From: Bacteroidota bacterium
GTDB lineage: Bacteria > Bacteroidota > Ignavibacteria > OLB7
NCBI GenBank assembly: GCA_018266795.1
Contig: JAFDZV010000013.1
Coordinates: 1-64,000 of the forward strand
Direction of reading: 5' to 3'
Length of the DNA stretch: 64,000 nt
Both the position numbers and the translations under genes were made by a program. This document shows positions 1-64,000 of this stretch, piece by piece. Each line of letters opens with the position of its first letter. Position 1 is the first letter of the stretch. The notes below the pieces were generated by a model. That model made no database searches. It saw only the letters and a list, made by a program, of their open reading frames with translations, and had not been told where the DNA came from.

Positions 1-162
1 GTCACGAGTCTTCTCGAGGGAGATACCGGCAACGATCTTGGCGCCGGCGTCGGCTGACTGGGTAGCGCGGTTCTGCGCGAAGGAGGAGCTGCCGGCGATG
101 AGGAGAGCGAGCCCGGCGATAACGAACGCGAAGGCGAGACGGAGGTTGATCGAGGTCTTCAT
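1..162 (-). CDS. Secreted DUF4402-type protein, N-terminal fragment
   Basis: Only the first 54 codons are inside the window; the gene runs off the left edge. The start ATG is the complement of 160-162. The product opens with a basic tip (MKTSINLR), a hydrophobic core and a signal peptidase site ending SSFAQ, so it is exported. The mature start (ATQSADAGAKIVAGISLEKT) has the alternating pattern seen at the head of DUF4402 proteins, small secreted beta-sandwich proteins of unknown role. The DUF4402 call rests on this short stretch and is tentative. It is divergent from the FIST operon. Confidence 0.6.
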   Translation of the reverse strand, partial: MKTSINLRLAFAFVIAGLALLIAGSSSFAQNRATQSADAGAKIVAGISLEKTRD

Positions 163-585
163 GTGCTGTGTCCAGTTAGAGTGTACGGTTTGTGAGCCCT
201 GGTCCAGAGGGCTGTCGCAGCGAACGTTTCCCCAAACAGCCGCGACGTGGAAGCTTCATCCCAACCTTCGTGCCAGCCCGTCGGCACACGGGTTTCGGGC
301 AGTTTTCGGCGGATTGCCATCCGGCGGACTGTCCGGATTTCGTACAGATTCCGGAATCCGGACACTTGACAGCGGGTCACTCACCCTGCAGGGCCCGTAT
401 TATCCAGCTCCCCCACATGGCACGGATTTGGTAGCTATATGTATTCGGTTGTAATGAAGGGGGTGCTGCACTCCCGCAAAGGGCCTTGAACATCATCCCA
501 CCTGCCCCGGGCACTGCCCGGTCGGCATGAAGTATTCACGGGGACCCATCGCACTTCGATACGTCCTCACATTCTCACAGGCATC
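163..585. other. Intergenic region between divergent genes
   Basis: This 423-base spacer must hold promoters for the DUF4402-type gene (leftward) and the FIST operon (rightward). I see no gene. TGGCACG at 418-424 matches a sigma54 -24 box, but the -12 part reads TGGT instead of TTGC, so I do not call a promoter there. Confidence 0.5.
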
Positions 586-1743
586 ATGATCATCGAACAG
601 CGTTTATGGAAACCCGACACACAATGGAGCGTTACCCGCAGCGACGGCGACCTCACGGGACACGACGCTGCACAGTTGGTGCTCGCCTTCGGGGGCACGC
701 AACAGATCGGCAATCGGGACCGGTTCGATGAGCTTCGTGCATTTTATCCGGATGCCCATATTGTTTCCTGTTCCACGGCGGGCGAGATTCTGGGTGAGTC
801 ATTCCACGAGGATTCCATCGTTGCGACGGCAATACGGTTTCGGGCCACCCGGCTGCTGGCATCCTCGTTGAACATCGGCGAATGCGAGGGGAGCTACGCG
901 GCAGGCAGGGAGTTGGCGGCACGCATGGAGCCGGAAGGGTTGGCGCATCTGCTCGTGATCTCCGACGGCCAGCAGGTAAACGGAAGCGAGCTGGTTCGCG
1001 GCCTTGCAGAGGGCGTAGGCCCGCAGGTGACGATCACCGGCGGACTTGCCGGCGACGGCATGCACTTCATGCAGACGCTTGCCGGGCTGGACATGCCTGC
1101 CTCCGAGGGGAACGTGGTGGTGGTGGCCTTCTACGGCGACGCGCTCAGTATCGGCTTCGGTTCCGTGGGCGGATGGGATGCGTTCGGCGCCGACCGTGTT
1201 ATCACCCGCTCCGAGGGGAACGTGCTCTACGAGCTGGACGGGCATTCGGCTCTCGATCTCTACAAGCGCTATCTTGGAAGCCTCGCCGAAGAACTGCCCG
1301 GCTCGGCGCTCCTGTTCCCGCTCAGCATCCGCGAGTGCGAATCGGACACATCGGTGGTACGCACGATTCTTTCGATCGACGAGGAGAACCAGAGCATGAC
1401 GTTCGCCGGCGACATGCCACAGGGAGCCTATGCAAAACTGATGAAGGCGAACGTGAACCGGCTGATCGAGGGAGCATCACAGGCCGGATCCGAAAGCCTT
1501 TCGCGCAGTGGCGGCGAGGCGCCGGAGCTTGCAATTCTGATCAGTTGCGTGGGGCGCCGCGTGGTGCTTGGCGAACTGACGGAGGAGGAGGTGGAGGCAA
1601 TCCGTACCATCCTTGGCGGCGATACCGCAATCACCGGTTTCTATTCCTACGGCGAGATATCGCCCACCGTAGAGGCCGGCCGTTGTGAGCTCCATAACCA
1701 GACCATGACCGTTACGACCCTCTCCGAACGTGTTCAAGCTTAA
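586..1743 (+). CDS. FIST domain signal-transduction protein
   Basis: A 385-residue soluble protein of the FIST family (FIST_N about residues 25-225, FIST_C about 226-365). These are sensory modules thought to bind small ligands such as amino acids. Family-typical blocks are visible: an N-terminal VSCSTAGEI segment, then GGLAGDG, and near the end ISCVGRRVVLG with GFYSYGEI. There is no signal peptide or membrane segment, so it acts in the cytoplasm. It is the first gene of a four-gene operon; its stop overlaps the GTG start of the kinase by 14 bases, so the two are probably translationally coupled. I infer that it supplies the input to that kinase; the ligand is unknown. Confidence 0.9.
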   Translation: MIIEQRLWKPDTQWSVTRSDGDLTGHDAAQLVLAFGGTQQIGNRDRFDELRAFYPDAHIVSCSTAGEILGESFHEDSIVATAIRFRATRLLASSLNIGECEGSYAAGRELAARMEPEGLAHLLVISDGQQVNGSELVRGLAEGVGPQVTITGGLAGDGMHFMQTLAGLDMPASEGNVVVVAFYGDALSIGFGSVGGWDAFGADRVITRSEGNVLYELDGHSALDLYKRYLGSLAEELPGSALLFPLSIRECESDTSVVRTILSIDEENQSMTFAGDMPQGAYAKLMKANVNRLIEGASQAGSESLSRSGGEAPELAILISCVGRRVVLGELTEEEVEAIRTILGGDTAITGFYSYGEISPTVEAGRCELHNQTMTVTTLSERVQA

Positions 1744-4414
1744 TCGACTTCTCCAACGGCAGATTCGAAAGAATCTGCCGGAGCTCGAAACGATCCCCGA
1801 TGAACTGCGGCCGATACTCGAAGCCGTCAGTGCATCGTACGATCGTTTCGAATCGGATATCCACCTGATAGAACGCTCGATGGACCTGAGCTCCAACGAG
1901 TTGATGGAAGCGAACGAGCGGCTGCGCCAGCAGACCGAGCGGCAGAGGGTGGTTCTGGAGAGGCTCCAGGAGACGCTGGAGGCATGCGATATCGAGTCGG
2001 ACGGAGAGTACGCGGCGGGACAGAATGACGACGAGCTGCTTGCGATCGCGAACGCACTGCGGAATCTGGTGGCCAAGCAGAACGAGGCGCAGCAGAACCT
2101 TCGTGCGAGCGAGGAGCGCTTTCGCCTGCTGGCGGAACATTCGAGCGATCTGATCGTGCGCTACGATGCGGATGGACGCTGCACCTATATCTCCCCCTCC
2201 TGCCGGGGACTCCTGGGTTACGAGCAGGCCGACCTGCTGGGGAAGACGGTGTTCGATGTCATGCATCCGGACGATGTGCGCCGCACGGCCATAGCGCTGA
2301 ACCGGGCCAAGACCCTCAACACTCCGTTTACCATCACCGCACGCATTCAACGCCGCGAAGGTCCGTATCGCTGGTTCGAGACCACCATCCGTGTGATCCG
2401 AAACGCGATGTCGGGCGAGTTGCTGGAGTACCATACCGCCGCGCGCGATGTCACATCGCGAAAGGACGCGGAGGAGCGGCTGCGTGGAACCTCCACGCGG
2501 CTTCAGGCGCTGCTGGAGCATCTGGAGTCGGGCATGCTGCTGATCGACGGCAATCAGCATGTCGGAATGATCAACACGCAGTTCTGCCGCCTGTTCAACA
2601 TCCCGGTACAGCCCGCGGATCTCATCGATGCCGACGCCGCCGTGATCGTGGCACCGACGCTCGCACTCTTCTCGGAGCCCGAGGCGGTGATGATGAACGC
2701 ATTGGAGATTCAGAATCGCCGCGTTCCGGTAGTGGGTGAGGAGATCAGCCTGATCGACGGACGGACACTCGAGCGCGACTACGTGCCGGTGTATCTGGAC
2801 GGCGCGCTCGAGAGTCACATGTGGACCCTTCGCGACATCACACCGCGCAAGCAGTCTGAAGAGCGGCTGCGGGCAACGTCATCCCGCCTCTCGACCCTCA
2901 TCGAGAGTCTCGAAACCGCAGTACTCGTGGAGGACGATCTTCGCACGATAGCCGTGGTGAACCAGACGTTCTGCGACATGTTCGGAATACCCGCCCCGCC
3001 ACAGTCGCTGGTTGGGATGGACTGTTCCAACGCTGCGGAGCAGTCCAAGGCGCTGTTCGCCGATCCGGAAGGCTTCGTGCAACGGATCAACCGGCTGCTT
3101 CACGACCGCGTTACCGTGGTCGGCGAAGAGATCACGATGGCCGATGGGCGCATCGTTGAACGGGATTACATTCCGATATTCGTCAACGAGGTCTACAATG
3201 GTCACCTGTGGAGTTACCACGACATAACGGAGCGGAAGAAATCGGAGCAGGCGTTGCGGGAGAGCGAGGAGCGTTATCGCCTGCTGGCCGAAACTGCGAA
3301 CGATGTCATCGTAACGATCGATCACTCCAGCACCATTTTGTTCGCCAATCGTGCCGTAGAAAGCGTCTTCGGTTACGCTCCCGGAGAGGTGGAGGGGAAG
3401 AATCTGGATATGTTGATGCCTGAGTATCTTCGGCAGTTGCATCATCATGCGATGCAGCGCTACTCGCGCACGAATGTGAAGCACATGACCTGGCAGTCGC
3501 TGGAACTCCCCGGTCTGCATCGCGACGGACACGAAGTGCCGTTGAATGTATCGTTCGCCGAGATCCGGAAGGACGGGCGCACCTACTTCACCGGGATCAT
3601 CCGTGACAACACGGAACGAAGGAATGCACAGGCGGAAGTGCAGAAGCTGAACGAGGACCTGCGAAAGGCCAATGCGATGCTTCGTGTGGAGCGCGACGAC
3701 GAGAAGGAGCACGTGCGAGCGCTTCAGGAGATCAATGCCATGAAGAACGAGTTCGTCTCCAGCGTCTCGCACGAGCTTCGCACGCCGCTGGCATCGATCA
3801 TCGGCTTTGCGCAGACCATTCTGGTGGATGACGAACTTCCCGGCGAAACGCAGCGCGAGTTCCTGCAGATCATCCACGATGAGGGAAAGCGGCTGGCGAA
3901 GCTGATCAACGAGTTGCTGGACGTTGCGCGCATCGAGAGCGGAAGAACCGAGATCGATCGGCGGCCGACCAACATCGTGCCGCTCATGAATCGGGCACTG
4001 CAGTCCGTGTCGATCGCCGCTCAATCGAAGAACATCGAATTGATCGCCGATATGCCGGAGCCGGAGATTCATGCCTCCGTGGATGCCGACAGGATATCGC
4101 AGGTACTGATCAACCTCCTGGACAATGCCATCAAGTTCACGCCCAACAACGGGCATGTGATGTTGCATGTCCGGAGCCGTGAACACGAGGTGGTGATCAG
4201 CGTGATCGATACGGGCATGGGCATTCCGCCCGAGAGCATGACGCATCTGTTCGAGAAGTTCTATCGTGTACATCGCCCCGGCGTGGAAATCCGCGGAACG
4301 GGCCTCGGCCTTGCGATTGCACGCCAGCTGGTGGAGATGCATTCCGGCACGATCACCGTTGAAAGCCTCGTTGGTAAGGGATCCACGTTCACCGTACGCC
4401 TGCCGATGGATTGA
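1730..4414 (+). CDS. Soluble multi-PAS sensor histidine kinase
   Basis: An 894-residue hybrid-free histidine kinase with a GTG start. The order is: an N-terminal helical/coiled-coil region (about 25-110), four PAS domains (about 120-245, 250-380, 383-510, 512-640), a coiled coil, HisKA and HATPase_c. The phospho-acceptor is His681 in SVSHELRTPL. The ATPase boxes are LINLLDNAIKF (N), DTGMGIP (G1) and GTGLGLAIA (G2). No transmembrane helix is present, so it senses cytoplasmic cues. PAS2 and PAS3 are clearly related to each other (shared RDYVP/RDYIP and W-x-x-x-DIT endings), suggesting internal duplication. It has no receiver of its own; the two downstream regulators are the probable partners. 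Confidence 0.95.
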   Translation: MFKLNRLLQRQIRKNLPELETIPDELRPILEAVSASYDRFESDIHLIERSMDLSSNELMEANERLRQQTERQRVVLERLQETLEACDIESDGEYAAGQNDDELLAIANALRNLVAKQNEAQQNLRASEERFRLLAEHSSDLIVRYDADGRCTYISPSCRGLLGYEQADLLGKTVFDVMHPDDVRRTAIALNRAKTLNTPFTITARIQRREGPYRWFETTIRVIRNAMSGELLEYHTAARDVTSRKDAEERLRGTSTRLQALLEHLESGMLLIDGNQHVGMINTQFCRLFNIPVQPADLIDADAAVIVAPTLALFSEPEAVMMNALEIQNRRVPVVGEEISLIDGRTLERDYVPVYLDGALESHMWTLRDITPRKQSEERLRATSSRLSTLIESLETAVLVEDDLRTIAVVNQTFCDMFGIPAPPQSLVGMDCSNAAEQSKALFADPEGFVQRINRLLHDRVTVVGEEITMADGRIVERDYIPIFVNEVYNGHLWSYHDITERKKSEQALRESEERYRLLAETANDVIVTIDHSSTILFANRAVESVFGYAPGEVEGKNLDMLMPEYLRQLHHHAMQRYSRTNVKHMTWQSLELPGLHRDGHEVPLNVSFAEIRKDGRTYFTGIIRDNTERRNAQAEVQKLNEDLRKANAMLRVERDDEKEHVRALQEINAMKNEFVSSVSHELRTPLASIIGFAQTILVDDELPGETQREFLQIIHDEGKRLAKLINELLDVARIESGRTEIDRRPTNIVPLMNRALQSVSIAAQSKNIELIADMPEPEIHASVDADRISQVLINLLDNAIKFTPNNGHVMLHVRSREHEVVISVIDTGMGIPPESMTHLFEKFYRVHRPGVEIRGTGLGLAIARQLVEMHSGTITVESLVGKGSTFTVRLPMD

Positions 4415-4504
4415 GCAGGCCCGGCATGATGCCCTGGCATCATGCGATGTTGATCGCAGTTGAAGTCCAGACAAACGCGTTGAACACAGTCTCCGGGAAC
4501 GGCC

Positions 4505-4885
4505 ATGCAGCAGCCATATCACATACTCGTTGTCGAGGATGAACCCGCAATGCAGATACTGCTGCGCCACAATCTCGCGCGCGCCGGCTTCGGCGTCACG
4601 GTGGCGACGAACGGTATCGAGGCGCAGGGTTTGCTGGAGGGCAGCTCGTTCGATTTGATCTGTTCGGATGTCATGATGTCCGGCATGGACGGAATGCAGC
4701 TCTGCAACTGGGTGAAGTCCCGGCCAATGCTCGGCAGCATACCGTTCGTACTTCTTTCGTCGCGCGCTCAGCAGGGCGACCGGGAGGCAGGCCTGGAAGC
4801 GGGCGCGGATATTTATATGACGAAGCCGTTCGATGTGGAGCAGCTCGTTGTTGTATTGCGTCAATTGCTCGAGGAAAAGAAATGA
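4505..4885 (+). CDS. Single-domain CheY-like response regulator
   Basis: A 126-residue receiver domain with nothing attached. The acidic pocket E11/D12, phospho-acceptor Asp55 (in LICSDVMM) and the conserved lysine in MTKPF near residue 108 are all present, so it should be phosphorylatable. There is no output domain, so it acts by protein contact or as a phosphate shuttle. It lies 90 bases after the kinase, and its TGA overlaps the ATG of the NtrC-type gene (ATGA). The arrangement kinase, lone receiver, DNA-binding regulator could be a relay or a branched pathway; the sequence does not decide which. Confidence 0.93.
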   Translation: MQQPYHILVVEDEPAMQILLRHNLARAGFGVTVATNGIEAQGLLEGSSFDLICSDVMMSGMDGMQLCNWVKSRPMLGSIPFVLLSSRAQQGDREAGLEAGADIYMTKPFDVEQLVVVLRQLLEEKK

Positions 4886-6261
4886 AGACTCCCTTGATAT
4901 TCATTGTCGATGACGAGGCAGGCATCCGCCGCCTGCTGGAGCACTGGCTCGGCACCAAGTGGGGCTACGATCTCCGTCTGTTCACCGACGCGGAGTCGTG
5001 CCTCGCGGCGCTGGACGATGCTCCGGACCTCATCATCCTGGATATCATGCTTCCCGGGATGAACGGCGTGGACGCGCTGCGCGAGATCAAGAGCCGCCAG
5101 CCGAACCTCCCCGTGATCATGCTCTCGGCACAGGGACAGATCGAGACGGCGGTGGAGACGCTGAAGCTGGGCGCAGTGGATTACTTCCCGAAGACGATAG
5201 AGCTGCCGAAGCTGGAGAACGCAGTGCGCAACGCGCTGGAACTGCACTCGCTTCGGCGGGAGGTTACCGAACTGCGCGACGCCGTGCGCGAACCCGCGAA
5301 GTTCGCGTCGATCGTCACAAGCGATACCGCCATGGATCCGGTGCTGCGCCTGGTGGAGAAGGCCGGCAAGAGCGATATCTCCGTGCTGATTCAGGGAGAG
5401 AGCGGCACCGGCAAGGAAGTGATTGCGCGCGCGATACACGAGAGCGGCAAGCGAAGCGGCGGCCCCTTCGTTGCGGTGAATTGTGCTGCCATCCCGAAGG
5501 ACCTGCTGGAGAGCGAGATGTTCGGCCACGAGAAGGGCTCCTTCACCGGAGCGATGGCGCGAAAGACCGGACGATTCGAACAGGCCGACGGCGGCACGTT
5601 GTTCCTGGATGAGATCGGCGAGATGGATGTGCTGCTGCAGGCGAAGCTGCTGCGCGCAATTCAGGAACGCAAGTTCGAACGTGTGGGGGGAAACGAGACC
5701 CTGGCTGCAAACGTCCGGATCGTCTCGGCAACCAACCGCGACCTCCTGAAGGCATCGCACGAAGGGCGATTCCGCGAGGACCTTTATTACCGTCTGGCCA
5801 CCTTCCCGATTCAGTTGCCGCCGCTGCGTGCACGCCGCTCGGACGTTCTTCTCCTCGCAGAACATTTCCTGAAGATGTACAACAACCGCGAAGGAAAGCA
5901 GATCCGCGGCTTCGAGCGGAAGACATTGAAGATGCTGCACGACTACCCGTGGCCCGGAAACGTGCGCGAACTGCAGAGCGCCGTCGAGCGGGCAGTGCTG
6001 CTGTGCGACGAGGAACAGATTACCGTGGACGACCTTCCGCTTGCCCTGCAGGACTATGCCGCGGGATCGGATGCCGGCGTTGCGGTACCCTCCATCTTCG
6101 ACGACGTAAGCCAGATCATCCCGATGGAGACGTTGAAAGAGCAGGCCGTGCGCCACGCGCTCAAGGTTGCCTCCGGAAACATCCTGGAGGCGGCGAAGCG
6201 CCTGGATATCAGCCGATCCACCATGTACGAGATGGTGAAGCGCTACGGCGTGGAGGCATGA
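4882..6261 (+). CDS. NtrC-family sigma54-dependent response regulator
   Basis: A 459-residue transcription activator with three parts: receiver (1-120, Asp54 in IILDIMLPG), AAA+ sigma54-interaction domain (about 140-365) and C-terminal Fis-type helix-turn-helix (about 415-455, AAKRLDISRSTMYEMVKRYG). Walker A is GESGTGKE; Walker B is in GTLFLDEIGEM. The sigma54-contact loop reads GSFTGA rather than the usual GAFTGA. Phosphorylation normally drives oligomerisation and ATP-powered opening of sigma54 promoters. It is the last gene of the operon with the FIST protein and kinase. A consensus sigma54 promoter occurs in this window at 58732, but any link to this regulator is speculative. Confidence 0.96.
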   Translation: MKTPLIFIVDDEAGIRRLLEHWLGTKWGYDLRLFTDAESCLAALDDAPDLIILDIMLPGMNGVDALREIKSRQPNLPVIMLSAQGQIETAVETLKLGAVDYFPKTIELPKLENAVRNALELHSLRREVTELRDAVREPAKFASIVTSDTAMDPVLRLVEKAGKSDISVLIQGESGTGKEVIARAIHESGKRSGGPFVAVNCAAIPKDLLESEMFGHEKGSFTGAMARKTGRFEQADGGTLFLDEIGEMDVLLQAKLLRAIQERKFERVGGNETLAANVRIVSATNRDLLKASHEGRFREDLYYRLATFPIQLPPLRARRSDVLLLAEHFLKMYNNREGKQIRGFERKTLKMLHDYPWPGNVRELQSAVERAVLLCDEEQITVDDLPLALQDYAAGSDAGVAVPSIFDDVSQIIPMETLKEQAVRHALKVASGNILEAAKRLDISRSTMYEMVKRYGVEA

Positions 6262-6267
6262 GTGAGG

Positions 6268-6402
6268 GTGTTGGTAGTCAGTTGGGTAGGTGCCGACAAC
6301 CGGCTTGGGTCTTTGGGATCCGATCTTGGAGCTTGGGCCTTCGCGCGCCAGTGGCGACCAGCGCATCCGTTGCCAGGCACCAAGTACCAAGCGCAACCGT
6401 CA
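6268..6402. repeat. Intergenic low-complexity repeats (families A and B)
   Basis: This spacer holds one family A word (TTGGTAGTCAGTTGGGTAGG, near 6273) and several family B words: CTTGGG/CTTGGAG copies at 6303-6340, then an opposite-facing arm GGCACCAAGTACCAAGC near 6375. The opposed arms could form a hairpin. The same words recur near 7090, 9840, 11250, 11350 and 15960. No gene is present. Confidence 0.6.
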
Positions 6403-6415
6403 CCACCAACCCCGC

Positions 6416-6847
6416 CTACAACAACTCGAACGCCAGCACGGCGCAGATCAATACGAGCATGCAGAGAGCCGAGGTGAAGAAAAGATCGCCCAGGCGCCCG
6501 AACTTCTTTCGCCGCTGTGGATCCTCCAGCTTGATGGCGTGATAGGTCAGCATGTTCGCCACCAGAAAGAGCACGGCGTTGATCGCCAGCAGCTCATCGG
6601 AGAAGACGCTTATTCCTTTCGTTCCCTCCACCACCTTTATCAGGCCAAGCAGCGTAAGGCACATCCCCACCTTGAGCGACGATTGATCCAGGATATGCGA
6701 GTACAGAGTATCCGGCGCAGTGCGTTCGTTCGGCCGGGCGGCGGCGATGGGATGTCCGCAGCCGGGACATGCCGCCGCGGCGACGGAGCACTCGCGACCG
6801 CAGGCCGGGCATGGCTCGAGCCTTGGGGAAGAAGCCGGCTGGTTCAT
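6416..6847 (-). CDS. Zinc-ribbon membrane protein
   Basis: A 143-residue protein of unknown function. The start ATG at 6847 is chosen over in-frame codons further upstream because a full AGGAGG lies 9 bases before it. Near the N-terminus is a rubredoxin-like zinc ribbon, CPACG followed after 10 residues by CPGCG (residues about 12-29). Two or three hydrophobic segments follow (around SLKVGMCLTLLGLIKVV, INAVLFLVANML and FFTSALCMLVLICAVL), so the ribbon sits at the cytoplasmic end of a small inner-membrane protein. It is a lone minus-strand gene downstream of the TonB-receptor-like gene. No family name is recognised beyond the zinc ribbon. Confidence 0.8.
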   Translation of the reverse strand: MNQPASSPRLEPCPACGRECSVAAAACPGCGHPIAAARPNERTAPDTLYSHILDQSSLKVGMCLTLLGLIKVVEGTKGISVFSDELLAINAVLFLVANMLTYHAIKLEDPQRRKKFGRLGDLFFTSALCMLVLICAVLAFELL

Positions 6848-6972
6848 GCCGTGATGCCTCCTGAGTGAGAGGGTGTTCCTCCGGACGTTCCGCCCGAGGC
6901 GAAAGGCGCCGGGCAGTTGCGCCGAATATGGCACGATCGGCACACACCACACAATCGAGCTCCGAACGGCAA

Positions 6973-6996
6973 GGGCCCGCCGAAACCGGCGAGCCC
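6973..6996 (-). terminator. Possible terminator after the TonB-receptor-like gene
   Basis: A 10-bp GC-rich stem (GGGCCCGCCG / CGGCGAGCCC, one G-T pair) with a 4-base loop. Read on the minus strand it is followed by only a weak T run (TTGCCGTT). It is the only strong hairpin between this receptor gene and the zinc-ribbon gene. Confidence 0.4.
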
Positions 6997-7066
6997 CTGG
7001 AAGATGTCATTCGTCAGCTGTCAGAAGCAATCTCGTCAACAGGGAAGTGAACCATTATCCTGCTTG

Positions 7067-7112
7067 ACTACCGACAATCATCGACTGACCACTGACTACA
7101 ATCTACTGACCT
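7067..7112. repeat. Family A intergenic repeat
   Basis: Tandem degenerate words: GACTACCGACAATCATCGAC, TGACCACTGACTACAAT and CTACTGACC. They share the ACTGAC(C/T)AC unit with the copies near 9840 and 11350 and lie directly before the stop of the next minus-strand gene. Confidence 0.65.
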
Positions 7113-7117
7113 CTCCC

Positions 7118-9592
7118 CTACATCCCCATTCCCGGACGGCTGCCCGTATCGGGATGCGATTCATGCTGCTGGCGATGCTGTCCCGGATTGCCGAAGGAGT
7201 AGCTGAATGTAAGGCTGAGCGTACGCGTGTTCCACTTCTGCGTGAACACTTCGTGGAAGCCGCTGTAGGTGTGGTCCACAGTGAACTTCATCTGCTTGAA
7301 CGGATCGCTGAGCTTCAGGCCAAGCGTTGCACGGTCGCCCAGCAGCTTCTGCGTGAGCGCGACATCGCCGGACTGGAAGGAGCCGATCTGCCCGCCCGTG
7401 ATGTCCATCGGTGCACGATAGAAGTAGCTGACCTGGAGATCCAACCCGGCCAGGAGCGTCGCTGTGACGTTCCCGCGGAACGACCATATCAACGCATCCT
7501 GTTGCGATACCGCATCGATGTTGGTTGCATCGTAATGGAACTGCGAGGCATCGGTTGCCACGAACGCGCTCAACCAGTTGCCGGCACGGTACGTTGCCAC
7601 CGCACTTGCGCCGAAGCTGTGCGAGCTCTGCAGATTCTTGAACGTGAGAATCGCGAGTCCCGTGGAGTCGAAGCTTTCCCAACGGCTGATCGCGTCCGTG
7701 GAGTGGCGGTAGTACGGATTCAGCGAGAGCGATCCGCCGTCGAAGAACCAGGCCACCGTGAAGTCGTAGGAGTCGATATACTCCGGCTTGAGATACGGGT
7801 TGCCCACACTCCGGAACGTGGGATCGTCGAACTCCGGCGTCGGATTCAGCTGCGACGGCTCCGGGCGCTGTATGCGGCGGCTGTAGCTCGCCTTCATCTG
7901 CAGTTCGTCGGCCGGCTTGAAGCTCACGAATGCGCTCGGGAACAGACTGAAGTAGTTGTTGTCGAACGTCTGCCCCGTGGTGTTGAGACTGTACGTTGTC
8001 ACCGCCTGCTCCGCGCGCAGCCCGGCCTCCAGGCTGAAGAGTCCGATGTCGTGGCCGTACGTGACGTAGACCGCATGAATCGCGCGATCGTAGGTGGAGG
8101 CGCTGGCGGAGGCAGCTTCGTTCACATACTGGCCGGTCAACGTGTCCAGCCCCTGCGCCGAGTAGTTGTCCTCCATCCGGAGCAGGCTTCCCTTGTAGCC
8201 TGCCTCCATACGTCCGTTCTCTCCGATCGGCCGGTTGTAGTCGATCTGCGCCGAGCCGTCGCGGAACGTATTGTCGCGATCCGTCTTCCGAACGTCGTGC
8301 GCACCGGGAGCGGGCGTACCGTCCTGCGCAAGCGCGTAGGTATCGTAGGTACTCGCATCCTTGTTGTTGCTGGTGCTGCCGCGTACCTCCACGGCCAGTT
8401 CCTGCTTCCCCGGATCCACGGTCCACTTGTAGCCAAGGCGAAGCTCGTCGCTTCCTCCGGAGTTGTGATCGCTGAATGCCCGCTGGCTGCGATCGAGCAC
8501 ATCGCCACCGGCATTGCTCTCGGCCGAGTTGATCAACCAGTTCGTTGGCGAGTTGCGCGTGTTCACGAACGCGGTGAGATTGAGCGCATGCCCCTCGGCC
8601 AGCGCATAGTCGATGCTTGCATTGAGCGTATGCGTGGTTGTGAACGTCGTATCGTGCGCTCCCTGCGTCAGCGCCGCCGGAGGCCCGGGAATCAGGCTCT
8701 CGCGAAGACGGTCGGTTGTACCGTAGCGCCGTTCGTAGAAGAAGTTGTAGTTGGCGTAGATATTCCAGGGGCCGCTGTTGTAACCGAGGTTGAGACCGAG
8801 AGACGCGTTGGGGTCCGTGCCGACCGCACCGTTCAGCCCACCGCTGAAGCCGAGGTTGTTGTTCTGCTTCAGCACGATGTTGATGATGCCGCTCATGCCG
8901 TCGGGATCGTACTTGGCCGATGGATTGGGAATCACCTCGATACGCTCCACGGCATCAGCCGGCAATCCCTTCAGGAAGGCCGCAAGCGCAACGCTGCTCA
9001 TCATGGTTGGGCGCCCGTTGATCTGCACCACGACCGCGGCGCTGCCGCGCAGGCTCACCTTGCCGTCCGCATCGACATCCACCGACGGGATATTGCGCAA
9101 CAGATCGCTCGCGCTCCCGCCGGCGGCAATCTTCAGATCGGACGTCTTGTACACCGTGCGATCGATCGCAAGCGTGAAGAACTCTCGCTTTCCGGTTACC
9201 GTCACGCCGTCGCCTACCGAAGCATCGGGCGCCAGAGCAACAGTGCCGAGCGATACGGCAGGCTCGCCGGGCGTGATGGTCAGATTATTGAATACACGCG
9301 AAACGAAGCCCACATAACTGACGCGGACGAAATAGGTTCCGGGGCGAAGCCCCGTTACCACGAAGGCTCCGCCGCGGTCGGCGATTGCGCCGGCCACCAC
9401 GGATGAATCCTTGCTGCTGCGAACAGTGATGGTTGCGCTTCCAAGCGAAGACGCATTGGTGCTGTCGCTCACCATCCCGGTAATTTTTCCCTGCGGCCCT
9501 TCACCCGGGCCGCGATGCTGCGCATACATGCGCTGAGTGGTTGCAGCCATTGCGGCAATCGCAACGGCAATCAGTAGTGACGAGTATCTCAT
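7118..9592 (-). CDS. TonB-dependent receptor-like outer membrane beta-barrel protein
   Basis: An 824-residue outer-membrane protein. The start at 9592 gives a clean signal peptide (MRYSSLLIAVAIAAMAATT, cleaved near YAQ); the frame is open 35 codons further upstream but that part is not signal-like. Domains: carboxypeptidase-regulatory-like domain (about 35-125, with GTYFVRVSYVGF), a plug domain (about 135-230, ending in VERIEVIPNPSAKYDPDG and GIINIVLK), then a long beta-barrel of the OMP_b-brl_3 type (about 240-800). The tail is rich in His, Gly and Pro. Proteins of this kind import or bind ligands with TonB energy or act as TonB-independent relatives; the substrate is unknown. It is monocistronic, with repeats on both sides. 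Confidence 0.88.
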   Translation of the reverse strand: MRYSSLLIAVAIAAMAATTQRMYAQHRGPGEGPQGKITGMVSDSTNASSLGSATITVRSSKDSSVVAGAIADRGGAFVVTGLRPGTYFVRVSYVGFVSRVFNNLTITPGEPAVSLGTVALAPDASVGDGVTVTGKREFFTLAIDRTVYKTSDLKIAAGGSASDLLRNIPSVDVDADGKVSLRGSAAVVVQINGRPTMMSSVALAAFLKGLPADAVERIEVIPNPSAKYDPDGMSGIINIVLKQNNNLGFSGGLNGAVGTDPNASLGLNLGYNSGPWNIYANYNFFYERRYGTTDRLRESLIPGPPAALTQGAHDTTFTTTHTLNASIDYALAEGHALNLTAFVNTRNSPTNWLINSAESNAGGDVLDRSQRAFSDHNSGGSDELRLGYKWTVDPGKQELAVEVRGSTSNNKDASTYDTYALAQDGTPAPGAHDVRKTDRDNTFRDGSAQIDYNRPIGENGRMEAGYKGSLLRMEDNYSAQGLDTLTGQYVNEAASASASTYDRAIHAVYVTYGHDIGLFSLEAGLRAEQAVTTYSLNTTGQTFDNNYFSLFPSAFVSFKPADELQMKASYSRRIQRPEPSQLNPTPEFDDPTFRSVGNPYLKPEYIDSYDFTVAWFFDGGSLSLNPYYRHSTDAISRWESFDSTGLAILTFKNLQSSHSFGASAVATYRAGNWLSAFVATDASQFHYDATNIDAVSQQDALIWSFRGNVTATLLAGLDLQVSYFYRAPMDITGGQIGSFQSGDVALTQKLLGDRATLGLKLSDPFKQMKFTVDHTYSGFHEVFTQKWNTRTLSLTFSYSFGNPGQHRQQHESHPDTGSRPGMGM

Positions 9593-9793
9593 TGAGTGTC
9601 CGGATTGAAATTCCCGGCGCAGCATCGGCACGCTCATGCGGGGAAGCCCTGGCGGTTCCGGCAATGAAGCGTCGCGTGCGTCGGCGTGGCACGTCACTAC
9701 GCAGCCGAACCGCTACTGTTTCACGTCCATGCGCGGCGGATGCTTCCGATGCGGGTAACCGAACGAATGGTGGCTGTTAATCGATTTTCGAGA

Positions 9794-9888
9794 AGGTGGT
9801 CAGTGGTCAGTGGTCAGTGGAAAATGCATCAACTGACGACTGACTACCAACTACTAGCTACGAACAACTGACTACCAACCACCGGCCA
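9794..9888. repeat. Family A inverted repeat array
   Basis: The left arm has three tandem GGTCAGT units (9794-9820). The right arm (9829-9885) carries the opposite-strand words ACTGACGACTGACTACCAAC and ACAACTGACTACCAACCACC. The arms are complementary in kind and could form a long imperfect hairpin between the divergent-to-tail genes. No other feature is seen in the 301-base spacer 9593-9893. Confidence 0.75.
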
Positions 9889-9893
9889 CTCCC

Positions 9894-11156
9894 CTACATC
9901 TCCTCCGTCTTCTCGCGGCGGATAAGCGCTCCAAGGCATCCAAGGCGCTGCTCCAGGCGTTCGTATCCGCGATCGAGATGATAGATGCGCAATACTTCAG
10001 TAACGCCGTCGGCAACCAGTGCGGCGAGCACCATGGCAACGGAACCGCGCAGATCGGTGCTCATAACGGTGGCGCCGGTGAGCTTCTTGCCGCCGCGAAT
10101 GGTAGCGGAGTTGTCGTTCACATGGATGTCGCAGCCCAGGCGTCCCAACTCCGGAACGTGGGTGAAACGGTCCTTGTAGATGGCATCCGTCACCACGCTG
10201 GTCCCGTTGGCGCAGGCCATGAGCGCCATCCACTGTGCCTGCATGTCCGTCGGGAAGCCGGGATATACCGCAGTCGTGATATCCACCGGCTTCAACTGAT
10301 CCGGAGCCGCGAGCGTGATCTCATCCGCATGGATATCGATCTCGCAGCCAACGTCCTCCAACTTCTCGAGCACGAATGCGAGATGGTAGGGATTGGTGCG
10401 GCGCAGTGTGCCGCGACCGCCGGTTATCGCGATCGCGGTCAGCAGCGTGCCGGTCTCGATGCGATCCGGGATCGTCTCCTCGTCTGCCGGCTTCAATTCA
10501 TCGACGCCCTCGATCGTGATGGTGGAGGTTCCGAGGCCGCCGATCTGCGCTCCCATCTTCTGCAGGAATCGTCCGGCAGCGGTTACCTCCGGCTCCATCG
10601 CCGCGTTCGTGATCGTGGTAACGCCGCGGGCAAGCGTGGCTGCGGCCATGATGTTGAACGTGGCTCCCACAGAGGCGATATCGAATGCGACGTGGGCTCC
10701 GCGCAGCCGCTCGGCGCGGGCAATGATGTAGCCCCCCTCCAGCGTGATCTCCGCTCCAAGACGCTCCAGACCCTTGAGATGAAAATCCACCGGCCGCGGA
10801 CCCCAGGCACAGCCGCCGGGGAGCGAGACCTTTGCATAGCCATACCGGGCAAGCAGCGGCCCCAGCACGTGAATCGAGGCGCGCATCTTCTTCACATGGT
10901 CGTACGGAGCCTCCAGCACGGTGATGTTCGATGTGTCGAGAAACAACTCGTCATCGTTCAACTCCGCATGCGCTCCCATCGACGCCATCAGCCGCGACAT
11001 CGTCCAGACGTCACGAATGTTCGGTGTGTTGGTGAGACGATAGACGCCGGGGGCCAGAAGCGCCGCAGGCATCAGCTCCAGCGTGGCATTCTTCGCCCCC
11101 GAGATATTGACCGCGCCATTGAGCGGGCGCCCGCCCTGAATCACGAATTTGTCCAT
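9894..11156 (-). CDS. murA: UDP-N-acetylglucosamine 1-carboxyvinyltransferase
   Basis: A 420-residue enzyme that transfers enolpyruvate from PEP to UDP-GlcNAc, the first committed step of peptidoglycan precursor synthesis in the cytoplasm. The length is normal for MurA. The N-terminal MDKFVIQGG and SGAKNATL (residues 19-26, with the substrate-binding Lys22-Asn23) match the family. The catalytic cysteine is Cys116 in GGCAWGPRPVD, so the enzyme should be fosfomycin-sensitive by type. Later family blocks include TNAAMEPEVTAAGRFL, PGFPTDMQAQWMALM and the DLRGSVAMVLAAL region. It stands alone, transcribed leftward, and is divergent from the large T9SS protein gene. Confidence 0.97.
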   Translation of the reverse strand: MDKFVIQGGRPLNGAVNISGAKNATLELMPAALLAPGVYRLTNTPNIRDVWTMSRLMASMGAHAELNDDELFLDTSNITVLEAPYDHVKKMRASIHVLGPLLARYGYAKVSLPGGCAWGPRPVDFHLKGLERLGAEITLEGGYIIARAERLRGAHVAFDIASVGATFNIMAAATLARGVTTITNAAMEPEVTAAGRFLQKMGAQIGGLGTSTITIEGVDELKPADEETIPDRIETGTLLTAIAITGGRGTLRRTNPYHLAFVLEKLEDVGCEIDIHADEITLAAPDQLKPVDITTAVYPGFPTDMQAQWMALMACANGTSVVTDAIYKDRFTHVPELGRLGCDIHVNDNSATIRGGKKLTGATVMSTDLRGSVAMVLAALVADGVTEVLRIYHLDRGYERLEQRLGCLGALIRREKTEEM

Positions 11157-11189
11157 AGGGCGGCGAAGTTACGAGATTTCGAGTAGGAA

Positions 11190-11380
11190 GTTATTGGTTA
11201 TTGGTCAGCGGCCGGTAGCAAAGAGTTGCAGGGTTGGTTCCCGTGCCTGGCACTTGGAGCTTGGGACTTGGTACGCTCGGCCTCGCATCACTGTGGGCAA
11301 TTCAAGAACCACGTACAACGAACCCCACCAACCACTAACTACTGACTACCAACCAATGACCACTGACTACCAACCACTTC
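11190..11380. repeat. Mixed family A and B repeats between murA and a T9SS gene
   Basis: Left part: TTATTGGTTATTGGTCAGCG (near 11191). Middle: family B words TGGCACTTGGAGCTTGGGAC and TTGGTACGC (near 11249-11277). Right part (about 11325-11378): ACCAACCACTAACTACTGAC, TACCAACCAATGACCACTGA and CTACCAACC. Left and right family A words face each other, as at 9794-9888. Confidence 0.7.
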
Positions 11381-11381
11381 C

Positions 11382-11410
11382 TTGAGCCGTAGCCGGACTG
11401 CCCGTATCTT
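11382..11410 (+). promoter_or_regulatory. Probable sigma70-type promoter
   Basis: TTGAGC (11382-11387), a 17-base spacer, then TATCTT (11405-11410). The start codon at 11437 lies 27 bases further on. The match is four or five of six at each box, and the position directly before a gene supports it. Confidence 0.45.
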
Positions 11411-11436
11411 GGCTCCTCTGTTCGGCACGGCTCCCC

Positions 11437-14400
11437 ATGCTTCACGATAGTCTCTCCATAATGCGTCGGTACGTCCCAGGTTGCAGGCTGCTTCATGCCG
11501 TCGCACTGTTGCTCTGCGCGGCCTCCGTGCTGCATGCCCAGGGGAGCGGCGCGGGCTTCGGGCGCAGATTCATCGTGGCATTCCCCGATACCGTTCGCCC
11601 GTCCATCGGGGGCTATGTGAATCCCGCCCGCCAGGATGCGGGCTTCATTCTGTTCAGCAATCAGACGGCGCAGGTAACGATCACGGCGCCGGGATACCAT
11701 CGCGACATCACGGTACCACCGGACGCATCGTTCACGGTCTGGCTGGCGGGGGACACGTCTGCTCCGGCCCGCTGGTTTCTGGACACGGTGAACACACCGG
11801 TACCGGAGGTCTTCACGATCACCTCGGACCAGCCGATCGGCGTGACATGTTACTACGTGACGCATCAGGGAAGCGAGGCGTTCACGCCGCTGCCGGTTGA
11901 GCACTGGGGCACGGAGTACGGCACGGCATCGCAGCGGGCGGACATCTACTTCAGCGTGGAGCCGCCGGAGGAGACGATGGACTGGGCACTGGCGCCGTGC
12001 CAGATGATTGTGCTCGCCTCGGAGGACGGCACCGATGTAACGATACACGCTCGGGCGGACATCTATACCGTAGACAAGTCCGTTGTACGCGACACCGTCT
12101 TCCATCTGAATGCCGGTGAGGCCGTGCTGGTGGAGACCGCCGCTCCGTGGGACCCGAAGGACACGTCGGCGCGCGACTTTTCCGGGACACGCATCGTTGC
12201 CAGCAAGCCGGTTGGGGTGATCAGCGGCAACACCCGCACCAAGGGAGGCGACGGAGCATATGTTGCACTCCCCTCCACGACAACGGGCAACAGCCTGGCC
12301 AACACGGCCGTTGAATGGCTTGCCCCGGCGGACTCGCAGGGAACCACCTTCGTCTATGCTCCGATCGCCAGCGCCGGCGCGGATCGCTTCGAGGAGTTGA
12401 TTCGCGTCTATGCCACTTCACCCGGCGTTACCACGGTCAATCTTTCCAACAACTATCCGCAGGCTGTCCTTCGTCAGGATTCGTTCGTCGTCTATTCCTA
12501 CTCCCGGATGAAGGCGATGCCCGGCACGTTCAGCGAGCCGTTTGCGATCCGCACGGACAAACCCGCACAGGCGACGGTTCTCACGGGCTCGTATGGCGTC
12601 GCGGTGCCGCAGACCGTGGGGGATGTTCTCTTCGAATCGTACTCGCCGGCGATGAGCCTGATGCCGCCACGGGAGTCATGGTACAACTCCGCCCGCTTTC
12701 ACTCGCCGCTCTATCCTCCGTATCTCACCCATTCAGTTCTCCTGACCGCGGACAGCACGGCCGAGCTCTGGCTCGACGGGAAGCGCATCGCCGTGCAGCC
12801 CACGCAGATCAAGGGCGCGCCGTTCATCGAGGTGCTTCTGGACGTGAGCGCAGGCGATCACTCCATCCGCTCGGTGCACGGGCGGTGCGGAGCGATCGCG
12901 TTCGGCCAGGCGAAGGGGTTGGAGGGATTCACCCCCACGGGCACACGCCGGCACGACGACGGGCCGGCACCGCCGCCGATGCCGCATCCTTCCAAGTACA
13001 CGGAGGATATCAGCATCGCGTATGCGTATCCGGTGACCGGTCTGCTGGAGGAGTCGCTGCCGAACGATTCGCTGGTCATCACGCGCAACGAGCGATGTGA
13101 CTCCGCGATCGTCTCCATCGTTCGCATCGGTGAGTCGTGGACGTTCGTGCCGTACACGGTTACCACCGATCCGGCATCGGCCAACATGAACGCGGAGGTC
13201 ACGTCGGTCTGGAACGGAGAGTTCGCCGGCTACAGAATCCGCTTCACGCCGCAGAACCCTTTGGCTGACGCGGACGGCGCGGTGATCCTCACCGCCGCCA
13301 ACGGCAGAAGCTGGCGCATCCCCTACAGCTACCGGGCATGGGCGCTCGCGGTTACGCCGAACCCGATAGAGCTTCTCGATGTGAAGATCGGCATTGAACA
13401 GACGCTCGAGCTTACGTTCACCAATCAACGCCCCTTCATTCTGACGCCGCTGGAGATCAAGCTGCGCAACGGCGCCAACGGCTTCTCGCTGCGCAACGTA
13501 TCAACCGGCATGCCGCTGCGTCCGGGCGAGACAAATACTGCCACACTTGCATTCACCGGCGCCGCGAAGAACACCGGGTACGCGGACACGCTGGAGATCA
13601 CAACGGACTGCGGCACCTTCCTGGTTCCGGTGCGCGCCCACACCGGCCCGTATCCGATTCCGGCAATCACCGGTTACGACTGGAGGGAACGTCTGGTGGG
13701 GACCACGAACGATACGCTCTCGTGGGTTTCCAACCGGGGATCCGTAGGCTACGCCATCCGTTCGATCACCATCGATGCGGACGCGGCCGGCGCGTTTGCT
13801 ATCGCCGCTCCGAACTGGCAGGCAATCGGATCGGTGGCGCCGGCGGGAACGGACTCGCTCGGCATCAGCTTCCATCCTGCAACTCAGGGGACGTTCACCG
13901 CGCATCTCGTGATGGTGACCACGGACGGCGACAGCGCCGCTGCGGAGCTTCGGGGCGTGGGCATCATGCCAGTGATCGATGCTCCCGACGTGAACGCACT
14001 GAGTCTCTGCACGGACTCCACGCTGGATACGGTCGTGATCTTCACGAACAACGGAAGCGCACAGCTTACCGTCACCGGATTCACGATCGCCGGCAGCAAC
14101 ACCGTTTCGGCCGTCATCGATTCCTCCGCCGGCCCGCTCCCGTTTCTGCCACGCATCCTGACGCCGGGGGATACGCTCCGCGTGCCGCTGCATCTCCGTG
14201 CAAACGCCGCCGGGAGTTTCGGCATAGGGATCACCGCGGGTTCCAACACGTCCGGCGGGGACAGCGTGGCGCTGGTAGGAGGCACCGCCGCCGCATGCGT
14301 ACAGCCCTTGCTGGCGGTGGACAGCCATGACTTCGGCCCGGTCTATATCACGCTCACGAAGCAGGGCTTCGTGACGCTGCGGAACATCGGAACGGTAGAT

Positions 14401-15303
14401 GCAGCCATCCGGGGAATGGCACTCGTGGATGACGCGGAGAGCTCGTTCGCACTGGCGCCGCCGGCTACACCGTTCGTGCTGAGGGCCGGGGACTCCGTGC
14501 GAATCCCGGCAACGTTCACGCCTCCAACGCGCGGGCCGAAGAGCGCGCACATTACGTTCACAACCGATGCCGGTCCGCTCCTCTCCACGCTCTCCGGCGT
14601 CGGCATCGTGCTGACGGTGCCGGCGATGATACGCCGCGATTACCATGCCCCTCCCGGCGAGGCGGTCACGATTCGCGTGGAGTTGGAGGGACGGCTGGAT
14701 ACGCTCCCCATCCACCATCTCGACATCCACGCGGAGTTCGCACCGTCGCTGCTGGCGTATCTGGCTGCCATTCCGGACAGCGCGGCGCATCGCGGCTGGC
14801 AGTGGGCTGCAACACCGGGCACGGGAGCATTGAACTGCACCATCGATCCCGGCATCGCCCCGCCCGATACGGGCACTCTCCTCTCCATCCGCTTTCTCGC
14901 ACAATTCGATCCGCTGACCAGTTCGGAGCTTCCGTTCACCATCGGAACGGACCTCCCATACGTTGATGTGGTGGAGTCGCCGGGCCTGTTCACACGCGAT
15001 CCGCTCTGCGGGCTTCTGGAGCGGTTGATCAGCTTCTCGACGAGCAACTTCGTGCTGGACCAGAACGTGCCGAATCCGCTGACAGGAGAAGGGACTATCG
15101 GGTTCGAGATCCCCTTCGAGAACGCGACGCAGCTCACGGTCTTCGATGCTCTGGGGAATGTGGCGCTCACGCTTGTCGATACCCGGTTGAAACCCGGCCG
15201 GTATGCGGCGCATATCCCGGCAGGCGCGCTCGGTTCCGGGCTGTACTACTACCGGCTCCGCAGCGGTGAGTTCGTTGCCGTCCGGAAGATGGTGGTGCAG
15301 TGA
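11437..15303 (+). CDS. Large T9SS-secreted protein with IgGFc-binding-like domain
   Basis: A 1288-residue exported protein. A signal peptide ends near VLHAQ; an alternative start is the ATG at 11461. Residues about 40-430 resemble the IgGFc-binding N-terminal domain, including SEDGTDVTIHA, AGEAVLVETAAPWDP and GTRIVASKPVGVISGN. Residues about 550-1060 hold repeated HYDIN/ASPM-like or choice-of-anchor-D beta-sandwiches (repeating GTFTAHLVMVTTDGDSA-type strands). About 1065-1190 looks cohesin-like. The last 80 residues (LDQNVPNPLTGEGTIGFEIP ... GLYYYRLRSGE) form a type A T9SS sorting domain. It is therefore surface-attached or released, perhaps adhesive. The PEBP gene follows at once. Confidence 0.87.
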   Translation: MLHDSLSIMRRYVPGCRLLHAVALLLCAASVLHAQGSGAGFGRRFIVAFPDTVRPSIGGYVNPARQDAGFILFSNQTAQVTITAPGYHRDITVPPDASFTVWLAGDTSAPARWFLDTVNTPVPEVFTITSDQPIGVTCYYVTHQGSEAFTPLPVEHWGTEYGTASQRADIYFSVEPPEETMDWALAPCQMIVLASEDGTDVTIHARADIYTVDKSVVRDTVFHLNAGEAVLVETAAPWDPKDTSARDFSGTRIVASKPVGVISGNTRTKGGDGAYVALPSTTTGNSLANTAVEWLAPADSQGTTFVYAPIASAGADRFEELIRVYATSPGVTTVNLSNNYPQAVLRQDSFVVYSYSRMKAMPGTFSEPFAIRTDKPAQATVLTGSYGVAVPQTVGDVLFESYSPAMSLMPPRESWYNSARFHSPLYPPYLTHSVLLTADSTAELWLDGKRIAVQPTQIKGAPFIEVLLDVSAGDHSIRSVHGRCGAIAFGQAKGLEGFTPTGTRRHDDGPAPPPMPHPSKYTEDISIAYAYPVTGLLEESLPNDSLVITRNERCDSAIVSIVRIGESWTFVPYTVTTDPASANMNAEVTSVWNGEFAGYRIRFTPQNPLADADGAVILTAANGRSWRIPYSYRAWALAVTPNPIELLDVKIGIEQTLELTFTNQRPFILTPLEIKLRNGANGFSLRNVSTGMPLRPGETNTATLAFTGAAKNTGYADTLEITTDCGTFLVPVRAHTGPYPIPAITGYDWRERLVGTTNDTLSWVSNRGSVGYAIRSITIDADAAGAFAIAAPNWQAIGSVAPAGTDSLGISFHPATQGTFTAHLVMVTTDGDSAAAELRGVGIMPVIDAPDVNALSLCTDSTLDTVVIFTNNGSAQLTVTGFTIAGSNTVSAVIDSSAGPLPFLPRILTPGDTLRVPLHLRANAAGSFGIGITAGSNTSGGDSVALVGGTAAACVQPLLAVDSHDFGPVYITLTKQGFVTLRNIGTVDAAIRGMALVDDAESSFALAPPATPFVLRAGDSVRIPATFTPPTRGPKSAHITFTTDAGPLLSTLSGVGIVLTVPAMIRRDYHAPPGEAVTIRVELEGRLDTLPIHHLDIHAEFAPSLLAYLAAIPDSAAHRGWQWAATPGTGALNCTIDPGIAPPDTGTLLSIRFLAQFDPLTSSELPFTIGTDLPYVDVVESPGLFTRDPLCGLLERLISFSTSNFVLDQNVPNPLTGEGTIGFEIPFENATQLTVFDALGNVALTLVDTRLKPGRYAAHIPAGALGSGLYYYRLRSGEFVAVRKMVVQ

Positions 15304-15341
15304 CGTGGGCCTGCGTCTCCATCGATACACTTCATTCCGAC

Positions 15342-15941
15342 ATGCTCATGAACATGACGACCACATCTCTGGCGATGATAGCGCTCGTTCTGGCAGGCTC
15401 GAGCTGCGGAAAGAACGCCGGCGTACGGCCGGAGCGCATTCGGCAGGCACAGACATCCACACAGTTCGCACAGACAATGGATACGCTATTTGCACTCACA
15501 AGCACGGCATTCACCGAGGGGGCGCCCATCCCGAGCCCGTATACATGCGACGACAGGAACATCGCTCCGCCGCTTCGGTGGTCCGGATCACCAGGTACCG
15601 CGAAGAGTCTGGCCCTGATCGTCGACGATCCCGATGCCCCTCACGGCATCTGGGTTCACTGGGTGCTCTTCAACATTCCGCCAACAATCAACGCCCTGGA
15701 GGAGGGAATCACCGCCAGCCGGGCGCACGCGCTGAGCATCACCAACGGGAGGAACAGCTTCGGCGAAACCGGATATGGTGGACCGTGCCCGCCGAGCGGC
15801 ACGCATCACTATTACTTCCGGCTGTATGCATTGGATTCGATGCTCCCACTGCAGGAAGGGGCCACGCGCGCCGATGTGGATGCAGCAATGAAGAGTCACA
15901 TCGTGGCCCGGACAACATTGATGGGAACATATCGGCACTGA
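15342..15941 (+). CDS. YbhB/YbcL (PEBP) family protein, exported
   Basis: A 199-residue member of the phosphatidylethanolamine-binding / Raf-kinase-inhibitor-like family. Family blocks are clear: SPYTCDDRNIAPPLRW, LALIVDDPDAPHGIWVHWVL, the GYGGPCPPSGTHHYYFRLYA ligand-pocket segment and the C-terminal MKSHIVARTTLMGTY. A hydrophobic N-terminus ending LAGSSCGKN suggests export, possibly as a lipoprotein, though the lipobox is not ideal. An in-frame GTG exists at 15300 overlapping the previous stop; I prefer ATG 15342, which places the hydrophobic segment near the N-terminus. The function of bacterial members is poorly known. Confidence 0.88.
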   Translation: MLMNMTTTSLAMIALVLAGSSCGKNAGVRPERIRQAQTSTQFAQTMDTLFALTSTAFTEGAPIPSPYTCDDRNIAPPLRWSGSPGTAKSLALIVDDPDAPHGIWVHWVLFNIPPTINALEEGITASRAHALSITNGRNSFGETGYGGPCPPSGTHHYYFRLYALDSMLPLQEGATRADVDAAMKSHIVARTTLMGTYRH

Positions 15942-15942
15942 G

Positions 15943-16050
15943 GGTGCTTGGTTCTTGGTGCTTCGTTCTTGCCAAGAGATTATGTCTTCACTGCCAAGCT
16001 CCGCAGCGAGGCGCAGCCAACCGACCGAGGTACCAAGAACCATCGCCAAG
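15943..16050. repeat. Family B inverted repeat
   Basis: The left arm (15943-15976) is a run of TGCTTGGTTCTTGG, TGCTTCGTTCTTG and CCAAG words. The right arm (16029-16050) reads GGTACCAAGAACCATCGCCA and AG, the opposite orientation of the same words. The arms flank about 50 bases of ordinary sequence and could pair. It sits between the PEBP gene and psd. Confidence 0.7.
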
Positions 16051-16100
16051 AATCGACTCTTTTTGCGTAGTATTGTGGTCTCGTTTCGAACGCATCCTCT

Positions 16101-16766
16101 ATGAAGCTTACTCGCTATGGATACGACGTCATCATCACGATGGCGATCGTCACGGTTGTCGTAACGCTAACCGCTCTGTTTGTCCCGGTCGTGTGGCTGA
16201 AGGCATTGTTGATAGCAATCGCCCTCTTCCTGGGATTGTTCACGGCCTACTTCTTTCGCGATCCGGAGCGGCGTATTCCGCCGGGGAGCGACGATGGGAA
16301 GACGGTTATCTCTCCTGCCGACGGGAAGGTTGTGGTTGTGGAGGACGTGATCGACAATGAATATCATCACGGCCCGGCACGGCAGATTTCGATATTCCTT
16401 TCGCCGCTGAACGTCCATGTGAACCGTCTCCCGATCTCTGGAACGGTAGACTACTACCAGTACGTTCATGGAAAGTATCTGGTAGCCTATCACGACAAGG
16501 CTTCCACGGACAACGAGCGAACGCATATCGGCGTTACCAACGGAAGTGTACGCATCCTCTTCAAGCAGATTGCAGGGGCCGTGGCACGCCGCATCGTCTG
16601 CACGATCGGCGTGGGCGATGCCGTCCGGATCGGCGAACGATTTGGAATGATCAAGTTCGGCAGCCGGATGGATCTGCTTGTCCCGATGGAGATGGAGATC
16701 CTGGTAACGGTTGGGGAGATGGTGGTTGCCGGCGAGACGGTTCTCTGCCGGAAGGTAGGCGGATAG
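16101..16766 (+). CDS. psd: Phosphatidylserine decarboxylase, short (archaeal-type) form
   Basis: A 221-residue PSD of the short class, which converts phosphatidylserine to phosphatidylethanolamine at the inner membrane. Two membrane helices lie at the N-terminus (about 9-52). The core has YFFRDPERRIP, SPADGKVV and IFLSPLNVHVNRLP. The self-cleavage site that makes the pyruvoyl group is FGSRMD, between Gly187 and Ser188. It lies 137 bases ahead of pssA, whose product makes its substrate, so the pair forms a phosphatidylethanolamine module. Confidence 0.95.
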   Translation: MKLTRYGYDVIITMAIVTVVVTLTALFVPVVWLKALLIAIALFLGLFTAYFFRDPERRIPPGSDDGKTVISPADGKVVVVEDVIDNEYHHGPARQISIFLSPLNVHVNRLPISGTVDYYQYVHGKYLVAYHDKASTDNERTHIGVTNGSVRILFKQIAGAVARRIVCTIGVGDAVRIGERFGMIKFGSRMDLLVPMEMEILVTVGEMVVAGETVLCRKVGG

Positions 16767-16903
16767 TCGCCATCGGTTGCCTGGGCTTCAGTGTAGGGAA
16801 GCGGGCATCTTCGTGAATCAAGGCTCCTGGCATCGGGTGCGGCACGGCCTGCCCTCAGAGGTTCGCACCGCGGCATAACGGGAGCCGTAACTGATCAACG
16901 CCT

Positions 16904-17680
16904 GTGCCGATTCGCGTGACGCGCTCGGTTATCCCGAGCCTGTTTACCAGCATGAATCTTTTCAGCGGCTTTTTTGCAATCGTGCAGGCCGCGCAGAAAG
17001 ACTATGTATCGGCCGGATGGCTGATCGTGCTGGCAGGCATATTCGATGCACTTGATGGCGCAATGGCGCGCCTCACGAATTCGAGCTCGGAGTTCGGAGT
17101 GGAACTCGATTCTCTGGCCGATGTGGTCAGCTTCGGCACCGCCCCTTCGTTCATCCTCTACGCCGCCTTCTTTCATGAATGGCGCACTGCAGGTGTGGTA
17201 ATAGCCTCGCTTCCGGCGCTCTGCGGCGCCCTGCGGCTGGCCCGCTTCAACGTGCAGCTGGTTGGGTTCGACAAGGATTACTTCCGCGGCCTCCCGATTC
17301 CATCGGCGGCACTGGTGCTGATGAGCTACCTGCTGTTCTATCATCTGCCGGAGACCGGGATCATATCGGCCGACGTGAAGCCGGTCCTCCTCACCGTCAT
17401 CACGCTTGCAGTCTCATTGTTGATGGTCAGCACGATACGCTACGAAACGCTTCCGAAGCCGAGCCCTCGCGCCATCAGAAGCGCTCCTCTCAAGTTCATC
17501 GTGATCTTCATCGGCATTGTGGCGTCCATCGTGACGCGCGGCAAGGCAATCTTTCCCTTCATGCTCCTCTACCTCGTCCTCGGTATCGTGCGCCAGTGCG
17601 TTCACATGTACCGGCATCGCTCAGGCGACGAGGAGGACGATACGGTTGAAGGCGAGGACGTGACGCCGTTCGACGTATAG
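16904..17680 (+). CDS. pssA: CDP-diacylglycerol-serine O-phosphatidyltransferase
   Basis: A 258-residue integral membrane enzyme that joins CDP-diacylglycerol and serine to give phosphatidylserine. The CDP-alcohol phosphotransferase signature is complete: Asp51-Gly52, Ala55-Arg56, Gly65, Asp69 and Asp73. Several membrane helices follow, and the C-terminus is acidic (GDEEDDTVEGED). Downstream of psd in the same direction. The RDD gene converges on it with only 12 bases between the stops. Confidence 0.95.
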   Translation: MPIRVTRSVIPSLFTSMNLFSGFFAIVQAAQKDYVSAGWLIVLAGIFDALDGAMARLTNSSSEFGVELDSLADVVSFGTAPSFILYAAFFHEWRTAGVVIASLPALCGALRLARFNVQLVGFDKDYFRGLPIPSAALVLMSYLLFYHLPETGIISADVKPVLLTVITLAVSLLMVSTIRYETLPKPSPRAIRSAPLKFIVIFIGIVASIVTRGKAIFPFMLLYLVLGIVRQCVHMYRHRSGDEEDDTVEGEDVTPFDV

Positions 17681-17692
17681 CAGCTCCCGCGA

Positions 17693-18427
17693 CTACACGC
17701 GCCCGGCATAGAAGTTGTAGTCCTTCACCACGGTGCGCAGAAACTTGAGCGCCGGTAGATCGGTGCTCACCTCCATCACTTCCTTCACCTTCCGGGCCAG
17801 CGTGCCCAGCACCACCGGGTTGCCCGCGCGCTCGCGCGAGGTGATTACCTCCTTGATGATGGCGATGTCGCGATCGTTCAGCAGAGATACGTTCTCGAAG
17901 GTGGGCTGGTAATCATCGTCCACCTTGGCAAAGATCGTCTGCGACAGCATCACCGCGCGCTTCACCTTGACCACTGTGGTGCCGGCAGCGATATCGCCGA
18001 CACGCTGTCCCTGACGGGTGATCATGCACGATGCCAGAGCAATTGCACCGAAAAACGTGCGGACCTCCACCAGGCCGACCAACCAGCGTATCAGATACGC
18101 AGAGAGCGTAGCTTGGCCGCCGTCCAGCCGAACCACCTTGATCTGCATCGCCTTCTTCCCTACCGACTGGCCGTCCATGAAAACCTCGCAGAGAAGCGGA
18201 TAGAGAAACATCAAGAGGTAGAGAAGTATCAGAATAACGACAGCCACCGTACCGAGCCCTTCGTCGCTCAGGCGGCGTCCAAGCAGCGGCAGCACGACGT
18301 AGCCGATGACCATCATGTAGCCGGTGAGAACGAGCATGTCGATCACACCGGCAGCAATACGATCGCCAACGGTGGCGATATCGTATTCGATGTCGACGTT
18401 CTGGCTGGTCTGGATTTGTACTTTCAT
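17693..18427 (-). CDS. RDD family membrane protein
   Basis: A 244-residue protein. The RDD domain occupies about residues 18-165: GDRIAAGVIDMLV begins the first helix, and the family motif block CEVFMDGQSVGKKAMQIKVV lies before the third. The last 80 residues are soluble and probably cytoplasmic. RDD proteins are small membrane proteins, a few of which affect ion transport. It is divergent from the SpoIIM-led operon (196-base spacer); RDD and SpoIIM-type genes are often found next to MoxR/DUF58 genes, so a shared role is likely. Confidence 0.88.
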   Translation of the reverse strand: MKVQIQTSQNVDIEYDIATVGDRIAAGVIDMLVLTGYMMVIGYVVLPLLGRRLSDEGLGTVAVVILILLYLLMFLYPLLCEVFMDGQSVGKKAMQIKVVRLDGGQATLSAYLIRWLVGLVEVRTFFGAIALASCMITRQGQRVGDIAAGTTVVKVKRAVMLSQTIFAKVDDDYQPTFENVSLLNDRDIAIIKEVITSRERAGNPVVLGTLARKVKEVMEVSTDLPALKFLRTVVKDYNFYAGRV

Positions 18428-18622
18428 CGTTTTCGCCTATGTTCGCTCCGATCAGTTCGTGGCCCCACCGCGTCGGCATGCCACATATGCCCGCCGGAAC
18501 GCTGCCGCAAACATGCAAATTTCGTCGTAGTACGCAAGCCCGCCGCACTACCCGGCTATCGGTGCCATGCATGGCCCCACACTGCTGTCCGTTCGATCAT
18601 AGTCGCCCGAGATGTCAAGCTC

Positions 18623-19621
18623 ATGAGAGAGGCAACGTTCCTTCGCCAGAATGCACAACGTTGGAAGCAGTTCGAGGAGTTGCTCGCCACCAGGAAGAGC
18701 GCAAACCCGGACCAGCTGGCCGACCTGTTCATTCAACTGACGGACGATCTCTCCTACGCGCGAACGCACTACCCGCAGAGCAACACGACGAGTTATCTGA
18801 ACGGGCTCACGAGCAAGGTTCATCAGGCGATCTACCGCAATCGTAAGGAACGGGGCAGCCGGTTCGTTACGTTCTGGCGCAGGGAGCTTCCGGAAATCAT
18901 GATACATGCCCGCCGCGAACTGATCTATGCGGTGGTGATCTTCGGCATCAGCATTGTGATCGGCGTATTCTCCACGGCGAACGACACGAACTTCGCCCGG
19001 CTGATCCTCGGCGACGGATATGTCAGCATGACGATCGACAACATCAAGAACGGGAAGCCGATGGGGGTGTACGACAGGGAAGACGGAACGCACATGTTCA
19101 TGGCGATCACCACGAACAATGTGAAGGTCTCCTTCTACGCATTCGCCTCCGGGATCGTTCTGGGCATTTTCACCGCCTATATCCTTTTCTACAATGGCGT
19201 GATGATCGGTGTGTTCCACACGCTGCTGTATCAGTACGACGTGAGCCTCGAGAATCAGCTCTCGGTGTGGATCCACGGAACGCTGGAGATCTCCGCAATC
19301 GTCATCGCGGGAGCAGCGGGCCTGGTGATAGGACGAAGCATACTGTTCCCCAAGACATATTCCCGCAAGGATTCGCTCCAGCGCGGCGCACGCATCGGAG
19401 TGAAGATGGTGATCGGACTGGTACCGATCTTCATCACGGCAGGCTTTCTGGAGTCGTTCGTAACACGATATGCCGAAATGCCCGTTGCCGTGAAGCTGTT
19501 GATCATCGGGATCTCCGCCACATTCATCGTGTGGTATTTCGTTGTCTATCCGTTCATCCTCGAGAGAAGGATTGCTGCCGATGCTGCCGATTCAATATCT
19601 GGAACTCCGCAAGTCGCGTAA
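18623..19621 (+). CDS. SpoIIM (DUF95) family membrane protein
   Basis: A 332-residue protein with a soluble N-terminal part (about 1-95) and five or six membrane helices. The start ATG at 18623 is preferred to the longer open frame, which begins inside the divergent RDD gene and has no sensible N-terminus. Family features are the ARRELIYAVVIFGISIVIG helix, ITTNNVKVSFYAFASGIVLG and the WIHGTLEISAIVIAGAAGL block. In Bacillus, SpoIIM works with a peptidoglycan-remodelling complex in sporulation, but this homologue occurs in many non-sporulating bacteria. It overlaps the next gene by 41 bases. Confidence 0.88.
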   Translation: MREATFLRQNAQRWKQFEELLATRKSANPDQLADLFIQLTDDLSYARTHYPQSNTTSYLNGLTSKVHQAIYRNRKERGSRFVTFWRRELPEIMIHARRELIYAVVIFGISIVIGVFSTANDTNFARLILGDGYVSMTIDNIKNGKPMGVYDREDGTHMFMAITTNNVKVSFYAFASGIVLGIFTAYILFYNGVMIGVFHTLLYQYDVSLENQLSVWIHGTLEISAIVIAGAAGLVIGRSILFPKTYSRKDSLQRGARIGVKMVIGLVPIFITAGFLESFVTRYAEMPVAVKLLIIGISATFIVWYFVVYPFILERRIAADAADSISGTPQVA

Positions 19622-20507
19622 GCTTGGTGAGGTGCTCAACCTCACGTTTCAATATCTGAGAGAGAATTCGCGCACGTTGATCAAGAGCCTGCTCTACATT
19701 GCGGGACCGTCGATTCTGCTCACCGGTGCGCTCTCCGGCACGTATCTGTTCGGCATCTCCTCGGCTCTGGGCCTGCGGACCATCGTGAGCCCGTTCGTTG
19801 GGATGGTACTCGGAATCGTTCTCGGTTTGATCACGAGCATGCTCGTTCAGGGAATCACGAACCAGCATGTGCGGCTGTACCTCGAACGCAACGGCGGCGA
19901 AATAACGGTAGACGACATCTGGAGGGCCATCAAGAGTGACTTCGGGCGCATGTTCGCCATCAACCTCTGTGTTGGACTCGTGGTTGGCCTGGCGTTCTTT
20001 CTCTACGCGATCGCGCTCGCGGCTAGCGATCCCGGCATACGATTTCTCGCATTCGTGGTGGTCATGTGCCCGTTGATCTATATCTCCGTACCGCTCGCAT
20101 TCACGATCCCTGCAAGCATCCAGGAACGTCTGAGCGTATCGGAATCGTTCGCCCGCGGCTTCGCACTGGTTCGAAAGAACTGGTGGAACTGCCTGGGGGT
20201 CGCGGCGGCGCTCGGCGGCGTCGGCTTCGTGATCTCCATGGTATTCCTGGTGCCGATGCTGATGCTGATCGCGCTCTCCGACATATTCAACGGAACAACG
20301 GACCCGGAGCGTTTCTCGGTGCTCTACGCCGTCTGCGCTATCCTTGCCATGACTCTCAGCTATCTGGTCTCACTGCTCCCGACGCTGGGCGTGGTGCTGC
20401 AGTATCATAATCTTGTGGAGAAGATGGACGCGGTCGGCATCCTCGCCCGCATCGCCACCATCGGCAGGCAGGACAACGAGCCGGAGCATCACTCCTTTCT
20501 TTCGTGA
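19581..20507 (+). CDS. Multi-spanning membrane protein in MoxR/DUF58 operon
   Basis: A 308-residue protein with about six hydrophobic segments. The ATG at 19581 is chosen because the product then begins MLPIQYLELRKSRKLGEVLN, a short amphipathic lead before the first helix. The layout (SFARGFALVRKNWWNCLGV, then two helices) resembles the membrane domain seen in glycerophosphodiesterase-linked and DUF975-like proteins, but I cannot name a family firmly. It overlaps the SpoIIM-like gene and lies 31 bases before the DUF4129 gene. Confidence 0.8.
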   Translation: MLPIQYLELRKSRKLGEVLNLTFQYLRENSRTLIKSLLYIAGPSILLTGALSGTYLFGISSALGLRTIVSPFVGMVLGIVLGLITSMLVQGITNQHVRLYLERNGGEITVDDIWRAIKSDFGRMFAINLCVGLVVGLAFFLYAIALAASDPGIRFLAFVVVMCPLIYISVPLAFTIPASIQERLSVSESFARGFALVRKNWWNCLGVAAALGGVGFVISMVFLVPMLMLIALSDIFNGTTDPERFSVLYAVCAILAMTLSYLVSLLPTLGVVLQYHNLVEKMDAVGILARIATIGRQDNEPEHHSFLS

Positions 20508-20538
20508 ACCCGATCACGTGACGCACCCGAACGTTCAT

Positions 20539-21390
20539 ATGGATCTGTTCCGCACGGGACCTGCTGCCGCGCAACGCGCCGCGCACCGGGCGGCGCAACG
20601 AATGCGGCGACGCCCGGTACTGCCGGCCCTGCTGTGCGCGGCGTGCCTGTTGGTCCTGCCGCGCACAATGGCTGCGCAGGATACGGGCACGCATGCCGTA
20701 ACCGACACCGTGCCCGTGGTTCAGAAGCAGCCGTCGCACGAGCACCTCATGTTCGATACCTCAAGGGTCACGATCAGGCGCCCGTCGGAGGCGACGATGG
20801 AGAACTATCGCAGGGACGGAGACTTCGCGTACGATCGTACGGAGCAGAAGGCGCCGGAGTCGCTGCTCGAGCGTATTCTCAAGTGGATCTTCGGAGGCGG
20901 GATCGATCGCGCAGCCGGAGTATCCACCGGCACGTTCACCAGGACGCTCGCATGGATTCTGGGGCTGACTGCGCTGGCATATGCAATACTGAAGATCACG
21001 AACACCGATCTGCGGGCCATCTTCCGACGCAAGCCGCTGGCGGCCGTCGGGCCGATCATCGAGGCCGGCGAGGACATCCATGAGATGAGCTTCGATCAGC
21101 TGATTGCCGAAGCATTGGCGAAGAACGATTTCCGGCGTGCGGTGCGCCTGAACTATCTGAAGCAGATTCGTGCACTCTCCGATCGGTCGCTGATACAGTG
21201 GAGAATCGACAAGACGAACCGGCAATATCTGTTCGAGCTCTCCGCCGCCGATGTTCGCAAATCGTTCGGCGATATCACGCGCCTGTTCGAGTATGTGTGG
21301 TACGGCGATGCGCCCGTCAACGAGCAATTGTACCGGCGTCTGAGCCCGAGGTTCGATGCATTCCATAGCATGCTCGGGGGGACGCCGTGA
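20539..21390 (+). CDS. DUF4129 domain protein
   Basis: A 283-residue membrane protein. It has an N-terminal hydrophobic/signal segment (LPALLCAACLLVLPRTMAAQ), an extracytoplasmic part, one membrane helix (about 138-160) and a cytoplasmic C-terminal DUF4129 domain with NYLKQIRALSDRSLIQWRID, TNRQYLFEL and FEYVWYGD. DUF4129 is typical of MoxR/DUF58 clusters and is often linked to transglutaminase-like proteins. The start is uncertain: a GTG at 20518 is in frame. The stop overlaps the GTG start of the next gene (GTGA). Confidence 0.82.
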   Translation: MDLFRTGPAAAQRAAHRAAQRMRRRPVLPALLCAACLLVLPRTMAAQDTGTHAVTDTVPVVQKQPSHEHLMFDTSRVTIRRPSEATMENYRRDGDFAYDRTEQKAPESLLERILKWIFGGGIDRAAGVSTGTFTRTLAWILGLTALAYAILKITNTDLRAIFRRKPLAAVGPIIEAGEDIHEMSFDQLIAEALAKNDFRRAVRLNYLKQIRALSDRSLIQWRIDKTNRQYLFELSAADVRKSFGDITRLFEYVWYGDAPVNEQLYRRLSPRFDAFHSMLGGTP

Positions 21391-22562
21391 AGCGTCCGAA
21401 CAAGTTCGCAATCGTTCTCGTGCTGGTGTTCGCCGCAGTGGTAGCCCTGCAGGTAACCGCGCCGAAGGAGGTGAACTGGTCCCCCAGCTTCATTCGCACG
21501 GACAAGAATCCGTACGGGTGTTATGTATTGCACGATATTCTGGGCGCGATGTTCCCCGGACAGAAGATCGAGACGATGGAGCTTCCGCTCTACACCACGT
21601 TGGACGAGAACCGCTCCGGGCCGTGCATCATCATCAATCGGGAGTTCGATCCGGACTCCTACGACATCGGGGCCATGCTCCGCTTTGTAGAACGCGGGAA
21701 CACGGTGTTCATAGCGGCCGATGACTTCGGAAGCGCCATCAGCGACACGCTGAACGTGCACAGCACATCCTCATTCAGCGGTGCGTCGGACTCCACGGAG
21801 CTGAACCTGGCCAATCCGGCACTCCACAGAACGAAGGCGTATCGCTACAAGCCGATGACTGTGGACTATTACTTCGCGTCGTTCGACACTGCCAAGGCAA
21901 CAGTGCTCGGCACCGCCGGAAGCACGAAGCCGAACTTCATCCGTCTGCATCGCGGCCTCGGAACCATCTATCTCAGCACGGCACCCTATGCGTTCACGAA
22001 CTACAATCTGACGGACCGGATCAACTTCAGATACGCCACGGATGCGCTCTCCTATCTTCCGCAGACAGGCGCAGTAAACTGGGACGAGTATTACAAGGTC
22101 GGCCGGGAACTGGTGGAATCGCCGATGCGCTATGTGTTGTCGGTGGAGGCGTTGCGCTGGGCGCTCTACGTTCTGCTTGGCGGCGTGACGCTCTTCGTGA
22201 TCTTCATGGGCCGCCGGCGGCAGCGCATCATACCGATCATCAAGCCGCTTCCGAACACGACATTGGAGTTCGTGGAGACCGTGGGGCAATTGTACTATCA
22301 GCACGGCGATCATGCCAACCTGGCCGAGAAGAAGATCACCTACTTCCTGGAGTATATCCGCTCCACATTCGGTGTGAACACGGGCGAGCGGAACGACGAG
22401 CTGTACCGCACGGTGGCGGCGCGCTCCGGCGTGGAGCAGGAGAAGGTGAGCAGTCTGTTCGCCTATATCGACCGAGTCCGAGGCACGACGAAGCTGAGCG
22501 AGGCCGATCTGCTGGAGCTGAGCAAGCGCATCGAGGCATTTCAGGGGGCAAGCCTCCGCTGA
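21387..22562 (+). CDS. DUF4350 domain protein
   Basis: A 391-residue protein with a GTG start overlapping the previous stop. It is anchored by an N-terminal helix (about 7-22) and a second helix near residues 255-275. Between them is an extracytoplasmic DUF4350 domain: TDKNPYGCYVLHDILGAMFP, then a Rossmann-like stretch with VERGNTVFIAADDFG. The C-terminal soluble part (about 280-391) is helical. DUF4350 proteins commonly precede MoxR and DUF58 genes, as here. Function unknown. Confidence 0.83.
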   Translation: MKRPNKFAIVLVLVFAAVVALQVTAPKEVNWSPSFIRTDKNPYGCYVLHDILGAMFPGQKIETMELPLYTTLDENRSGPCIIINREFDPDSYDIGAMLRFVERGNTVFIAADDFGSAISDTLNVHSTSSFSGASDSTELNLANPALHRTKAYRYKPMTVDYYFASFDTAKATVLGTAGSTKPNFIRLHRGLGTIYLSTAPYAFTNYNLTDRINFRYATDALSYLPQTGAVNWDEYYKVGRELVESPMRYVLSVEALRWALYVLLGGVTLFVIFMGRRRQRIIPIIKPLPNTTLEFVETVGQLYYQHGDHANLAEKKITYFLEYIRSTFGVNTGERNDELYRTVAARSGVEQEKVSSLFAYIDRVRGTTKLSEADLLELSKRIEAFQGASLR

Positions 22563-22721
22563 GAGGGACGGCGGTGCACCTCACGCATCGGCGCGGCCCC
22601 GTTGAACGAACAGATCGCACTGCCGGCACGGGCGCGCACGCGGCATGGCCATGCCGCACGGGCCGGTGAGCATCGGCAACCAAGAGCATAAACGAACCGG
22701 ACGATCAACCAGACTTGCATT

Positions 22722-23702
22722 ATGGAAACAGAGCCATTCTTCCAATCGCGTGTGGACTTCGGGCATCTGAGCGATGCGCTCGAGCAGCTTCGAACCGAGG
22801 TCGGCAAGATCGTGGTGGGTCAGCAGGAGATGCTGGAGCTGATCATCGCAGCCCTGCTCTCGGACGGACACGTACTGCTCGAGGGTGTACCGGGCATCGC
22901 AAAGACGCTTACCGCCAAGCTCGTGGCGCGCACGCTGGCGGTGGACTTCTCGCGCATCCAGTTCACACCGGACCTGATGCCGTCCGACATTGTCGGCACG
23001 TCGATCTTCAACACGAAGTCGTCGGAGTTCGAGTTCAAGCGCGGCCCGGTGTTCAGCAATGTGGTGCTGATCGACGAGATCAACCGCGCACCGGCCAAGA
23101 CTCAGGCGGCGCTCTTCGAGGTGATGGAGGAACGACAGGTGACCGTGGATGGCACCACGTATCCGATGACGCAACCGTTCGTGGTGCTGGCAACACAGAA
23201 TCCGATCGACCAGGAGGGAACGTACCGCCTTCCGGAGGCGCAGCTGGATCGGTTCATGTTCAAGATCGAGGTGAGTTATCCCTCGCTGGATGAGGAAACG
23301 CGCATACTGATGCAGGCGCACGCACGCCGCGAAGCCAACGACCCAACGGTGGTACAGCCGGTTCTATCGGCAGAGGCGGTTGCCACGTATCGTGCGCGCG
23401 TGCGCGCCGTGCATTGCGACGACCCGCTGCTTCGCTACATCGCACAGATCGTGGAGGCTACGCGCAACAACAGCGCGCTCTATCTAGGCGCATCTCCGCG
23501 CGCGTCGCTGGCGATCATGATCGGCGCAAAGGCATTCGCGGCGATGGCCGGACGCGACTTCGTTACGCCTGACGACATCAGGCGGGTGGTGACTCCCGTT
23601 CTGCAGCATCGAATCCTGCTTACGCCGGAGCGCGAGATGGAGGGGGTTGCCCCCAAGGACGTGATCAAGCAGATCGTTGAAAAGATCGAGGTGCCACGGT
23701 AA
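22722..23702 (+). CDS. MoxR-family AAA+ ATPase
   Basis: A 326-residue cytoplasmic ATPase. Walker A is EGVPGIAKT (about residues 51-59), Walker B is VVLIDEINRAPAKTQAALFEVMEE, and sensor-1 is in VVLATQNPIDQEGTYRLPEAQ. The C-terminal lid domain ends near ISRDFV-type blocks (DFVTPDDIRRVV). MoxR ATPases act as chaperones that activate or assemble partner enzymes, usually together with a DUF58 or VWA protein; the DUF58 gene begins 5 bases later. It is separated from the DUF4350 gene by 159 bases. Confidence 0.95.
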   Translation: METEPFFQSRVDFGHLSDALEQLRTEVGKIVVGQQEMLELIIAALLSDGHVLLEGVPGIAKTLTAKLVARTLAVDFSRIQFTPDLMPSDIVGTSIFNTKSSEFEFKRGPVFSNVVLIDEINRAPAKTQAALFEVMEERQVTVDGTTYPMTQPFVVLATQNPIDQEGTYRLPEAQLDRFMFKIEVSYPSLDEETRILMQAHARREANDPTVVQPVLSAEAVATYRARVRAVHCDDPLLRYIAQIVEATRNNSALYLGASPRASLAIMIGAKAFAAMAGRDFVTPDDIRRVVTPVLQHRILLTPEREMEGVAPKDVIKQIVEKIEVPR

Positions 23703-23707
23703 GCCGC

Positions 23708-25030
23708 ATGAAAAGCTTCTACCTGGACAGGCGATTCTTCGTTGCGGCAGGGCTGCTGGTTGCGCTCTTCCTGTTTGCGTTCAGCGCATCGTTCCTGTTG
23801 CTCTATGCACAGATCGGGCTGATATCGCTCGGTGCGCTTACCCTCCTTGACGCGCTTATCCTGTTTCGGACGCGTGACGGCATGCGGGCCGAACGCGTGG
23901 CTGCCGAACGCCTTTCCAACGGTGACTACAATCCGGTCTCGATCGTGGTCGAGAATCGCTATCCGATGCCGATACGCGCGGCGGTGATCGACGAAATCCC
24001 CTTTCAGTTTCAGAAGCGTGATCTCGAGATCGATATAAGCCTCGGCTCCGGCAAATCCACACGGGTGGAGTACTCTCTCCGTCCGGTGGAGCGCGGAGAG
24101 TATCGCTTCGGCGCGGTGAACGTGTTTGCCGCGTCTCCGCTCGGCCTGATACGCCGCCGCTATCGATTCGCGGCCGATCAGATGGTCCCGGTCTATCCCT
24201 CCTATCTGCAGATGCGGCGCTATGAGCTGCTGGCCATCTCCAATCGCCTGAGCGAGGTCGGCATCAAGCGTATCCGGAGAGTGGGGCATACGATGGAGTT
24301 CGATCAGATCCGCGAGTACGTACAGGGGGACGACTACCGCACGGTGAACTGGAAGGCTACCGCGCGCGCCTCCAAGCTGATGATCAATCAGTTCCAGGAT
24401 GAGAAGGCACAGCAGGTGTACAGCGTCATCGACAAGGGGCGCGTGATGAAGATGCCGTTCGAGGGTATGTCGCTGCTGGACTATTCGATCAACACGAGCC
24501 TGGTTATCAGCAACATCTCACTGGTGAAGGGGGACAAGGCGGGGCTGATCACGTTCTCCGACAAGCTGGGCACCATGCTCGCGGCAGACCGCAGGCGCGC
24601 CCAGATGCAGAAGGTTCTGGAGGTTCTCTACAACCAGAAGACGAACTTTCACGAGTCCAGCTTCGAGTCGCTGTACGGAAACATCAGGCAACGGCTTACC
24701 ACGCGCAGCCTTCTATTCCTGTACACCAACTTCGAGACGCTCTCCTCCCTCACGCGGCAGCTTCCATATCTGCGAGCGATAGCGCGCGATCATCTGCTCG
24801 TGGTTGTCTTCTTCGAGAACACCGAAATGAAGGAGCTGCTGGCATCCGTTCCGGGCAACACCGAGGAGGTATATCTGAAAACGATCGCAGAGAAATTTGC
24901 GTTCGAAAAGAAATTGATCGTCAAGGAGTTGCAGCGGTATGGAATCACCTCCATCCTGACAACGCCGAGCGGTTTGACCGTAAGCACTATCAATAAGTAC
25001 CTCGAGATCAAGGCACGCCGGCTAATTTGA
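23708..25030 (+). CDS. DUF58 domain protein
   Basis: A 440-residue protein with two N-terminal membrane helices (about 10-55), a beta-sandwich extracytoplasmic segment and the conserved DUF58 region. The hallmark block is FDQIREYVQGDDYRTVNWKA followed by a VWA-like fold (VYSVIDKGRVM, LVKGDKAGLITFSDK). DUF58 proteins are the usual partner of MoxR ATPases. It is the last gene of this operon. The normal MIDAS motif of VWA domains is degenerate (DKGR). Confidence 0.9.
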   Translation: MKSFYLDRRFFVAAGLLVALFLFAFSASFLLLYAQIGLISLGALTLLDALILFRTRDGMRAERVAAERLSNGDYNPVSIVVENRYPMPIRAAVIDEIPFQFQKRDLEIDISLGSGKSTRVEYSLRPVERGEYRFGAVNVFAASPLGLIRRRYRFAADQMVPVYPSYLQMRRYELLAISNRLSEVGIKRIRRVGHTMEFDQIREYVQGDDYRTVNWKATARASKLMINQFQDEKAQQVYSVIDKGRVMKMPFEGMSLLDYSINTSLVISNISLVKGDKAGLITFSDKLGTMLAADRRRAQMQKVLEVLYNQKTNFHESSFESLYGNIRQRLTTRSLLFLYTNFETLSSLTRQLPYLRAIARDHLLVVVFFENTEMKELLASVPGNTEEVYLKTIAEKFAFEKKLIVKELQRYGITSILTTPSGLTVSTINKYLEIKARRLI

Positions 25031-25413
25031 TCCACTGCCGCATCGCCGTCGATCGGGCCTTCATACGAACACCATGCGCACAATTGCGAACATTCCCATA
25101 TGGTAATGCTCGAATTCTGCATAGAATCGGGCAGCCGTTACGACTCGTCGCATCTCCGCCGCTAGGTAGAACAATCTTTCCGCGATATATTTGCCGCGCA
25201 TTAGTCGAGCAAAAATTTGGGGGCTCGACCGAACCCGGCACGCCGTGCAACATAGTCCTTCGTTGCATGTGCAAATGAACACCGCACCAGCGTCCGCGAT
25301 AACCTGGGGTGTTCTGCGTGCAGATTGCCTTCCCTCCATGCTGGCAATCCATTCACAATCCGGGGTCCAGACCGAAGCTGTGTGGCGCAGCTTCGCTACT
25401 GCCGTTTGATGCA
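25031..25413. other. Intergenic region upstream of the PorE-like gene
   Basis: No gene or strong hairpin is visible in this 383-base spacer. TATATTTG at 25186-25193 fits the Bacteroidota -7 consensus (TAnnTTTG), but there is no clear partner box and the start codon is 220 bases further on. Confidence 0.4.
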
Positions 25414-27099
25414 ATGATACTGGATACCCGTTGGGCAGCCCGTGTGACTGCCTTCTCAGCCATGGCGGCTGCGAGCGTGCTTGCTGTGTCGTCCGCGCGA
25501 GCACAGAACTTTCAGGATACCGCGCAGAGCATGTATTCGGCACTCGTGCCGGCACACGGCTATGCGTCCGGCACGAAGACATCACGACATCTCAGCGATC
25601 GCAACAACGAGACCACTGTTGGAGAGACCGGCCCTACGAGCGTTCTCAGCAACAGCAATACGCCGCGTCTGACCGCCGACGGAAGGGTCATGTTCTTCAA
25701 CTCGACTCTTCATGCAGGGCGCCCGTGGGCACGCAGCAAGGGGAAACCCGGGGTTTACGACAGCGACATCTACTACGCGATCTGCACCGTCAATGCCGAC
25801 GGCACGCCGCGCTGGGGCGATCCGGTGAACCTTGGTCCCTCCATCAATACGAGCGGCGACGATGCGGTGGAGACGATCAGCCCCAACGGCGGAACGATCT
25901 ACTATACGTCGCTGGACCGCGGTTGGCTGAAGACGAACGGACCGTTCTATGCAGCCGATCTGAACGGCACGGAGTTGAACAACGTCCACGGGCTGGGCGG
26001 CGGGATCTCCTCGTTCTTCGCCACGGACAACACCTTCAAGATCTACGGTTGCGCGATTACTGCAGACGGGAACTCCTTCTACTTCGCAACCACCGCGCAT
26101 TCCGAAACAGGCGAGCAGCAGATCTGGGTATCGCGCCGGGTCAACGATGAATGGGACTATCCCACCAATCTGGGCCCGAATGTGAACGCACCGGGTGGAA
26201 GCTTCGCGCCGTTCATTGCCGCCGACGGCAGGACGCTCTATTTCTCGTCGGCACGCAAGGGTGGCTTCGGAGGGGACGACATCTATGTGACGGTGTTGAA
26301 GGATGGTGCATGGCAAATGCCTGCCAATCTCGGCGCGCAGGTGAACACTGCCGGCAACGATACATTCTTCTCGATCCCGGCTTCCGGCGATCGTGTCTAC
26401 CTTACCCGCTCGGACACGGAGCAGAACGAAGCCACGTCCATCTTCACTGCGAAACTGGACTCTCAGTTTCTTCCGTCGGCAATCGTACTGCTTACCGGCA
26501 CGGTGCTGGATAAGGAGACTTCGCTTCCAGTGGATGCGACAGTGAAGATCGAGGATCTGAGCACGAACAAGCTGATGCAGACGGTGACCGGAAGCGGCGT
26601 TGATCACCGCTTTGCGGTGGTCCTGCAGCCGGGACGCGACTACGGTATCTCCGTGAGCGCACCGGGCTACGGTTTCTACTCGATGCGCTACACGATACCA
26701 TCCGTTGTGACGTATCGACAGGTACAGCAGGATATCCGGATCGATCGTATCGCCAGCGGCAAGACGTTCTCACTGAACAACATCTTCTTCGACTACAACT
26801 CGGATACGTTGCGGCCTGAGTCCGAACCGGAGCTGCAGCGCCTGAAGCAGTTGCTGACGGACTACTCCGGCGCGCACATTCTGATCACAGGACATACGGA
26901 CAACATCGGCTCGGAGCAGTACAACGACCAACTCTCGCTTCGCCGTGCGGAGGCCGTACGCTCCTATCTTGTCGATATCACGAAGGTCGATCCCAAGCGC
27001 ATCCGTACGCAGGGGATGGGCTCGCGGCATCCGTCGGCACCGAACAGCACGGACGAGGGAAGGCAACGGAATCGCGTTGTTCAGTTTGTGGTAGAGTAA
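25414..27099 (+). CDS. PorE-like WD40/PD40 propeller-OmpA family protein
   Basis: A 561-residue exported protein. The ATG at 25414 gives a signal peptide ending SSARAQ. Residues about 60-330 hold PD40/WD40-like propeller repeats (SPNGGTIYYTS, TADGNSFYFAT, AADGRTLYFSSARKGGFGGD). A carboxypeptidase-regulatory-like domain follows (about 345-435, LTGTVLDKETSLPVDATVKI). The C-terminal 115 residues are an OmpA peptidoglycan-binding domain (FFDYNSDTLRPES, GHTDNIGSEQYND, LSLRRAEAVRSYL). This order is that of PorE, a T9SS accessory protein that links the secretion machine to peptidoglycan, minus its TPR part. In a window rich in T9SS cargo that role is plausible but unproven. Confidence 0.9.
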   Translation: MILDTRWAARVTAFSAMAAASVLAVSSARAQNFQDTAQSMYSALVPAHGYASGTKTSRHLSDRNNETTVGETGPTSVLSNSNTPRLTADGRVMFFNSTLHAGRPWARSKGKPGVYDSDIYYAICTVNADGTPRWGDPVNLGPSINTSGDDAVETISPNGGTIYYTSLDRGWLKTNGPFYAADLNGTELNNVHGLGGGISSFFATDNTFKIYGCAITADGNSFYFATTAHSETGEQQIWVSRRVNDEWDYPTNLGPNVNAPGGSFAPFIAADGRTLYFSSARKGGFGGDDIYVTVLKDGAWQMPANLGAQVNTAGNDTFFSIPASGDRVYLTRSDTEQNEATSIFTAKLDSQFLPSAIVLLTGTVLDKETSLPVDATVKIEDLSTNKLMQTVTGSGVDHRFAVVLQPGRDYGISVSAPGYGFYSMRYTIPSVVTYRQVQQDIRIDRIASGKTFSLNNIFFDYNSDTLRPESEPELQRLKQLLTDYSGAHILITGHTDNIGSEQYNDQLSLRRAEAVRSYLVDITKVDPKRIRTQGMGSRHPSAPNSTDEGRQRNRVVQFVVE

Positions 27100-27416
27100 G
27101 GCTCTTGCGTGCAGCGCAGACTGTCTCGACGCGGGCAATCCAGCTTCACGGAAATCGCACCGCGGTAGTCGACGCTCCTGCGCGGGACATTGATTCGCTC
27201 GTTGCACACGCGACTCGGGATGGTGACGATTCCCTGCGGGTGACGGTGCACGGACGCGGTGAGCGACTGGCCGCAATCGATCGAAGGGGCGTGTACAACC
27301 GAGCAGCAGGCCCGGCTCTGTCCGATAATTGTTTGGGGAGCCGGTCTCGCGAGCGAGCGTTGCCTGCGGGTGTTCAAGCGCCGCGATCCCGCGAAGACAA
27401 GATTGCCAGAAAATGC
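27100..27416. other. Intergenic region between converging genes
   Basis: A 317-base spacer between the stop of the PorE-like gene and the stop of a minus-strand lipoprotein gene. I see no supported gene, terminator or repeat in it; open frames here lack recognisable content. Confidence 0.45.
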
Positions 27417-27932
27417 CTAGCGGGCGATGCCGACATCGAACACACCGCCGGCAACGGCGATCGTATCCGGCGTCTCTGGATCGGCATTCCGATAGAGCGT
27501 TGCATGGAACGTTCCGTGCACCCTGGCGGAATCGATCGAGACAATCTGCACCGATCCGGCAACGAGGTTGCTGCGGCTGGTAAACGGAACATGATAGTCC
27601 GCATCGTTCCAGCGAACGTGCATGGAATTGATGAAGACCATGAATGGAAAGGTGTTGGTGATATCGTAGGTCCCGGGTCCATTGACGTCCGCAATCGTGA
27701 TATCTACGCGACTGCGCTCCTGCCCTCCCTCGAGAAACCTGCCCGTAACGTTCAGTTCGTGTCGCGACCCGATGGCGGCATACGTGGCGTACGCGTCCGA
27801 AGCAGCCCATGCTTCACCGTGCAGAGTTGCGGACATCGATCCCGACACCTGAGGTGGCTGCACGGTATTGCTGCAGGCGCCCAACATAGCGGCCGCGACA
27901 AGGGGAAAGAATATGCGGCCTTGCGCTCTCAT
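27417..27932 (-). CDS. Small lipoprotein of unknown function
   Basis: A 171-residue protein. The ATG at 27932 gives a lipoprotein signal: MRAQGRIFFPLVAAAMLGAC, with the lipobox LGAC and Cys20 as the lipidated residue. The mature part begins with a Ser/Val-rich stretch, then reads SGSMSATLHGEAWAASDAYA and continues as predicted beta strands. This resembles DUF6252-like lipoproteins (a repeated T-A-T-x-x-G-x-x-W start), but the match is weak. It is monocistronic. Downstream (leftward) no terminator is obvious. Confidence 0.72.
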   Translation of the reverse strand: MRAQGRIFFPLVAAAMLGACSNTVQPPQVSGSMSATLHGEAWAASDAYATYAAIGSRHELNVTGRFLEGGQERSRVDITIADVNGPGTYDITNTFPFMVFINSMHVRWNDADYHVPFTSRSNLVAGSVQIVSIDSARVHGTFHATLYRNADPETPDTIAVAGGVFDVGIAR

Positions 27933-28065
27933 TCGTAGCTGGTCCGGCAATAGTGCAGAAGGACGGCTTCGCTCAATATGTCTCTGCCTCCACTGCCGCC
28001 GGAGGGACATTTGGCGGATGCATCGGTATCACGACAATCTGAACGGGACGGATGGGACCCGATGT

Positions 28066-28125
28066 AGAGAAAAACGAGACGCTGCCATTTCCCATAGGGT
28101 GTACGGGTGAATGACAGCGTCTACG
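28066..28125 (-). terminator. Rho-independent terminator, minus strand
   Basis: On the minus strand the stem AGACGCTG ... CAGCGTCT continues inward with CATT/AATG and CCC/GGG pairs, then is followed by CGTTTTTCTC, a clear U tract. The nearest annotated gene that could use it would have to lie between 28126 and about 29000, where I find no protein gene. Confidence 0.7.
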
Positions 28126-28250
28126 TTGACTAAGCGATCTCCTCGCGGGCGGGAAACGAAATAGCGACACAAGAAATTTTCGAGACACAGGGAGCGTTTC
28201 GTCTGAGGAAGCTCTTTGGTTGGTCGAGGCGGAATTATTCCGCGTACCAC

Positions 28251-28280
28251 GCGAGATGGGGGGCATGCCCCCCATCTCGC
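28251..28280. repeat. Perfect 30-bp palindrome
   Basis: GCGAGATGGGGGGCA is followed immediately by its exact reverse complement, giving an uninterrupted 30-bp palindrome with CATG at the centre. There is no T run on either side, so a simple terminator is unlikely. Confidence 0.85.
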
Positions 28281-29134
28281 CTAGCCGCTCTGATCCATTG
28301 GGGACGGAATCTCAGAGTTTCGTCGTAAACCCGAGTGCACGACAACCCGGAACACTACCGACATGGTTTCTCTGGTGGTAAGGACAAACAACCATGTCTT
28401 GATATAGCGGACTCCAGCAACTCTGTTCTCAAGGCGTCTGGACACATAGACGGAGAACCTGAACGAGTGCGAGTCTAATTCGGCAACTCGGCGACCGGCA
28501 TTCGGTACGCGTATCGGACCTCGACCATTCAGACAACTGGCCGTTTGGGGTCAGCTAGTTGTTAGGACCTGTGGTCAGGTACAAACATATTACTTGCCGT
28601 CCCAGAGAACTATTCCACCTTTGTGGAGTTTGCCACCGCATTTCATGCCAAGCATGGCAGTTCATCTCTAAGCCGTCATGAATCGGGAGCGTAACCGCGA
28701 TTTTCGTCACATTTGGCCCATTCCTGCCAGATGCAATGTTGGCATGAATTGTAATTTCCGCATAAGCAACCCCGGTGCGGCGGCACGTTTCTCCTCTCTT
28801 GACAGCGGTATGGCGGATACCTTGCGAAAGGCGCTATCGAGCTCGATCGGGATCGGAATTGGGCGCGTATTCATGACAACTTAGGGCCCAATTCTGGCAT
28901 GAATACCATCCGTTGAAGAATGCGCTATTGAGTTTCGGCAACGAAGGATATCTTCATGGAGCCGCAGCCCCCTGCGGCATTGGACACCGCAAATCGGGGC
29001 CGTAGTGGGTTGGACGCGGTGCTCACCCCTTCCTGTGAATCCACGAGGCCGGCTGCACGCGGTTGTGCGCCGGACCTGGCCATGAGCCGGCATGCATGGT
29101 CTACTACACATTCACGTTTGCAGGGTTTCGTTCT

Positions 29135-30634
29135 ATGCACTACTGCCATTCCTTGCGATTCATTCTATTGGCGTTCGCGCTCGCGGCTGCGTTTGCCCTG
29201 CCGTTGCGGGCTCAGGATCAGGACGGTCGCCTGTCCTTGGAACCTTCCCCGACGTCGGACGCCGAACAGCACTGGCCGGGGGTGTTTGTCAGAGGCGGCC
29301 ACCTCTATCTCACGTGGGGCGAATTGCGTGCCGCGGCCGATACCAATGTCAAGGCGCCGGAACTCTGGTATGTGCTGACCGAGTGGTCGCGCCGCGGCGA
29401 GGGCGCAGCCGATCTCATCGCAGCGATGCGTCCGGATTCCATCGAGGCGGACTTCGGAGCAGTTCAGGTGCTGAAACGCCCTATCGGCTATCAGCAACCG
29501 CAGGAGTTCGACGGCAACACCATCGCCGCCACGCTCCTGTGGCGCGGCGATCTCGTGAACAAGCCTGGCGGTCAGGACAGTGTGTACAAGGCACACTTCC
29601 ATCTGTATCAGCCAAGCTCCGGCGGCTGGCGTCGTACTACGATCTATGAAACGACGCGAAGCAGGCAGGTGATCAGCCTGCGGCCGAATGCCTTCAACTA
29701 CAATCCGAACGACGGAACTGTGCTGTGCGCATGGACATCGAGTGTGGAGAACGGCGGATCGGTTACGGCAGTCGATACCAGCGGAGCTGTCGCATGGAAT
29801 GTTAACGGAATCCCGATGCCGCCCGGCAGATACAGCATCGTTCCAATCCGCGATCGCGAGTTCATCCTGTTTCAGGATACACTGGCAATCCACTATTCGA
29901 ATGGCACGGCGATGGACACCACGGTGCGCTCGGTAGAGACCGGCTTACGCTATCAGCGCCTGAACGGTGATCGTTACCTCCGGACGTTTGTTGGCCCGGA
30001 TACCGCTCACTATACAGTGGAGCTGTACGATCTCGCGGGCACGAAGCTGGGGAGCAGGCTCATCGAGCATGCCGACGCTCAGCCGTACACCTTCATTACG
30101 GAGAACGGCGAGGATGGCGACCTGGGATTCATCGCGGCCAACTCCGATGGCGCCTACGCAATGGTGCTGGACCGTGACCTCAACGCACGCACTGATCTGA
30201 AGCGGATAACGCGCGGAACGGACACAACCTTCTACCCAACCGCCGGGTTCTTCGGCGATACGCTGTATGCGGCGTGGCAGGACAATCGGAATCACGTGCC
30301 GGACATCTATGGTCGCGCCTATGCCACAGGCACGTTCGTGTTCGCCGTGGACCCCGCCGAATATCGCCCTCACGCGCTCGAGCTCTCCGGCGTTGCGCCG
30401 AACCCGGCACACACTGAGGCCTCGATCACCGTAGGAGCGACCGCCGGCGGAAACCTTCTCTTCGAGATCGTCGACAACCGCGGCTGTGTTGTCAAGACGA
30501 TTGCCACGGGGGCAATCGAGGCTGGGCAGCACCAGATGCTGCTGGACGTCTCGGATCTGCCAAGCGGATCGTACCAGCTCGTGGCGCACACCGGCCGTTC
30601 GTCCGCATCCGCACGCCTGGTGGTGGTTCGCTGA
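29135..30634 (+). CDS. T9SS-secreted protein, unknown function
   Basis: A 499-residue exported protein. The ATG at 29135 starts a signal peptide with core FILLAFALAAAFALPLRAQ. The central region has repeated short beta-strand units with Trp and Asp turns (GGHLYLTWGEL, DGTVLCAWTSSVENG, LYAAWQDNRNHVPDIYG) that resemble sialidase/BNR-type propeller blades, though I cannot assign a family. The last 80 residues (SGVAPNPAHTEASITV ... LPSGSYQLVAHTG) are a T9SS type A sorting domain. It is monocistronic, followed by a good terminator. Confidence 0.82.
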   Translation: MHYCHSLRFILLAFALAAAFALPLRAQDQDGRLSLEPSPTSDAEQHWPGVFVRGGHLYLTWGELRAAADTNVKAPELWYVLTEWSRRGEGAADLIAAMRPDSIEADFGAVQVLKRPIGYQQPQEFDGNTIAATLLWRGDLVNKPGGQDSVYKAHFHLYQPSSGGWRRTTIYETTRSRQVISLRPNAFNYNPNDGTVLCAWTSSVENGGSVTAVDTSGAVAWNVNGIPMPPGRYSIVPIRDREFILFQDTLAIHYSNGTAMDTTVRSVETGLRYQRLNGDRYLRTFVGPDTAHYTVELYDLAGTKLGSRLIEHADAQPYTFITENGEDGDLGFIAANSDGAYAMVLDRDLNARTDLKRITRGTDTTFYPTAGFFGDTLYAAWQDNRNHVPDIYGRAYATGTFVFAVDPAEYRPHALELSGVAPNPAHTEASITVGATAGGNLLFEIVDNRGCVVKTIATGAIEAGQHQMLLDVSDLPSGSYQLVAHTGRSSASARLVVVR

Positions 30635-30688
30635 GAACGCCAGGACTTGTACGGTAGTGCACGGCCAATCCGGATCGGGACACTCATG

Positions 30689-30724
30689 GGGCCGCGTTCA
30701 CGTATGTGGGCGCGGCCCTTTCTG
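30689..30724 (+). terminator. Rho-independent terminator
   Basis: GGGCCGCG, a 14-base loop, CGCGGCCC, then TTTCT. It lies about 55 bases after the stop of the T9SS protein gene. Confidence 0.75.
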
Positions 30725-30840
30725 ATGGTTGCGCTGCACAACTACTCACATCACACGGCGAATAATCGATAGGCAGGTAAGGTTCTTTGGTGTACATTGA
30801 AACTTTCCGAATTTCCCGTTCTTCCTAGCCGTCCCTCTCC

Positions 30841-31854
30841 ATGTCCCGCACTCCAAAGCGCCTCAGCGATCACGCACTGAACGTTGGCTTCGTTGGCATT
30901 CACCTGGCATGCCTCCTCGTAATCTGGGTTGGGTTCAGTTGGACGGCTCTGGCGGTCTGTATAGGACTCTACGTCCTTCGGATGTTTGCGGTCACTGCCG
31001 GTTACCATCGCTGCTTCGCTCATAGAAGCTTCAAGACATCGCGAGCGTTTCAGTTCATCCTGGGAGCAATTGCGGCCACATCGCTGCAGAACGGACCGCT
31101 CTGGTGGGCGGCCCATCATCGCACCCACCATCGCAATTCCGATACGGAGCTGGACGTGCACTCGCCGGTTTCTGGAACGATGTTCTGGGCGCACATGGGC
31201 TGGATACTCTCCAAGAAGTTCAGCCGGTACGATCCGAGCCTGATCCCGGACCTCGAAAAGCTACCCGAGCTCCGCTGGCTGCAGCGACACTATATCCTGC
31301 TTGCGGTGGGCCTGGGCGCTGTTCTGTTCGGCGTGGGAACACTGCTCGCCTATTCCGCGCCGCAGCTTGGGACCTCCGGGTTCCAGCTTGTCGTCTGGGG
31401 TTTCTTCGTCAGCACTACCGTTCTGTATCACGGAACGTTCACCATCAACTCCCTCTCGCATCGCTTCGGTAACCGCAGGTTCGAGACGTCGGACGACAGC
31501 CGCAACAACTTCATCCTGGCGCTGATCACACTGGGTGAAGGGTGGCACAACAATCATCATCGCTGCATGACGAGCGAGCGCCAGGGCTTTTACTGGTGGG
31601 AAGTGGATATCACCCATTACATCCTCACCGGCCTTTCATGGGTTGGTCTCGTGTGGGATCTGAGGACGCCGCCGAAGAAAATCTACGATGAGGCAGAGGC
31701 AACCCGCCGTGCACGCCGTCTCCGCGAGGCCGGCCAGCACGTCGCCGCTCCACGTGCGCATCATGCAGCGCGCCCGATGGCGCCGGATACCCTTTCGATT
31801 CCGCGCGAACGGTCGCTTGTGGAGAGTGCTCTCGCCGACGCCACCGAGCAGTAG
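30841..31854 (+). CDS. Acyl-CoA/fatty-acid desaturase (delta-9 type)
   Basis: A 337-residue membrane di-iron enzyme that inserts a double bond into saturated acyl chains, adjusting membrane fluidity. All three histidine boxes are present: HRCFAH (His56-His61), HRTHH (His93-His97) and HNNHH (His236-His240). SLSHRFGNRRF matches the conserved SxTHxxG region of acyl-CoA desaturases, and four membrane helices are visible. The C-terminal 50 residues are low-complexity and His/Arg/Ala-rich. It has its own terminator and no co-transcribed reductase gene. Confidence 0.95.
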   Translation: MSRTPKRLSDHALNVGFVGIHLACLLVIWVGFSWTALAVCIGLYVLRMFAVTAGYHRCFAHRSFKTSRAFQFILGAIAATSLQNGPLWWAAHHRTHHRNSDTELDVHSPVSGTMFWAHMGWILSKKFSRYDPSLIPDLEKLPELRWLQRHYILLAVGLGAVLFGVGTLLAYSAPQLGTSGFQLVVWGFFVSTTVLYHGTFTINSLSHRFGNRRFETSDDSRNNFILALITLGEGWHNNHHRCMTSERQGFYWWEVDITHYILTGLSWVGLVWDLRTPPKKIYDEAEATRRARRLREAGQHVAAPRAHHAARPMAPDTLSIPRERSLVESALADATEQ

Positions 31855-31907
31855 GTCCTGTGCCGCGGCTGACGCCCAGCGGCCGGCGGCCGGACAGCAA
31901 CATTCAG

Positions 31908-31944
31908 CACCCTGCTGCCAGCATGGCGGCGGGGTGTTCTGTTT
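31908..31944 (+). terminator. Rho-independent terminator after the desaturase gene
   Basis: A 12-bp stem CACCCTGCTGCC / GGCGGCGGGGTG (two G-T pairs) with loop AGCAT, then TTCTGTTT. The remainder of the spacer up to 32229 shows no gene. Confidence 0.75.
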
Positions 31945-32229
31945 CCGGCCCGTCGCGCGGACTTCAATACATCCGCCGCCCGTTTACGCCGCGATCAACC
32001 AACGCACATCCTCCCGGCGTTTCGCCGCCCGACATCCTTGCATTGGATGGCAGGAGGCCACGGCGTAGCTTCGGCGGATCGGGTGAAAGCCTGGATCACG
32101 GAACCCATGCTCCAGCAGGCCCGCTCCTGTACTTCTTTTTGTCGGTGATGCAAATTCGATGTTACATGCGGTGGATCGCGTGTCTTGCCCCCGACCGGCG
32201 CACATTTGCTTCACGTTACTCAGACCCTG
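31945..32229. other. Leader region of the sigma factor gene
   Basis: About 285 bases between the desaturase terminator and the sigma factor start. No gene, hairpin or convincing promoter is seen. CGGCGCACATTTGC near 32197 has a sigma54-like look but its spacing is one base short. Confidence 0.4.
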
Positions 32230-32859
32230 GTGGATCAATCGATCTCACATAGAACCGCCGCCTTTCAAGCATTGTGCGATGAGGAACTCTTCGCACGATT
32301 CCTTCGCGGTGAAGACGACGCCTACACGGCCCTGTACACCCGTTATGCGGCGCGGCTTCTCGGGTATATCCATTCGATTGTCGGCACCGGTGAGTCCGCA
32401 GCCGACGACGTGTTCCAGGAATCCTTTGTACGGCTGTTCCGCGAGCGGGATCGCCACGCCAGAGGGGAGTCGCAGGAGCCGATTCGCAATGTTGGCGGCT
32501 GGCTGTTCCGCGTCTCGCGGAACCTTGCGCTCAATCACATTCGCTCGCAGAACTATCTGACTGCCCTCCCTGCTTCGTACGACGAACACCTGATGGTGAC
32601 GGTGGAGGAAGCGCACGCCGATCTTTTCGGCTCCTCGCTGAGCGAGGACATGCTGATGCAATCCGTGCATGCCGTCGTGGAGACGTTGCCTGCCGGACTT
32701 CGCGAAGTGTTCATCCTGCGCGAGGTCAACGGCATGAGCTACGAGGAGACTGCGGACATCGTGGGATGTTCGGAGGAGGCGGCACGCATGCGCCTGAGCC
32801 GCGCGCGAAGCGCAATCCGCCGGGCGCTCGAATCATTGTTCATCGAGAATCAGGAATAG
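32230..32859 (+). CDS. ECF-family RNA polymerase sigma factor
   Basis: A 209-residue sigma-70 family factor of the extracytoplasmic-function type. Region 2 spans about 15-90 (LGYIHSIVGTGESAADDVFQ and WLFRVSRNLALNHIRSQ); region 4 spans about 145-200 with the helix-turn-helix LPAGLREVFILREVNGMSYE and ADIVGCSEEAARMRLSRAR. No region 1 or 3 is present. The start is uncertain: GTG at 32230 is used here, and a TTG at 32185 is in frame. It is followed after 82 bases by its probable anti-sigma factor, so the two form a regulatory pair. Confidence 0.92.
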   Translation: MDQSISHRTAAFQALCDEELFARFLRGEDDAYTALYTRYAARLLGYIHSIVGTGESAADDVFQESFVRLFRERDRHARGESQEPIRNVGGWLFRVSRNLALNHIRSQNYLTALPASYDEHLMVTVEEAHADLFGSSLSEDMLMQSVHAVVETLPAGLREVFILREVNGMSYEETADIVGCSEEAARMRLSRARSAIRRALESLFIENQE

Positions 32860-32941
32860 GTCCATCCGCGTCACAGGGCCGGCATTACCTCGGCTGGTAA
32901 TCGACGTCCGACGCATTTCGCTCGTTTCGAGCCTGTAGATC

Positions 32942-34501
32942 GTGGCACAGTACGACACTCTCATATCGCGGTACATCGACGGCGAACTCTCGCAGGACGA
33001 GCTCAGGCAGTTTCATGAATTGCTGGACGGCTCGCCGGATGCACGCATCCACCTGCGCGAGATGCTGGCAATATCCGGTGCGGCTCGGCGCCTGCAGAAC
33101 GCTGCGCAGCCGAGGCCGCAACTGGAGCAGGCGCTTTTCGCCCGGCTTTCGTCCGAAGGTCTCTATGACGGCCGCCCGGCTGGGAATCGGCCGGTGTTCG
33201 AGCCGGCCGATGAAGGTGCCGGCTCCATCCGGAAGTGGCAGTATGCTGCAGCATGCCTCGTGGCGCTGCTGCTGATCTCAGGCGGCCTTATCCCGCTTAT
33301 GCAGAACGGCGCTCGCAACTCGGCGCCTGTTCGTGCCGGTGCGGCTTCATCATCCACATCTCCCGTTGTTGCCGCAACTCCGCGGGTGAACTCCCCTGCA
33401 CGGAATGCCGATCCGGATTTCCGCGGCGGCATCACATCCAGCCCGGCAACCGCCGCTATCACTGCGAACCGGCCCGGCCTTCCCACCTCGACCAACGCAA
33501 CGGGCGGAACGCCTCGCACAATGCACAACCGCCCTGCAGGGGAGCACCATCTGTTTCACGACATTCAGCAGGGCAATTCGAATGCGGCAACGGTCAGCTC
33601 CGAGGTTCCTGCCGATACGCGGGATGGGAACGATGCGCACAGCGATGTGGTGCGGCAGCAACCCCATGCTCCCGCAGTATCTCCAGAGAGCGGAACGTCC
33701 GTTGTGGATAGTGCGCATTCGGACAAGCACAACATTGCATTGTTGAACGCAATCGTGCCGGTTGCGCCGTTGCAGTCGGGCAGCGGCCTGCGCTCCGATG
33801 CATCCGCAACGCCGTCGCCGGCAATGCAGCACACATTCGGCCTCGGTGAGCCGGCCGCGGCTTCGGCATCATCCGGCGGACCGGTATGGGGCGCATCGCT
33901 GCGGGGAGGCGTCACCGCTATCAACGCCATGAACGGTTCGTCCGTTCGCGAAGTGGATGTCAAGGTTGGAATGCGGCTCGGCGGCGGCCACAGCCTTTCT
34001 CTCGTGGTTGGTGTTGCCCCCTCCATGACGGAGACAAGAAGCGCCAACACGGGCGTTGCACTTGCGGTAGCCGCCCCATCGCACATGCCGTCGAGATATG
34101 GCAGCAATAACAACACCGCCGGACAGCAGGTTGACGGAGTCACAGGATCCCCCGAGTTGCAGCAGGTTGTGCTTACGGAACCATGGCTCGGCATCGGCTA
34201 CAATTACGGTCTGCGCCTTGGCGACGGGCTGTCGCTCGAGCCCGGTATTCGCAGCGGCATGAGCGCATCGACGTTTCGGTTTGGCGCCGAGCTGCCGCTT
34301 CGGTATGCGATGTCGCCATCCCTCTCCATCGAGTGCGCAGCCTCCGTCTCCCGTGTCTTTCCGATCCAGGCTTCGGTTGACAACAGTACGGTACTGAACA
34401 GCTCCAATAACTTCTACTATCAGGAATCCAGCGTGATGCGATCGTTCACAACGCTCGGCATCCAGCTTGGAATCCATGTGGATCTGGTTTCGGGCCATTG
34501 A
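32942..34501 (+). CDS. Anti-sigma-like protein with barrel-like C-terminus
   Basis: A 519-residue protein with a GTG start. Residues 1-75 form a helical cytoplasmic domain (YDTLISRYIDGELSQDE) like zinc-free anti-sigma domains; the HxxxCxxC motif is absent. One membrane helix lies at about 99-120. A long Ser/Thr/Pro/Asn-rich linker follows (about 121-300). The last 220 residues alternate polar and hydrophobic positions (VWGASLRGGV, SLSLVVGVAPSM, WLGIGYNYGLRLG, LSLEPGIRSGM) and end TTLGIQLGIHVDLVSGH, as in outer-membrane beta-barrels. I infer that the N-terminus holds the sigma factor and that the C-terminal domain may span to or enter the outer membrane. Confidence 0.8.
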   Translation: MAQYDTLISRYIDGELSQDELRQFHELLDGSPDARIHLREMLAISGAARRLQNAAQPRPQLEQALFARLSSEGLYDGRPAGNRPVFEPADEGAGSIRKWQYAAACLVALLLISGGLIPLMQNGARNSAPVRAGAASSSTSPVVAATPRVNSPARNADPDFRGGITSSPATAAITANRPGLPTSTNATGGTPRTMHNRPAGEHHLFHDIQQGNSNAATVSSEVPADTRDGNDAHSDVVRQQPHAPAVSPESGTSVVDSAHSDKHNIALLNAIVPVAPLQSGSGLRSDASATPSPAMQHTFGLGEPAAASASSGGPVWGASLRGGVTAINAMNGSSVREVDVKVGMRLGGGHSLSLVVGVAPSMTETRSANTGVALAVAAPSHMPSRYGSNNNTAGQQVDGVTGSPELQQVVLTEPWLGIGYNYGLRLGDGLSLEPGIRSGMSASTFRFGAELPLRYAMSPSLSIECAASVSRVFPIQASVDNSTVLNSSNNFYYQESSVMRSFTTLGIQLGIHVDLVSGH

Positions 34502-34512
34502 TCCCTTCGCCC

Positions 34513-34550
34513 GGCGCCATGTACCAACCGTTCCGTTGATACATGGCGCC
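34513..34550 (+). terminator. Hairpin after the anti-sigma gene
   Basis: A perfect 11-bp stem GGCGCCATGTA / TACATGGCGCC with a 16-base loop starts 11 bases after the stop. There is no long T run (only CCGTCTTCG after it), so it may be a weak terminator or an RNA-stabilising hairpin. Confidence 0.5.
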
Positions 34551-34706
34551 GCTCCGTCTTCGCCATCGGCCACCATATCCCACTCATGCCTGCGCCGGAT
34601 TCGACGCGGTTCATCGCGGCGTTGTAATTTCATTCGCACCGGATGTGTCATTCCAGAAACGGAACAACAACACTTGGTGGGCCATCCATACACAATCCTC
34701 CAGGCC

Positions 34707-35663
34707 ATGAAGCAGACGTTACGTCGATACCTGATCCTACCCGCCATCGCGCTTGTCGCTGCAAGCGCCGCGCGCGGGCAGTTCCTTACACCGTTCACGG
34801 CGAAAGCCGGAATTCCAACGGCGGCATCCAAGGCGCGCGACTCGGTTGGAACCGATGCACAGCTTGCCTTCATCGCCACCTTCGGCCATCTCAGCCAATC
34901 CGGTCTTACGCTCGAGTTCAATCTCGATAACGGAGACGCGGACGGATGGGGATATACGTTCTTCTCACCGTCACAGAGCAAGAGCGCGACGCTTGGCGTT
35001 GTCAAGCTTCCGGTGCTGGGTTTCCAGACACAGAGCCTTGGATCGGGTCTGCCGGTGCCGTCGCAGTTGAACCTTGCGCTGGATACGGCCGGAGCGTATT
35101 CCAACAGCGATCAGATGATCGCGCGGTTGAAGCAGGATACTACCTTCAGCCGGTATCGCACCGAGCTTCCAAATGCGAAGCCGCAGTTCATAACGTTCGG
35201 GCAGTTGTTCACGGCGGACTCCGTGAACCTTCCGAACGGTTTCCCGCTCGATCAGCCGACGTGGACCATGCTGTTCACCGGCGGCGGCGACAGCTCGATG
35301 ACATGCTTCGTGGCGTCGAAGACCGGCGAGCACTTCTGCCGCCGCGTCACGCTCCCCTCCAGCGGAGTGTCCGCCGATGGGCGCGCCGCGGGAACTGCAG
35401 CGCTCGACGTACTGCCGAATCCAACAACCGGCCGCGCGCGGATCGATATCACGCTCCCTTCCGGTGTACGGACCGGCAGCGGAACAACGCTCATGTTGTT
35501 CGACATGCGAGGCGCAGCCGTGATGGACCTGAGCGCGGAGCTGGCACGGAACAACTTTGCGTTCGCGGAGTTCGATGCAACGCAGCTCACCGCCGGCGTA
35601 TACTACTGCCGCGTATCGGGAGACAACTGGAATGGAACGATCGGAGTGATCGTTCAGAAGTAG
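34707..35663 (+). CDS. T9SS-secreted protein, unknown function
   Basis: A 318-residue exported protein. The ATG at 34707 gives a signal peptide ending SAARGQ. The mature region is predicted mostly beta and has no recognised fold; motifs such as LDNGDADGWGYTFFSPSQ and GGGDSSMTCFVASKTGEHFC (one possible disulphide) are visible. The C-terminal part ALDVLPNPTTGRARIDITLP ... AGVYYCRVSGD is a T9SS type A sorting domain. It follows the anti-sigma gene in the same direction and ends in a good terminator; whether it belongs to that sigma regulon is unknown. Confidence 0.82.
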   Translation: MKQTLRRYLILPAIALVAASAARGQFLTPFTAKAGIPTAASKARDSVGTDAQLAFIATFGHLSQSGLTLEFNLDNGDADGWGYTFFSPSQSKSATLGVVKLPVLGFQTQSLGSGLPVPSQLNLALDTAGAYSNSDQMIARLKQDTTFSRYRTELPNAKPQFITFGQLFTADSVNLPNGFPLDQPTWTMLFTGGGDSSMTCFVASKTGEHFCRRVTLPSSGVSADGRAAGTAALDVLPNPTTGRARIDITLPSGVRTGSGTTLMLFDMRGAAVMDLSAELARNNFAFAEFDATQLTAGVYYCRVSGDNWNGTIGVIVQK

Positions 35664-35698
35664 TCACCCGCGCGTCCGCGAGCCAGCATGAGATCCGG

Positions 35699-35737
35699 AA
35701 AACAGATCCGTCATCGCGATGGATCTGTTTCTGTTTC
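35699..35737 (+). terminator. Rho-independent terminator
   Basis: AAAACAGATCC and GGATCTGTTT pair over at least 10 bp with an 11-base loop, followed by CTGTTTC. It lies 36 bases after the stop of the T9SS gene. The rest of the spacer to 35989 shows no gene; TATCTTGC at 35901-35908 resembles a -10/-7 box for the TldD gene. Confidence 0.75.
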
Positions 35738-35989
35738 GGCCCGCACCGCGCGCGCCTGCATGCCGCGCGGACCGTTGATGCCCCGCCGGAGGCGGGCACT
35801 TCCTGGCATTTGCAAACCAGCCGTTGCTCGTCCGTACATGCTGCTGCGTGAAGCCCGCTGCGGGCATGAAATCGGAGCGCAAGCAATTCACCGATTCCAT
35901 ATCTTGCCGATCGCCTTTTCAATTGCGTGCAGCGCAGCGCCATCGTGGTGCGAGTCACGCTTCGTACCCCAACTCAATTCGTAGCCTCA

Positions 35990-37555
35990 ATGCGACGCCG
36001 AGAGTTTCTGGGATGCTCCACCGCAGCCGCAGCCGGCCTGCTGTTCCTCCGCACGACGCGGCCCGCACTTGCCGGCTTCGTTGTTCCACCCGAAGCGGAT
36101 CTGAAGCAGTTGACTGCGGACGCACTCGATGCCGCGAAGAGCGCCGGCGCGTCGTACGCAGACATCAGGATCAATCACTATCGCAACCAGTTTGTCAGCA
36201 CGCGCGAGGATCAGGTGCAGTCCGCATCCGACAGCGAGAGCTTCGGCTTCGGCGTGCGCGTCCTCGCCAACGGGGCATGGGGGTTCTCCTCCAGCACGAT
36301 GGTGACGCGCGACGAGATGGTACGAGCGGCACGCGAGGCGGTGGCGATTGCGAAGGCCAACGCCGTGCTGCAGCGGAAGCCGGTGCAGCTGGCCCCCACG
36401 CCGGCCTATACGGATACGTGGCAGACACCGATCACGATCAACCCGTTCGACGTACCGATCCAGGAGAAGGCGGAACTTCTGCTCTCGGTAAACCGCGAGG
36501 CATTGAAGGCGAACGGAGCGCGCTATTGCGAATCGTCGATCTTCATTGCGAACGAGAACAAGACATTCGCCTCCTCCGAGGGCTCATATATCAAGCAGGA
36601 CATCTATCGTGTATGGCCGTCGTTCGAGGTAACGGCCGTATCGGCCGATGGAAGTGATTTTCAATCGCGTGCGGGTTACTGCATGCCGGTTGGCCGCGGC
36701 TACGAATACTGCAAGGAGTACCCCCTGCTGGACGATGCTCGGCGGGCCGGGGAGGACGCCGTGGCCAAGCTTTCGGCGCCGACAGTGGTGCCCGGAAAGC
36801 GGGATCTGATTCTGATGCCCTCGCACATGTGGCTGGTGATCCATGAATCCGTTGCGCACGCAACGGAGCTGGACCGCGCTCTTGGCTTCGAGGCGAATTT
36901 CGCCGGCACATCGTTCGTGACAACCAACAATCTCGGCAAACTGAAGTACGGTTCCGACATCGTCACGATTGCAGGCGACCGCACCGAGAAGTACGGCCTC
37001 TCCACGGTTGGCTACGATGATGAAGGCGTGAAGGCAAGCCGGTTCGACATCATCCGCAACGGCACCTTCGTGGACTACCAGACCATTCGCGAGCAGGCAG
37101 CATGGATCGGCGAGAAGGAATCACACGGCTGCGCCTACGCCGACAGCTACGAGCACATGCCGATGCAGCGCATGCCGAACGTGTCGCTTCTTCCCTCGGA
37201 GACGCCGACAAAGCCGGAGGACCTCGTTGCCGGTGTGGACGACGGTATCCTGATCAAGGGGAACGGATCCTGGTCGATCGACCAGCAACGCCGCAATCTG
37301 CAGTTCGGCGGTCAGGTGTTCCATCAGATCAAGGGAGGGAAGATCACCGGCATGCTGCGTGATGCCGCGTTCCAGGCAATGACAGTGGACTTCTGGAACT
37401 CCTGCGACGGCATCTGCTCCAGGGAGTATTACGAGCTGGGCGGATCGTACTGGTGCGGCAAGGCGCAGCCTGAACAGGCCGCGCCGGTATCGCATGGATG
37501 CGCACCCGCGCGATTCCGCAACATCAACTTCATCAACACGGGTCGGAAGGTGTAG
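35990..37555 (+). CDS. TldD-family metalloprotease with Tat signal
   Basis: A 521-residue TldD/PmbA family protein. The ATG at 35990 starts a twin-arginine signal, MRRREFLGCSTAAAAGL, cleaved near PALAG. The metal-binding motif HExxxH is present as HESVAH (His285, Glu286, His290), followed by ELDRALGFEANFAGTSF. In Escherichia coli, TldD and TldE form a cytoplasmic heterodimer that trims unfolded peptides and microcin or CcdA substrates. Here a Tat signal predicts export of the catalytic half. The partner gene starts 72 bases later. Confidence 0.9.
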   Translation: MRRREFLGCSTAAAAGLLFLRTTRPALAGFVVPPEADLKQLTADALDAAKSAGASYADIRINHYRNQFVSTREDQVQSASDSESFGFGVRVLANGAWGFSSSTMVTRDEMVRAAREAVAIAKANAVLQRKPVQLAPTPAYTDTWQTPITINPFDVPIQEKAELLLSVNREALKANGARYCESSIFIANENKTFASSEGSYIKQDIYRVWPSFEVTAVSADGSDFQSRAGYCMPVGRGYEYCKEYPLLDDARRAGEDAVAKLSAPTVVPGKRDLILMPSHMWLVIHESVAHATELDRALGFEANFAGTSFVTTNNLGKLKYGSDIVTIAGDRTEKYGLSTVGYDDEGVKASRFDIIRNGTFVDYQTIREQAAWIGEKESHGCAYADSYEHMPMQRMPNVSLLPSETPTKPEDLVAGVDDGILIKGNGSWSIDQQRRNLQFGGQVFHQIKGGKITGMLRDAAFQAMTVDFWNSCDGICSREYYELGGSYWCGKAQPEQAAPVSHGCAPARFRNINFINTGRKV

Positions 37556-37626
37556 CACATCGCGCTGCGGAAGCAACTCCTCGAGACAGGCAACCGAATC
37601 GTATCACTCGTCGTTCAATACTCGCG

Positions 37627-38955
37627 ATGCTATCACGTACTGAAGCACAGAAGATCATTGACGAGGTTCTTTCATACACGCATGCAGACGAGACCGAGGT
37701 GTCCGTGAGCATGGGTATATCGGGGAATCTTCGGTTCGCGCAGAACGTTCCCACCACGACGGGTGCGTCCACAAGCCTCTCGGTGAGCGTGTCCTGTGTT
37801 CACGGCAAGCGCGTTGGTTCGTTCTCCACAACCGAAATCGATTCCGCATCGTTGAAGGATGCCGTGCACCGCGCCGACGAACTGGCCCGCCTTGCACCGG
37901 AGAACCCGGAGTATATGCCGCGGCTTGGCGCGCAGACCTATTCGGAAACGCCAGGCTACGACGGAGCCACCGCGAAGCTGGGCCCCGCAGAACGTGTGAA
38001 GGTGGCGAAACGGGCAATCGACACCGCGCTGCCGACGGATCTGATCGCCGCCGGCTTCTACAGTAATGGGAGCGGCATGACGGCCCTCGGCAACTCGCGC
38101 GGGCTGTTCGGCTACAGCCGCTCCACCAATGCCTCCTACTCCCTCACTGTGCGCACCAACAGCGGCTCCGGCAGCGGTTGGGCGGCAGCGGAGTCGCACC
38201 GTGCAAAGGATATCGACGACAACGCCATCGCTCTCCGCGCCGCGAACAAGGCACTTCTCTCGCGCAGCCCGCAGCCGATCGAACCCGGCGCCTACCCCGT
38301 GATCCTCGAGCCATCCGCCGTTGGCGATATGCTCAATCTCTACTTCTGGAGCATGGGGCGCCGCGCTGCCGACGAAGGACGCAGCTACTTCTCCGAGCCC
38401 GGCGGCGGAACGAAGATCGGACAGAAGCTGTTCGATGACCGGCTCACCATTTATTCGGATCCGATGAACCCGATCGTCCCCTCCATACCGTGGGGCGACG
38501 ACGGGCTTCCGCTTGGCCGTACGGTCTGGTGCGAGAACGGCGTGCAGAAGGAGCTTCCGGTTGGTCGATTCTGGGCCGAGAAGAACGGGCTGAAGCCAGT
38601 GCCGTACGGATCCAACATCATCATGAACGGCGAGTCACATACGCTGGACGAATTGATCGCGTCGATGAAGTACGGCCTGCTGGTCACCAGCTTCTGGTAC
38701 ATCCGCCAGGTTGATCCGAAGACCGTCGTCAACACGGGGCTCACGCGCGACGGTGTGTTCCTGATCGAGAAGGGGAAGATCACCAAGCCGGTGATCAATC
38801 TCCGGTGGAACGAAAGCCCGATCGCCGTCTTCAAGAATATCGAGATGATGTCCAGGCCGGAACGGATCGTGACGCGCGAAGGGAATCAGCCGATGCTTGC
38901 CCCGGCCCTGAAGCTGAAGGAGTTTCACTTCACGAGCGTCAGCACATCCATTTGA
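37627..38955 (+). CDS. TldE/PmbA-like partner protein
   Basis: A 442-residue TldD/PmbA family protein that lacks the HExxxH motif, so it is the non-catalytic partner type. The family body is visible: ADETEVSVSMGISGNLRFAQ, the central LEPSAVGDMLNLYFWSMG and C-terminal FWYIRQVDPKTVVNTGLTRD. The start at 37627 gives MLSRTEAQKIIDEVL with no signal peptide. The open frame continues upstream but is not hydrophobic, so I see no matching Tat signal although the partner has one. It is co-oriented with the TldD gene. Confidence 0.88.
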   Translation: MLSRTEAQKIIDEVLSYTHADETEVSVSMGISGNLRFAQNVPTTTGASTSLSVSVSCVHGKRVGSFSTTEIDSASLKDAVHRADELARLAPENPEYMPRLGAQTYSETPGYDGATAKLGPAERVKVAKRAIDTALPTDLIAAGFYSNGSGMTALGNSRGLFGYSRSTNASYSLTVRTNSGSGSGWAAAESHRAKDIDDNAIALRAANKALLSRSPQPIEPGAYPVILEPSAVGDMLNLYFWSMGRRAADEGRSYFSEPGGGTKIGQKLFDDRLTIYSDPMNPIVPSIPWGDDGLPLGRTVWCENGVQKELPVGRFWAEKNGLKPVPYGSNIIMNGESHTLDELIASMKYGLLVTSFWYIRQVDPKTVVNTGLTRDGVFLIEKGKITKPVINLRWNESPIAVFKNIEMMSRPERIVTREGNQPMLAPALKLKEFHFTSVSTSI

Positions 38956-39144
38956 GCGAACGGTGTGCGATGACATCCGGCATCCGTGCCGCAGTCAGCG
39001 CGCACGCAAAGCGCCGGAGCCTTGCGGCTCAGGGCATCCGGTCAGGCCTGTGAATGGTTGCGCCCGCAGGGGGCGAACCCTGCGCCCGTAACGTAACCGC
39101 CATGCATACCGGAACGCAGGCGCATTCTTCTACCGTATTCGCCG

Positions 39145-40449
39145 ATGAACAACAGCCAGCAGACAACCCGCGCCATCACGGCCGCCATCATCGTGGCGGC
39201 GCTCGGCTACTTCGTGGACATCTACGATCTGATTCTCTTCAGCATCGTGCGCAAGCCGAGCCTTCTCGCGCTCCAGGTTCCTGTGGACCAGTTGAAGGAT
39301 GTCGGCGGGTGGTTGATGAACTGGCAGATGGGGGGCATGCTGCTGGGAGGGATACTATGGGGCATGCTCGGCGACAAACGCGGACGCCTGTCGGTACTCT
39401 TCGGCTCCATCCTTCTCTACTCGATCGCGAATATCTCCAACGGCATGGTGAACTCCCTGCCGATGTACGCAGTGCTTCGATTCATTGCGGGTGTTGGGCT
39501 TGCCGGCGAGCTGGGGGCGGGCATTACGCTGGTGAGCGAGATCATGCATCGCGAGAACCGCGGCTACGGTACCACCATCGTCGCTTCCGTCGGCATTCTC
39601 GGCGCGGTGGCCGCGTGGCTTGTGGGAGATGCATTCGGTTGGCGGAACGCATTCTACGTTGGCGGCGGAATGGGCCTAGTGCTCTTGATCCTCCGCGTCA
39701 GCGTCTACGAATCCGGCATGTTCACCGCCGTGAAGGAGTCAGACGTGGTTCGCGGCAGCTTCTTCAGCTTCTTCTCCGACGCCAACCGGCGCATGCGATA
39801 TCTTCGGTGCATTCTGATAGGCCTTCCGCTCTGGTTCGTGGTTGGCATTCTGGTATTCTACGGCGCGGAGTTCGGAGCCGCATTGATGATCAGTCGCGGG
39901 CCGATTCCCGGCACCGGCTTCCTGCACGATGCGTTCGCATTGCTGGCATCGATGACACCACCGCTGGTGCCCGACAGCGGCAAGGCTGTGATGTTCTGCT
40001 ACATCGGCCTCGCAGCCGGGGACATGGCGAGCGGGTTGCTGAGCCAGATGCTCCGCAGCCGCAAGAAAACCGTGCTGATATTTCTGATGCTGACGATCGT
40101 CTCGGTTGCCGTCTATCTTCTCAATCAGGGCAACTCCCTTACGATGTTCTATGCCCTCTGTGTCGGCCTGGGCATCGGTTCCGGCTACTGGGCCGTGTTC
40201 GTGACGATCGCCTCGGAGCAGTTCGGTACGAACATCCGTGCAACCGCAACAACCACGGTGCCCAATTTTGTGCGCGGCGCCGTGGTTCTTCTGAACGCGA
40301 TATTTCTGCCCCTCTCCAAGACGGCGCTTGGCGTTGTTGGAAGCGCCGCCATCATCGGTGCCGTTGTCATCGGTGTGGCGCTCATGATGCTGCGCGGCAT
40401 GGATGAAACGTTCGGCAAGGATCTGGATTATGTCGAGGGAATCAGCTGA
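39145..40449 (+). CDS. MFS transporter
   Basis: A 434-residue transporter of the major facilitator superfamily with about 12 membrane helices. The loop between helices 2 and 3 carries the MFS signature GMLGDKRGRLSVL. The sequence GYFVDIYDLILFSIV in helix 1 and GLAGELGAGITLVSE in helix 4 resemble metabolite/sugar:proton symporters. The substrate cannot be read from the sequence. It stands alone after the TldE gene, without obvious co-transcribed enzymes. Confidence 0.9.
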   Translation: MNNSQQTTRAITAAIIVAALGYFVDIYDLILFSIVRKPSLLALQVPVDQLKDVGGWLMNWQMGGMLLGGILWGMLGDKRGRLSVLFGSILLYSIANISNGMVNSLPMYAVLRFIAGVGLAGELGAGITLVSEIMHRENRGYGTTIVASVGILGAVAAWLVGDAFGWRNAFYVGGGMGLVLLILRVSVYESGMFTAVKESDVVRGSFFSFFSDANRRMRYLRCILIGLPLWFVVGILVFYGAEFGAALMISRGPIPGTGFLHDAFALLASMTPPLVPDSGKAVMFCYIGLAAGDMASGLLSQMLRSRKKTVLIFLMLTIVSVAVYLLNQGNSLTMFYALCVGLGIGSGYWAVFVTIASEQFGTNIRATATTTVPNFVRGAVVLLNAIFLPLSKTALGVVGSAAIIGAVVIGVALMMLRGMDETFGKDLDYVEGIS

Positions 40450-40597
40450 CGCACGCAGCGACGGCCGCGGACATGCCCCGGCAAGTGATTGTAGAGTGCA
40501 CGCATCTCCTTCCGCTCACGGCCGGCACCTGAGCAGACCTTGCGGCCGGGGCAGGCGAGCGTACCAAGAACCAGGCCGCCGGCCTGATGAGTATCGT

Positions 40598-43540
40598 ATG
40601 AATACCGTCCTTCGAAGTCCGAAACCACTCCTGTTGCTGCTGCTCTCCTTCGCGGTAGTCTCGGCGCTGCATGCCCAGATCTCCTACCCGGACTTCAACA
40701 ATACCGCCGGACTCAGGATGGTTGGGAAGGCGGCCGTTGGGCCCTCCAACAGCCTGCGCATCTCTCCCTCCACTGCCAACGCCGTCGGCGCCGTCTGGTA
40801 CGATGAGCGGCAGCTGGTCGGGGCAGGCTTCGTCGCCACATTCGCGTTCAAGATTTCCAATCCCGGCGGACAGACCGACGGCATCGCAAATGGCGGAGAC
40901 GGATTTGCATTCGTTGTTCAGAACGAGAGCGACAGCGCGATCGGTTACTCCGGCGGAAGCCTGGGGTACGAGGGAATCACCAAGAGCATCGCGATCGAGT
41001 TCGACACATGGAACGACGGATTCGCGCGCAACGGCGATCCGAACGGGAACCATGTCTCCATCAACACACGCGGCGTGTTCCCGAACTCATCGGACCACGG
41101 ATACTCCATCACCTCCACGATCGGTGTGCCCAACATGACCGATGGCGCCGTGCACAACGTGGTGATCCAGTACTACAACAAGGTGATGAGCATCTACATG
41201 GACAATTGCTCGCAGCCGATACTGGAGGCAGCCGTCGATCTGAATGCTCTCCTGAAGCTGGACAGCTCGAAAGCCTGGCTCGGCTTCACCGCTGCCTCCC
41301 TCTCCGCCTGGGAGAACCACGACATATTGAACTGGCGTACCGCGAGCGTTGGCCTGAACGTTCCCGATACCGTCAACATGTGCAACGGCGACAGCGTCGA
41401 GCTGCGCGTTCAATCACTTACCGCCAGCTGCACGTGGAACACGGGCGCACGGACGCCGGCGATCGTGGCCAAGACTTCAGGCGTCTACACGGTAAACGTG
41501 CTGGAGAACCTGGGATGCAGGCAGATTCTGTATTCGCGGACCGTTCACGTACAGACCGTGGATCTGCCGGAGCCCGACGTCCAGGCCAGCGGACCGTTGG
41601 ATCTCTGCAAGGGGGACATCATCACGCTCGACGCGGGAGTGGACGCCTACGCCTATCTCTGGTCCACCGGCGCCCGAACGCGAAAGATCGATGTGAACGA
41701 TTCGGGAACGTACTATGTGGATGTGATCGCGCCCGGCTGTTCGAAGCGATCGCAGCCGGTGCAGGTGCGCGTGCATCCGGTGCCGGCGCCAGTGATCACT
41801 CCCGTTGGCCGGATCGCACTCTGCCGGGGGGACAGCGTTACGCTGCAGGCTCCGTCGGGATATAAATCATACCGATGGTCCAACGGAGATACGAACGTGG
41901 TGATCCGCGTCGGCGACTCCACCAACTACACCGTTCAGGTTACGGACAGTGCCGGATGCACCGGCACCTCGCCGCCGCTTCTGGTGCGTGTGGTCCGGCA
42001 GCCGAGCCCCACCATCGTGCTTCACGGCCACGCACTCCTCTGTCCCGGCGACACCGTTGTGCTGGAGGCTCCGGCCGGATACGACCGCTATCTCTGGACC
42101 GACGGATCGACCGGCCAGGCATTTATTGCACGCAGCGCCGGCACCTACACCGTAACGGTCTCCACGGCGGAAGGCTGCTCCGGCACGGCGCAGCCGGTCA
42201 CGATCGCATTGGAGGCTCCGCCATCCCCCACGATCACCGTGGAGGGAAGCAGCAGCCTCTGCCCGGGGGACTCCGTACGGCTTCAGGCTCCGCCGGGCTT
42301 CAAGGTCTATCGCTGGTCCAACGGCGACACCACATCTTCCACACTGGTTCGCGCCGCCGGCAACTATTCGGTTACCGTTACGGACACGATTGGCTGCACC
42401 GGAACATCGCCGGTTGTCGAGATCACCATCTCCAACACGCTCACTCCGGTTATTACGCCGAGCGGACCAACCACACTCTGCCAGGGAGACAGCGTAACGC
42501 TGGAGGCGCCTCCCGGTTTCGCGTCGTATGCATGGTCCAGCGGAGAGAGCACGCCGGAAGTCGTTGTGCACGGCAGCGGCAGCTACAACGTAACGGTCCG
42601 AAGCACCGGAGGATGCACCGGCACGTCCGCACCGGTGGATGTAACGGTACATCCGCTCCCGGCAGCTCCAACGATCGTCGAGAGCAACGGCACGCTCACC
42701 ACGGTTTCCGCCTCCGCCTACCAGTGGTATCGCAATGGCGCCGCCATACCGGGCGCAACGAACAGGACGCTGCCGGTGCAGGCCGACGGGAGCTACGAGG
42801 TTGTGATCACGGACGCCAACGGATGTGGGGCCCGATCGGCGCCGTACACGATCAACACAACCGGTGTAAGCACGCGCGTCGCCATTGCGGCCGCCACCGG
42901 CAGCGTGGGCGATCGCGTGGAGATCCCGATCGTGCTGGACGCCTCCAACGGGCTGGACGACAGCCGCGCGCGCTCGTTCACGGCAACACTCCATTTCGAT
43001 GCCAGCATGCTTCTCCCCGCCGCCGACATGCCCCCGGGAACGGTGACGCAGGGCATGCGCGTGATCACCATCAACGGCAACCGCCCGGCAGGCCTGGTGA
43101 CAGGGGAGCTTGCGCGGCTCGCGTTCACGGCGATGCTGGGAGACTCGGCGGCAACGGAGGTCGTGCTGGATCACTTTGCGTGGCTCGACGGCTCGTGGGA
43201 TGTCGAGACAGCCAACGGCCGGTTCACGCTCACCGGCTATTGTACCAATGGTGGGGAACGGCTTCTGGAAGTAACCGCGGGTGCCGGACTGAAGAGTGTC
43301 CGGCCGAATCCCGCAACGGATGAACTGACGATCGGCTACGAACTGACAGAACGCGGCCGCACGCAGCTGATGCTCGCGGATGAAGCCGGACGGATTATTC
43401 GGACGTTGGAGGATCGGGAGACGATGCCGGGCACGTACGAGGCACGCTGCGATCTGCGCACGCTCCCCACGGGCACCTACACCTGTCTGCTCGAGACCCC
43501 GACGCAGCGTTTCACGGCGGGTGTGGTGGTGGTACACTGA
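40598..43540 (+). CDS. T9SS protein with lectin, Ig-like and cohesin-like domains
   Basis: A 980-residue exported protein. The ATG at 40598 gives a signal peptide ending SALHAQ. Residues about 30-245 match a legume/L-type lectin fold (GDGFAFVVQNE, IAIEFDTWNDG, NHVSINTRG). Six Ig/PKD-like repeats of about 80 residues follow (each with C-x-GDS/D-V-x-L, Y-W-S-x-G and a C-x-GT end), then a degenerate seventh (AYQWYRNGAAIPGA). A cohesin-like domain lies at about 765-890 (VGDRVEIPIVLDASNG). The last 80 residues are a T9SS type A sorting domain. The product is probably a surface glycan-binding adhesin. Confidence 0.88.
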   Translation: MNTVLRSPKPLLLLLLSFAVVSALHAQISYPDFNNTAGLRMVGKAAVGPSNSLRISPSTANAVGAVWYDERQLVGAGFVATFAFKISNPGGQTDGIANGGDGFAFVVQNESDSAIGYSGGSLGYEGITKSIAIEFDTWNDGFARNGDPNGNHVSINTRGVFPNSSDHGYSITSTIGVPNMTDGAVHNVVIQYYNKVMSIYMDNCSQPILEAAVDLNALLKLDSSKAWLGFTAASLSAWENHDILNWRTASVGLNVPDTVNMCNGDSVELRVQSLTASCTWNTGARTPAIVAKTSGVYTVNVLENLGCRQILYSRTVHVQTVDLPEPDVQASGPLDLCKGDIITLDAGVDAYAYLWSTGARTRKIDVNDSGTYYVDVIAPGCSKRSQPVQVRVHPVPAPVITPVGRIALCRGDSVTLQAPSGYKSYRWSNGDTNVVIRVGDSTNYTVQVTDSAGCTGTSPPLLVRVVRQPSPTIVLHGHALLCPGDTVVLEAPAGYDRYLWTDGSTGQAFIARSAGTYTVTVSTAEGCSGTAQPVTIALEAPPSPTITVEGSSSLCPGDSVRLQAPPGFKVYRWSNGDTTSSTLVRAAGNYSVTVTDTIGCTGTSPVVEITISNTLTPVITPSGPTTLCQGDSVTLEAPPGFASYAWSSGESTPEVVVHGSGSYNVTVRSTGGCTGTSAPVDVTVHPLPAAPTIVESNGTLTTVSASAYQWYRNGAAIPGATNRTLPVQADGSYEVVITDANGCGARSAPYTINTTGVSTRVAIAAATGSVGDRVEIPIVLDASNGLDDSRARSFTATLHFDASMLLPAADMPPGTVTQGMRVITINGNRPAGLVTGELARLAFTAMLGDSAATEVVLDHFAWLDGSWDVETANGRFTLTGYCTNGGERLLEVTAGAGLKSVRPNPATDELTIGYELTERGRTQLMLADEAGRIIRTLEDRETMPGTYEARCDLRTLPTGTYTCLLETPTQRFTAGVVVVH

Positions 43541-43671
43541 ACCACGGGTAGCGGCGGCACGCGTGCATACCTCCAATCTTCGAGGTTGCACACTCATCAC
43601 GGAGGACATCGTGCCGGGGCGCAGTCCAGGCGATATGACGGCCATCCAGCTGTCTCCAACGATCGATAAGA

Positions 43672-43703
43672 AAGCCTGCGCGAGGGTGCTCTCACGCAGG
43701 CTT
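43672..43703. terminator. Bidirectional terminator
   Basis: AAGCCTGCG and CGCAGGCTT form a 9-bp stem between two converging genes. On the minus strand the tail is TCTTATC, on the plus strand CGATGTG, so it mainly suits the DUF4249 gene. Confidence 0.65.
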
Positions 43704-43738
43704 CGATGTGTTCGCTTCGCAGCGTATGGATATCGAGG

Positions 43739-44644
43739 CTATTGGTTCATCAGCACGAACACATTCCTGTGTATGACGGCGGCCGAGCCGAACACGCCGA
43801 TGCCATCCCCCTTCACGTTCGCAAGGAGTGGATCGTACTGCGGGTTGCCGGTCCAGTAGGTCATCTTGAACCAGTTGATGAATGAGCGATCGGCTGCGTA
43901 GACGCTCACGTCCTGACGGCCGTACCACTTGAACGCGGCCCAGACAATCGGCGTGGTTGTGCTCGCCACGAAGCCCCAGCGGGCAACGTCGGTATAATGC
44001 CGCTCATCCTGCTTGTCCAGGTCGGGATTGATCCGCTGGTTCTTCTGCGATGTCGGGTTCGCGAGATACTTGCCGTACTCCAGCGTATCCTGCGCGCTGA
44101 CACGAATCAGAAACTCCTGGTTGCCGGACTTGTCGTCCCAGGTGAGATCGAGCGAGTCCGGCGGGTTCAGGTAGGCCGGGCTGCTCTTCGCCGGAATGCT
44201 CACCGTATCGACGGGCGGATGTATCCACGAGAACCTGCCCGGCGTCAACGTCTGCGCGGTGATCGTGCCGCCGCCCGGCACCGTGATCTCCAGCTTGTAG
44301 AGCATGTTCGGCTTCACCAGCTCCGTCGTATCGGGATAGTAGTACTCCCCCAGCCCGCTCTCATCCGCCTTGTAGGCCAGTTGCAGCGTGCGGCCGTCGG
44401 CAATGATCTTCACATTCGCATCCGGAACCACACCGCTTGCGATGCGAAATGTATCCGTGACGGACTGGGACTTCGAGACCACGATTCCCTGAATCGGCTG
44501 GTCCACGATCATGTATGCCTGCACCACATACTTGGGCTGATAGTCGTTGGGAGGCGCATCCTCACAGCCGGTAATCGAGGCGGCGAGAACAACGGCCAGC
44601 AACGGCAGCAGGCGCATACTCTTCATCGTCATGTAGCGTGTCAT
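43739..44644 (-). CDS. DUF4249 lipoprotein
   Basis: A 301-residue lipoprotein. The ATG at 44644 has GAGGTG about 7 bases before it and is preferred to the GTG at 44653. The signal ends LAASITGC, with the cysteine as lipid anchor. The mature start VVQAYMIVDQPIQGIVVSKS and the following region match DUF4249, periplasm-facing or surface lipoproteins coupled to TonB receptors. Its upstream neighbour is exactly such a receptor, only 15 bases away, so the two are an operon, probably for uptake of an unknown ligand. Confidence 0.9.
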   Translation of the reverse strand: MTRYMTMKSMRLLPLLAVVLAASITGCEDAPPNDYQPKYVVQAYMIVDQPIQGIVVSKSQSVTDTFRIASGVVPDANVKIIADGRTLQLAYKADESGLGEYYYPDTTELVKPNMLYKLEITVPGGGTITAQTLTPGRFSWIHPPVDTVSIPAKSSPAYLNPPDSLDLTWDDKSGNQEFLIRVSAQDTLEYGKYLANPTSQKNQRINPDLDKQDERHYTDVARWGFVASTTTPIVWAAFKWYGRQDVSVYAADRSFINWFKMTYWTGNPQYDPLLANVKGDGIGVFGSAAVIHRNVFVLMNQ

Positions 44645-44659
44645 TGGTCGCACCTCGGA

Positions 44660-46939
44660 TTAGAATTTCACTTCCAGAGCCACCGTGGGAAGGATCGGCA
44701 ACAGCCGGACATCGGTGACCGTTGTAACGGACTTGGTGGCGTCGTAGTAGCGGAACCATATATCGCGACGCGAGTAGACGTTGTAGATGTCTATCAGCAG
44801 CCGCGCCGGCAATCCGAAGAGCGTCGTGTTGTAATTGGCGTTGATGTTGAGCTGATGCGAGGGGGGCAGGCGAAGCCCGTAGCGCTGCGCGGGAACGGTC
44901 ACATTGGAACCGGTGCTCTCGCCCGGAAGATCCGTGTGGAAACGGGACGTAACGCCCGTGTACGACTGTCCCGACTGGAATGCGAAGCTTGCTCCAATCT
45001 CCCACCGGTCGTTGATCTTGTACTGCCCCACGAACTTCAGGTCGTGGCGCCGGTCGTACTTCGGCCTGAACTCCTGCCCCTGGTTGATGCTGTCGAAGCG
45101 GGCATTGATCCAGCCGAGCGCATAGCCCAGCCATCCGGTGAAGTCGCCAACCTTCTTCTGAAGAAATACCTCCGCGCCGTATGCCTCACCGTTGCCGCTG
45201 TAGAAGATGTCGGCAACGTTCTTCTGATCGGTCGCGAACTGATTCACCTCGTTGATGTTGTAGAGCTTCTTGTAGTAGAAGTCCACATTGAAATCATATC
45301 CATCGAACGGCGATGTCTCCACACTGAAGATGTAGTGATCGCTCCGTCCCGGCTGCACCGTGGAATCGGTGGGGAGCCATGTATCGAAGAAAGAGAAGTC
45401 CGGCAGCGAGGCCAGATGGAGATATTGATGATAGATGCCCCACGAGGCCTTGAACGCAAGCCCGCCGTTCACCTGATACCGCGCCGCAACGCGCGGATCG
45501 AACGTGGTGAGATTCGAAAGGCCGGACCAGTTCACGCGCGCACCAAGCTGCAGCGCAAGCTGATCGGTCAGTTGATAATTCGTCTGCACGAATCCGGCAT
45601 GCGCCCAATCCTTCACCGTCAGATTCGCCGCCGCACTGGTCACCGTTCCGGACTGCGCCGTGGAGTCCTTGTTGCCGGTGAAGTTCTTGATGTAGTCGAA
45701 GATGTAGCGCGTGGATTCGAAGCCGGCCTTCACCGTTGCATCCTGGGATACGAACCACTCCACACTCCCCTTCGCCGTGAAGTCCGTGATGATGTTCTTC
45801 ATCTCGAACGCGAATCCGGTCTGGTTGCCGCTGAAGCCGTTGTCGTAGCGGCTTCCGGAAAGGTTGAGCGTGGTGAACAGATTGTCCCCGAAGATGTGCG
45901 TCCACTTGAGCGAGCCGGTGCCGTTGGCGATGCCGATCTTGAACGTGATGTCGTTGCCGTCCAGCGAAAGATTGTCCGCGCTGTAGAAGCCGCTGACCGA
46001 AACGCGGTCGTTGTCGGTAATGTCCTGCGTCACCTTCGCATTCACGTCGTAGAAGTTGAACGAGGGGAGCGGATTATTCTTGTCCTGCGGCAGCAGGCCG
46101 AGAATGAGATCGAGATAGGTTCTGCGCCCACCCACGAACCAGGAACCCTTCCCCAGCGGCCCCTGCAGCGTGAGACGCGAGGAGATCGCCCCCAGCGATG
46201 CAAGGCCCTCGAACTCGTTGCGGTTGCCATCCTTCTGCGTCAGGTTCAGCACTGCGGAGAGGCGGCCGCCGAACTCCGCCGGGAAACCTCCCTTGATCAG
46301 ATCCACATCCTTGATCGCGTCCGGATTGAACGCGGAGAAGAAGCCGAGAAGGTGCGATGGGTTGTAGACAGTGGAGCCATCCAGCAGCACGAGATTCTGA
46401 TCGGGCGATCCGCCGCGAATGTAAAGGCCGCTCGATATCTGCGACGACGTAAGAATACCCGGCATGTATTGAAGCGACCGGAAGACATCGGACTCACCAC
46501 CCACCCTCAACTGCTTCAGCTGCTCCACCGGAATGTTCACATGGCTGATGTCGATCTGCCGCTTCTCGTCGTCGCGATCGGCCTTCACCGTTATGCCCTG
46601 CGCCAGGAGCGACTTCGGCTTCAGCGAGAACGTCAGCTTGATCGATGCGCCGGGAGCAACATCCAGGGTCTGTTCCAGCCGCTCGTAACCGACGGAGCTC
46701 ACCAGGATGGTCTGGCGACCGGCAGGCACGTCCTTGATCACGAAGAAGCCGCTCTTGTTCGTGAACGCGCCCAGCTTTGTTCCCTTTACCGTCAAGGTTG
46801 CGCCAACAACGGTTTCGTTGTTCGTGGAGTCCACCACGTAGCCGTCGAGCGTTGCATCGGGCGTCTGTGCGTGCAGCATGGCTCGCGGCACGGCGATGGC
46901 GCCGAGCACGAGTAGCAGAGTGAATAGGGTTCTTATCAT
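44660..46939 (-). CDS. TonB-dependent receptor with carboxypeptidase-like domain
   Basis: A 759-residue outer-membrane receptor. The signal peptide is MIRTLFTLLLVLGAIAVPRA, ending near LHAQ. The carboxypeptidase-regulatory-like domain (about 28-115) carries NETVVGATLTVKGTKLGAFT. The plug domain (about 125-240) has VFRSLQYMPGILTSSQISSG, YIRGGSPDQNLVLLDGSTVY and GGFPAEFGGRLSAVLN. The remaining 500 residues form the beta-barrel. It imports a ligand across the outer membrane using TonB; the partner lipoprotein downstream is DUF4249. This pairing is common in Bacteroidota. Confidence 0.93.
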   Translation of the reverse strand: MIRTLFTLLLVLGAIAVPRAMLHAQTPDATLDGYVVDSTNNETVVGATLTVKGTKLGAFTNKSGFFVIKDVPAGRQTILVSSVGYERLEQTLDVAPGASIKLTFSLKPKSLLAQGITVKADRDDEKRQIDISHVNIPVEQLKQLRVGGESDVFRSLQYMPGILTSSQISSGLYIRGGSPDQNLVLLDGSTVYNPSHLLGFFSAFNPDAIKDVDLIKGGFPAEFGGRLSAVLNLTQKDGNRNEFEGLASLGAISSRLTLQGPLGKGSWFVGGRRTYLDLILGLLPQDKNNPLPSFNFYDVNAKVTQDITDNDRVSVSGFYSADNLSLDGNDITFKIGIANGTGSLKWTHIFGDNLFTTLNLSGSRYDNGFSGNQTGFAFEMKNIITDFTAKGSVEWFVSQDATVKAGFESTRYIFDYIKNFTGNKDSTAQSGTVTSAAANLTVKDWAHAGFVQTNYQLTDQLALQLGARVNWSGLSNLTTFDPRVAARYQVNGGLAFKASWGIYHQYLHLASLPDFSFFDTWLPTDSTVQPGRSDHYIFSVETSPFDGYDFNVDFYYKKLYNINEVNQFATDQKNVADIFYSGNGEAYGAEVFLQKKVGDFTGWLGYALGWINARFDSINQGQEFRPKYDRRHDLKFVGQYKINDRWEIGASFAFQSGQSYTGVTSRFHTDLPGESTGSNVTVPAQRYGLRLPPSHQLNINANYNTTLFGLPARLLIDIYNVYSRRDIWFRYYDATKSVTTVTDVRLLPILPTVALEVKF

Positions 46940-47197
46940 CGACGTCGTTATCCAGCGTAGGCGAACGATTGCTTTTCAATCGTCGGGAATGTTCGGGCTG
47001 ATTACTTGTCCGACCGTGATTGGTTGCGCTGCCGGACATGGGGTTTCATTCGATTACATCCTGGCGGGTCATTGCCGGCTGCGATCTGTTCGGTCCGGCA
47101 GGAAGAGCTGCCGCATGAGGGTGATCCATCTCACTCCGTGCAGCAATCGATGGCAGCCGTGCGGTCGGGCAACGCGAACCGCCCCATCCGAACGGCT

Positions 47198-48418
47198 CTA
47201 CCGTACGCGCCCGGCCTTCAGTTCGGCAATCGAATAGAATGTTCCGCGCCAGCTGAGGCCGCCGCGCGCAGAGGTCATCACGGCGGAACGCACGAATGCA
47301 TAGACGAAGAGTGTACAGGCAACCGGATGCAGTAGACCGATCCAGACCGGGAAATGTTGGACCCTACGGTTGACAGCATACGCTGCAACGATGGCGCCGA
47401 TCGCAGCGATGGAGGGAATCACCACCGCGGGAACGGGAACAACGAAGGGGAGGATGTATGGTGCAAGCAGTACGCCGATGGTTCCGGCAACCGTACCTGC
47501 AACGCGCACGATGCTGAACCCGAGGCCGGCAAACCCGCTCCGCTCCAGGCCGCGCACGGTGTCGCGGGCGCCCAGCCGCCAACGCACGCGAACATCCTCG
47601 CCTGCATTCACCGCCAACGTTCTGCCCCCGTGTTTCTTCACCAGATATCCCAGCATCAGATCGTCGGCAACCTCGAGGCGCAGCGCCTGGTGCCCGCCGA
47701 AGCGATCGTACGTCGAACGGCGCACAAGGTTGAACGCCCCCACACCCACGTATGCGCGGCGCGAACCGGACTCCGCCCTCCACGTCTGAAAGCCGAGCGT
47801 GAAGACCATCGAAAAGAAGGAGAGGAGCGATGCTTCGATGATTCCGTGCCAGAGCATGCGCGGGAAGTAGACCACGTGGTCCGCCGCATGCTCTACAGCG
47901 AAGGCCATCGCGCCGCGGAGCGTCGCAGGCTGGAAGAGGACATCGGCATCGGTGAAGAGGAGCCAGGAGCCGGTTGCCATGGCGGCCCCATGCTGCAGCG
48001 CGTTGCACTTCCCCAGCCAGCCGGACGGCAGCTCCGTGATATGGCTCACGCGAAGACGCTCCGGATACTCCAATGCCATGCGATCCAGAATTGCGCCGGT
48101 GGCATCGGTTGAGCGATCGTCAACAGCAACAACCTGCAGGTTGGGATAGTCCAGCGCCATCAACGTCCGCATGGCCGGCTGAATGGTATCCTCCTCGTTC
48201 ATCGCCGGAACGATGATGCTGATCGACGGCCACGGCCCCGCCATCGGCGGCGCGTGCGCGGCGTGGCGCTGCCCCCGTGCCTGCGCCAGCATCAGTGCGA
48301 GCCATGCAAGCATTACCAGAAGAACGACAACCGCGTACCAGGCTACCACGAGGACGTTCGGTTTGCGAGTGAGAGTTGCTGAAGGACCAGCACGTTCAAT
48401 ACGCCGCGTGCACGGCAT
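47198..48418 (-). CDS. Family 2 glycosyltransferase, membrane-bound
   Basis: A 406-residue enzyme. One N-terminal membrane helix (VLVVAWYAVVVLLVMLAWLA) precedes a GT-A domain with the nucleotide-binding start ISIIVPAMNEEDTIQPAMRT, the VAVDDRSTDATG block and the DxD motif in LLFTDADVLF. Acceptor-site sequence ADDLMLGYLVKKHGGR (an ED-like acid pair) follows. Three C-terminal helices and the ending GGLSWRGTFYSIAELKAGRV resemble the hopanoid/carotenoid-linked GT2 group. It probably decorates a lipid; the exact donor and acceptor are unknown. Confidence 0.88.
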   Translation of the reverse strand: MPCTRRIERAGPSATLTRKPNVLVVAWYAVVVLLVMLAWLALMLAQARGQRHAAHAPPMAGPWPSISIIVPAMNEEDTIQPAMRTLMALDYPNLQVVAVDDRSTDATGAILDRMALEYPERLRVSHITELPSGWLGKCNALQHGAAMATGSWLLFTDADVLFQPATLRGAMAFAVEHAADHVVYFPRMLWHGIIEASLLSFFSMVFTLGFQTWRAESGSRRAYVGVGAFNLVRRSTYDRFGGHQALRLEVADDLMLGYLVKKHGGRTLAVNAGEDVRVRWRLGARDTVRGLERSGFAGLGFSIVRVAGTVAGTIGVLLAPYILPFVVPVPAVVIPSIAAIGAIVAAYAVNRRVQHFPVWIGLLHPVACTLFVYAFVRSAVMTSARGGLSWRGTFYSIAELKAGRVR

Positions 48419-48536
48419 CCCAACATGCCTGAAGGATCATGGAGCGTGGGGGCGCCCCGCCATCGCGCGGATCGATCATGCGGATCAATCGCTCCGCTTG
48501 TTTGAGAGAAGGCCATGCATGACATCGGGCAGCCGG

Positions 48537-49373
48537 CTATCGGGAGCCCGCATCGGCAACGCCTCCATCCCAGAACTCGCGAAGCAGTGCGCAGATCTCA
48601 TCCGGATACTGCCAGATGGGAACGTGCCCTCCTTCCGGAAAGGTATGCACGCGGGCACGGGCCAACCTGTGAGCAAGTGACACGAAGTCCGCGTGGGGAA
48701 TCACACGGTCGCGCCCGGAACCGATCAGGAGAACGGGAGGCGCGGCAAGTTCCTGCAGAGCAGCGATCCGCCGGTCGTAGAGCGCATAGTCCGTGCTGGC
48801 AACGAGGCCGGCGATGCTTCTGATAAGCCCGGCACGATCGCTCTCGCGCGCAACCTCCTCCGAGCGTGAAGCGATGTACCCCTTGTCGTAGGTGACATGC
48901 GTCCAGCCGCGCACCACTTTGCGGCGAACCCACCCCGGCGCAATGTGCCAGAGACCGGAGACGAGGGGAACAACCAGCGGCATGCGCGCCAGACGCGCGC
49001 GGGGCGGAACGTTGCTGCTCATCGGTGTGATGGCTGTCAGCGTGCGCACGCGCTCCGGTGCCATGGCAGCCATGGTGATCGCGATCGCTCCGCCGAACGA
49101 ATGCCCTACCAGATCGAAGCGCTCCAGGCCGAGATTCTTCGCCATGCCCAGGATCGAGGCCGCCAGACGATCCACTCCGTAGTCAGCAGCATCAGCCGGC
49201 GCCGGCGTTCCGCCGAAGCCCGGCAGATCGGGCGTGAAGAGCATCCGCTCCGCTGAAAGCCGGTCTGCAACCGGGCGCCACACGCTGTGCGTTCCCGGAT
49301 TGCCGTGAACAAGCACTACGGGCGGGCCGCTGCCGCACTGCACACAGTTGATCTGTTCGGAAGGAAAGGACAT
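48537..49373 (-). CDS. Alpha/beta hydrolase
   Basis: A 278-residue hydrolase. The catalytic triad is visible: the nucleophile in GHSFGG, the acid in LLIGSGRDRVIP and the histidine in EGGHVPIW. The oxyanion region is LVHGNPGTHSVW. No signal peptide. The ATG at 49373 is used because the product then starts directly at the first strand; the frame is open 22 codons further (to 49439). The substrate is unknown. It is 118 bases upstream of the GT2 gene in the same orientation. Confidence 0.88.
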   Translation of the reverse strand: MSFPSEQINCVQCGSGPPVVLVHGNPGTHSVWRPVADRLSAERMLFTPDLPGFGGTPAPADAADYGVDRLAASILGMAKNLGLERFDLVGHSFGGAIAITMAAMAPERVRTLTAITPMSSNVPPRARLARMPLVVPLVSGLWHIAPGWVRRKVVRGWTHVTYDKGYIASRSEEVARESDRAGLIRSIAGLVASTDYALYDRRIAALQELAAPPVLLIGSGRDRVIPHADFVSLAHRLARARVHTFPEGGHVPIWQYPDEICALLREFWDGGVADAGSR

Positions 49374-49646
49374 GAGGGGAATTGCATCTGCATCGATCGC
49401 CGGGCGGGGATCCTCACTGCATCGTTCAACATAGCGCATTCGAGAGGAAGATTCGATCCCATCGCATCATTGCCATCGCGCCGCTCCATACGAAGGCAAC
49501 TCATGGATCCTCTTCGATGACAAATGAAACGTGCGAACGGCAGCATGCCCTGGGCAATGGTTCCGCTCTGGGCATCGATGCATTGATGAGTGCTTGGGCA
49601 TGTACTCTGGATATAGCAACCAAGTGGACAGACCGGTATAAACGAA

Positions 49647-49679
49647 GAAGCCCGAACCAGCTAAACCGGTTCGGGCTTC
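49647..49679 (-). terminator. Rho-independent terminator after the initiator tRNA
   Basis: A 12-bp stem GAAGCCCGAACC / GGTTCGGGCTTC with a 9-base loop. Read on the minus strand it is followed by TTCGTTTATACC. It lies about 80 bases downstream of the tRNA gene. Confidence 0.85.
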
Positions 49680-49707
49680 AGTGTACAACCCAGTGTACAA
49701 TCACCTG

Positions 49708-49753
49708 GAGAGCGGGCTCGCAGACTTGAACAAATCTGAGTTCCGGCGCCCTC
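49708..49753 (-). other. tRNA-like minihelix downstream of the initiator tRNA
   Basis: On the minus strand, GAGGGCG pairs with CGCTCTC (7 bp, one G-T) around a second stem CAGAT/GTCTG closing a TTGTTCAA loop. This is the acceptor plus T-arm layout of a tRNA without D and anticodon arms. It may be the remains of a second tRNA gene or chance. Confidence 0.35.
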
Positions 49754-49757
49754 GTAG

Positions 49758-49830
<73 letters not shown>

Positions 49831-49968
49831 ATGTCAAACCCTTTCACGCTGCCTGCAAGCGCATTGCCTCGCTGAAGGGAGAGCAAACATACAGCTTTGC
49901 TCCAGCCGCAACAAGCGAAAAGACCAATTGACACATCGCCATGCACCGGCTCCGTTCGCAGGAGACGA

Positions 49969-51009
49969 TCACTCCTCCTTCTCGTTCTCATTCTCGTCGA
50001 AGGAGAAGAGTGCGGAAGCGAACTCCTCTGCGTCGAACGGCTGCAGGTCATCGATCCTCTCCCCAACGCCGATGTAGCGCACCGGCATGTTGAGCGTGTC
50101 GGCGATCGCTATCACCACTCCTCCCTTCGCCGTTCCATCCAGCTTCGTGAGCACGAGCCCGGTTACCTCCACGGAGCGTGTGAACTCCTGCGCCTGCTGA
50201 ATCGCGTTCTGGCCCGTGGTTGCATCCAGCACCAGGAACACTTCGTCCGGCGCGTGCGGTGCAACCTTCTTCATCACACGCGACATCTTCTCAAGCTCCG
50301 CCATCAGGCTGGACTTGTTGTGCAGCCGGCCCGCCGTGTCGATGATCACCACGTCCGCATCGCGCGCCAGAGCTGCCTGCAACGTGTCGTACGCAACGGC
50401 GGCAGGGTCGGCGCCCTGCCCCTGCCCAACGATCTCCACACCGGCGCGCTGCGCCCAGACTTCAAGCTGCTCGTTCGCAGCGGCACGGAACGTATCGGCC
50501 GCGCCGATCAGCACACTGTGCCCGGCGTTGCGGTAATTGTAGGCAAGCTTGCCGATCGTGGTGGTCTTGCCAACGCCGTTCACACCAACCACCATGATCA
50601 CGTAGGGACGCCGGCCGGCCGGTATCTCGAAGTGACGATCGTTCGCAGCCGATGGGGACTTCGCCAGCAGCGTGCCGATCTCCTCGCGCAGCAGGCGGCC
50701 AAGATCGCTCGCATCGCTGAAGCCTTCGGCCCGCACGCGATCGCGCAGCCGGTCGCTGATCCGCACCGTGGTGTCGGCACCCACATCCGCCATGATCAGC
50801 GCCTCCTCCAGTTCATCCAGCAACTGATCGTCGATCTTCCGCCCCTGCCGCGCCGCGACGCCGATCTTCTCGGCAATCCCTTCGCGCGTCCGCGCAAGGC
50901 CGTCCTTCAGGCGATCGTAGCGGAGATTGTCGATCGTCTCGCGAATCGAGGTCTTCGTCTCCTCGATCGCCTCCTTCACTTTCCCCTTGATCTTATCGAA
51001 TAATCCCAT
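49969..51009 (-). CDS. ftsY: Signal recognition particle receptor FtsY
   Basis: A 346-residue SRP GTPase that docks ribosome-SRP complexes at the inner membrane for co-translational insertion. It has the short N domain (about 25-130) without a long acidic A domain, then the G domain: GVNGVGKTTTIGKLA (G1), the ADTFRAAANEQL region, DTAGRL (G3) and VLTKLDGTAKGG (G4). The C-terminal end is very acidic (DENENEKEE). It is the last protein gene of the minus-strand string; pgsA lies 92 bases upstream. Confidence 0.97.
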   Translation of the reverse strand: MGLFDKIKGKVKEAIEETKTSIRETIDNLRYDRLKDGLARTREGIAEKIGVAARQGRKIDDQLLDELEEALIMADVGADTTVRISDRLRDRVRAEGFSDASDLGRLLREEIGTLLAKSPSAANDRHFEIPAGRRPYVIMVVGVNGVGKTTTIGKLAYNYRNAGHSVLIGAADTFRAAANEQLEVWAQRAGVEIVGQGQGADPAAVAYDTLQAALARDADVVIIDTAGRLHNKSSLMAELEKMSRVMKKVAPHAPDEVFLVLDATTGQNAIQQAQEFTRSVEVTGLVLTKLDGTAKGGVVIAIADTLNMPVRYIGVGERIDDLQPFDAEEFASALFSFDENENEKEE

Positions 51010-51101
51010 GATGGTTCCGAATCAATAGACGTTGAATGATTCACGGTTCTCACAACTGCCCGGCTGCGGAGCGTGATCTCGCCGGCAGCAGGACCTCCAT
51101 C

Positions 51102-51668
51102 TCAACCAACCGCACCCTTCGTCCAGACTGAGACCGCACGCTGAACATAGAGAACGAAGGAGAGCGCCAGCAGCGCAAGCGAGATCCAGAGCATGATCTG
51201 GACGGCCGTTGCGTCGGCGGCCAGAATGATCATGAAGAGTGTTGTCGAGAGCGAAAGGACGGCGATCTTCCCCGGATAGTTTGATGGGAGCACCTGCCGT
51301 GTACGCCGTTCCACCACGATACCGCCAAGGAAGATGGCGAGGTCGCGCGCCAGCACGGCGATCACCACCCACGGCGCAAGCATGTGGTGCAGCAGCAGCA
51401 GTACCACCAGCACGCCCACGAACACTTTGTCGGCAAGCGGGTCGAGGATCTTGCCGAGATCGGAGATCTCGTTCCACTTGCGCGCCAGGTAGCCGTCCAG
51501 CACGTCTGTTGCGGCGGCGGCAACGCAGACCACCGCGGCAAGCACGCGCATGTCGCTGCCGATCGCCAGCACCATCGGAATCACCAGCACGATCCTGAGC
51601 GCGCTCAGTGCATTCGAGAGCGTCCAGCGAAGGTTCAATCCCTCTGTGTTCTGCGTGTCCGTGTTCAT
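51102..51668 (-). CDS. pgsA: CDP-diacylglycerol-glycerol-3-phosphate 3-phosphatidyltransferase
   Basis: A 188-residue membrane enzyme that makes phosphatidylglycerol phosphate, the first step to phosphatidylglycerol and cardiolipin. The CDP-alcohol phosphotransferase motif is complete: Asp58-Gly59, Ala62-Arg63, Gly72, Asp76 and Asp80. NALSALRIVLVIP at the N-terminus is also typical. The length is normal for PgsA. Together with psd and pssA earlier in the window it completes the acidic and zwitterionic phospholipid branches. It might equally be another CDP-alcohol transferase, but the GKILDPLADK block favours PgsA. Confidence 0.92.
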   Translation of the reverse strand: MNTDTQNTEGLNLRWTLSNALSALRIVLVIPMVLAIGSDMRVLAAVVCVAAAATDVLDGYLARKWNEISDLGKILDPLADKVFVGVLVVLLLLHHMLAPWVVIAVLARDLAIFLGGIVVERRTRQVLPSNYPGKIAVLSLSTTLFMIILAADATAVQIMLWISLALLALSFVLYVQRAVSVWTKGAVG

Positions 51669-51758
51669 ACGGTCTTGAATCAACAAACCGGCTCGCCTGC
51701 CGGGGCAACAGGATGCGGCAGCACGAGCCGGTTGAATGTTGGAAGGCCGGAAGCGCGA

Positions 51759-53072
51759 TTACTCCGTGAAGATATACTTCGGCTCCGTGACGCCGCTCTT
51801 CTTCCCGACGATTCCCACCTGAAGGTTCTTCGCATACTTCGCGAAGGCAGCCTTCACCGCGGCCTTGTTGACGGCGTTGATGGCATCGAAGCTGTATGCG
51901 AGATGCCAGTCGCCGGCATTGCGTTCCGCTGCATAGATCGCGTTCGCAGTTCCGTCGTTCGTCATCTGGCGCATGTAGTACGCGGTGATGAACACCTGCT
52001 TGGAATCGTTCAGATCGGACTCGTCGAAATTCCCCTGCTTCATCTTGCGCAGCTCGTTGTACATGATGGGGATGCAGGAGTCGGGGAGCGTACTGCTGAC
52101 GCTTACCGAGCCGCGCGATTGCCCCAGCGTGGAGCTGAGCTGTGCGCTCGGAGCATACGTCAGGTTGCGCTTGGTGCGAAGTTCCTCGAACAGCACGTTG
52201 CGCAGATGCGAGAGGCCCACCTGCAGCGGCCAGTAATCCTGCTCCGTGGCGCGAGGTCCGGCAAAGGAGCTTATCACATACGTGGTGGGGCTCGGGCGGT
52301 CCACCAGTTCCTCCTTCGGCGCGGGAGCGGTGGGCACCGGGGGAAGCGGCGGGCGCCTGTATGCTCCCATCGGGAGCGATGCGAACTGCCCCAGCTTGGC
52401 CTTCACCTCATCCGCCGAAACGTTCCCCACAACAACAACCAGCATGCGCGAGCGCTCGGAGATGTGCTTCATGTAATCGCGCATTGCGGCGATCGTGACG
52501 GCCTCCACGTCGCTCTGCTGGATGATGCGCCCAAGTACGGGATTGCCCAGCTTCACCAGGCTGTCGGAGATGATCGAAGCATACGCCTCCGGATTCGCCC
52601 AGCGGCGCTTGATGTCCACCACGCGGCGCTGCATCTGATTCTTGAACTCCTGATCGTCGTACTGCGGCCCGTTGATCATCGATGCGAAGACATCCCACAC
52701 GCGGTCGAAGTTCGGACGCGTTGTTGTAAGGTTGAACGTCACACCGCGGTAGTCGCCGTTGCCGGTCAGGTTGGTGGAAGTCTCCGACGTGATGCGCCGG
52801 ATCATATCCTGCGAGAACTTGGACGTACCGCTCGAGGTTACGATATCGGCGGTGAAGTCGGCAAGCGCCGGGTTCGTGGTCTCCTTGCTCGCAAATCCTC
52901 CCTCCAACCCGACAACCACGGAGACGATTTGATTGTATGCCGGGCACATGATCACGTGAATGCCGTTCACTTCGAACGCCTGGGTTTTCGAAGCTCCACT
53001 TTGCGCTATTGCAGGTGCGATGCTCCCCGCAAACAGCACTGCCAGCGCGGCGAGGGTATTCCTGGTTACCAT
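51759..53072 (-). CDS. M16-family peptidase, non-catalytic partner
   Basis: A 437-residue exported protein of the insulinase (M16) family. The ATG at 53072 has a full AGGAGG 7 bases before it and gives a signal peptide (LAALAVLFAGSIAPAIAQ). The HxxEH zinc motif is missing: the equivalent segment reads PALADFTADIVTSSG. It therefore resembles the inactive half of two-subunit M16 proteases. It begins within the end of the catalytic partner gene (7-base overlap, ATGGTAA), so translation is coupled. Confidence 0.92.
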   Translation of the reverse strand: MVTRNTLAALAVLFAGSIAPAIAQSGASKTQAFEVNGIHVIMCPAYNQIVSVVVGLEGGFASKETTNPALADFTADIVTSSGTSKFSQDMIRRITSETSTNLTGNGDYRGVTFNLTTTRPNFDRVWDVFASMINGPQYDDQEFKNQMQRRVVDIKRRWANPEAYASIISDSLVKLGNPVLGRIIQQSDVEAVTIAAMRDYMKHISERSRMLVVVVGNVSADEVKAKLGQFASLPMGAYRRPPLPPVPTAPAPKEELVDRPSPTTYVISSFAGPRATEQDYWPLQVGLSHLRNVLFEELRTKRNLTYAPSAQLSSTLGQSRGSVSVSSTLPDSCIPIMYNELRKMKQGNFDESDLNDSKQVFITAYYMRQMTNDGTANAIYAAERNAGDWHLAYSFDAINAVNKAAVKAAFAKYAKNLQVGIVGKKSGVTEPKYIFTE

Positions 53073-54454
53073 TTCAGAACCTCCTCGGTGATATTGGTCT
53101 GATCGAGTGCCGCACGCTCGCCGCCGACGCCCACAACCATTGGATGATCCACAATGTACTTCTTGACGAATGCCGCCAGTTGTTCCGGCGTCACCTTGCT
53201 GATGTGATCGGCCCATGCCAGATGATAATCGAGCGACGCCATGCTCCACCAGCGCGCCGTGGTGCTGATGGCGAAGTTCATCGGATTATCCTGCTCGAAG
53301 ATGCTCTCGTCCGACGCAATGTGCCGCGCGGTGCTGAAGTCCTCCGCCGTGAAGTAGCCGGGCTTCGCCATCGCCTTCAACTCCGCCTTCGCAATATCCA
53401 GCGCGTGACGGGCCTTCTCCTTCGACGTGCGCATGTAGAGGCTTATCGGACCGACGTTCATGGACGGATTGTAGCCGCCGCCTGCGCTGGTGACAACGCC
53501 GCTGTCCACGAGGTTGTGGTAGAAACGCGATGTCTGAAGATTCAGCAGCGTGGAGAGAAGCGCGCCGGCATACGCATCATCGTTCTGCCTGCCGATGCTC
53601 GGCCCGCGGAAGTGCATGCGGAGATCGATATCCGGCACGTGCGCATCGCGCATCACCAGCCTGGACTGCAGAGCGCCGAATGCCGGCGGATTGTGCGCCG
53701 GGAACGGCGCGTTGCCGCGCTTCCAGTCGCTGTAGTACTTGCGCGCCAGATCGAATATCTGCTCGGCCTTCACATCACCGGAGATGATGAGCGCGGAATT
53801 GTTCGGCACGTAGTAGATGTCCTTGATCATCTTCATCTTCTCCACGGTCGCCGTCTTGATCACCGGCCGCTGCCCGAGCGGCTGCTTGCGGCTTACCAGA
53901 GGCATCCAGAGTGCGGAGTCCAGTGCGTAATTGAGCACGAACGAGGGCTGTGCCTCGTTGCGATCGAACTCGCCGAGCACCACCTCACGCTCCTTCACCA
54001 GTTCCTCCGGCTTGAAGAGCGGATTCTTGATGGCATCGGACATGAACTTCATTCCCGACTCGAGATTCCGCGACGGCATCGTGAAGAAGTATGTAACCAC
54101 CTCCTGCGAGGTATATCCATTGAAGACGATGCCGAGTTCGCGCACGCGCTTCATGAACTGCTCCTGCGATGGTATCGCAGCGTTCGCCTTGAAGAACATG
54201 TGCTCATAGAGATGCGAGAGTCCGGCAAACTCGTCGGGCTCGGTAAACGAGCCGTTGCGCACGGCGATATCGATGGTAACCAGTGGAACCGTGCTGTTCT
54301 CGATGACAACAACCTGAAGGCCGTTGTCCATGGTCATCGTCTTGTAGGGAGAGCCCTGCTTCGTCTGGCCCCATGCACTCGCGGATGCCGCCGCAACAAG
54401 CAGCAGAGCCAGCAGGCTCATGGCACCGAGAGGCCGTTTCGTTTGTAGTCTCAT
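53066..54454 (-). CDS. M16-family zinc peptidase, catalytic partner
   Basis: A 462-residue exported metallopeptidase. The ATG at 54454 is used because it starts the signal peptide (LLALLLVAAASASAWGQ); the open frame extends 33 codons further. The inverted zinc motif HxxEH is His81-Leu-Tyr-Glu84-His85 (in LSHLYEHMFFK), and the third zinc ligand lies in EREVVLGEFDR. Paired with the inactive partner it probably forms a periplasmic clam-shell protease for peptides. Its role here is unknown. Confidence 0.95.
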   Translation of the reverse strand: MRLQTKRPLGAMSLLALLLVAAASASAWGQTKQGSPYKTMTMDNGLQVVVIENSTVPLVTIDIAVRNGSFTEPDEFAGLSHLYEHMFFKANAAIPSQEQFMKRVRELGIVFNGYTSQEVVTYFFTMPSRNLESGMKFMSDAIKNPLFKPEELVKEREVVLGEFDRNEAQPSFVLNYALDSALWMPLVSRKQPLGQRPVIKTATVEKMKMIKDIYYVPNNSALIISGDVKAEQIFDLARKYYSDWKRGNAPFPAHNPPAFGALQSRLVMRDAHVPDIDLRMHFRGPSIGRQNDDAYAGALLSTLLNLQTSRFYHNLVDSGVVTSAGGGYNPSMNVGPISLYMRTSKEKARHALDIAKAELKAMAKPGYFTAEDFSTARHIASDESIFEQDNPMNFAISTTARWWSMASLDYHLAWADHISKVTPEQLAAFVKKYIVDHPMVVGVGGERAALDQTNITEEVLKW

Positions 54455-54614
54455 GGCCGATCGATATATGAATGTGAGAACATTGCGAGCGATTCGATTG
54501 GAAATGACTCTCCGCAAAATGCGCATTGCAGTCCGCGCGTTCCGCAGAGCCATGTACGCCGTTCAGCTACCCGGATGTCGGGCCCGATGCGCCCCGGGTT
54601 CTCCGCGATACGAT

Positions 54615-55343
54615 TCAGGGCACTCCGTCCGGGTTGCGGAGGCCGAAGAGGGCCGTGCCTACACGGACCAGCGTCGCTCCCTCTTCGATTGCGGTCTCGA
54701 AGTCGTGGGTCATTCCCATGGAGAGGTGCGGCAGCGGACGGCCCAGCACGCGGGCGGCATCATCGCGTAGTTCACGCAACAGTCTGAACATCGGACGCAG
54801 CAGTTCAACATCGTCCAGGAATGCGGCGATGGTCATCAATCCTTCCAGGTCCACGCCTGGGAGGAGTGCAATCGCCCGGGCCAGTTCCAGCGCGGCATCG
54901 GGCTCGGCACCGAACTTGGACTCCTCGCCGGAGGTGTTCACCTGCAGAAGAACCGGGATACTGCGCCCGAGAGCGGAAGCCTCCAGCCCGATCGCCCGGG
55001 CAAGCCGAAGCGAGTCCACGCTGTGGATCATCGCAACGAACGGCGCCACCTGGCGAACCTTGTTCCGCTGCAGATGGCCGATCATGTGCCAGCGAACGAT
55101 ATCCCCAAGCTCATCGTGCTTGGCTGCCAGTTCCTGTACGTAGTTCTCACCGATCGTGGTAACACCGGCCATGGCAGCCGCGCGAACCGTGAAGGCCGGC
55201 TTCGTCTTCGTGACGCCGAGGATCGTGACGTCCGACGGATTACGTCCGGCCCGGAGCGCAGCGGCATCCGCGCGCGCGCGTACATCGGCAAGGTTGCGTG
55301 CGATAGCTGCGGCCTCGCGCTCGAGGTCCTCCTGAAACATCAT
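54615..55343 (-). CDS. YggS-family pyridoxal phosphate homeostasis protein
   Basis: A 242-residue PLP-binding protein of the YggS/PROSC family, which buffers pyridoxal 5'-phosphate and affects amino-acid metabolism. The PLP lysine is in ILGVTKTKPAF (about Lys46). Other blocks are TIGENYVQELAAK, WHMIGHLQRNKVR, VLLQVNTSGEESKFG and LSMGMTHDFETAIEEGAT. The first ATG directly abuts the stop of the upstream gene; a second ATG is 3 bases on. It is probably co-transcribed with that gene. Confidence 0.95.
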   Translation of the reverse strand: MMFQEDLEREAAAIARNLADVRARADAAALRAGRNPSDVTILGVTKTKPAFTVRAAAMAGVTTIGENYVQELAAKHDELGDIVRWHMIGHLQRNKVRQVAPFVAMIHSVDSLRLARAIGLEASALGRSIPVLLQVNTSGEESKFGAEPDAALELARAIALLPGVDLEGLMTIAAFLDDVELLRPMFRLLRELRDDAARVLGRPLPHLSMGMTHDFETAIEEGATLVRVGTALFGLRNPDGVP

Positions 55344-56675
55344 CTAATACCCAACCTCGTTCAGACGCTCCTTCAGATCGCCCAGGAAGATGTTGGTGGA
55401 TTCACCGTAGAAGCTTGTGTTGGGGAGCAGTACGATGCCGCCGAACGTGGCCGGCTTGCTCCGGTCGAAGTCCTGGCTCGTAGTCATCGTGGTGACCTGC
55501 TCCGGACGATACGGGTTGTCCACATCATGCACCACGACGTTCATGCCGAACTGAACCGGATCGTTGTCCTCGATCGGCACGCCGTTGAATCCGAAGAGAA
55601 GAAACGGAATGCGAAGTTTCACGGTATAGCCGCTGTCCGTTCTGGCGGCCACGGCCTTGATCGTCTTCGCGGCGTTGCGCTGAACCTCATCCATGTTGTT
55701 CGAACTGGAGAGGCGTACGCGCGGCTGCTGGTCCACGAAGTCACCAAGGGCGATCGTCATCGCGTAGATGTTGGAGTCCGTCTTCATGCGAAAGTCGCGA
55801 GCCCTGCGCCCGGCACGGAAGCGATCGCCCAGCGAATACATATCCAGCCAGAGCTCCAGGCGATCGGCCGCGGTGTCAACGTTGTTCACGCCCACGGGAA
55901 TCACCTCGTCATCCCGAACCGAGATATTGAAGTAGAGATAGTCCTTGTCGTACGCGGACCTGACGTTGAGCGATAGATCCCCCTCGCCTCCCCAGTAATA
56001 GCTTCCCCTGGTGATGTAACGGGTCATGGCCGCACGGGCCGTTGCCTGATAGCCGCTGGAGACATCGCGACCTCGATTGTAGCACGGCGTGGTCAGGAAG
56101 TCCGACCGGAAAACGACGTTCGTATCGGCGCTGTTGATGTAGCGCTCATACCCCTCGAGAGTCTGGAAGTTGCGATAGTTCTCGTAGGTCATGTTCCCCT
56201 GCTGCATGGTGCTGAACTTGTCCACCATCATCATCACACCGTCGCGATACCGATAGCCGAGGATCTCCCAGTTGAACTCCTTTACCTTCCGGGTCATGTA
56301 GACGTTCCCCTGCGATATCGCCACGCCCACTTCAATCGGCAGCTCGATGAAATCCACCGGCGTCTGCTTCACGAGGCGGAGCATTCCCTCGTCATCAACG
56401 AACATGTAGACCGTCATTCGCTTGCGCGTATCGTTCTTCGCGCGAATGGCGAGGGCGAAGTCGTTGGCGCCGTCGCCGGTGTAATCGCCGACATCGTAGC
56501 CCCATATGTCGTAGGAGGCCTGCGGGAGCGCGTCCTTGATATCCTTGACGAGTTCCGGAGCGAAGTACGGATCGATCACGCGCGCAAGGGAGTCGAACGA
56601 AATCGGCGACTGAGCGCTCGCAACCGCCGGGATCCCGAGCAGAAGGGCCAGAAGAAGGAATTTGCGAATCAACAT
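55344..56675 (-). CDS. Exported protein with CBM9-like domain
   Basis: A 443-residue exported protein. The ATG at 56675 gives a signal peptide (MLIRKFLLLALLLGIPAVASAQ). Residues about 25-210 include an integrin/FG-GAP-like GYDVGDYTGDGANDFALAIR segment. Residues about 215-430 look like a carbohydrate-binding family 9-type beta-sandwich (SAYDKDYLYFNISVRDDE, ADRLELWLDMYSL, GYTVKLRIPFLLFG). No catalytic residues are recognised and there is no C-terminal sorting domain. It is upstream of, and abutting, the YggS gene, an odd partnership. Confidence 0.82.
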   Translation of the reverse strand: MLIRKFLLLALLLGIPAVASAQSPISFDSLARVIDPYFAPELVKDIKDALPQASYDIWGYDVGDYTGDGANDFALAIRAKNDTRKRMTVYMFVDDEGMLRLVKQTPVDFIELPIEVGVAISQGNVYMTRKVKEFNWEILGYRYRDGVMMMVDKFSTMQQGNMTYENYRNFQTLEGYERYINSADTNVVFRSDFLTTPCYNRGRDVSSGYQATARAAMTRYITRGSYYWGGEGDLSLNVRSAYDKDYLYFNISVRDDEVIPVGVNNVDTAADRLELWLDMYSLGDRFRAGRRARDFRMKTDSNIYAMTIALGDFVDQQPRVRLSSSNNMDEVQRNAAKTIKAVAARTDSGYTVKLRIPFLLFGFNGVPIEDNDPVQFGMNVVVHDVDNPYRPEQVTTMTTSQDFDRSKPATFGGIVLLPNTSFYGESTNIFLGDLKERLNEVGY

Positions 56676-56908
56676 GCGGTCAAAGTTATGGCACCGGAGG
56701 GGACGCACAAAGCGGCATTACCGAAGGCGCGGCAAGTGCTGAGGATGCAAGCAGGGGCCAGCGGCTTTCATCGGAAGGGGATGCCTGCCCCGAATGCACA
56801 AAAGATGACGGCTTCCCGCGGACGATACAACGGGACGGACTCCCGGCCTTTCGTAATTTCGTTCACTGGACGACCTTCGGAATCCCCCGTTCCCACAATG
56901 CCTTCAGG

Positions 56909-58600
56909 ATGCGCGTGAACACAACAGCGGATCGCTTTCCAATTGACCGTACCCCCCCAACCTGGCTGCTGCTTGTGCTGAGCGGCGTTCTTCTGGGCAT
57001 GGCATATCCGCCGAATCCGATAGGGTTGTTCGGATCCATCGGACTGGTCCCGCTGCTGGTGGCGCTGGAGCGCACCCGGACGTATCGCCAGGCATTCCGG
57101 TGGTGCTACGGCGCGTTCTTCATTTTCTCGGCGCTCTCCAGCTGGTGGATTGGAAGCTGGCAGGCGCGCTCCGACAAGTTTCTGATGATCAGCTGCGTGC
57201 TGCTGATCATCATTCACCCGCTCTTCTTCATCCTGCCCATGATGATCTACCGAGCGGTGCGCAGATCAACCTCGCTCTACGTTGCGCTTGCCTTCCTCCC
57301 GTTTCTCTGGTGCGGCGGTGAGTACATCCATGCCCTTGGCGATGCAAGTTATCCGTGGCTTACGCTGGGGAACACGCAGACATACAACATCTACTACATT
57401 CAGTTCATAGAGTTCACCGGCGTGTGGGGGTTGAGCTTCCTCCTGCTGGTGCAGAACTCGATACTTACGGCGATGCTCTTTTCGCTGCGCGGCAACGATG
57501 CGGAGCGGCGGCGGATGTTCAAAACCGGCATCGCCGTTCTCGCGCTCACGCTGATCCCGCCGTTTCTCTACGGCATCTTCGTGCTGAACGGCAACAGGGG
57601 GCGGCTTCCGGAGAAGACCCTGACGGTTACGGTGGTGCAGCCGAATGTGGACCCATGGGACAAGTGGAATCAGGCGGACACCACCGATCACATCCGGCTC
57701 AACGGCGACATCGCCCTCGCGTCGCCAGGTCGGCGGCAGACGGACATGTTCCTGTGGGTGGAGACAGCCGTACCGTTCCCTGTAACCGCGCCCGGTTTCG
57801 AGGGGAAGTATGCGGAGCTTCAGCGGATGGTGGATACCCTTGGAGTTCCTCTGCTGACTGGCTTTCCGGACTACCTCGAGTATCGGGACGCAGCCTCCGC
57901 TCCCCCCAGCGCGAAGATGTTCGAGCGCGCCGACGGTCCGAAGGGACCGGATACGGTGCGCTTCGATCACTTCAACTCCGCCGGCCTCTTCCTGCCCGGC
58001 AAGGGACTTGCTGCCGCCTACCACAAGATGCAGTTGGTGCCGTTCGGCGAGCGTATCCCGTTCATCGACAACGTCCCCTGGCTTTCCAAGATGTTGAACT
58101 GGGGGGTCGGCATTTCCACCTGGGGGAAGGGGCATGAGATCGTGACGATGCCGGTCCCCTATCGGGGCGGAATCGCCCGCGCCGGTTCGGTTGTTTGCTT
58201 CGAGAGTGTCTACCCGAACGTGGTGCGGAAGTTCGTGGACTCCGGAGCCAATTTCATGACCATCATTACGAACGATGGCTGGTACATGGGAACACCCGGG
58301 CCGTTGCAGCACGAACGCATTGCGATCATGCGCGCCATCGAAACGCGGCGGTCCATCGCACGCGCGGCGAACACCGGCATCAGCTGTTTCATCACGCCGT
58401 ATGGTTCTATTGTCAACGAGATCCCGGAGGACGAGCGCACCACAACCACCGGCGCCATCGAACTGCGGAGCGACACCACGCTCTATGTGCGATGGGGCGA
58501 CTGGTGGCCGCACCTCTGCCTGGCGGTAACACTCGGCTTCATCGCATTTGCCGTCGTGCGCCGCCTTCGCCAGCGAGGCCGGGACGCAGACCGGCGCTGA
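56909..58600 (+). CDS. lnt: Apolipoprotein N-acyltransferase
   Basis: A 563-residue inner-membrane enzyme that adds the third acyl chain to lipoproteins. Six or seven N-terminal helices carry the PPNPIGLFG start loop; the nitrilase-like domain follows from about residue 230. The catalytic triad is complete: Glu285 in WVETAVPFP, Lys373 in YHKMQLVPFGE and Cys430 in VVCFESVYP. ITNDGWYMGTPGPLQH and RSIARAANTGIS are further Lnt signatures. In most Lnt the glutamate follows a proline (WPE); here it is WVE. Divergent from the CBM9-like gene (233-base spacer, no other feature seen). Confidence 0.95.
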   Translation: MRVNTTADRFPIDRTPPTWLLLVLSGVLLGMAYPPNPIGLFGSIGLVPLLVALERTRTYRQAFRWCYGAFFIFSALSSWWIGSWQARSDKFLMISCVLLIIIHPLFFILPMMIYRAVRRSTSLYVALAFLPFLWCGGEYIHALGDASYPWLTLGNTQTYNIYYIQFIEFTGVWGLSFLLLVQNSILTAMLFSLRGNDAERRRMFKTGIAVLALTLIPPFLYGIFVLNGNRGRLPEKTLTVTVVQPNVDPWDKWNQADTTDHIRLNGDIALASPGRRQTDMFLWVETAVPFPVTAPGFEGKYAELQRMVDTLGVPLLTGFPDYLEYRDAASAPPSAKMFERADGPKGPDTVRFDHFNSAGLFLPGKGLAAAYHKMQLVPFGERIPFIDNVPWLSKMLNWGVGISTWGKGHEIVTMPVPYRGGIARAGSVVCFESVYPNVVRKFVDSGANFMTIITNDGWYMGTPGPLQHERIAIMRAIETRRSIARAANTGISCFITPYGSIVNEIPEDERTTTTGAIELRSDTTLYVRWGDWWPHLCLAVTLGFIAFAVVRRLRQRGRDADRR

Positions 58601-58642
58601 CCGGCCCGGCCGGAGCACGCGAGATCCGACCCGACGAATGAA

Positions 58643-58679
58643 CGTGACCGTGCATCGCTCTCCGTGAAGCACGGTCACG
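58643..58679 (+). terminator. Hairpin after lnt
   Basis: A perfect 11-bp stem CGTGACCGTGC / GCACGGTCACG with a 15-base loop, 42 bases after the lnt stop. There is no T run, so termination strength is doubtful. Confidence 0.45.
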
Positions 58680-58731
58680 ATATGCCTTACCACCGATACC
58701 CGCCACACTTCGTTTCAGTTGACACGGGAAC

Positions 58732-58747
58732 TGGCATGTGAGTTGCT
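58732..58747 (+). promoter_or_regulatory. Consensus sigma54 (-24/-12) promoter
   Basis: TGGCATG, four bases, TTGCT: both the GG and GC doublets are present exactly 10 bases apart. The consensus is TGGCAYR-N4-TTGCW, so the match is complete. It is on the plus strand, about 170 bases before the lipoprotein gene at 58917. Transcription would start near 58758, leaving a leader of about 160 nt. Confidence 0.65.
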
Positions 58748-58916
58748 CGTCATACTGCTGTGACACACCCGGGCCCGAATGGGTCAGTTCTATAACGACG
58801 ATCGACAACAAGTGGAGCAGCTAACCGCGAACGAGGATGGTACGTTGACGTGATACCGCAGAACGTGCCGACGACTGATTGCCGATGACGAGCCATGCTT
58901 GATAGGAGAAGACCCG

Positions 58917-59723
58917 ATGCAGAAGGTACTGTTCGTGATACTGTTGGCGGCGGCGGCACTGCTTGGGGGATGTTCTGCCGACACCCCGACGCAGGCAGCC
59001 TCGACTGCCGATGACGCAGTGGCCTCGATGGTCGCAGTAACGCTGGGCCGCGAGAGCATGGGCCTTTCGGCTGTGGTAACGGACCTCATTGCCGCAGGCC
59101 GGGGGCGGATGCTTCGTCATACAAAGGACGCCACATCTACGTCGCAGCTGGTGATCACCAGGAACGACTCGATCGCGGAACCTCTTACGCGGTCACAGCT
59201 CTATCAGCTTGCCTGCGAGCGCCGGAGTGCAGACAATTATTCGTCGTGGCAGATCGAGTACTCCCTTCGCTTCGCACAGTTGGGCGGCAGCAGTGAAACG
59301 GTTCCATTTGCCGGCCCGCGCACGGCGGACGCATCCGTGAGCGGGACATTCCGCAACGGGAGGTTGACTGCACACGGCGATGCGCACGGCACGGTCCGTT
59401 TCGATGATACCACGCCCGGTGGTGAAGATGGCATTCGTGGAGAGTACCGATGGGAAGGAGAGGCCACGGTATCGAACACGCGCTACGACAATGTTGCAAT
59501 CACACTTTCATGGAATCGCCTGAGGCTGCCGGATCACCCTACCGGGGCTACAGGCTTCCTGCGAGGACATTGCGATGTCACGGTCCACGCAATGGGTCCT
59601 GACGGTGTAATCTCCCGGAACGGAGATGTGGAGTACACCGGCGACGGCAATGCGATCGTATCGGTTGGAGGCCGTCGTTATCTCATCGACGTGCATACTG
59701 GGGAAACTGTGCGAGGGCTGTAG
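58917..59723 (+). CDS. Lipoprotein of unknown function
   Basis: A 268-residue lipoprotein. The ATG at 58917 has AGGAG 8 bases before it; the signal MQKVLFVILLAAAALLGGC has a lipobox ending LGGC. The mature protein starts with an Ala/Thr-rich tether, then about 170 residues of beta strands with no recognised fold (SSWQIEYSLRFAQ, GIRGEYRWEGEATVS). It ends VEYTGDGNAIVSVGGRRYLI. It is monocistronic: a terminator follows and a sigma54 promoter lies upstream, so it is probably switched by a bacterial enhancer-binding protein. Confidence 0.85.
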   Translation: MQKVLFVILLAAAALLGGCSADTPTQAASTADDAVASMVAVTLGRESMGLSAVVTDLIAAGRGRMLRHTKDATSTSQLVITRNDSIAEPLTRSQLYQLACERRSADNYSSWQIEYSLRFAQLGGSSETVPFAGPRTADASVSGTFRNGRLTAHGDAHGTVRFDDTTPGGEDGIRGEYRWEGEATVSNTRYDNVAITLSWNRLRLPDHPTGATGFLRGHCDVTVHAMGPDGVISRNGDVEYTGDGNAIVSVGGRRYLIDVHTGETVRGL

Positions 59724-59764
59724 CCAGGGCGGGGCCATCCGGCCTCTGAATCATAGATCAGGTG

Positions 59765-59803
59765 GTGGGGAACCGGAGGATTTCGGTTCCCCACTGCCGT
59801 TTC
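59765..59803 (+). terminator. Rho-independent terminator
   Basis: A stem of at least 10 bp, GTGGGGAACC / GGTTCCCCAC, with a 10-base loop, then TGCCGTTTCC. It ends the lipoprotein transcript. Confidence 0.75.
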
Positions 59804-59868
59804 CGCTCCCCGCGACACCGCCGTTCCCGGAAAAGATTTTAGTATGTGCGACGCTCGGTTCTATCGGT

Positions 59869-59876
59869 TATCTTTG
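59869..59876 (+). promoter_or_regulatory. Possible Bacteroidota-type -7 box
   Basis: TATCTTTG fits TAnnTTTG and ends 7 bases before the ATG at 59884. If used, the mRNA would be leaderless or nearly so. No matching upstream box is clear. Confidence 0.3.
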
Positions 59877-59883
59877 AGCCTCT

Positions 59884-61023
59884 ATGAACGAACCCCTGTT
59901 GCACGCTTTCTCCACGGGAATCGGTGCCCTGTACGGGTGGCGATCACTTCGGAACGTTCGCAGGATTCTGATCTACAAACTCGATCACATGGGGGACGTG
60001 CTGCTCGCGACGCCGGCGTTGCGCGCGATCCGGCGGCGGTTCCCGGAGGCCGAGATCAGAATCGTTGTGGGTGAATGGAGCCAGACCGTGCTTCAGAACA
60101 ATCCGAATGTGGACGAGATTGTTATCTACAACAGCAGGGAGTTCGCCCGCTATCCCTATGCCGCCCACAAGTTCAGCGATCTCAGGCAGAAACTCGGTTC
60201 GTGGAAGCCGGATCTGGTGATCGGATTGCGCGATGACTGGCGCACTGTTACCGATCGTCTCCTTTCCGGCGCACGGCGCATCAACCGCGGACGCGTTCAC
60301 TTTCGGGAGTGGCTGGAACGGAAGCGCACCAACCAGCCGCACAGCCACGAGGTGAAACGCCTGTGGGCAATCCTTCGCCCGCTCGGCATCGAGCCGGAGC
60401 CGGTGGAGAAGCTTGAATACTGGGTCACGGACGAGGAACGGAAGCAGGCCGCCGAGTTCATGCTCGCTCACGGCATCGAGGGGCCGTTTGCAATCGTTCA
60501 TGCCGGCACATCGGTCCCGCTGAAGGAGTGGCCGCTGGACAAGCTCGCCGAGGCATCCCGGCATATCGCATCGGCATACGGCATGCAGGTTGTTCTGATC
60601 GGCGCTCCCGAGGAGGTGGACCGTTCAGCCGACCTTGTCTCCCTGATCCGCGATCTCTCCCCGGTGGACATATCCGGAAAGCTCAATCTGCGTGGCACGG
60701 CTGCGCTCATGGAACGGGCATCGCTTTATCTGAGCTCCGACGGCGGAGCCATGCACGTAGCATCGGCCCTTGGTGTACCTACCGTTGGCCTGTTCGGCCC
60801 CGGCTCCTACCACATCTTCCGTCCCGTCGGCCGCCACGCCACGGCCATCTCCCATCTCTTCCCGTGCAGCCCGTGCACCATGATTACCTGCATCCGCCCC
60901 AACGATACCTGCATGCAGGCCATCAGTGCGGAGGAGGTTATCCTGGAAACGGACCGCCTGCTTGCCCGCGTCCACACCGCTCCGGCCAACCATTCCGTTC
61001 TTCAGCACCAGTCGCCGCGCTGA
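59884..61023 (+). CDS. Family 9 glycosyltransferase (heptosyltransferase-like)
   Basis: A 379-residue GT-B enzyme of family GT9, which adds heptose or related sugars during lipopolysaccharide core assembly at the inner face of the inner membrane. The N-terminal fold has RRILIYKLDHMGDVLLATPA (the GD motif of GT9) and ALRAIRRRFPEAEI. The C-terminal nucleotide-binding half has VHAGTSVPLKEWP, VVLIGAPEE and the SSDGGAMHVASALGVPTVGL signature. Four cysteines cluster at FPCSPCTMITC and DTC. Single gene; its own terminator is not seen. Confidence 0.92.
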   Translation: MNEPLLHAFSTGIGALYGWRSLRNVRRILIYKLDHMGDVLLATPALRAIRRRFPEAEIRIVVGEWSQTVLQNNPNVDEIVIYNSREFARYPYAAHKFSDLRQKLGSWKPDLVIGLRDDWRTVTDRLLSGARRINRGRVHFREWLERKRTNQPHSHEVKRLWAILRPLGIEPEPVEKLEYWVTDEERKQAAEFMLAHGIEGPFAIVHAGTSVPLKEWPLDKLAEASRHIASAYGMQVVLIGAPEEVDRSADLVSLIRDLSPVDISGKLNLRGTAALMERASLYLSSDGGAMHVASALGVPTVGLFGPGSYHIFRPVGRHATAISHLFPCSPCTMITCIRPNDTCMQAISAEEVILETDRLLARVHTAPANHSVLQHQSPR

Positions 61024-61226
61024 CGGCCCTTCCGTGCCATCTCCCGCACGCAGGCTCCATCAACTGCCAACGCCACCCTGTTCCCCTGCACTCACGTCGT
61101 TGGCCGCTCCGATCAGCGCGCACTCCTCTTTCACCGCAACCAACCCAACTGCAACGACAAGGGTGGCACGCCCCGCACTCGGTATGCCGGCGGAGGACCC
61201 GCAGACAGGATGTGTTCGAAACAACG

Positions 61227-61252
61227 AGCGGGCAACTCTGAAGTCACCCGCT
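61227..61252 (-). terminator. Terminator after the small sorting-domain gene
   Basis: AGCGGG and CCCGCT form a 6-bp stem with a 14-base loop. On the minus strand it is followed by CGTTGTTTCG. It lies 34 bases past the stop of the minus-strand gene. Confidence 0.55.
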
Positions 61253-61286
61253 CTGGAATGTTGCGCGTGTATCGGGTCTCGGATTC

Positions 61287-61661
61287 CTATCCCTGCACCT
61301 TCACCACCTTGACACTCGTCACGTAGCTATCCGATGAGAAAAGGGAACAGATATAGATTCCCGGAATCACCGGGCTGCCGGTTTCGTCCTTACCATCCCA
61401 GTAGATGTCGTATCGCCCAGATGGATGCTCCCCTTCGAAGAGCGTCTTGATCTGCTTGCCGAGAATGTCGTGCACCGCGATCCGAATCTGGCCGGTGCGA
61501 GGCATCGTCAACTGGAACGTTGTACCAACGGTAAACGGATTCGGGTAGACCGAACGCACCGTGATCGCCTGGTCGCCGGCCGGAAGCTTCACCGGGAACA
61601 ACGCCGACAACGCGACGCCGATCCCCAATAGCACAGCAATGATATACCGCTTCGTGTTCAT
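61287..61661 (-). CDS. Stand-alone T9SS sorting-domain-type protein
   Basis: A 124-residue exported protein. The ATG at 61661 has AAGGAG 8 bases before it. After a signal/anchor helix (YIIAVLLGIGVALSALFP) the rest is a single beta-sandwich: VRSVYPNPFTVGTTFQLTMP, IRIAVHDILGKQIKTLFEGE and SGRYDIYWDGKDETGSPVIP-GIYICSL. This is the fold of T9SS type A sorting domains and of FlgD-like Ig domains. Such a domain is normally the tail of a large cargo; here no cargo is attached. It is either a relic or a small independent protein. Convergent with the GT9 gene. Confidence 0.8.
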   Translation of the reverse strand: MNTKRYIIAVLLGIGVALSALFPVKLPAGDQAITVRSVYPNPFTVGTTFQLTMPRTGQIRIAVHDILGKQIKTLFEGEHPSGRYDIYWDGKDETGSPVIPGIYICSLFSSDSYVTSVKVVKVQG

Positions 61662-62351
61662 AGGCCGCTCCTTGCGCAAGATGTTCGTCGATTGGCCGGA
61701 TCGAATATAAGCAGAGAAGGACAAAAAGTTACTCTCCCTTTAGAAGGATGGATGCGCCGCTTGTTCCCTGGAGGAGCTCCCGGTTGCAGTCCCGTTCGAT
61801 GCTCCGAATCGTCGTGCAGGCTTCCGAAGGACGCCGAAACTCCGCTTCGTGACGTCCGGCCTCTCCGAATCCGGCAATCGGTGCCACGAGTCCGGGTACG
61901 CTGCTCCATCATGCGCCCGAACAGCCGGCTGTGTGCCCCCCTCGCGAACCCACCGTGGGCCGGCTCTACCGCAGCGATTAATCGAGGTACAGGGAGGTTG
62001 AAGCACCACGTCCACATCAAGTCATCCGGCGGGAACGTGTTTGGCCGGCAAACCAAGTTGGCACGTGAGAACCGATTTATCCGGCGACATGGACGCGCAC
62101 TGAAGACGAATACAGATGGAGTTATCGTGTCCGCAATCCACTCTGCACATCAAATCGAAATGCACATGCATGCGATAAGAGGCCGAAAGGACGATGACGG
62201 ATGCATGGGAAATATTTCACTCCGACGCAATATTGACGGGTCGGCGTACAAACATTGAGCGTAGTTATTTGGGCCACATCGGCGTATATTAATCACAATT
62301 GGTGCCCGGGTAATTTCCGCGGCGTAGCAATGAAGTAACAAGGAGCAATAC
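61662..62351. other. Long intergenic region upstream of the AT-hook gene
   Basis: About 690 bases without a supported gene. It must contain promoters for the minus-strand small gene and the plus-strand AT-hook gene. The stretch 62180-62340 is relatively AT-rich (TATATTAATC near 62285). No hairpin repeat or RNA gene is recognised. Confidence 0.45.
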
Positions 62352-63431
62352 ATGGCAGCCAGCGCATTCGGCGAGTCACGATTGTTGAGTGAATTTGCAT
62401 CGCAACTTCTCTCACAGATCGGATCAATCTTCGAGAATGTAAACGCAGGTCCCAATCATCCGATCGCACACTTCGCCTCGCACGGAACAAATTTCGTTTA
62501 CGTCCTCTATGCACCGAACGGTGCGCCGCTTCGCGCCGGCGCGGTAGTGGCTTCGATGGACAGACGTGAGCTGGCTGCAATTGCCAAAGATATTCAGGAT
62601 CTGGGAGCTCGAGGAATAGTTGCTGGATATCGTGCCATCGATCTCGACTCCGAAGACCTTGCCCGCCACCTTTCCCGCATCATCAACGATCTCTTCGGTG
62701 CCTCGCTTCTTCTTGCCGGCCCTGCAGCGGGCGCAGCCCCATCGCAGGCAGCAGGCGGCCGTCGTCGTGGTCGCCCGCGCAAGAATGCAGCGGCGCCGGC
62801 GAAGCGCCGCGGTCGCCCACGCAAAAATCCGGTTGCCGATGTATCTGCAACACCGGCAAAGCGCCGTGGGCGCCCGCGCAAGAATGCAGCCGAGGGCGAG
62901 AGCGCAACGCCGGCTCCGGCGCGTCGCCGTGGCCGTCCGCGCAAGAATCCGGAAGCACCGGCAGCAGCAGCTCCCGCAAAGCGTCGTGGCCGTCCGCGCA
63001 AGAATCCGGAGGCACCGGCAGCAGCAGCTCCCGCGAAGCGCCGCGGACGCCCTCGTAAAAATCCTGCCGCTGACGTAGCCGCCGCACCGGCAAAACGTCG
63101 TGGTCGCCCGCGTAAAAATCCTGCCGCTGGCATCACCGCCGCACCGGCTAAGCGTCGCGGACGCCCGCGTAAAAATCCTGCCGCTGGCATCACCGCCGCA
63201 CCGGCTAAGCGTCGCGGACGCCCGCGTAAAAATCCCGCCGCAGACGCCGCCGCGCCAGCAAAGCGCCGTGGTCGCCCGCGCAAGAACCCTGCAGTGGAGA
63301 CAACACCGCAAGCACCACGCCGCCGTGGGCGTCCGCGCAAGATCGTTGCCGCAGCACCCGCGCCGGCAAAACGCCGCGGACGTCCGCGCAAGGATGCCGG
63401 CTCCGACAACAGCACGTCGGGCGCCGAGTAG
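62352..63431 (+). CDS. Multi-AT-hook DNA-binding protein
   Basis: A 359-residue protein with AAGGAG 7 bases before the ATG. Residues 1-125 form a compact helical/beta domain of unknown family (HFASHGTNFVYVLYAPNG, RRELAAIAKDIQDLGARG). From about residue 135 to the end there are 12 AT-hooks, each RRGRPRK, spaced 17-21 residues by Ala/Pro-rich linkers. The protein is strongly basic and should bind the minor groove of AT-rich DNA, as a histone-H1-like or nucleoid protein. It is monocistronic with a strong terminator. In a GC-rich genome its AT-preference might target promoters or foreign DNA; that is inference. Confidence 0.9.
   Translation: MAASAFGESRLLSEFASQLLSQIGSIFENVNAGPNHPIAHFASHGTNFVYVLYAPNGAPLRAGAVVASMDRRELAAIAKDIQDLGARGIVAGYRAIDLDSEDLARHLSRIINDLFGASLLLAGPAAGAAPSQAAGGRRRGRPRKNAAAPAKRRGRPRKNPVADVSATPAKRRGRPRKNAAEGESATPAPARRRGRPRKNPEAPAAAAPAKRRGRPRKNPEAPAAAAPAKRRGRPRKNPAADVAAAPAKRRGRPRKNPAAGITAAPAKRRGRPRKNPAAGITAAPAKRRGRPRKNPAADAAAPAKRRGRPRKNPAVETTPQAPRRRGRPRKIVAAAPAPAKRRGRPRKDAGSDNSTSGAE
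63111..63224 (+). repeat. Two identical 57-bp tandem units in the AT-hook gene
   Basis: Units 63111-63167 and 63168-63224 are identical base for base; each encodes one AT-hook and linker. Neighbouring hook units are similar but diverged. Perfect identity implies recent duplication or gene conversion. Confidence 0.85.
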
Positions 63432-63779
63432 CATCTCCTTTAAGGCCGGGCAGGCTGCGGGTGCATCGTCGCGCTGTGCATCCGAACCGCGCTGCCAACC
63501 GGGTCTTGCAGGGTTCGTGAACAACGGCGATAATAGCGTAGATGCAGGCGGGCGCCTCACAGTTGTGAGGCGCCCGCCGCCGTTTCACTATGTAGTTCCG
63601 TACGGCAAGACCAGCCATCGGGACAGTGTTCGCTATATTGGTCGGCATCGAACCACGTCTCCAACAAATCGAGGCGTACCGTTCGTCCGCAGGCAAGGGA
63701 TCCGGTTGTTGTGGATCAATCACGACTGGCGCAATGGACCGGCTAGGCCTCAAGGAACCCCAAACATCACGCTGCATCA
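63432..63779. other. Intergenic region before holA
   Basis: 348 bases with a strong terminator near its centre (63547-63578) and TATATTGG at 63634-63641, which resembles a -10 or -7 box for holA. No gene is supported. Confidence 0.45.
63547..63585 (+). terminator. Rho-independent terminator
   Basis: A perfect 14-bp stem GGCGGGCGCCTCAC / GTGAGGCGCCCGCC with loop AGTT, followed by GCCGTTT. It ends the AT-hook transcript. Confidence 0.85.
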
Positions 63780-64000
63780 ATGCCGATCATCGCTCCGGAC
63801 AGCCTCGAGACCGCAATCAGGCATGGGAAATTCGATCCGGTCTATTTCCTCTTCGGCGACGAGGAATTCCTGATCGAGGAGGCCGCTCAACGACTGATAG
63901 CCGCGGCCGTTGACGAAAGCACTCGCAGCTTCAACTATGATTTGCTTCATGGCAGCGACGTCACCGTAAACGATATCGTGGAGCGTGCATCGGCATATCC
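63780..64000 (+). CDS. holA: DNA polymerase III subunit delta, N-terminal fragment
   Basis: 73 complete codons before the window ends. The translation MPIIAPDSLETAIRHGKFDP continues VYFLFGDEEFLIEEAAQRL, the characteristic N-terminus of HolA, the clamp-loader delta subunit (FLFGDEEFLIEE). The region then continues with SFNYDLLHGSDVTVNDIVER as in the family. Delta opens the sliding clamp for loading onto DNA. The remainder lies outside the window. Confidence 0.93.
   Translation, partial: MPIIAPDSLETAIRHGKFDPVYFLFGDEEFLIEEAAQRLIAAAVDESTRSFNYDLLHGSDVTVNDIVERASAY

Follow-up and report, generated by a model that had tools for sequence, protein, structure and literature searches.

In intergenic bacterial sRNA genes, a promoter box is followed on the same strand by hairpins and a strong terminator, in DNA that holds no reading frame, and OLE, GOLLD, ROOL, and HEARO are RNAs of several hundred nucleotides with multibranched folds that occupy long intergenic regions. 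Species-specific orphan transcription units are found by term-seq in most bacteria. We describe a gene-free spacer with the features of the first kind of locus and, as far as its fold is predicted here, with those of the second; were it transcribed, it would join those species-specific orphan units. The spacer lies in a window of 64,000 nt (positions 1-64000 of contig C4 in a 5.97-Mb assembly, G000, of an uncultured Chlorobiota-like bacterium), flanked on one side by a minus-strand lipoprotein gene and on the other by a plus-strand gene for a T9SS-tail protein (Table 1). Our preferred reading, to which we give about an even chance, is that the gene slot here varies between species and that its lineage-specific spacer carries an orphan transcription unit on the minus strand.

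Table 1. Features of the spacer and its flanking genes, in window coordinates
Feature	Position	Strand	Basis or remark
171-aa lipoprotein, weakly DUF6252-like, lineage-specific	27417..27932	-	Pfam PF19765, E 1.5e-5, below cut-off
Gene-free spacer	27933..29134	.	Codon scores, period-3, protein-family and Rfam searches
Intrinsic terminator	28070..28126	-	Hairpin and TTTTT
Predicted noncoding transcript, ~508 nt	28070..28577	-	Box and terminator
Perfect 30-bp palindrome GCGAGATGGGGGGCATGCCCCCCATCTCGC	28251..28280	.	No A- or T-run at flanks
TAnnTTTG -7 promoter box TATGTTTG	28582..28589	-	Sole such box in spacer
Five G(G/T)CATGAA copies, both orientations	28642..28904	.	Motif count, 1.26 Mb
499-aa secreted protein, T9SS C-terminal sorting domain	29135..30634	+	PF18962, PF13860

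Gene calls outside the window came from a crude codon-model finder, and by this measure the spacer, at 1202 nt, is the eleventh longest of 928 gaps in a 1.26-Mb sample of the genome—not an exceptional length. For a gap of such length its GC content is low (54.7%, compared with 61% for the genome sample, and fourth lowest among the 56 gaps of at least 400 nt), with a minimum of 51.3% near 28550-28849, which bears out the remark in the initial annotation that GC falls below that of coding DNA. The same annotation saw no convincing frame here, and we agree: scores from a codon model trained on the organism's own genome were negative in all six frames over 27981-29061, period-3 was absent (0.5-2.1, versus 2.2-5.2 in the next gene), and searches of ten stop-to-stop frames against Pfam, NCBIfam, and PHROGs gave no credible match. 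A decayed protein gene was rejected, since the spacer retains no codon bias or periodicity and shows no protein similarity. Six-frame tblastn against plasmids returned nothing, no DNA similarity was detected in plasmids and phages, and repeat or MITE copies were absent from the rest of the genome. The spacer does contain a 16-nt inverted repeat (28668-28683 / 28869-28884, 88%); as the genome contains no further copy and no target duplication is evident, a MITE or IS remnant was likewise rejected.

Within the spacer, the G(G/T)CATGAA copies span 260 nt and form the sole site in 1.26 Mb with at least three copies per 300 nt; in a general 7-mer test the cluster stands out only modestly (13 of 500 shuffles, and about 10% of other gap windows). 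These copies could be putative operator sites for the gene at 29135. The stretch 28855-28906 also holds two interleaved inverted repeats, GAATTGGGC / GCCCAATTC and GTATTCATGACA / TGGCATGAATAC. Dense tandem repeats occur in five 330-nt gap windows of the same genome outside the window, each with one 7-mer present 10-133 times.

Comparison within the genus draws on one congener, which keeps the gene order DUF58 - OmpA/PD40 - slot - T9SS protein - desaturase - sigma factor and whose T9SS protein is a syntenic homologue of the 499-aa protein at about 31% identity. Its slot contains a second OmpA-like gene, a 194-aa secreted-protein gene, and a gene labelled OsmC-like from reading the sequence, with no family search, and no DNA in it is similar to the spacer. 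Across 60 other genomes, the 171-aa lipoprotein has just one relative, a weak one at 27% identity. Relatives of the desaturase were followed as a route to more syntenic slots, and the one examined besides the congener's (L051) was not syntenic. The locus might be read as an untranscribed relic of a gene or insert lost from the slot, its terminator left over and its box accidental, which we regard as possible but doubtful. The different slot content in the congener agrees with such a relic, as do the low GC relative to the genome and the lack of spacer similarity in relatives, class genomes, plasmids, or phages, yet the spacer keeps no trace of a reading frame, codon bias, or period-3, and it has neither protein similarity nor repeat copies in the genome. 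The decayed insert suggested in the initial annotation fits the variable slot in the same way, though neither a parent element nor a remnant of a protein could be demonstrated.

For the orphan unit of our preferred reading, the first element is the TAnnTTTG box. An exact box does exist on the minus strand, one base away from where it had first been placed (28589-28582, not 28583-28590). Across 1.26 Mb, TAnnTTTG occurs 88 times in the ~0.2 Mb between genes versus 19 times in the ~1.05 Mb within genes, a density ~23-fold higher between than within genes; upstream of genes in the first 0.46 Mb, 20 boxes are in sense orientation versus 6 in antisense, and these gene-upstream boxes mostly lie 50-125 nt before the gene start. 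Because of this intergenic enrichment and sense-strand excess, we conclude that TAnnTTTG works as a promoter element here, and its behaviour as such in a Chlorobiota-like genome is a gain of more general use. The box at 28589-28582 lies upstream of the terminator and points toward it, with a predicted start near 28576. Against the preferred reading, TTG is absent at the expected -33 spacing, and shuffling gives a probability of 0.11 that a TAnnTTTG falls by accident in the 800 nt upstream of the terminator.

The second element, the minus-strand rho-independent terminator, is real, as the initial annotation had it. Its hairpin (28126-28075) has an outer stem of 13 bp (28122-28110 / 28089-28077) and an inner stem of 6 bp, folds at -31.2 kcal/mol with flanks (z -7.6), and is followed by TTTTT at 28074-28070; any terminator of -25 kcal/mol or better appeared in 5 of 400 shuffles of the spacer. 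It had been described as lacking an upstream gene, and the nearest one on the same strand is indeed 15.6 kb away. Orphan terminators are not rare here, because 22 of the 41 strong intergenic terminators in 1.26 Mb are of this type under the same crude criteria—a count that weighs against the preferred reading and suits a relic, although the terminator is still almost perfect, with one G-U in the 13-bp stem, which argues against a relic. Elsewhere in the genome, two minus-strand hairpins (C10:206779-206812 and 207123-207154; L048) are alike, share the core CAGTCAGGGGTGAACTG, are each followed by a T-run, and sit together in one 771-nt gap.

Gene-free units running from a box to a strong terminator number only three in 1.26 Mb, the spacer's included, against one antisense control pair. 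In the spacer, box and terminator lie on the same strand with no reading frame between them. Given a box of a kind that acts as a promoter element in this genome, a real terminator, and the rarity of gene-free pairs, a minus-strand transcript over 28576-28070 is plausible from the sequence; to this extent the ~500-nt outline first proposed stands. The same two elements could instead form an attenuator or leader of the lipoprotein gene, in which a transcript from the box would be cut at the terminator unless a signal permitted run-on to 27932. The terminator has the right orientation ~140 nt upstream of the lipoprotein start, and no TAnnTTTG, even at one mismatch, lies between them; but the distance to the gene is long, alternative pairing of the 5' arm amounts to only ~5 bp (probability 0.67), and lipoprotein and leader are not conserved, and we consider this arrangement very unlikely.

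Structure bears on a further reading. The perfect 30-bp palindrome reported earlier is present and has a folding energy of -29 kcal/mol. Only five perfect palindromes of at least 24 nt (24-34 nt) occur in 1.26 Mb, all of them intergenic, and other perfect palindromes in the first 464 kb reach at most 22 nt; no symmetric copy of the spacer's palindrome was found elsewhere at up to three mismatches, nor was the palindrome found in viral contigs. It was rejected as a terminator, having no flanking T- or A-run. Another palindrome, at C1:78845-78878, runs into a T-run and is terminator-like in appearance.

Together with the promoter box and terminator, the predicted fold might point to a functional sRNA confined to this species, or to one representative of a new class of large structured RNAs, at 28576-28070 (-), which we rate as improbable. 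In its favour, the MFE z of the whole predicted transcript is -6.8 on the minus strand (the lowest of 78 equally long windows from other gaps is at -4.71) and -3.68 on the plus; in addition, a multibranched domain is predicted, closed by a 10-bp helix (28527-28518 / 28230-28221) with a mean pair probability of 0.94. In these models, however, the palindrome and the terminator, two simple hairpins, account for most of the excess stability: without both, z is -2.79 (-) and -1.45 (+), and without the palindrome the domain has a z of -2.6, a fold that 14% of control windows match or better. Since the fold without these hairpins is within the control range, there is no structural signal beyond them, a point that also counts against the preferred reading. 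The several other hairpins listed in the initial annotation do not exceed chance (z ~0 to -1.4 singly). The most specific version of this idea—a functional ~500-nt multibranched RNA of a new lineage-restricted class at 28576-28070 (-), with the 10-bp-helix domain and a perfect 13-bp arm—is very improbable.

Conservation tells further against a functional RNA. The spacer had no blastn match in 60 relatives (G001-G060) or in ~390 genomes of the class; weak class hits (E 0.004-0.1) covered 18-32 nt scattered over the query in distant members and were dismissed as chance level. A one-sequence covariance model (R1) of a 144-nt core, an insensitive tool that could miss a strongly diverged homologue, matched only itself in 294 genomes. 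The Rfam scan that had been recommended gave no match in the spacer, with only spurious miRNA and snoRNA matches on hairpins at gathering and permissive thresholds, and covariance models for riboswitches, OLE, and GOLLD were without a hit at the gathering threshold. ARAGORN and Rfam found no tmRNA, and these searches agree with the earlier statement that tmRNA, RNase P, and SRP motifs are absent. A 6S RNA was rejected, the spacer being unmatched, and RF00013 had no hit across the whole genome. Conservation in relatives, by which the initial annotation proposed to judge its undescribed RNA, was found neither in the one available congener nor in class genomes, and as a conserved structured RNA that proposal is not supported by sequence comparison, nor by structural excess beyond two hairpins.

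As a positive control, we used a second box-to-terminator unit picked by the same criteria, at C4:179122-179375 (+; L035:15122-15375), on the same contig outside the window. Its box TTAAGTTTG is followed by a gene-free stretch of ~250 nt that folds as a long rod (-92.6 kcal/mol, z -5.45) and by a terminator of -30.8 kcal/mol, upstream of an HhH-GPD DNA glycosylase gene; in an RNAalifold consensus the rod does not clearly reappear. Over 200 nt the unit is 93% identical in the congener (G001); identity is 79-80% in G003 and G004 (another genus or genera of the same family), and G009 and G028 give partial matches. Because the same search found this control (readily, in G001, G003, G004, G009, and G028), a conserved RNA in the spacer would have been found, and we conclude that the spacer's unit is not conserved. 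Rfam is silent on the control, which may be a 6S that has diverged or an RNA yet undescribed. The third gene-free unit, at C10:241150-241345 (-; L169), has a box at 241336 and a terminator of -34.5 kcal/mol at 241156-241215, and again Rfam is silent. Gene-free box-to-terminator pairs seem to mark out noncoding RNAs: of the three units, one is conserved in the family and unknown to Rfam.

In the reading that we prefer, of a lineage-specific spacer with an orphan unit, RNA polymerase would start at the box at 28589-28582, an unconserved noncoding RNA of ~500 nt would be made from the minus strand, and transcription would stop at the hairpin and TTTTT (28126-28070), before the lipoprotein gene. 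The congener's different slot content, the absence of matches in 60 relatives and ~390 class genomes, and a transcript fold below that of all 78 control windows speak for this reading too. Such a unit would most likely give a transcript particular to this species and of little or unknown consequence, or be left over from the transcription of a gene since lost; we infer both that it is transcribed and that it plays no conserved role. Its nearest counterpart in the genome, the control RNA at C4:179122-179375, likewise runs from a TAnnTTTG box through a structured, gene-free stretch to a terminator of -31 kcal/mol but, unlike the spacer's unit, is conserved in congener and family. Set beside OLE, GOLLD, ROOL, and HEARO, the spacer differs in having no Rfam match at permissive thresholds and no relatives, and in owing its excess stability to two hairpins; set beside intergenic sRNA genes, its unit is unconserved in the congener, and its transcript, here a prediction, would be longer than most sRNAs.
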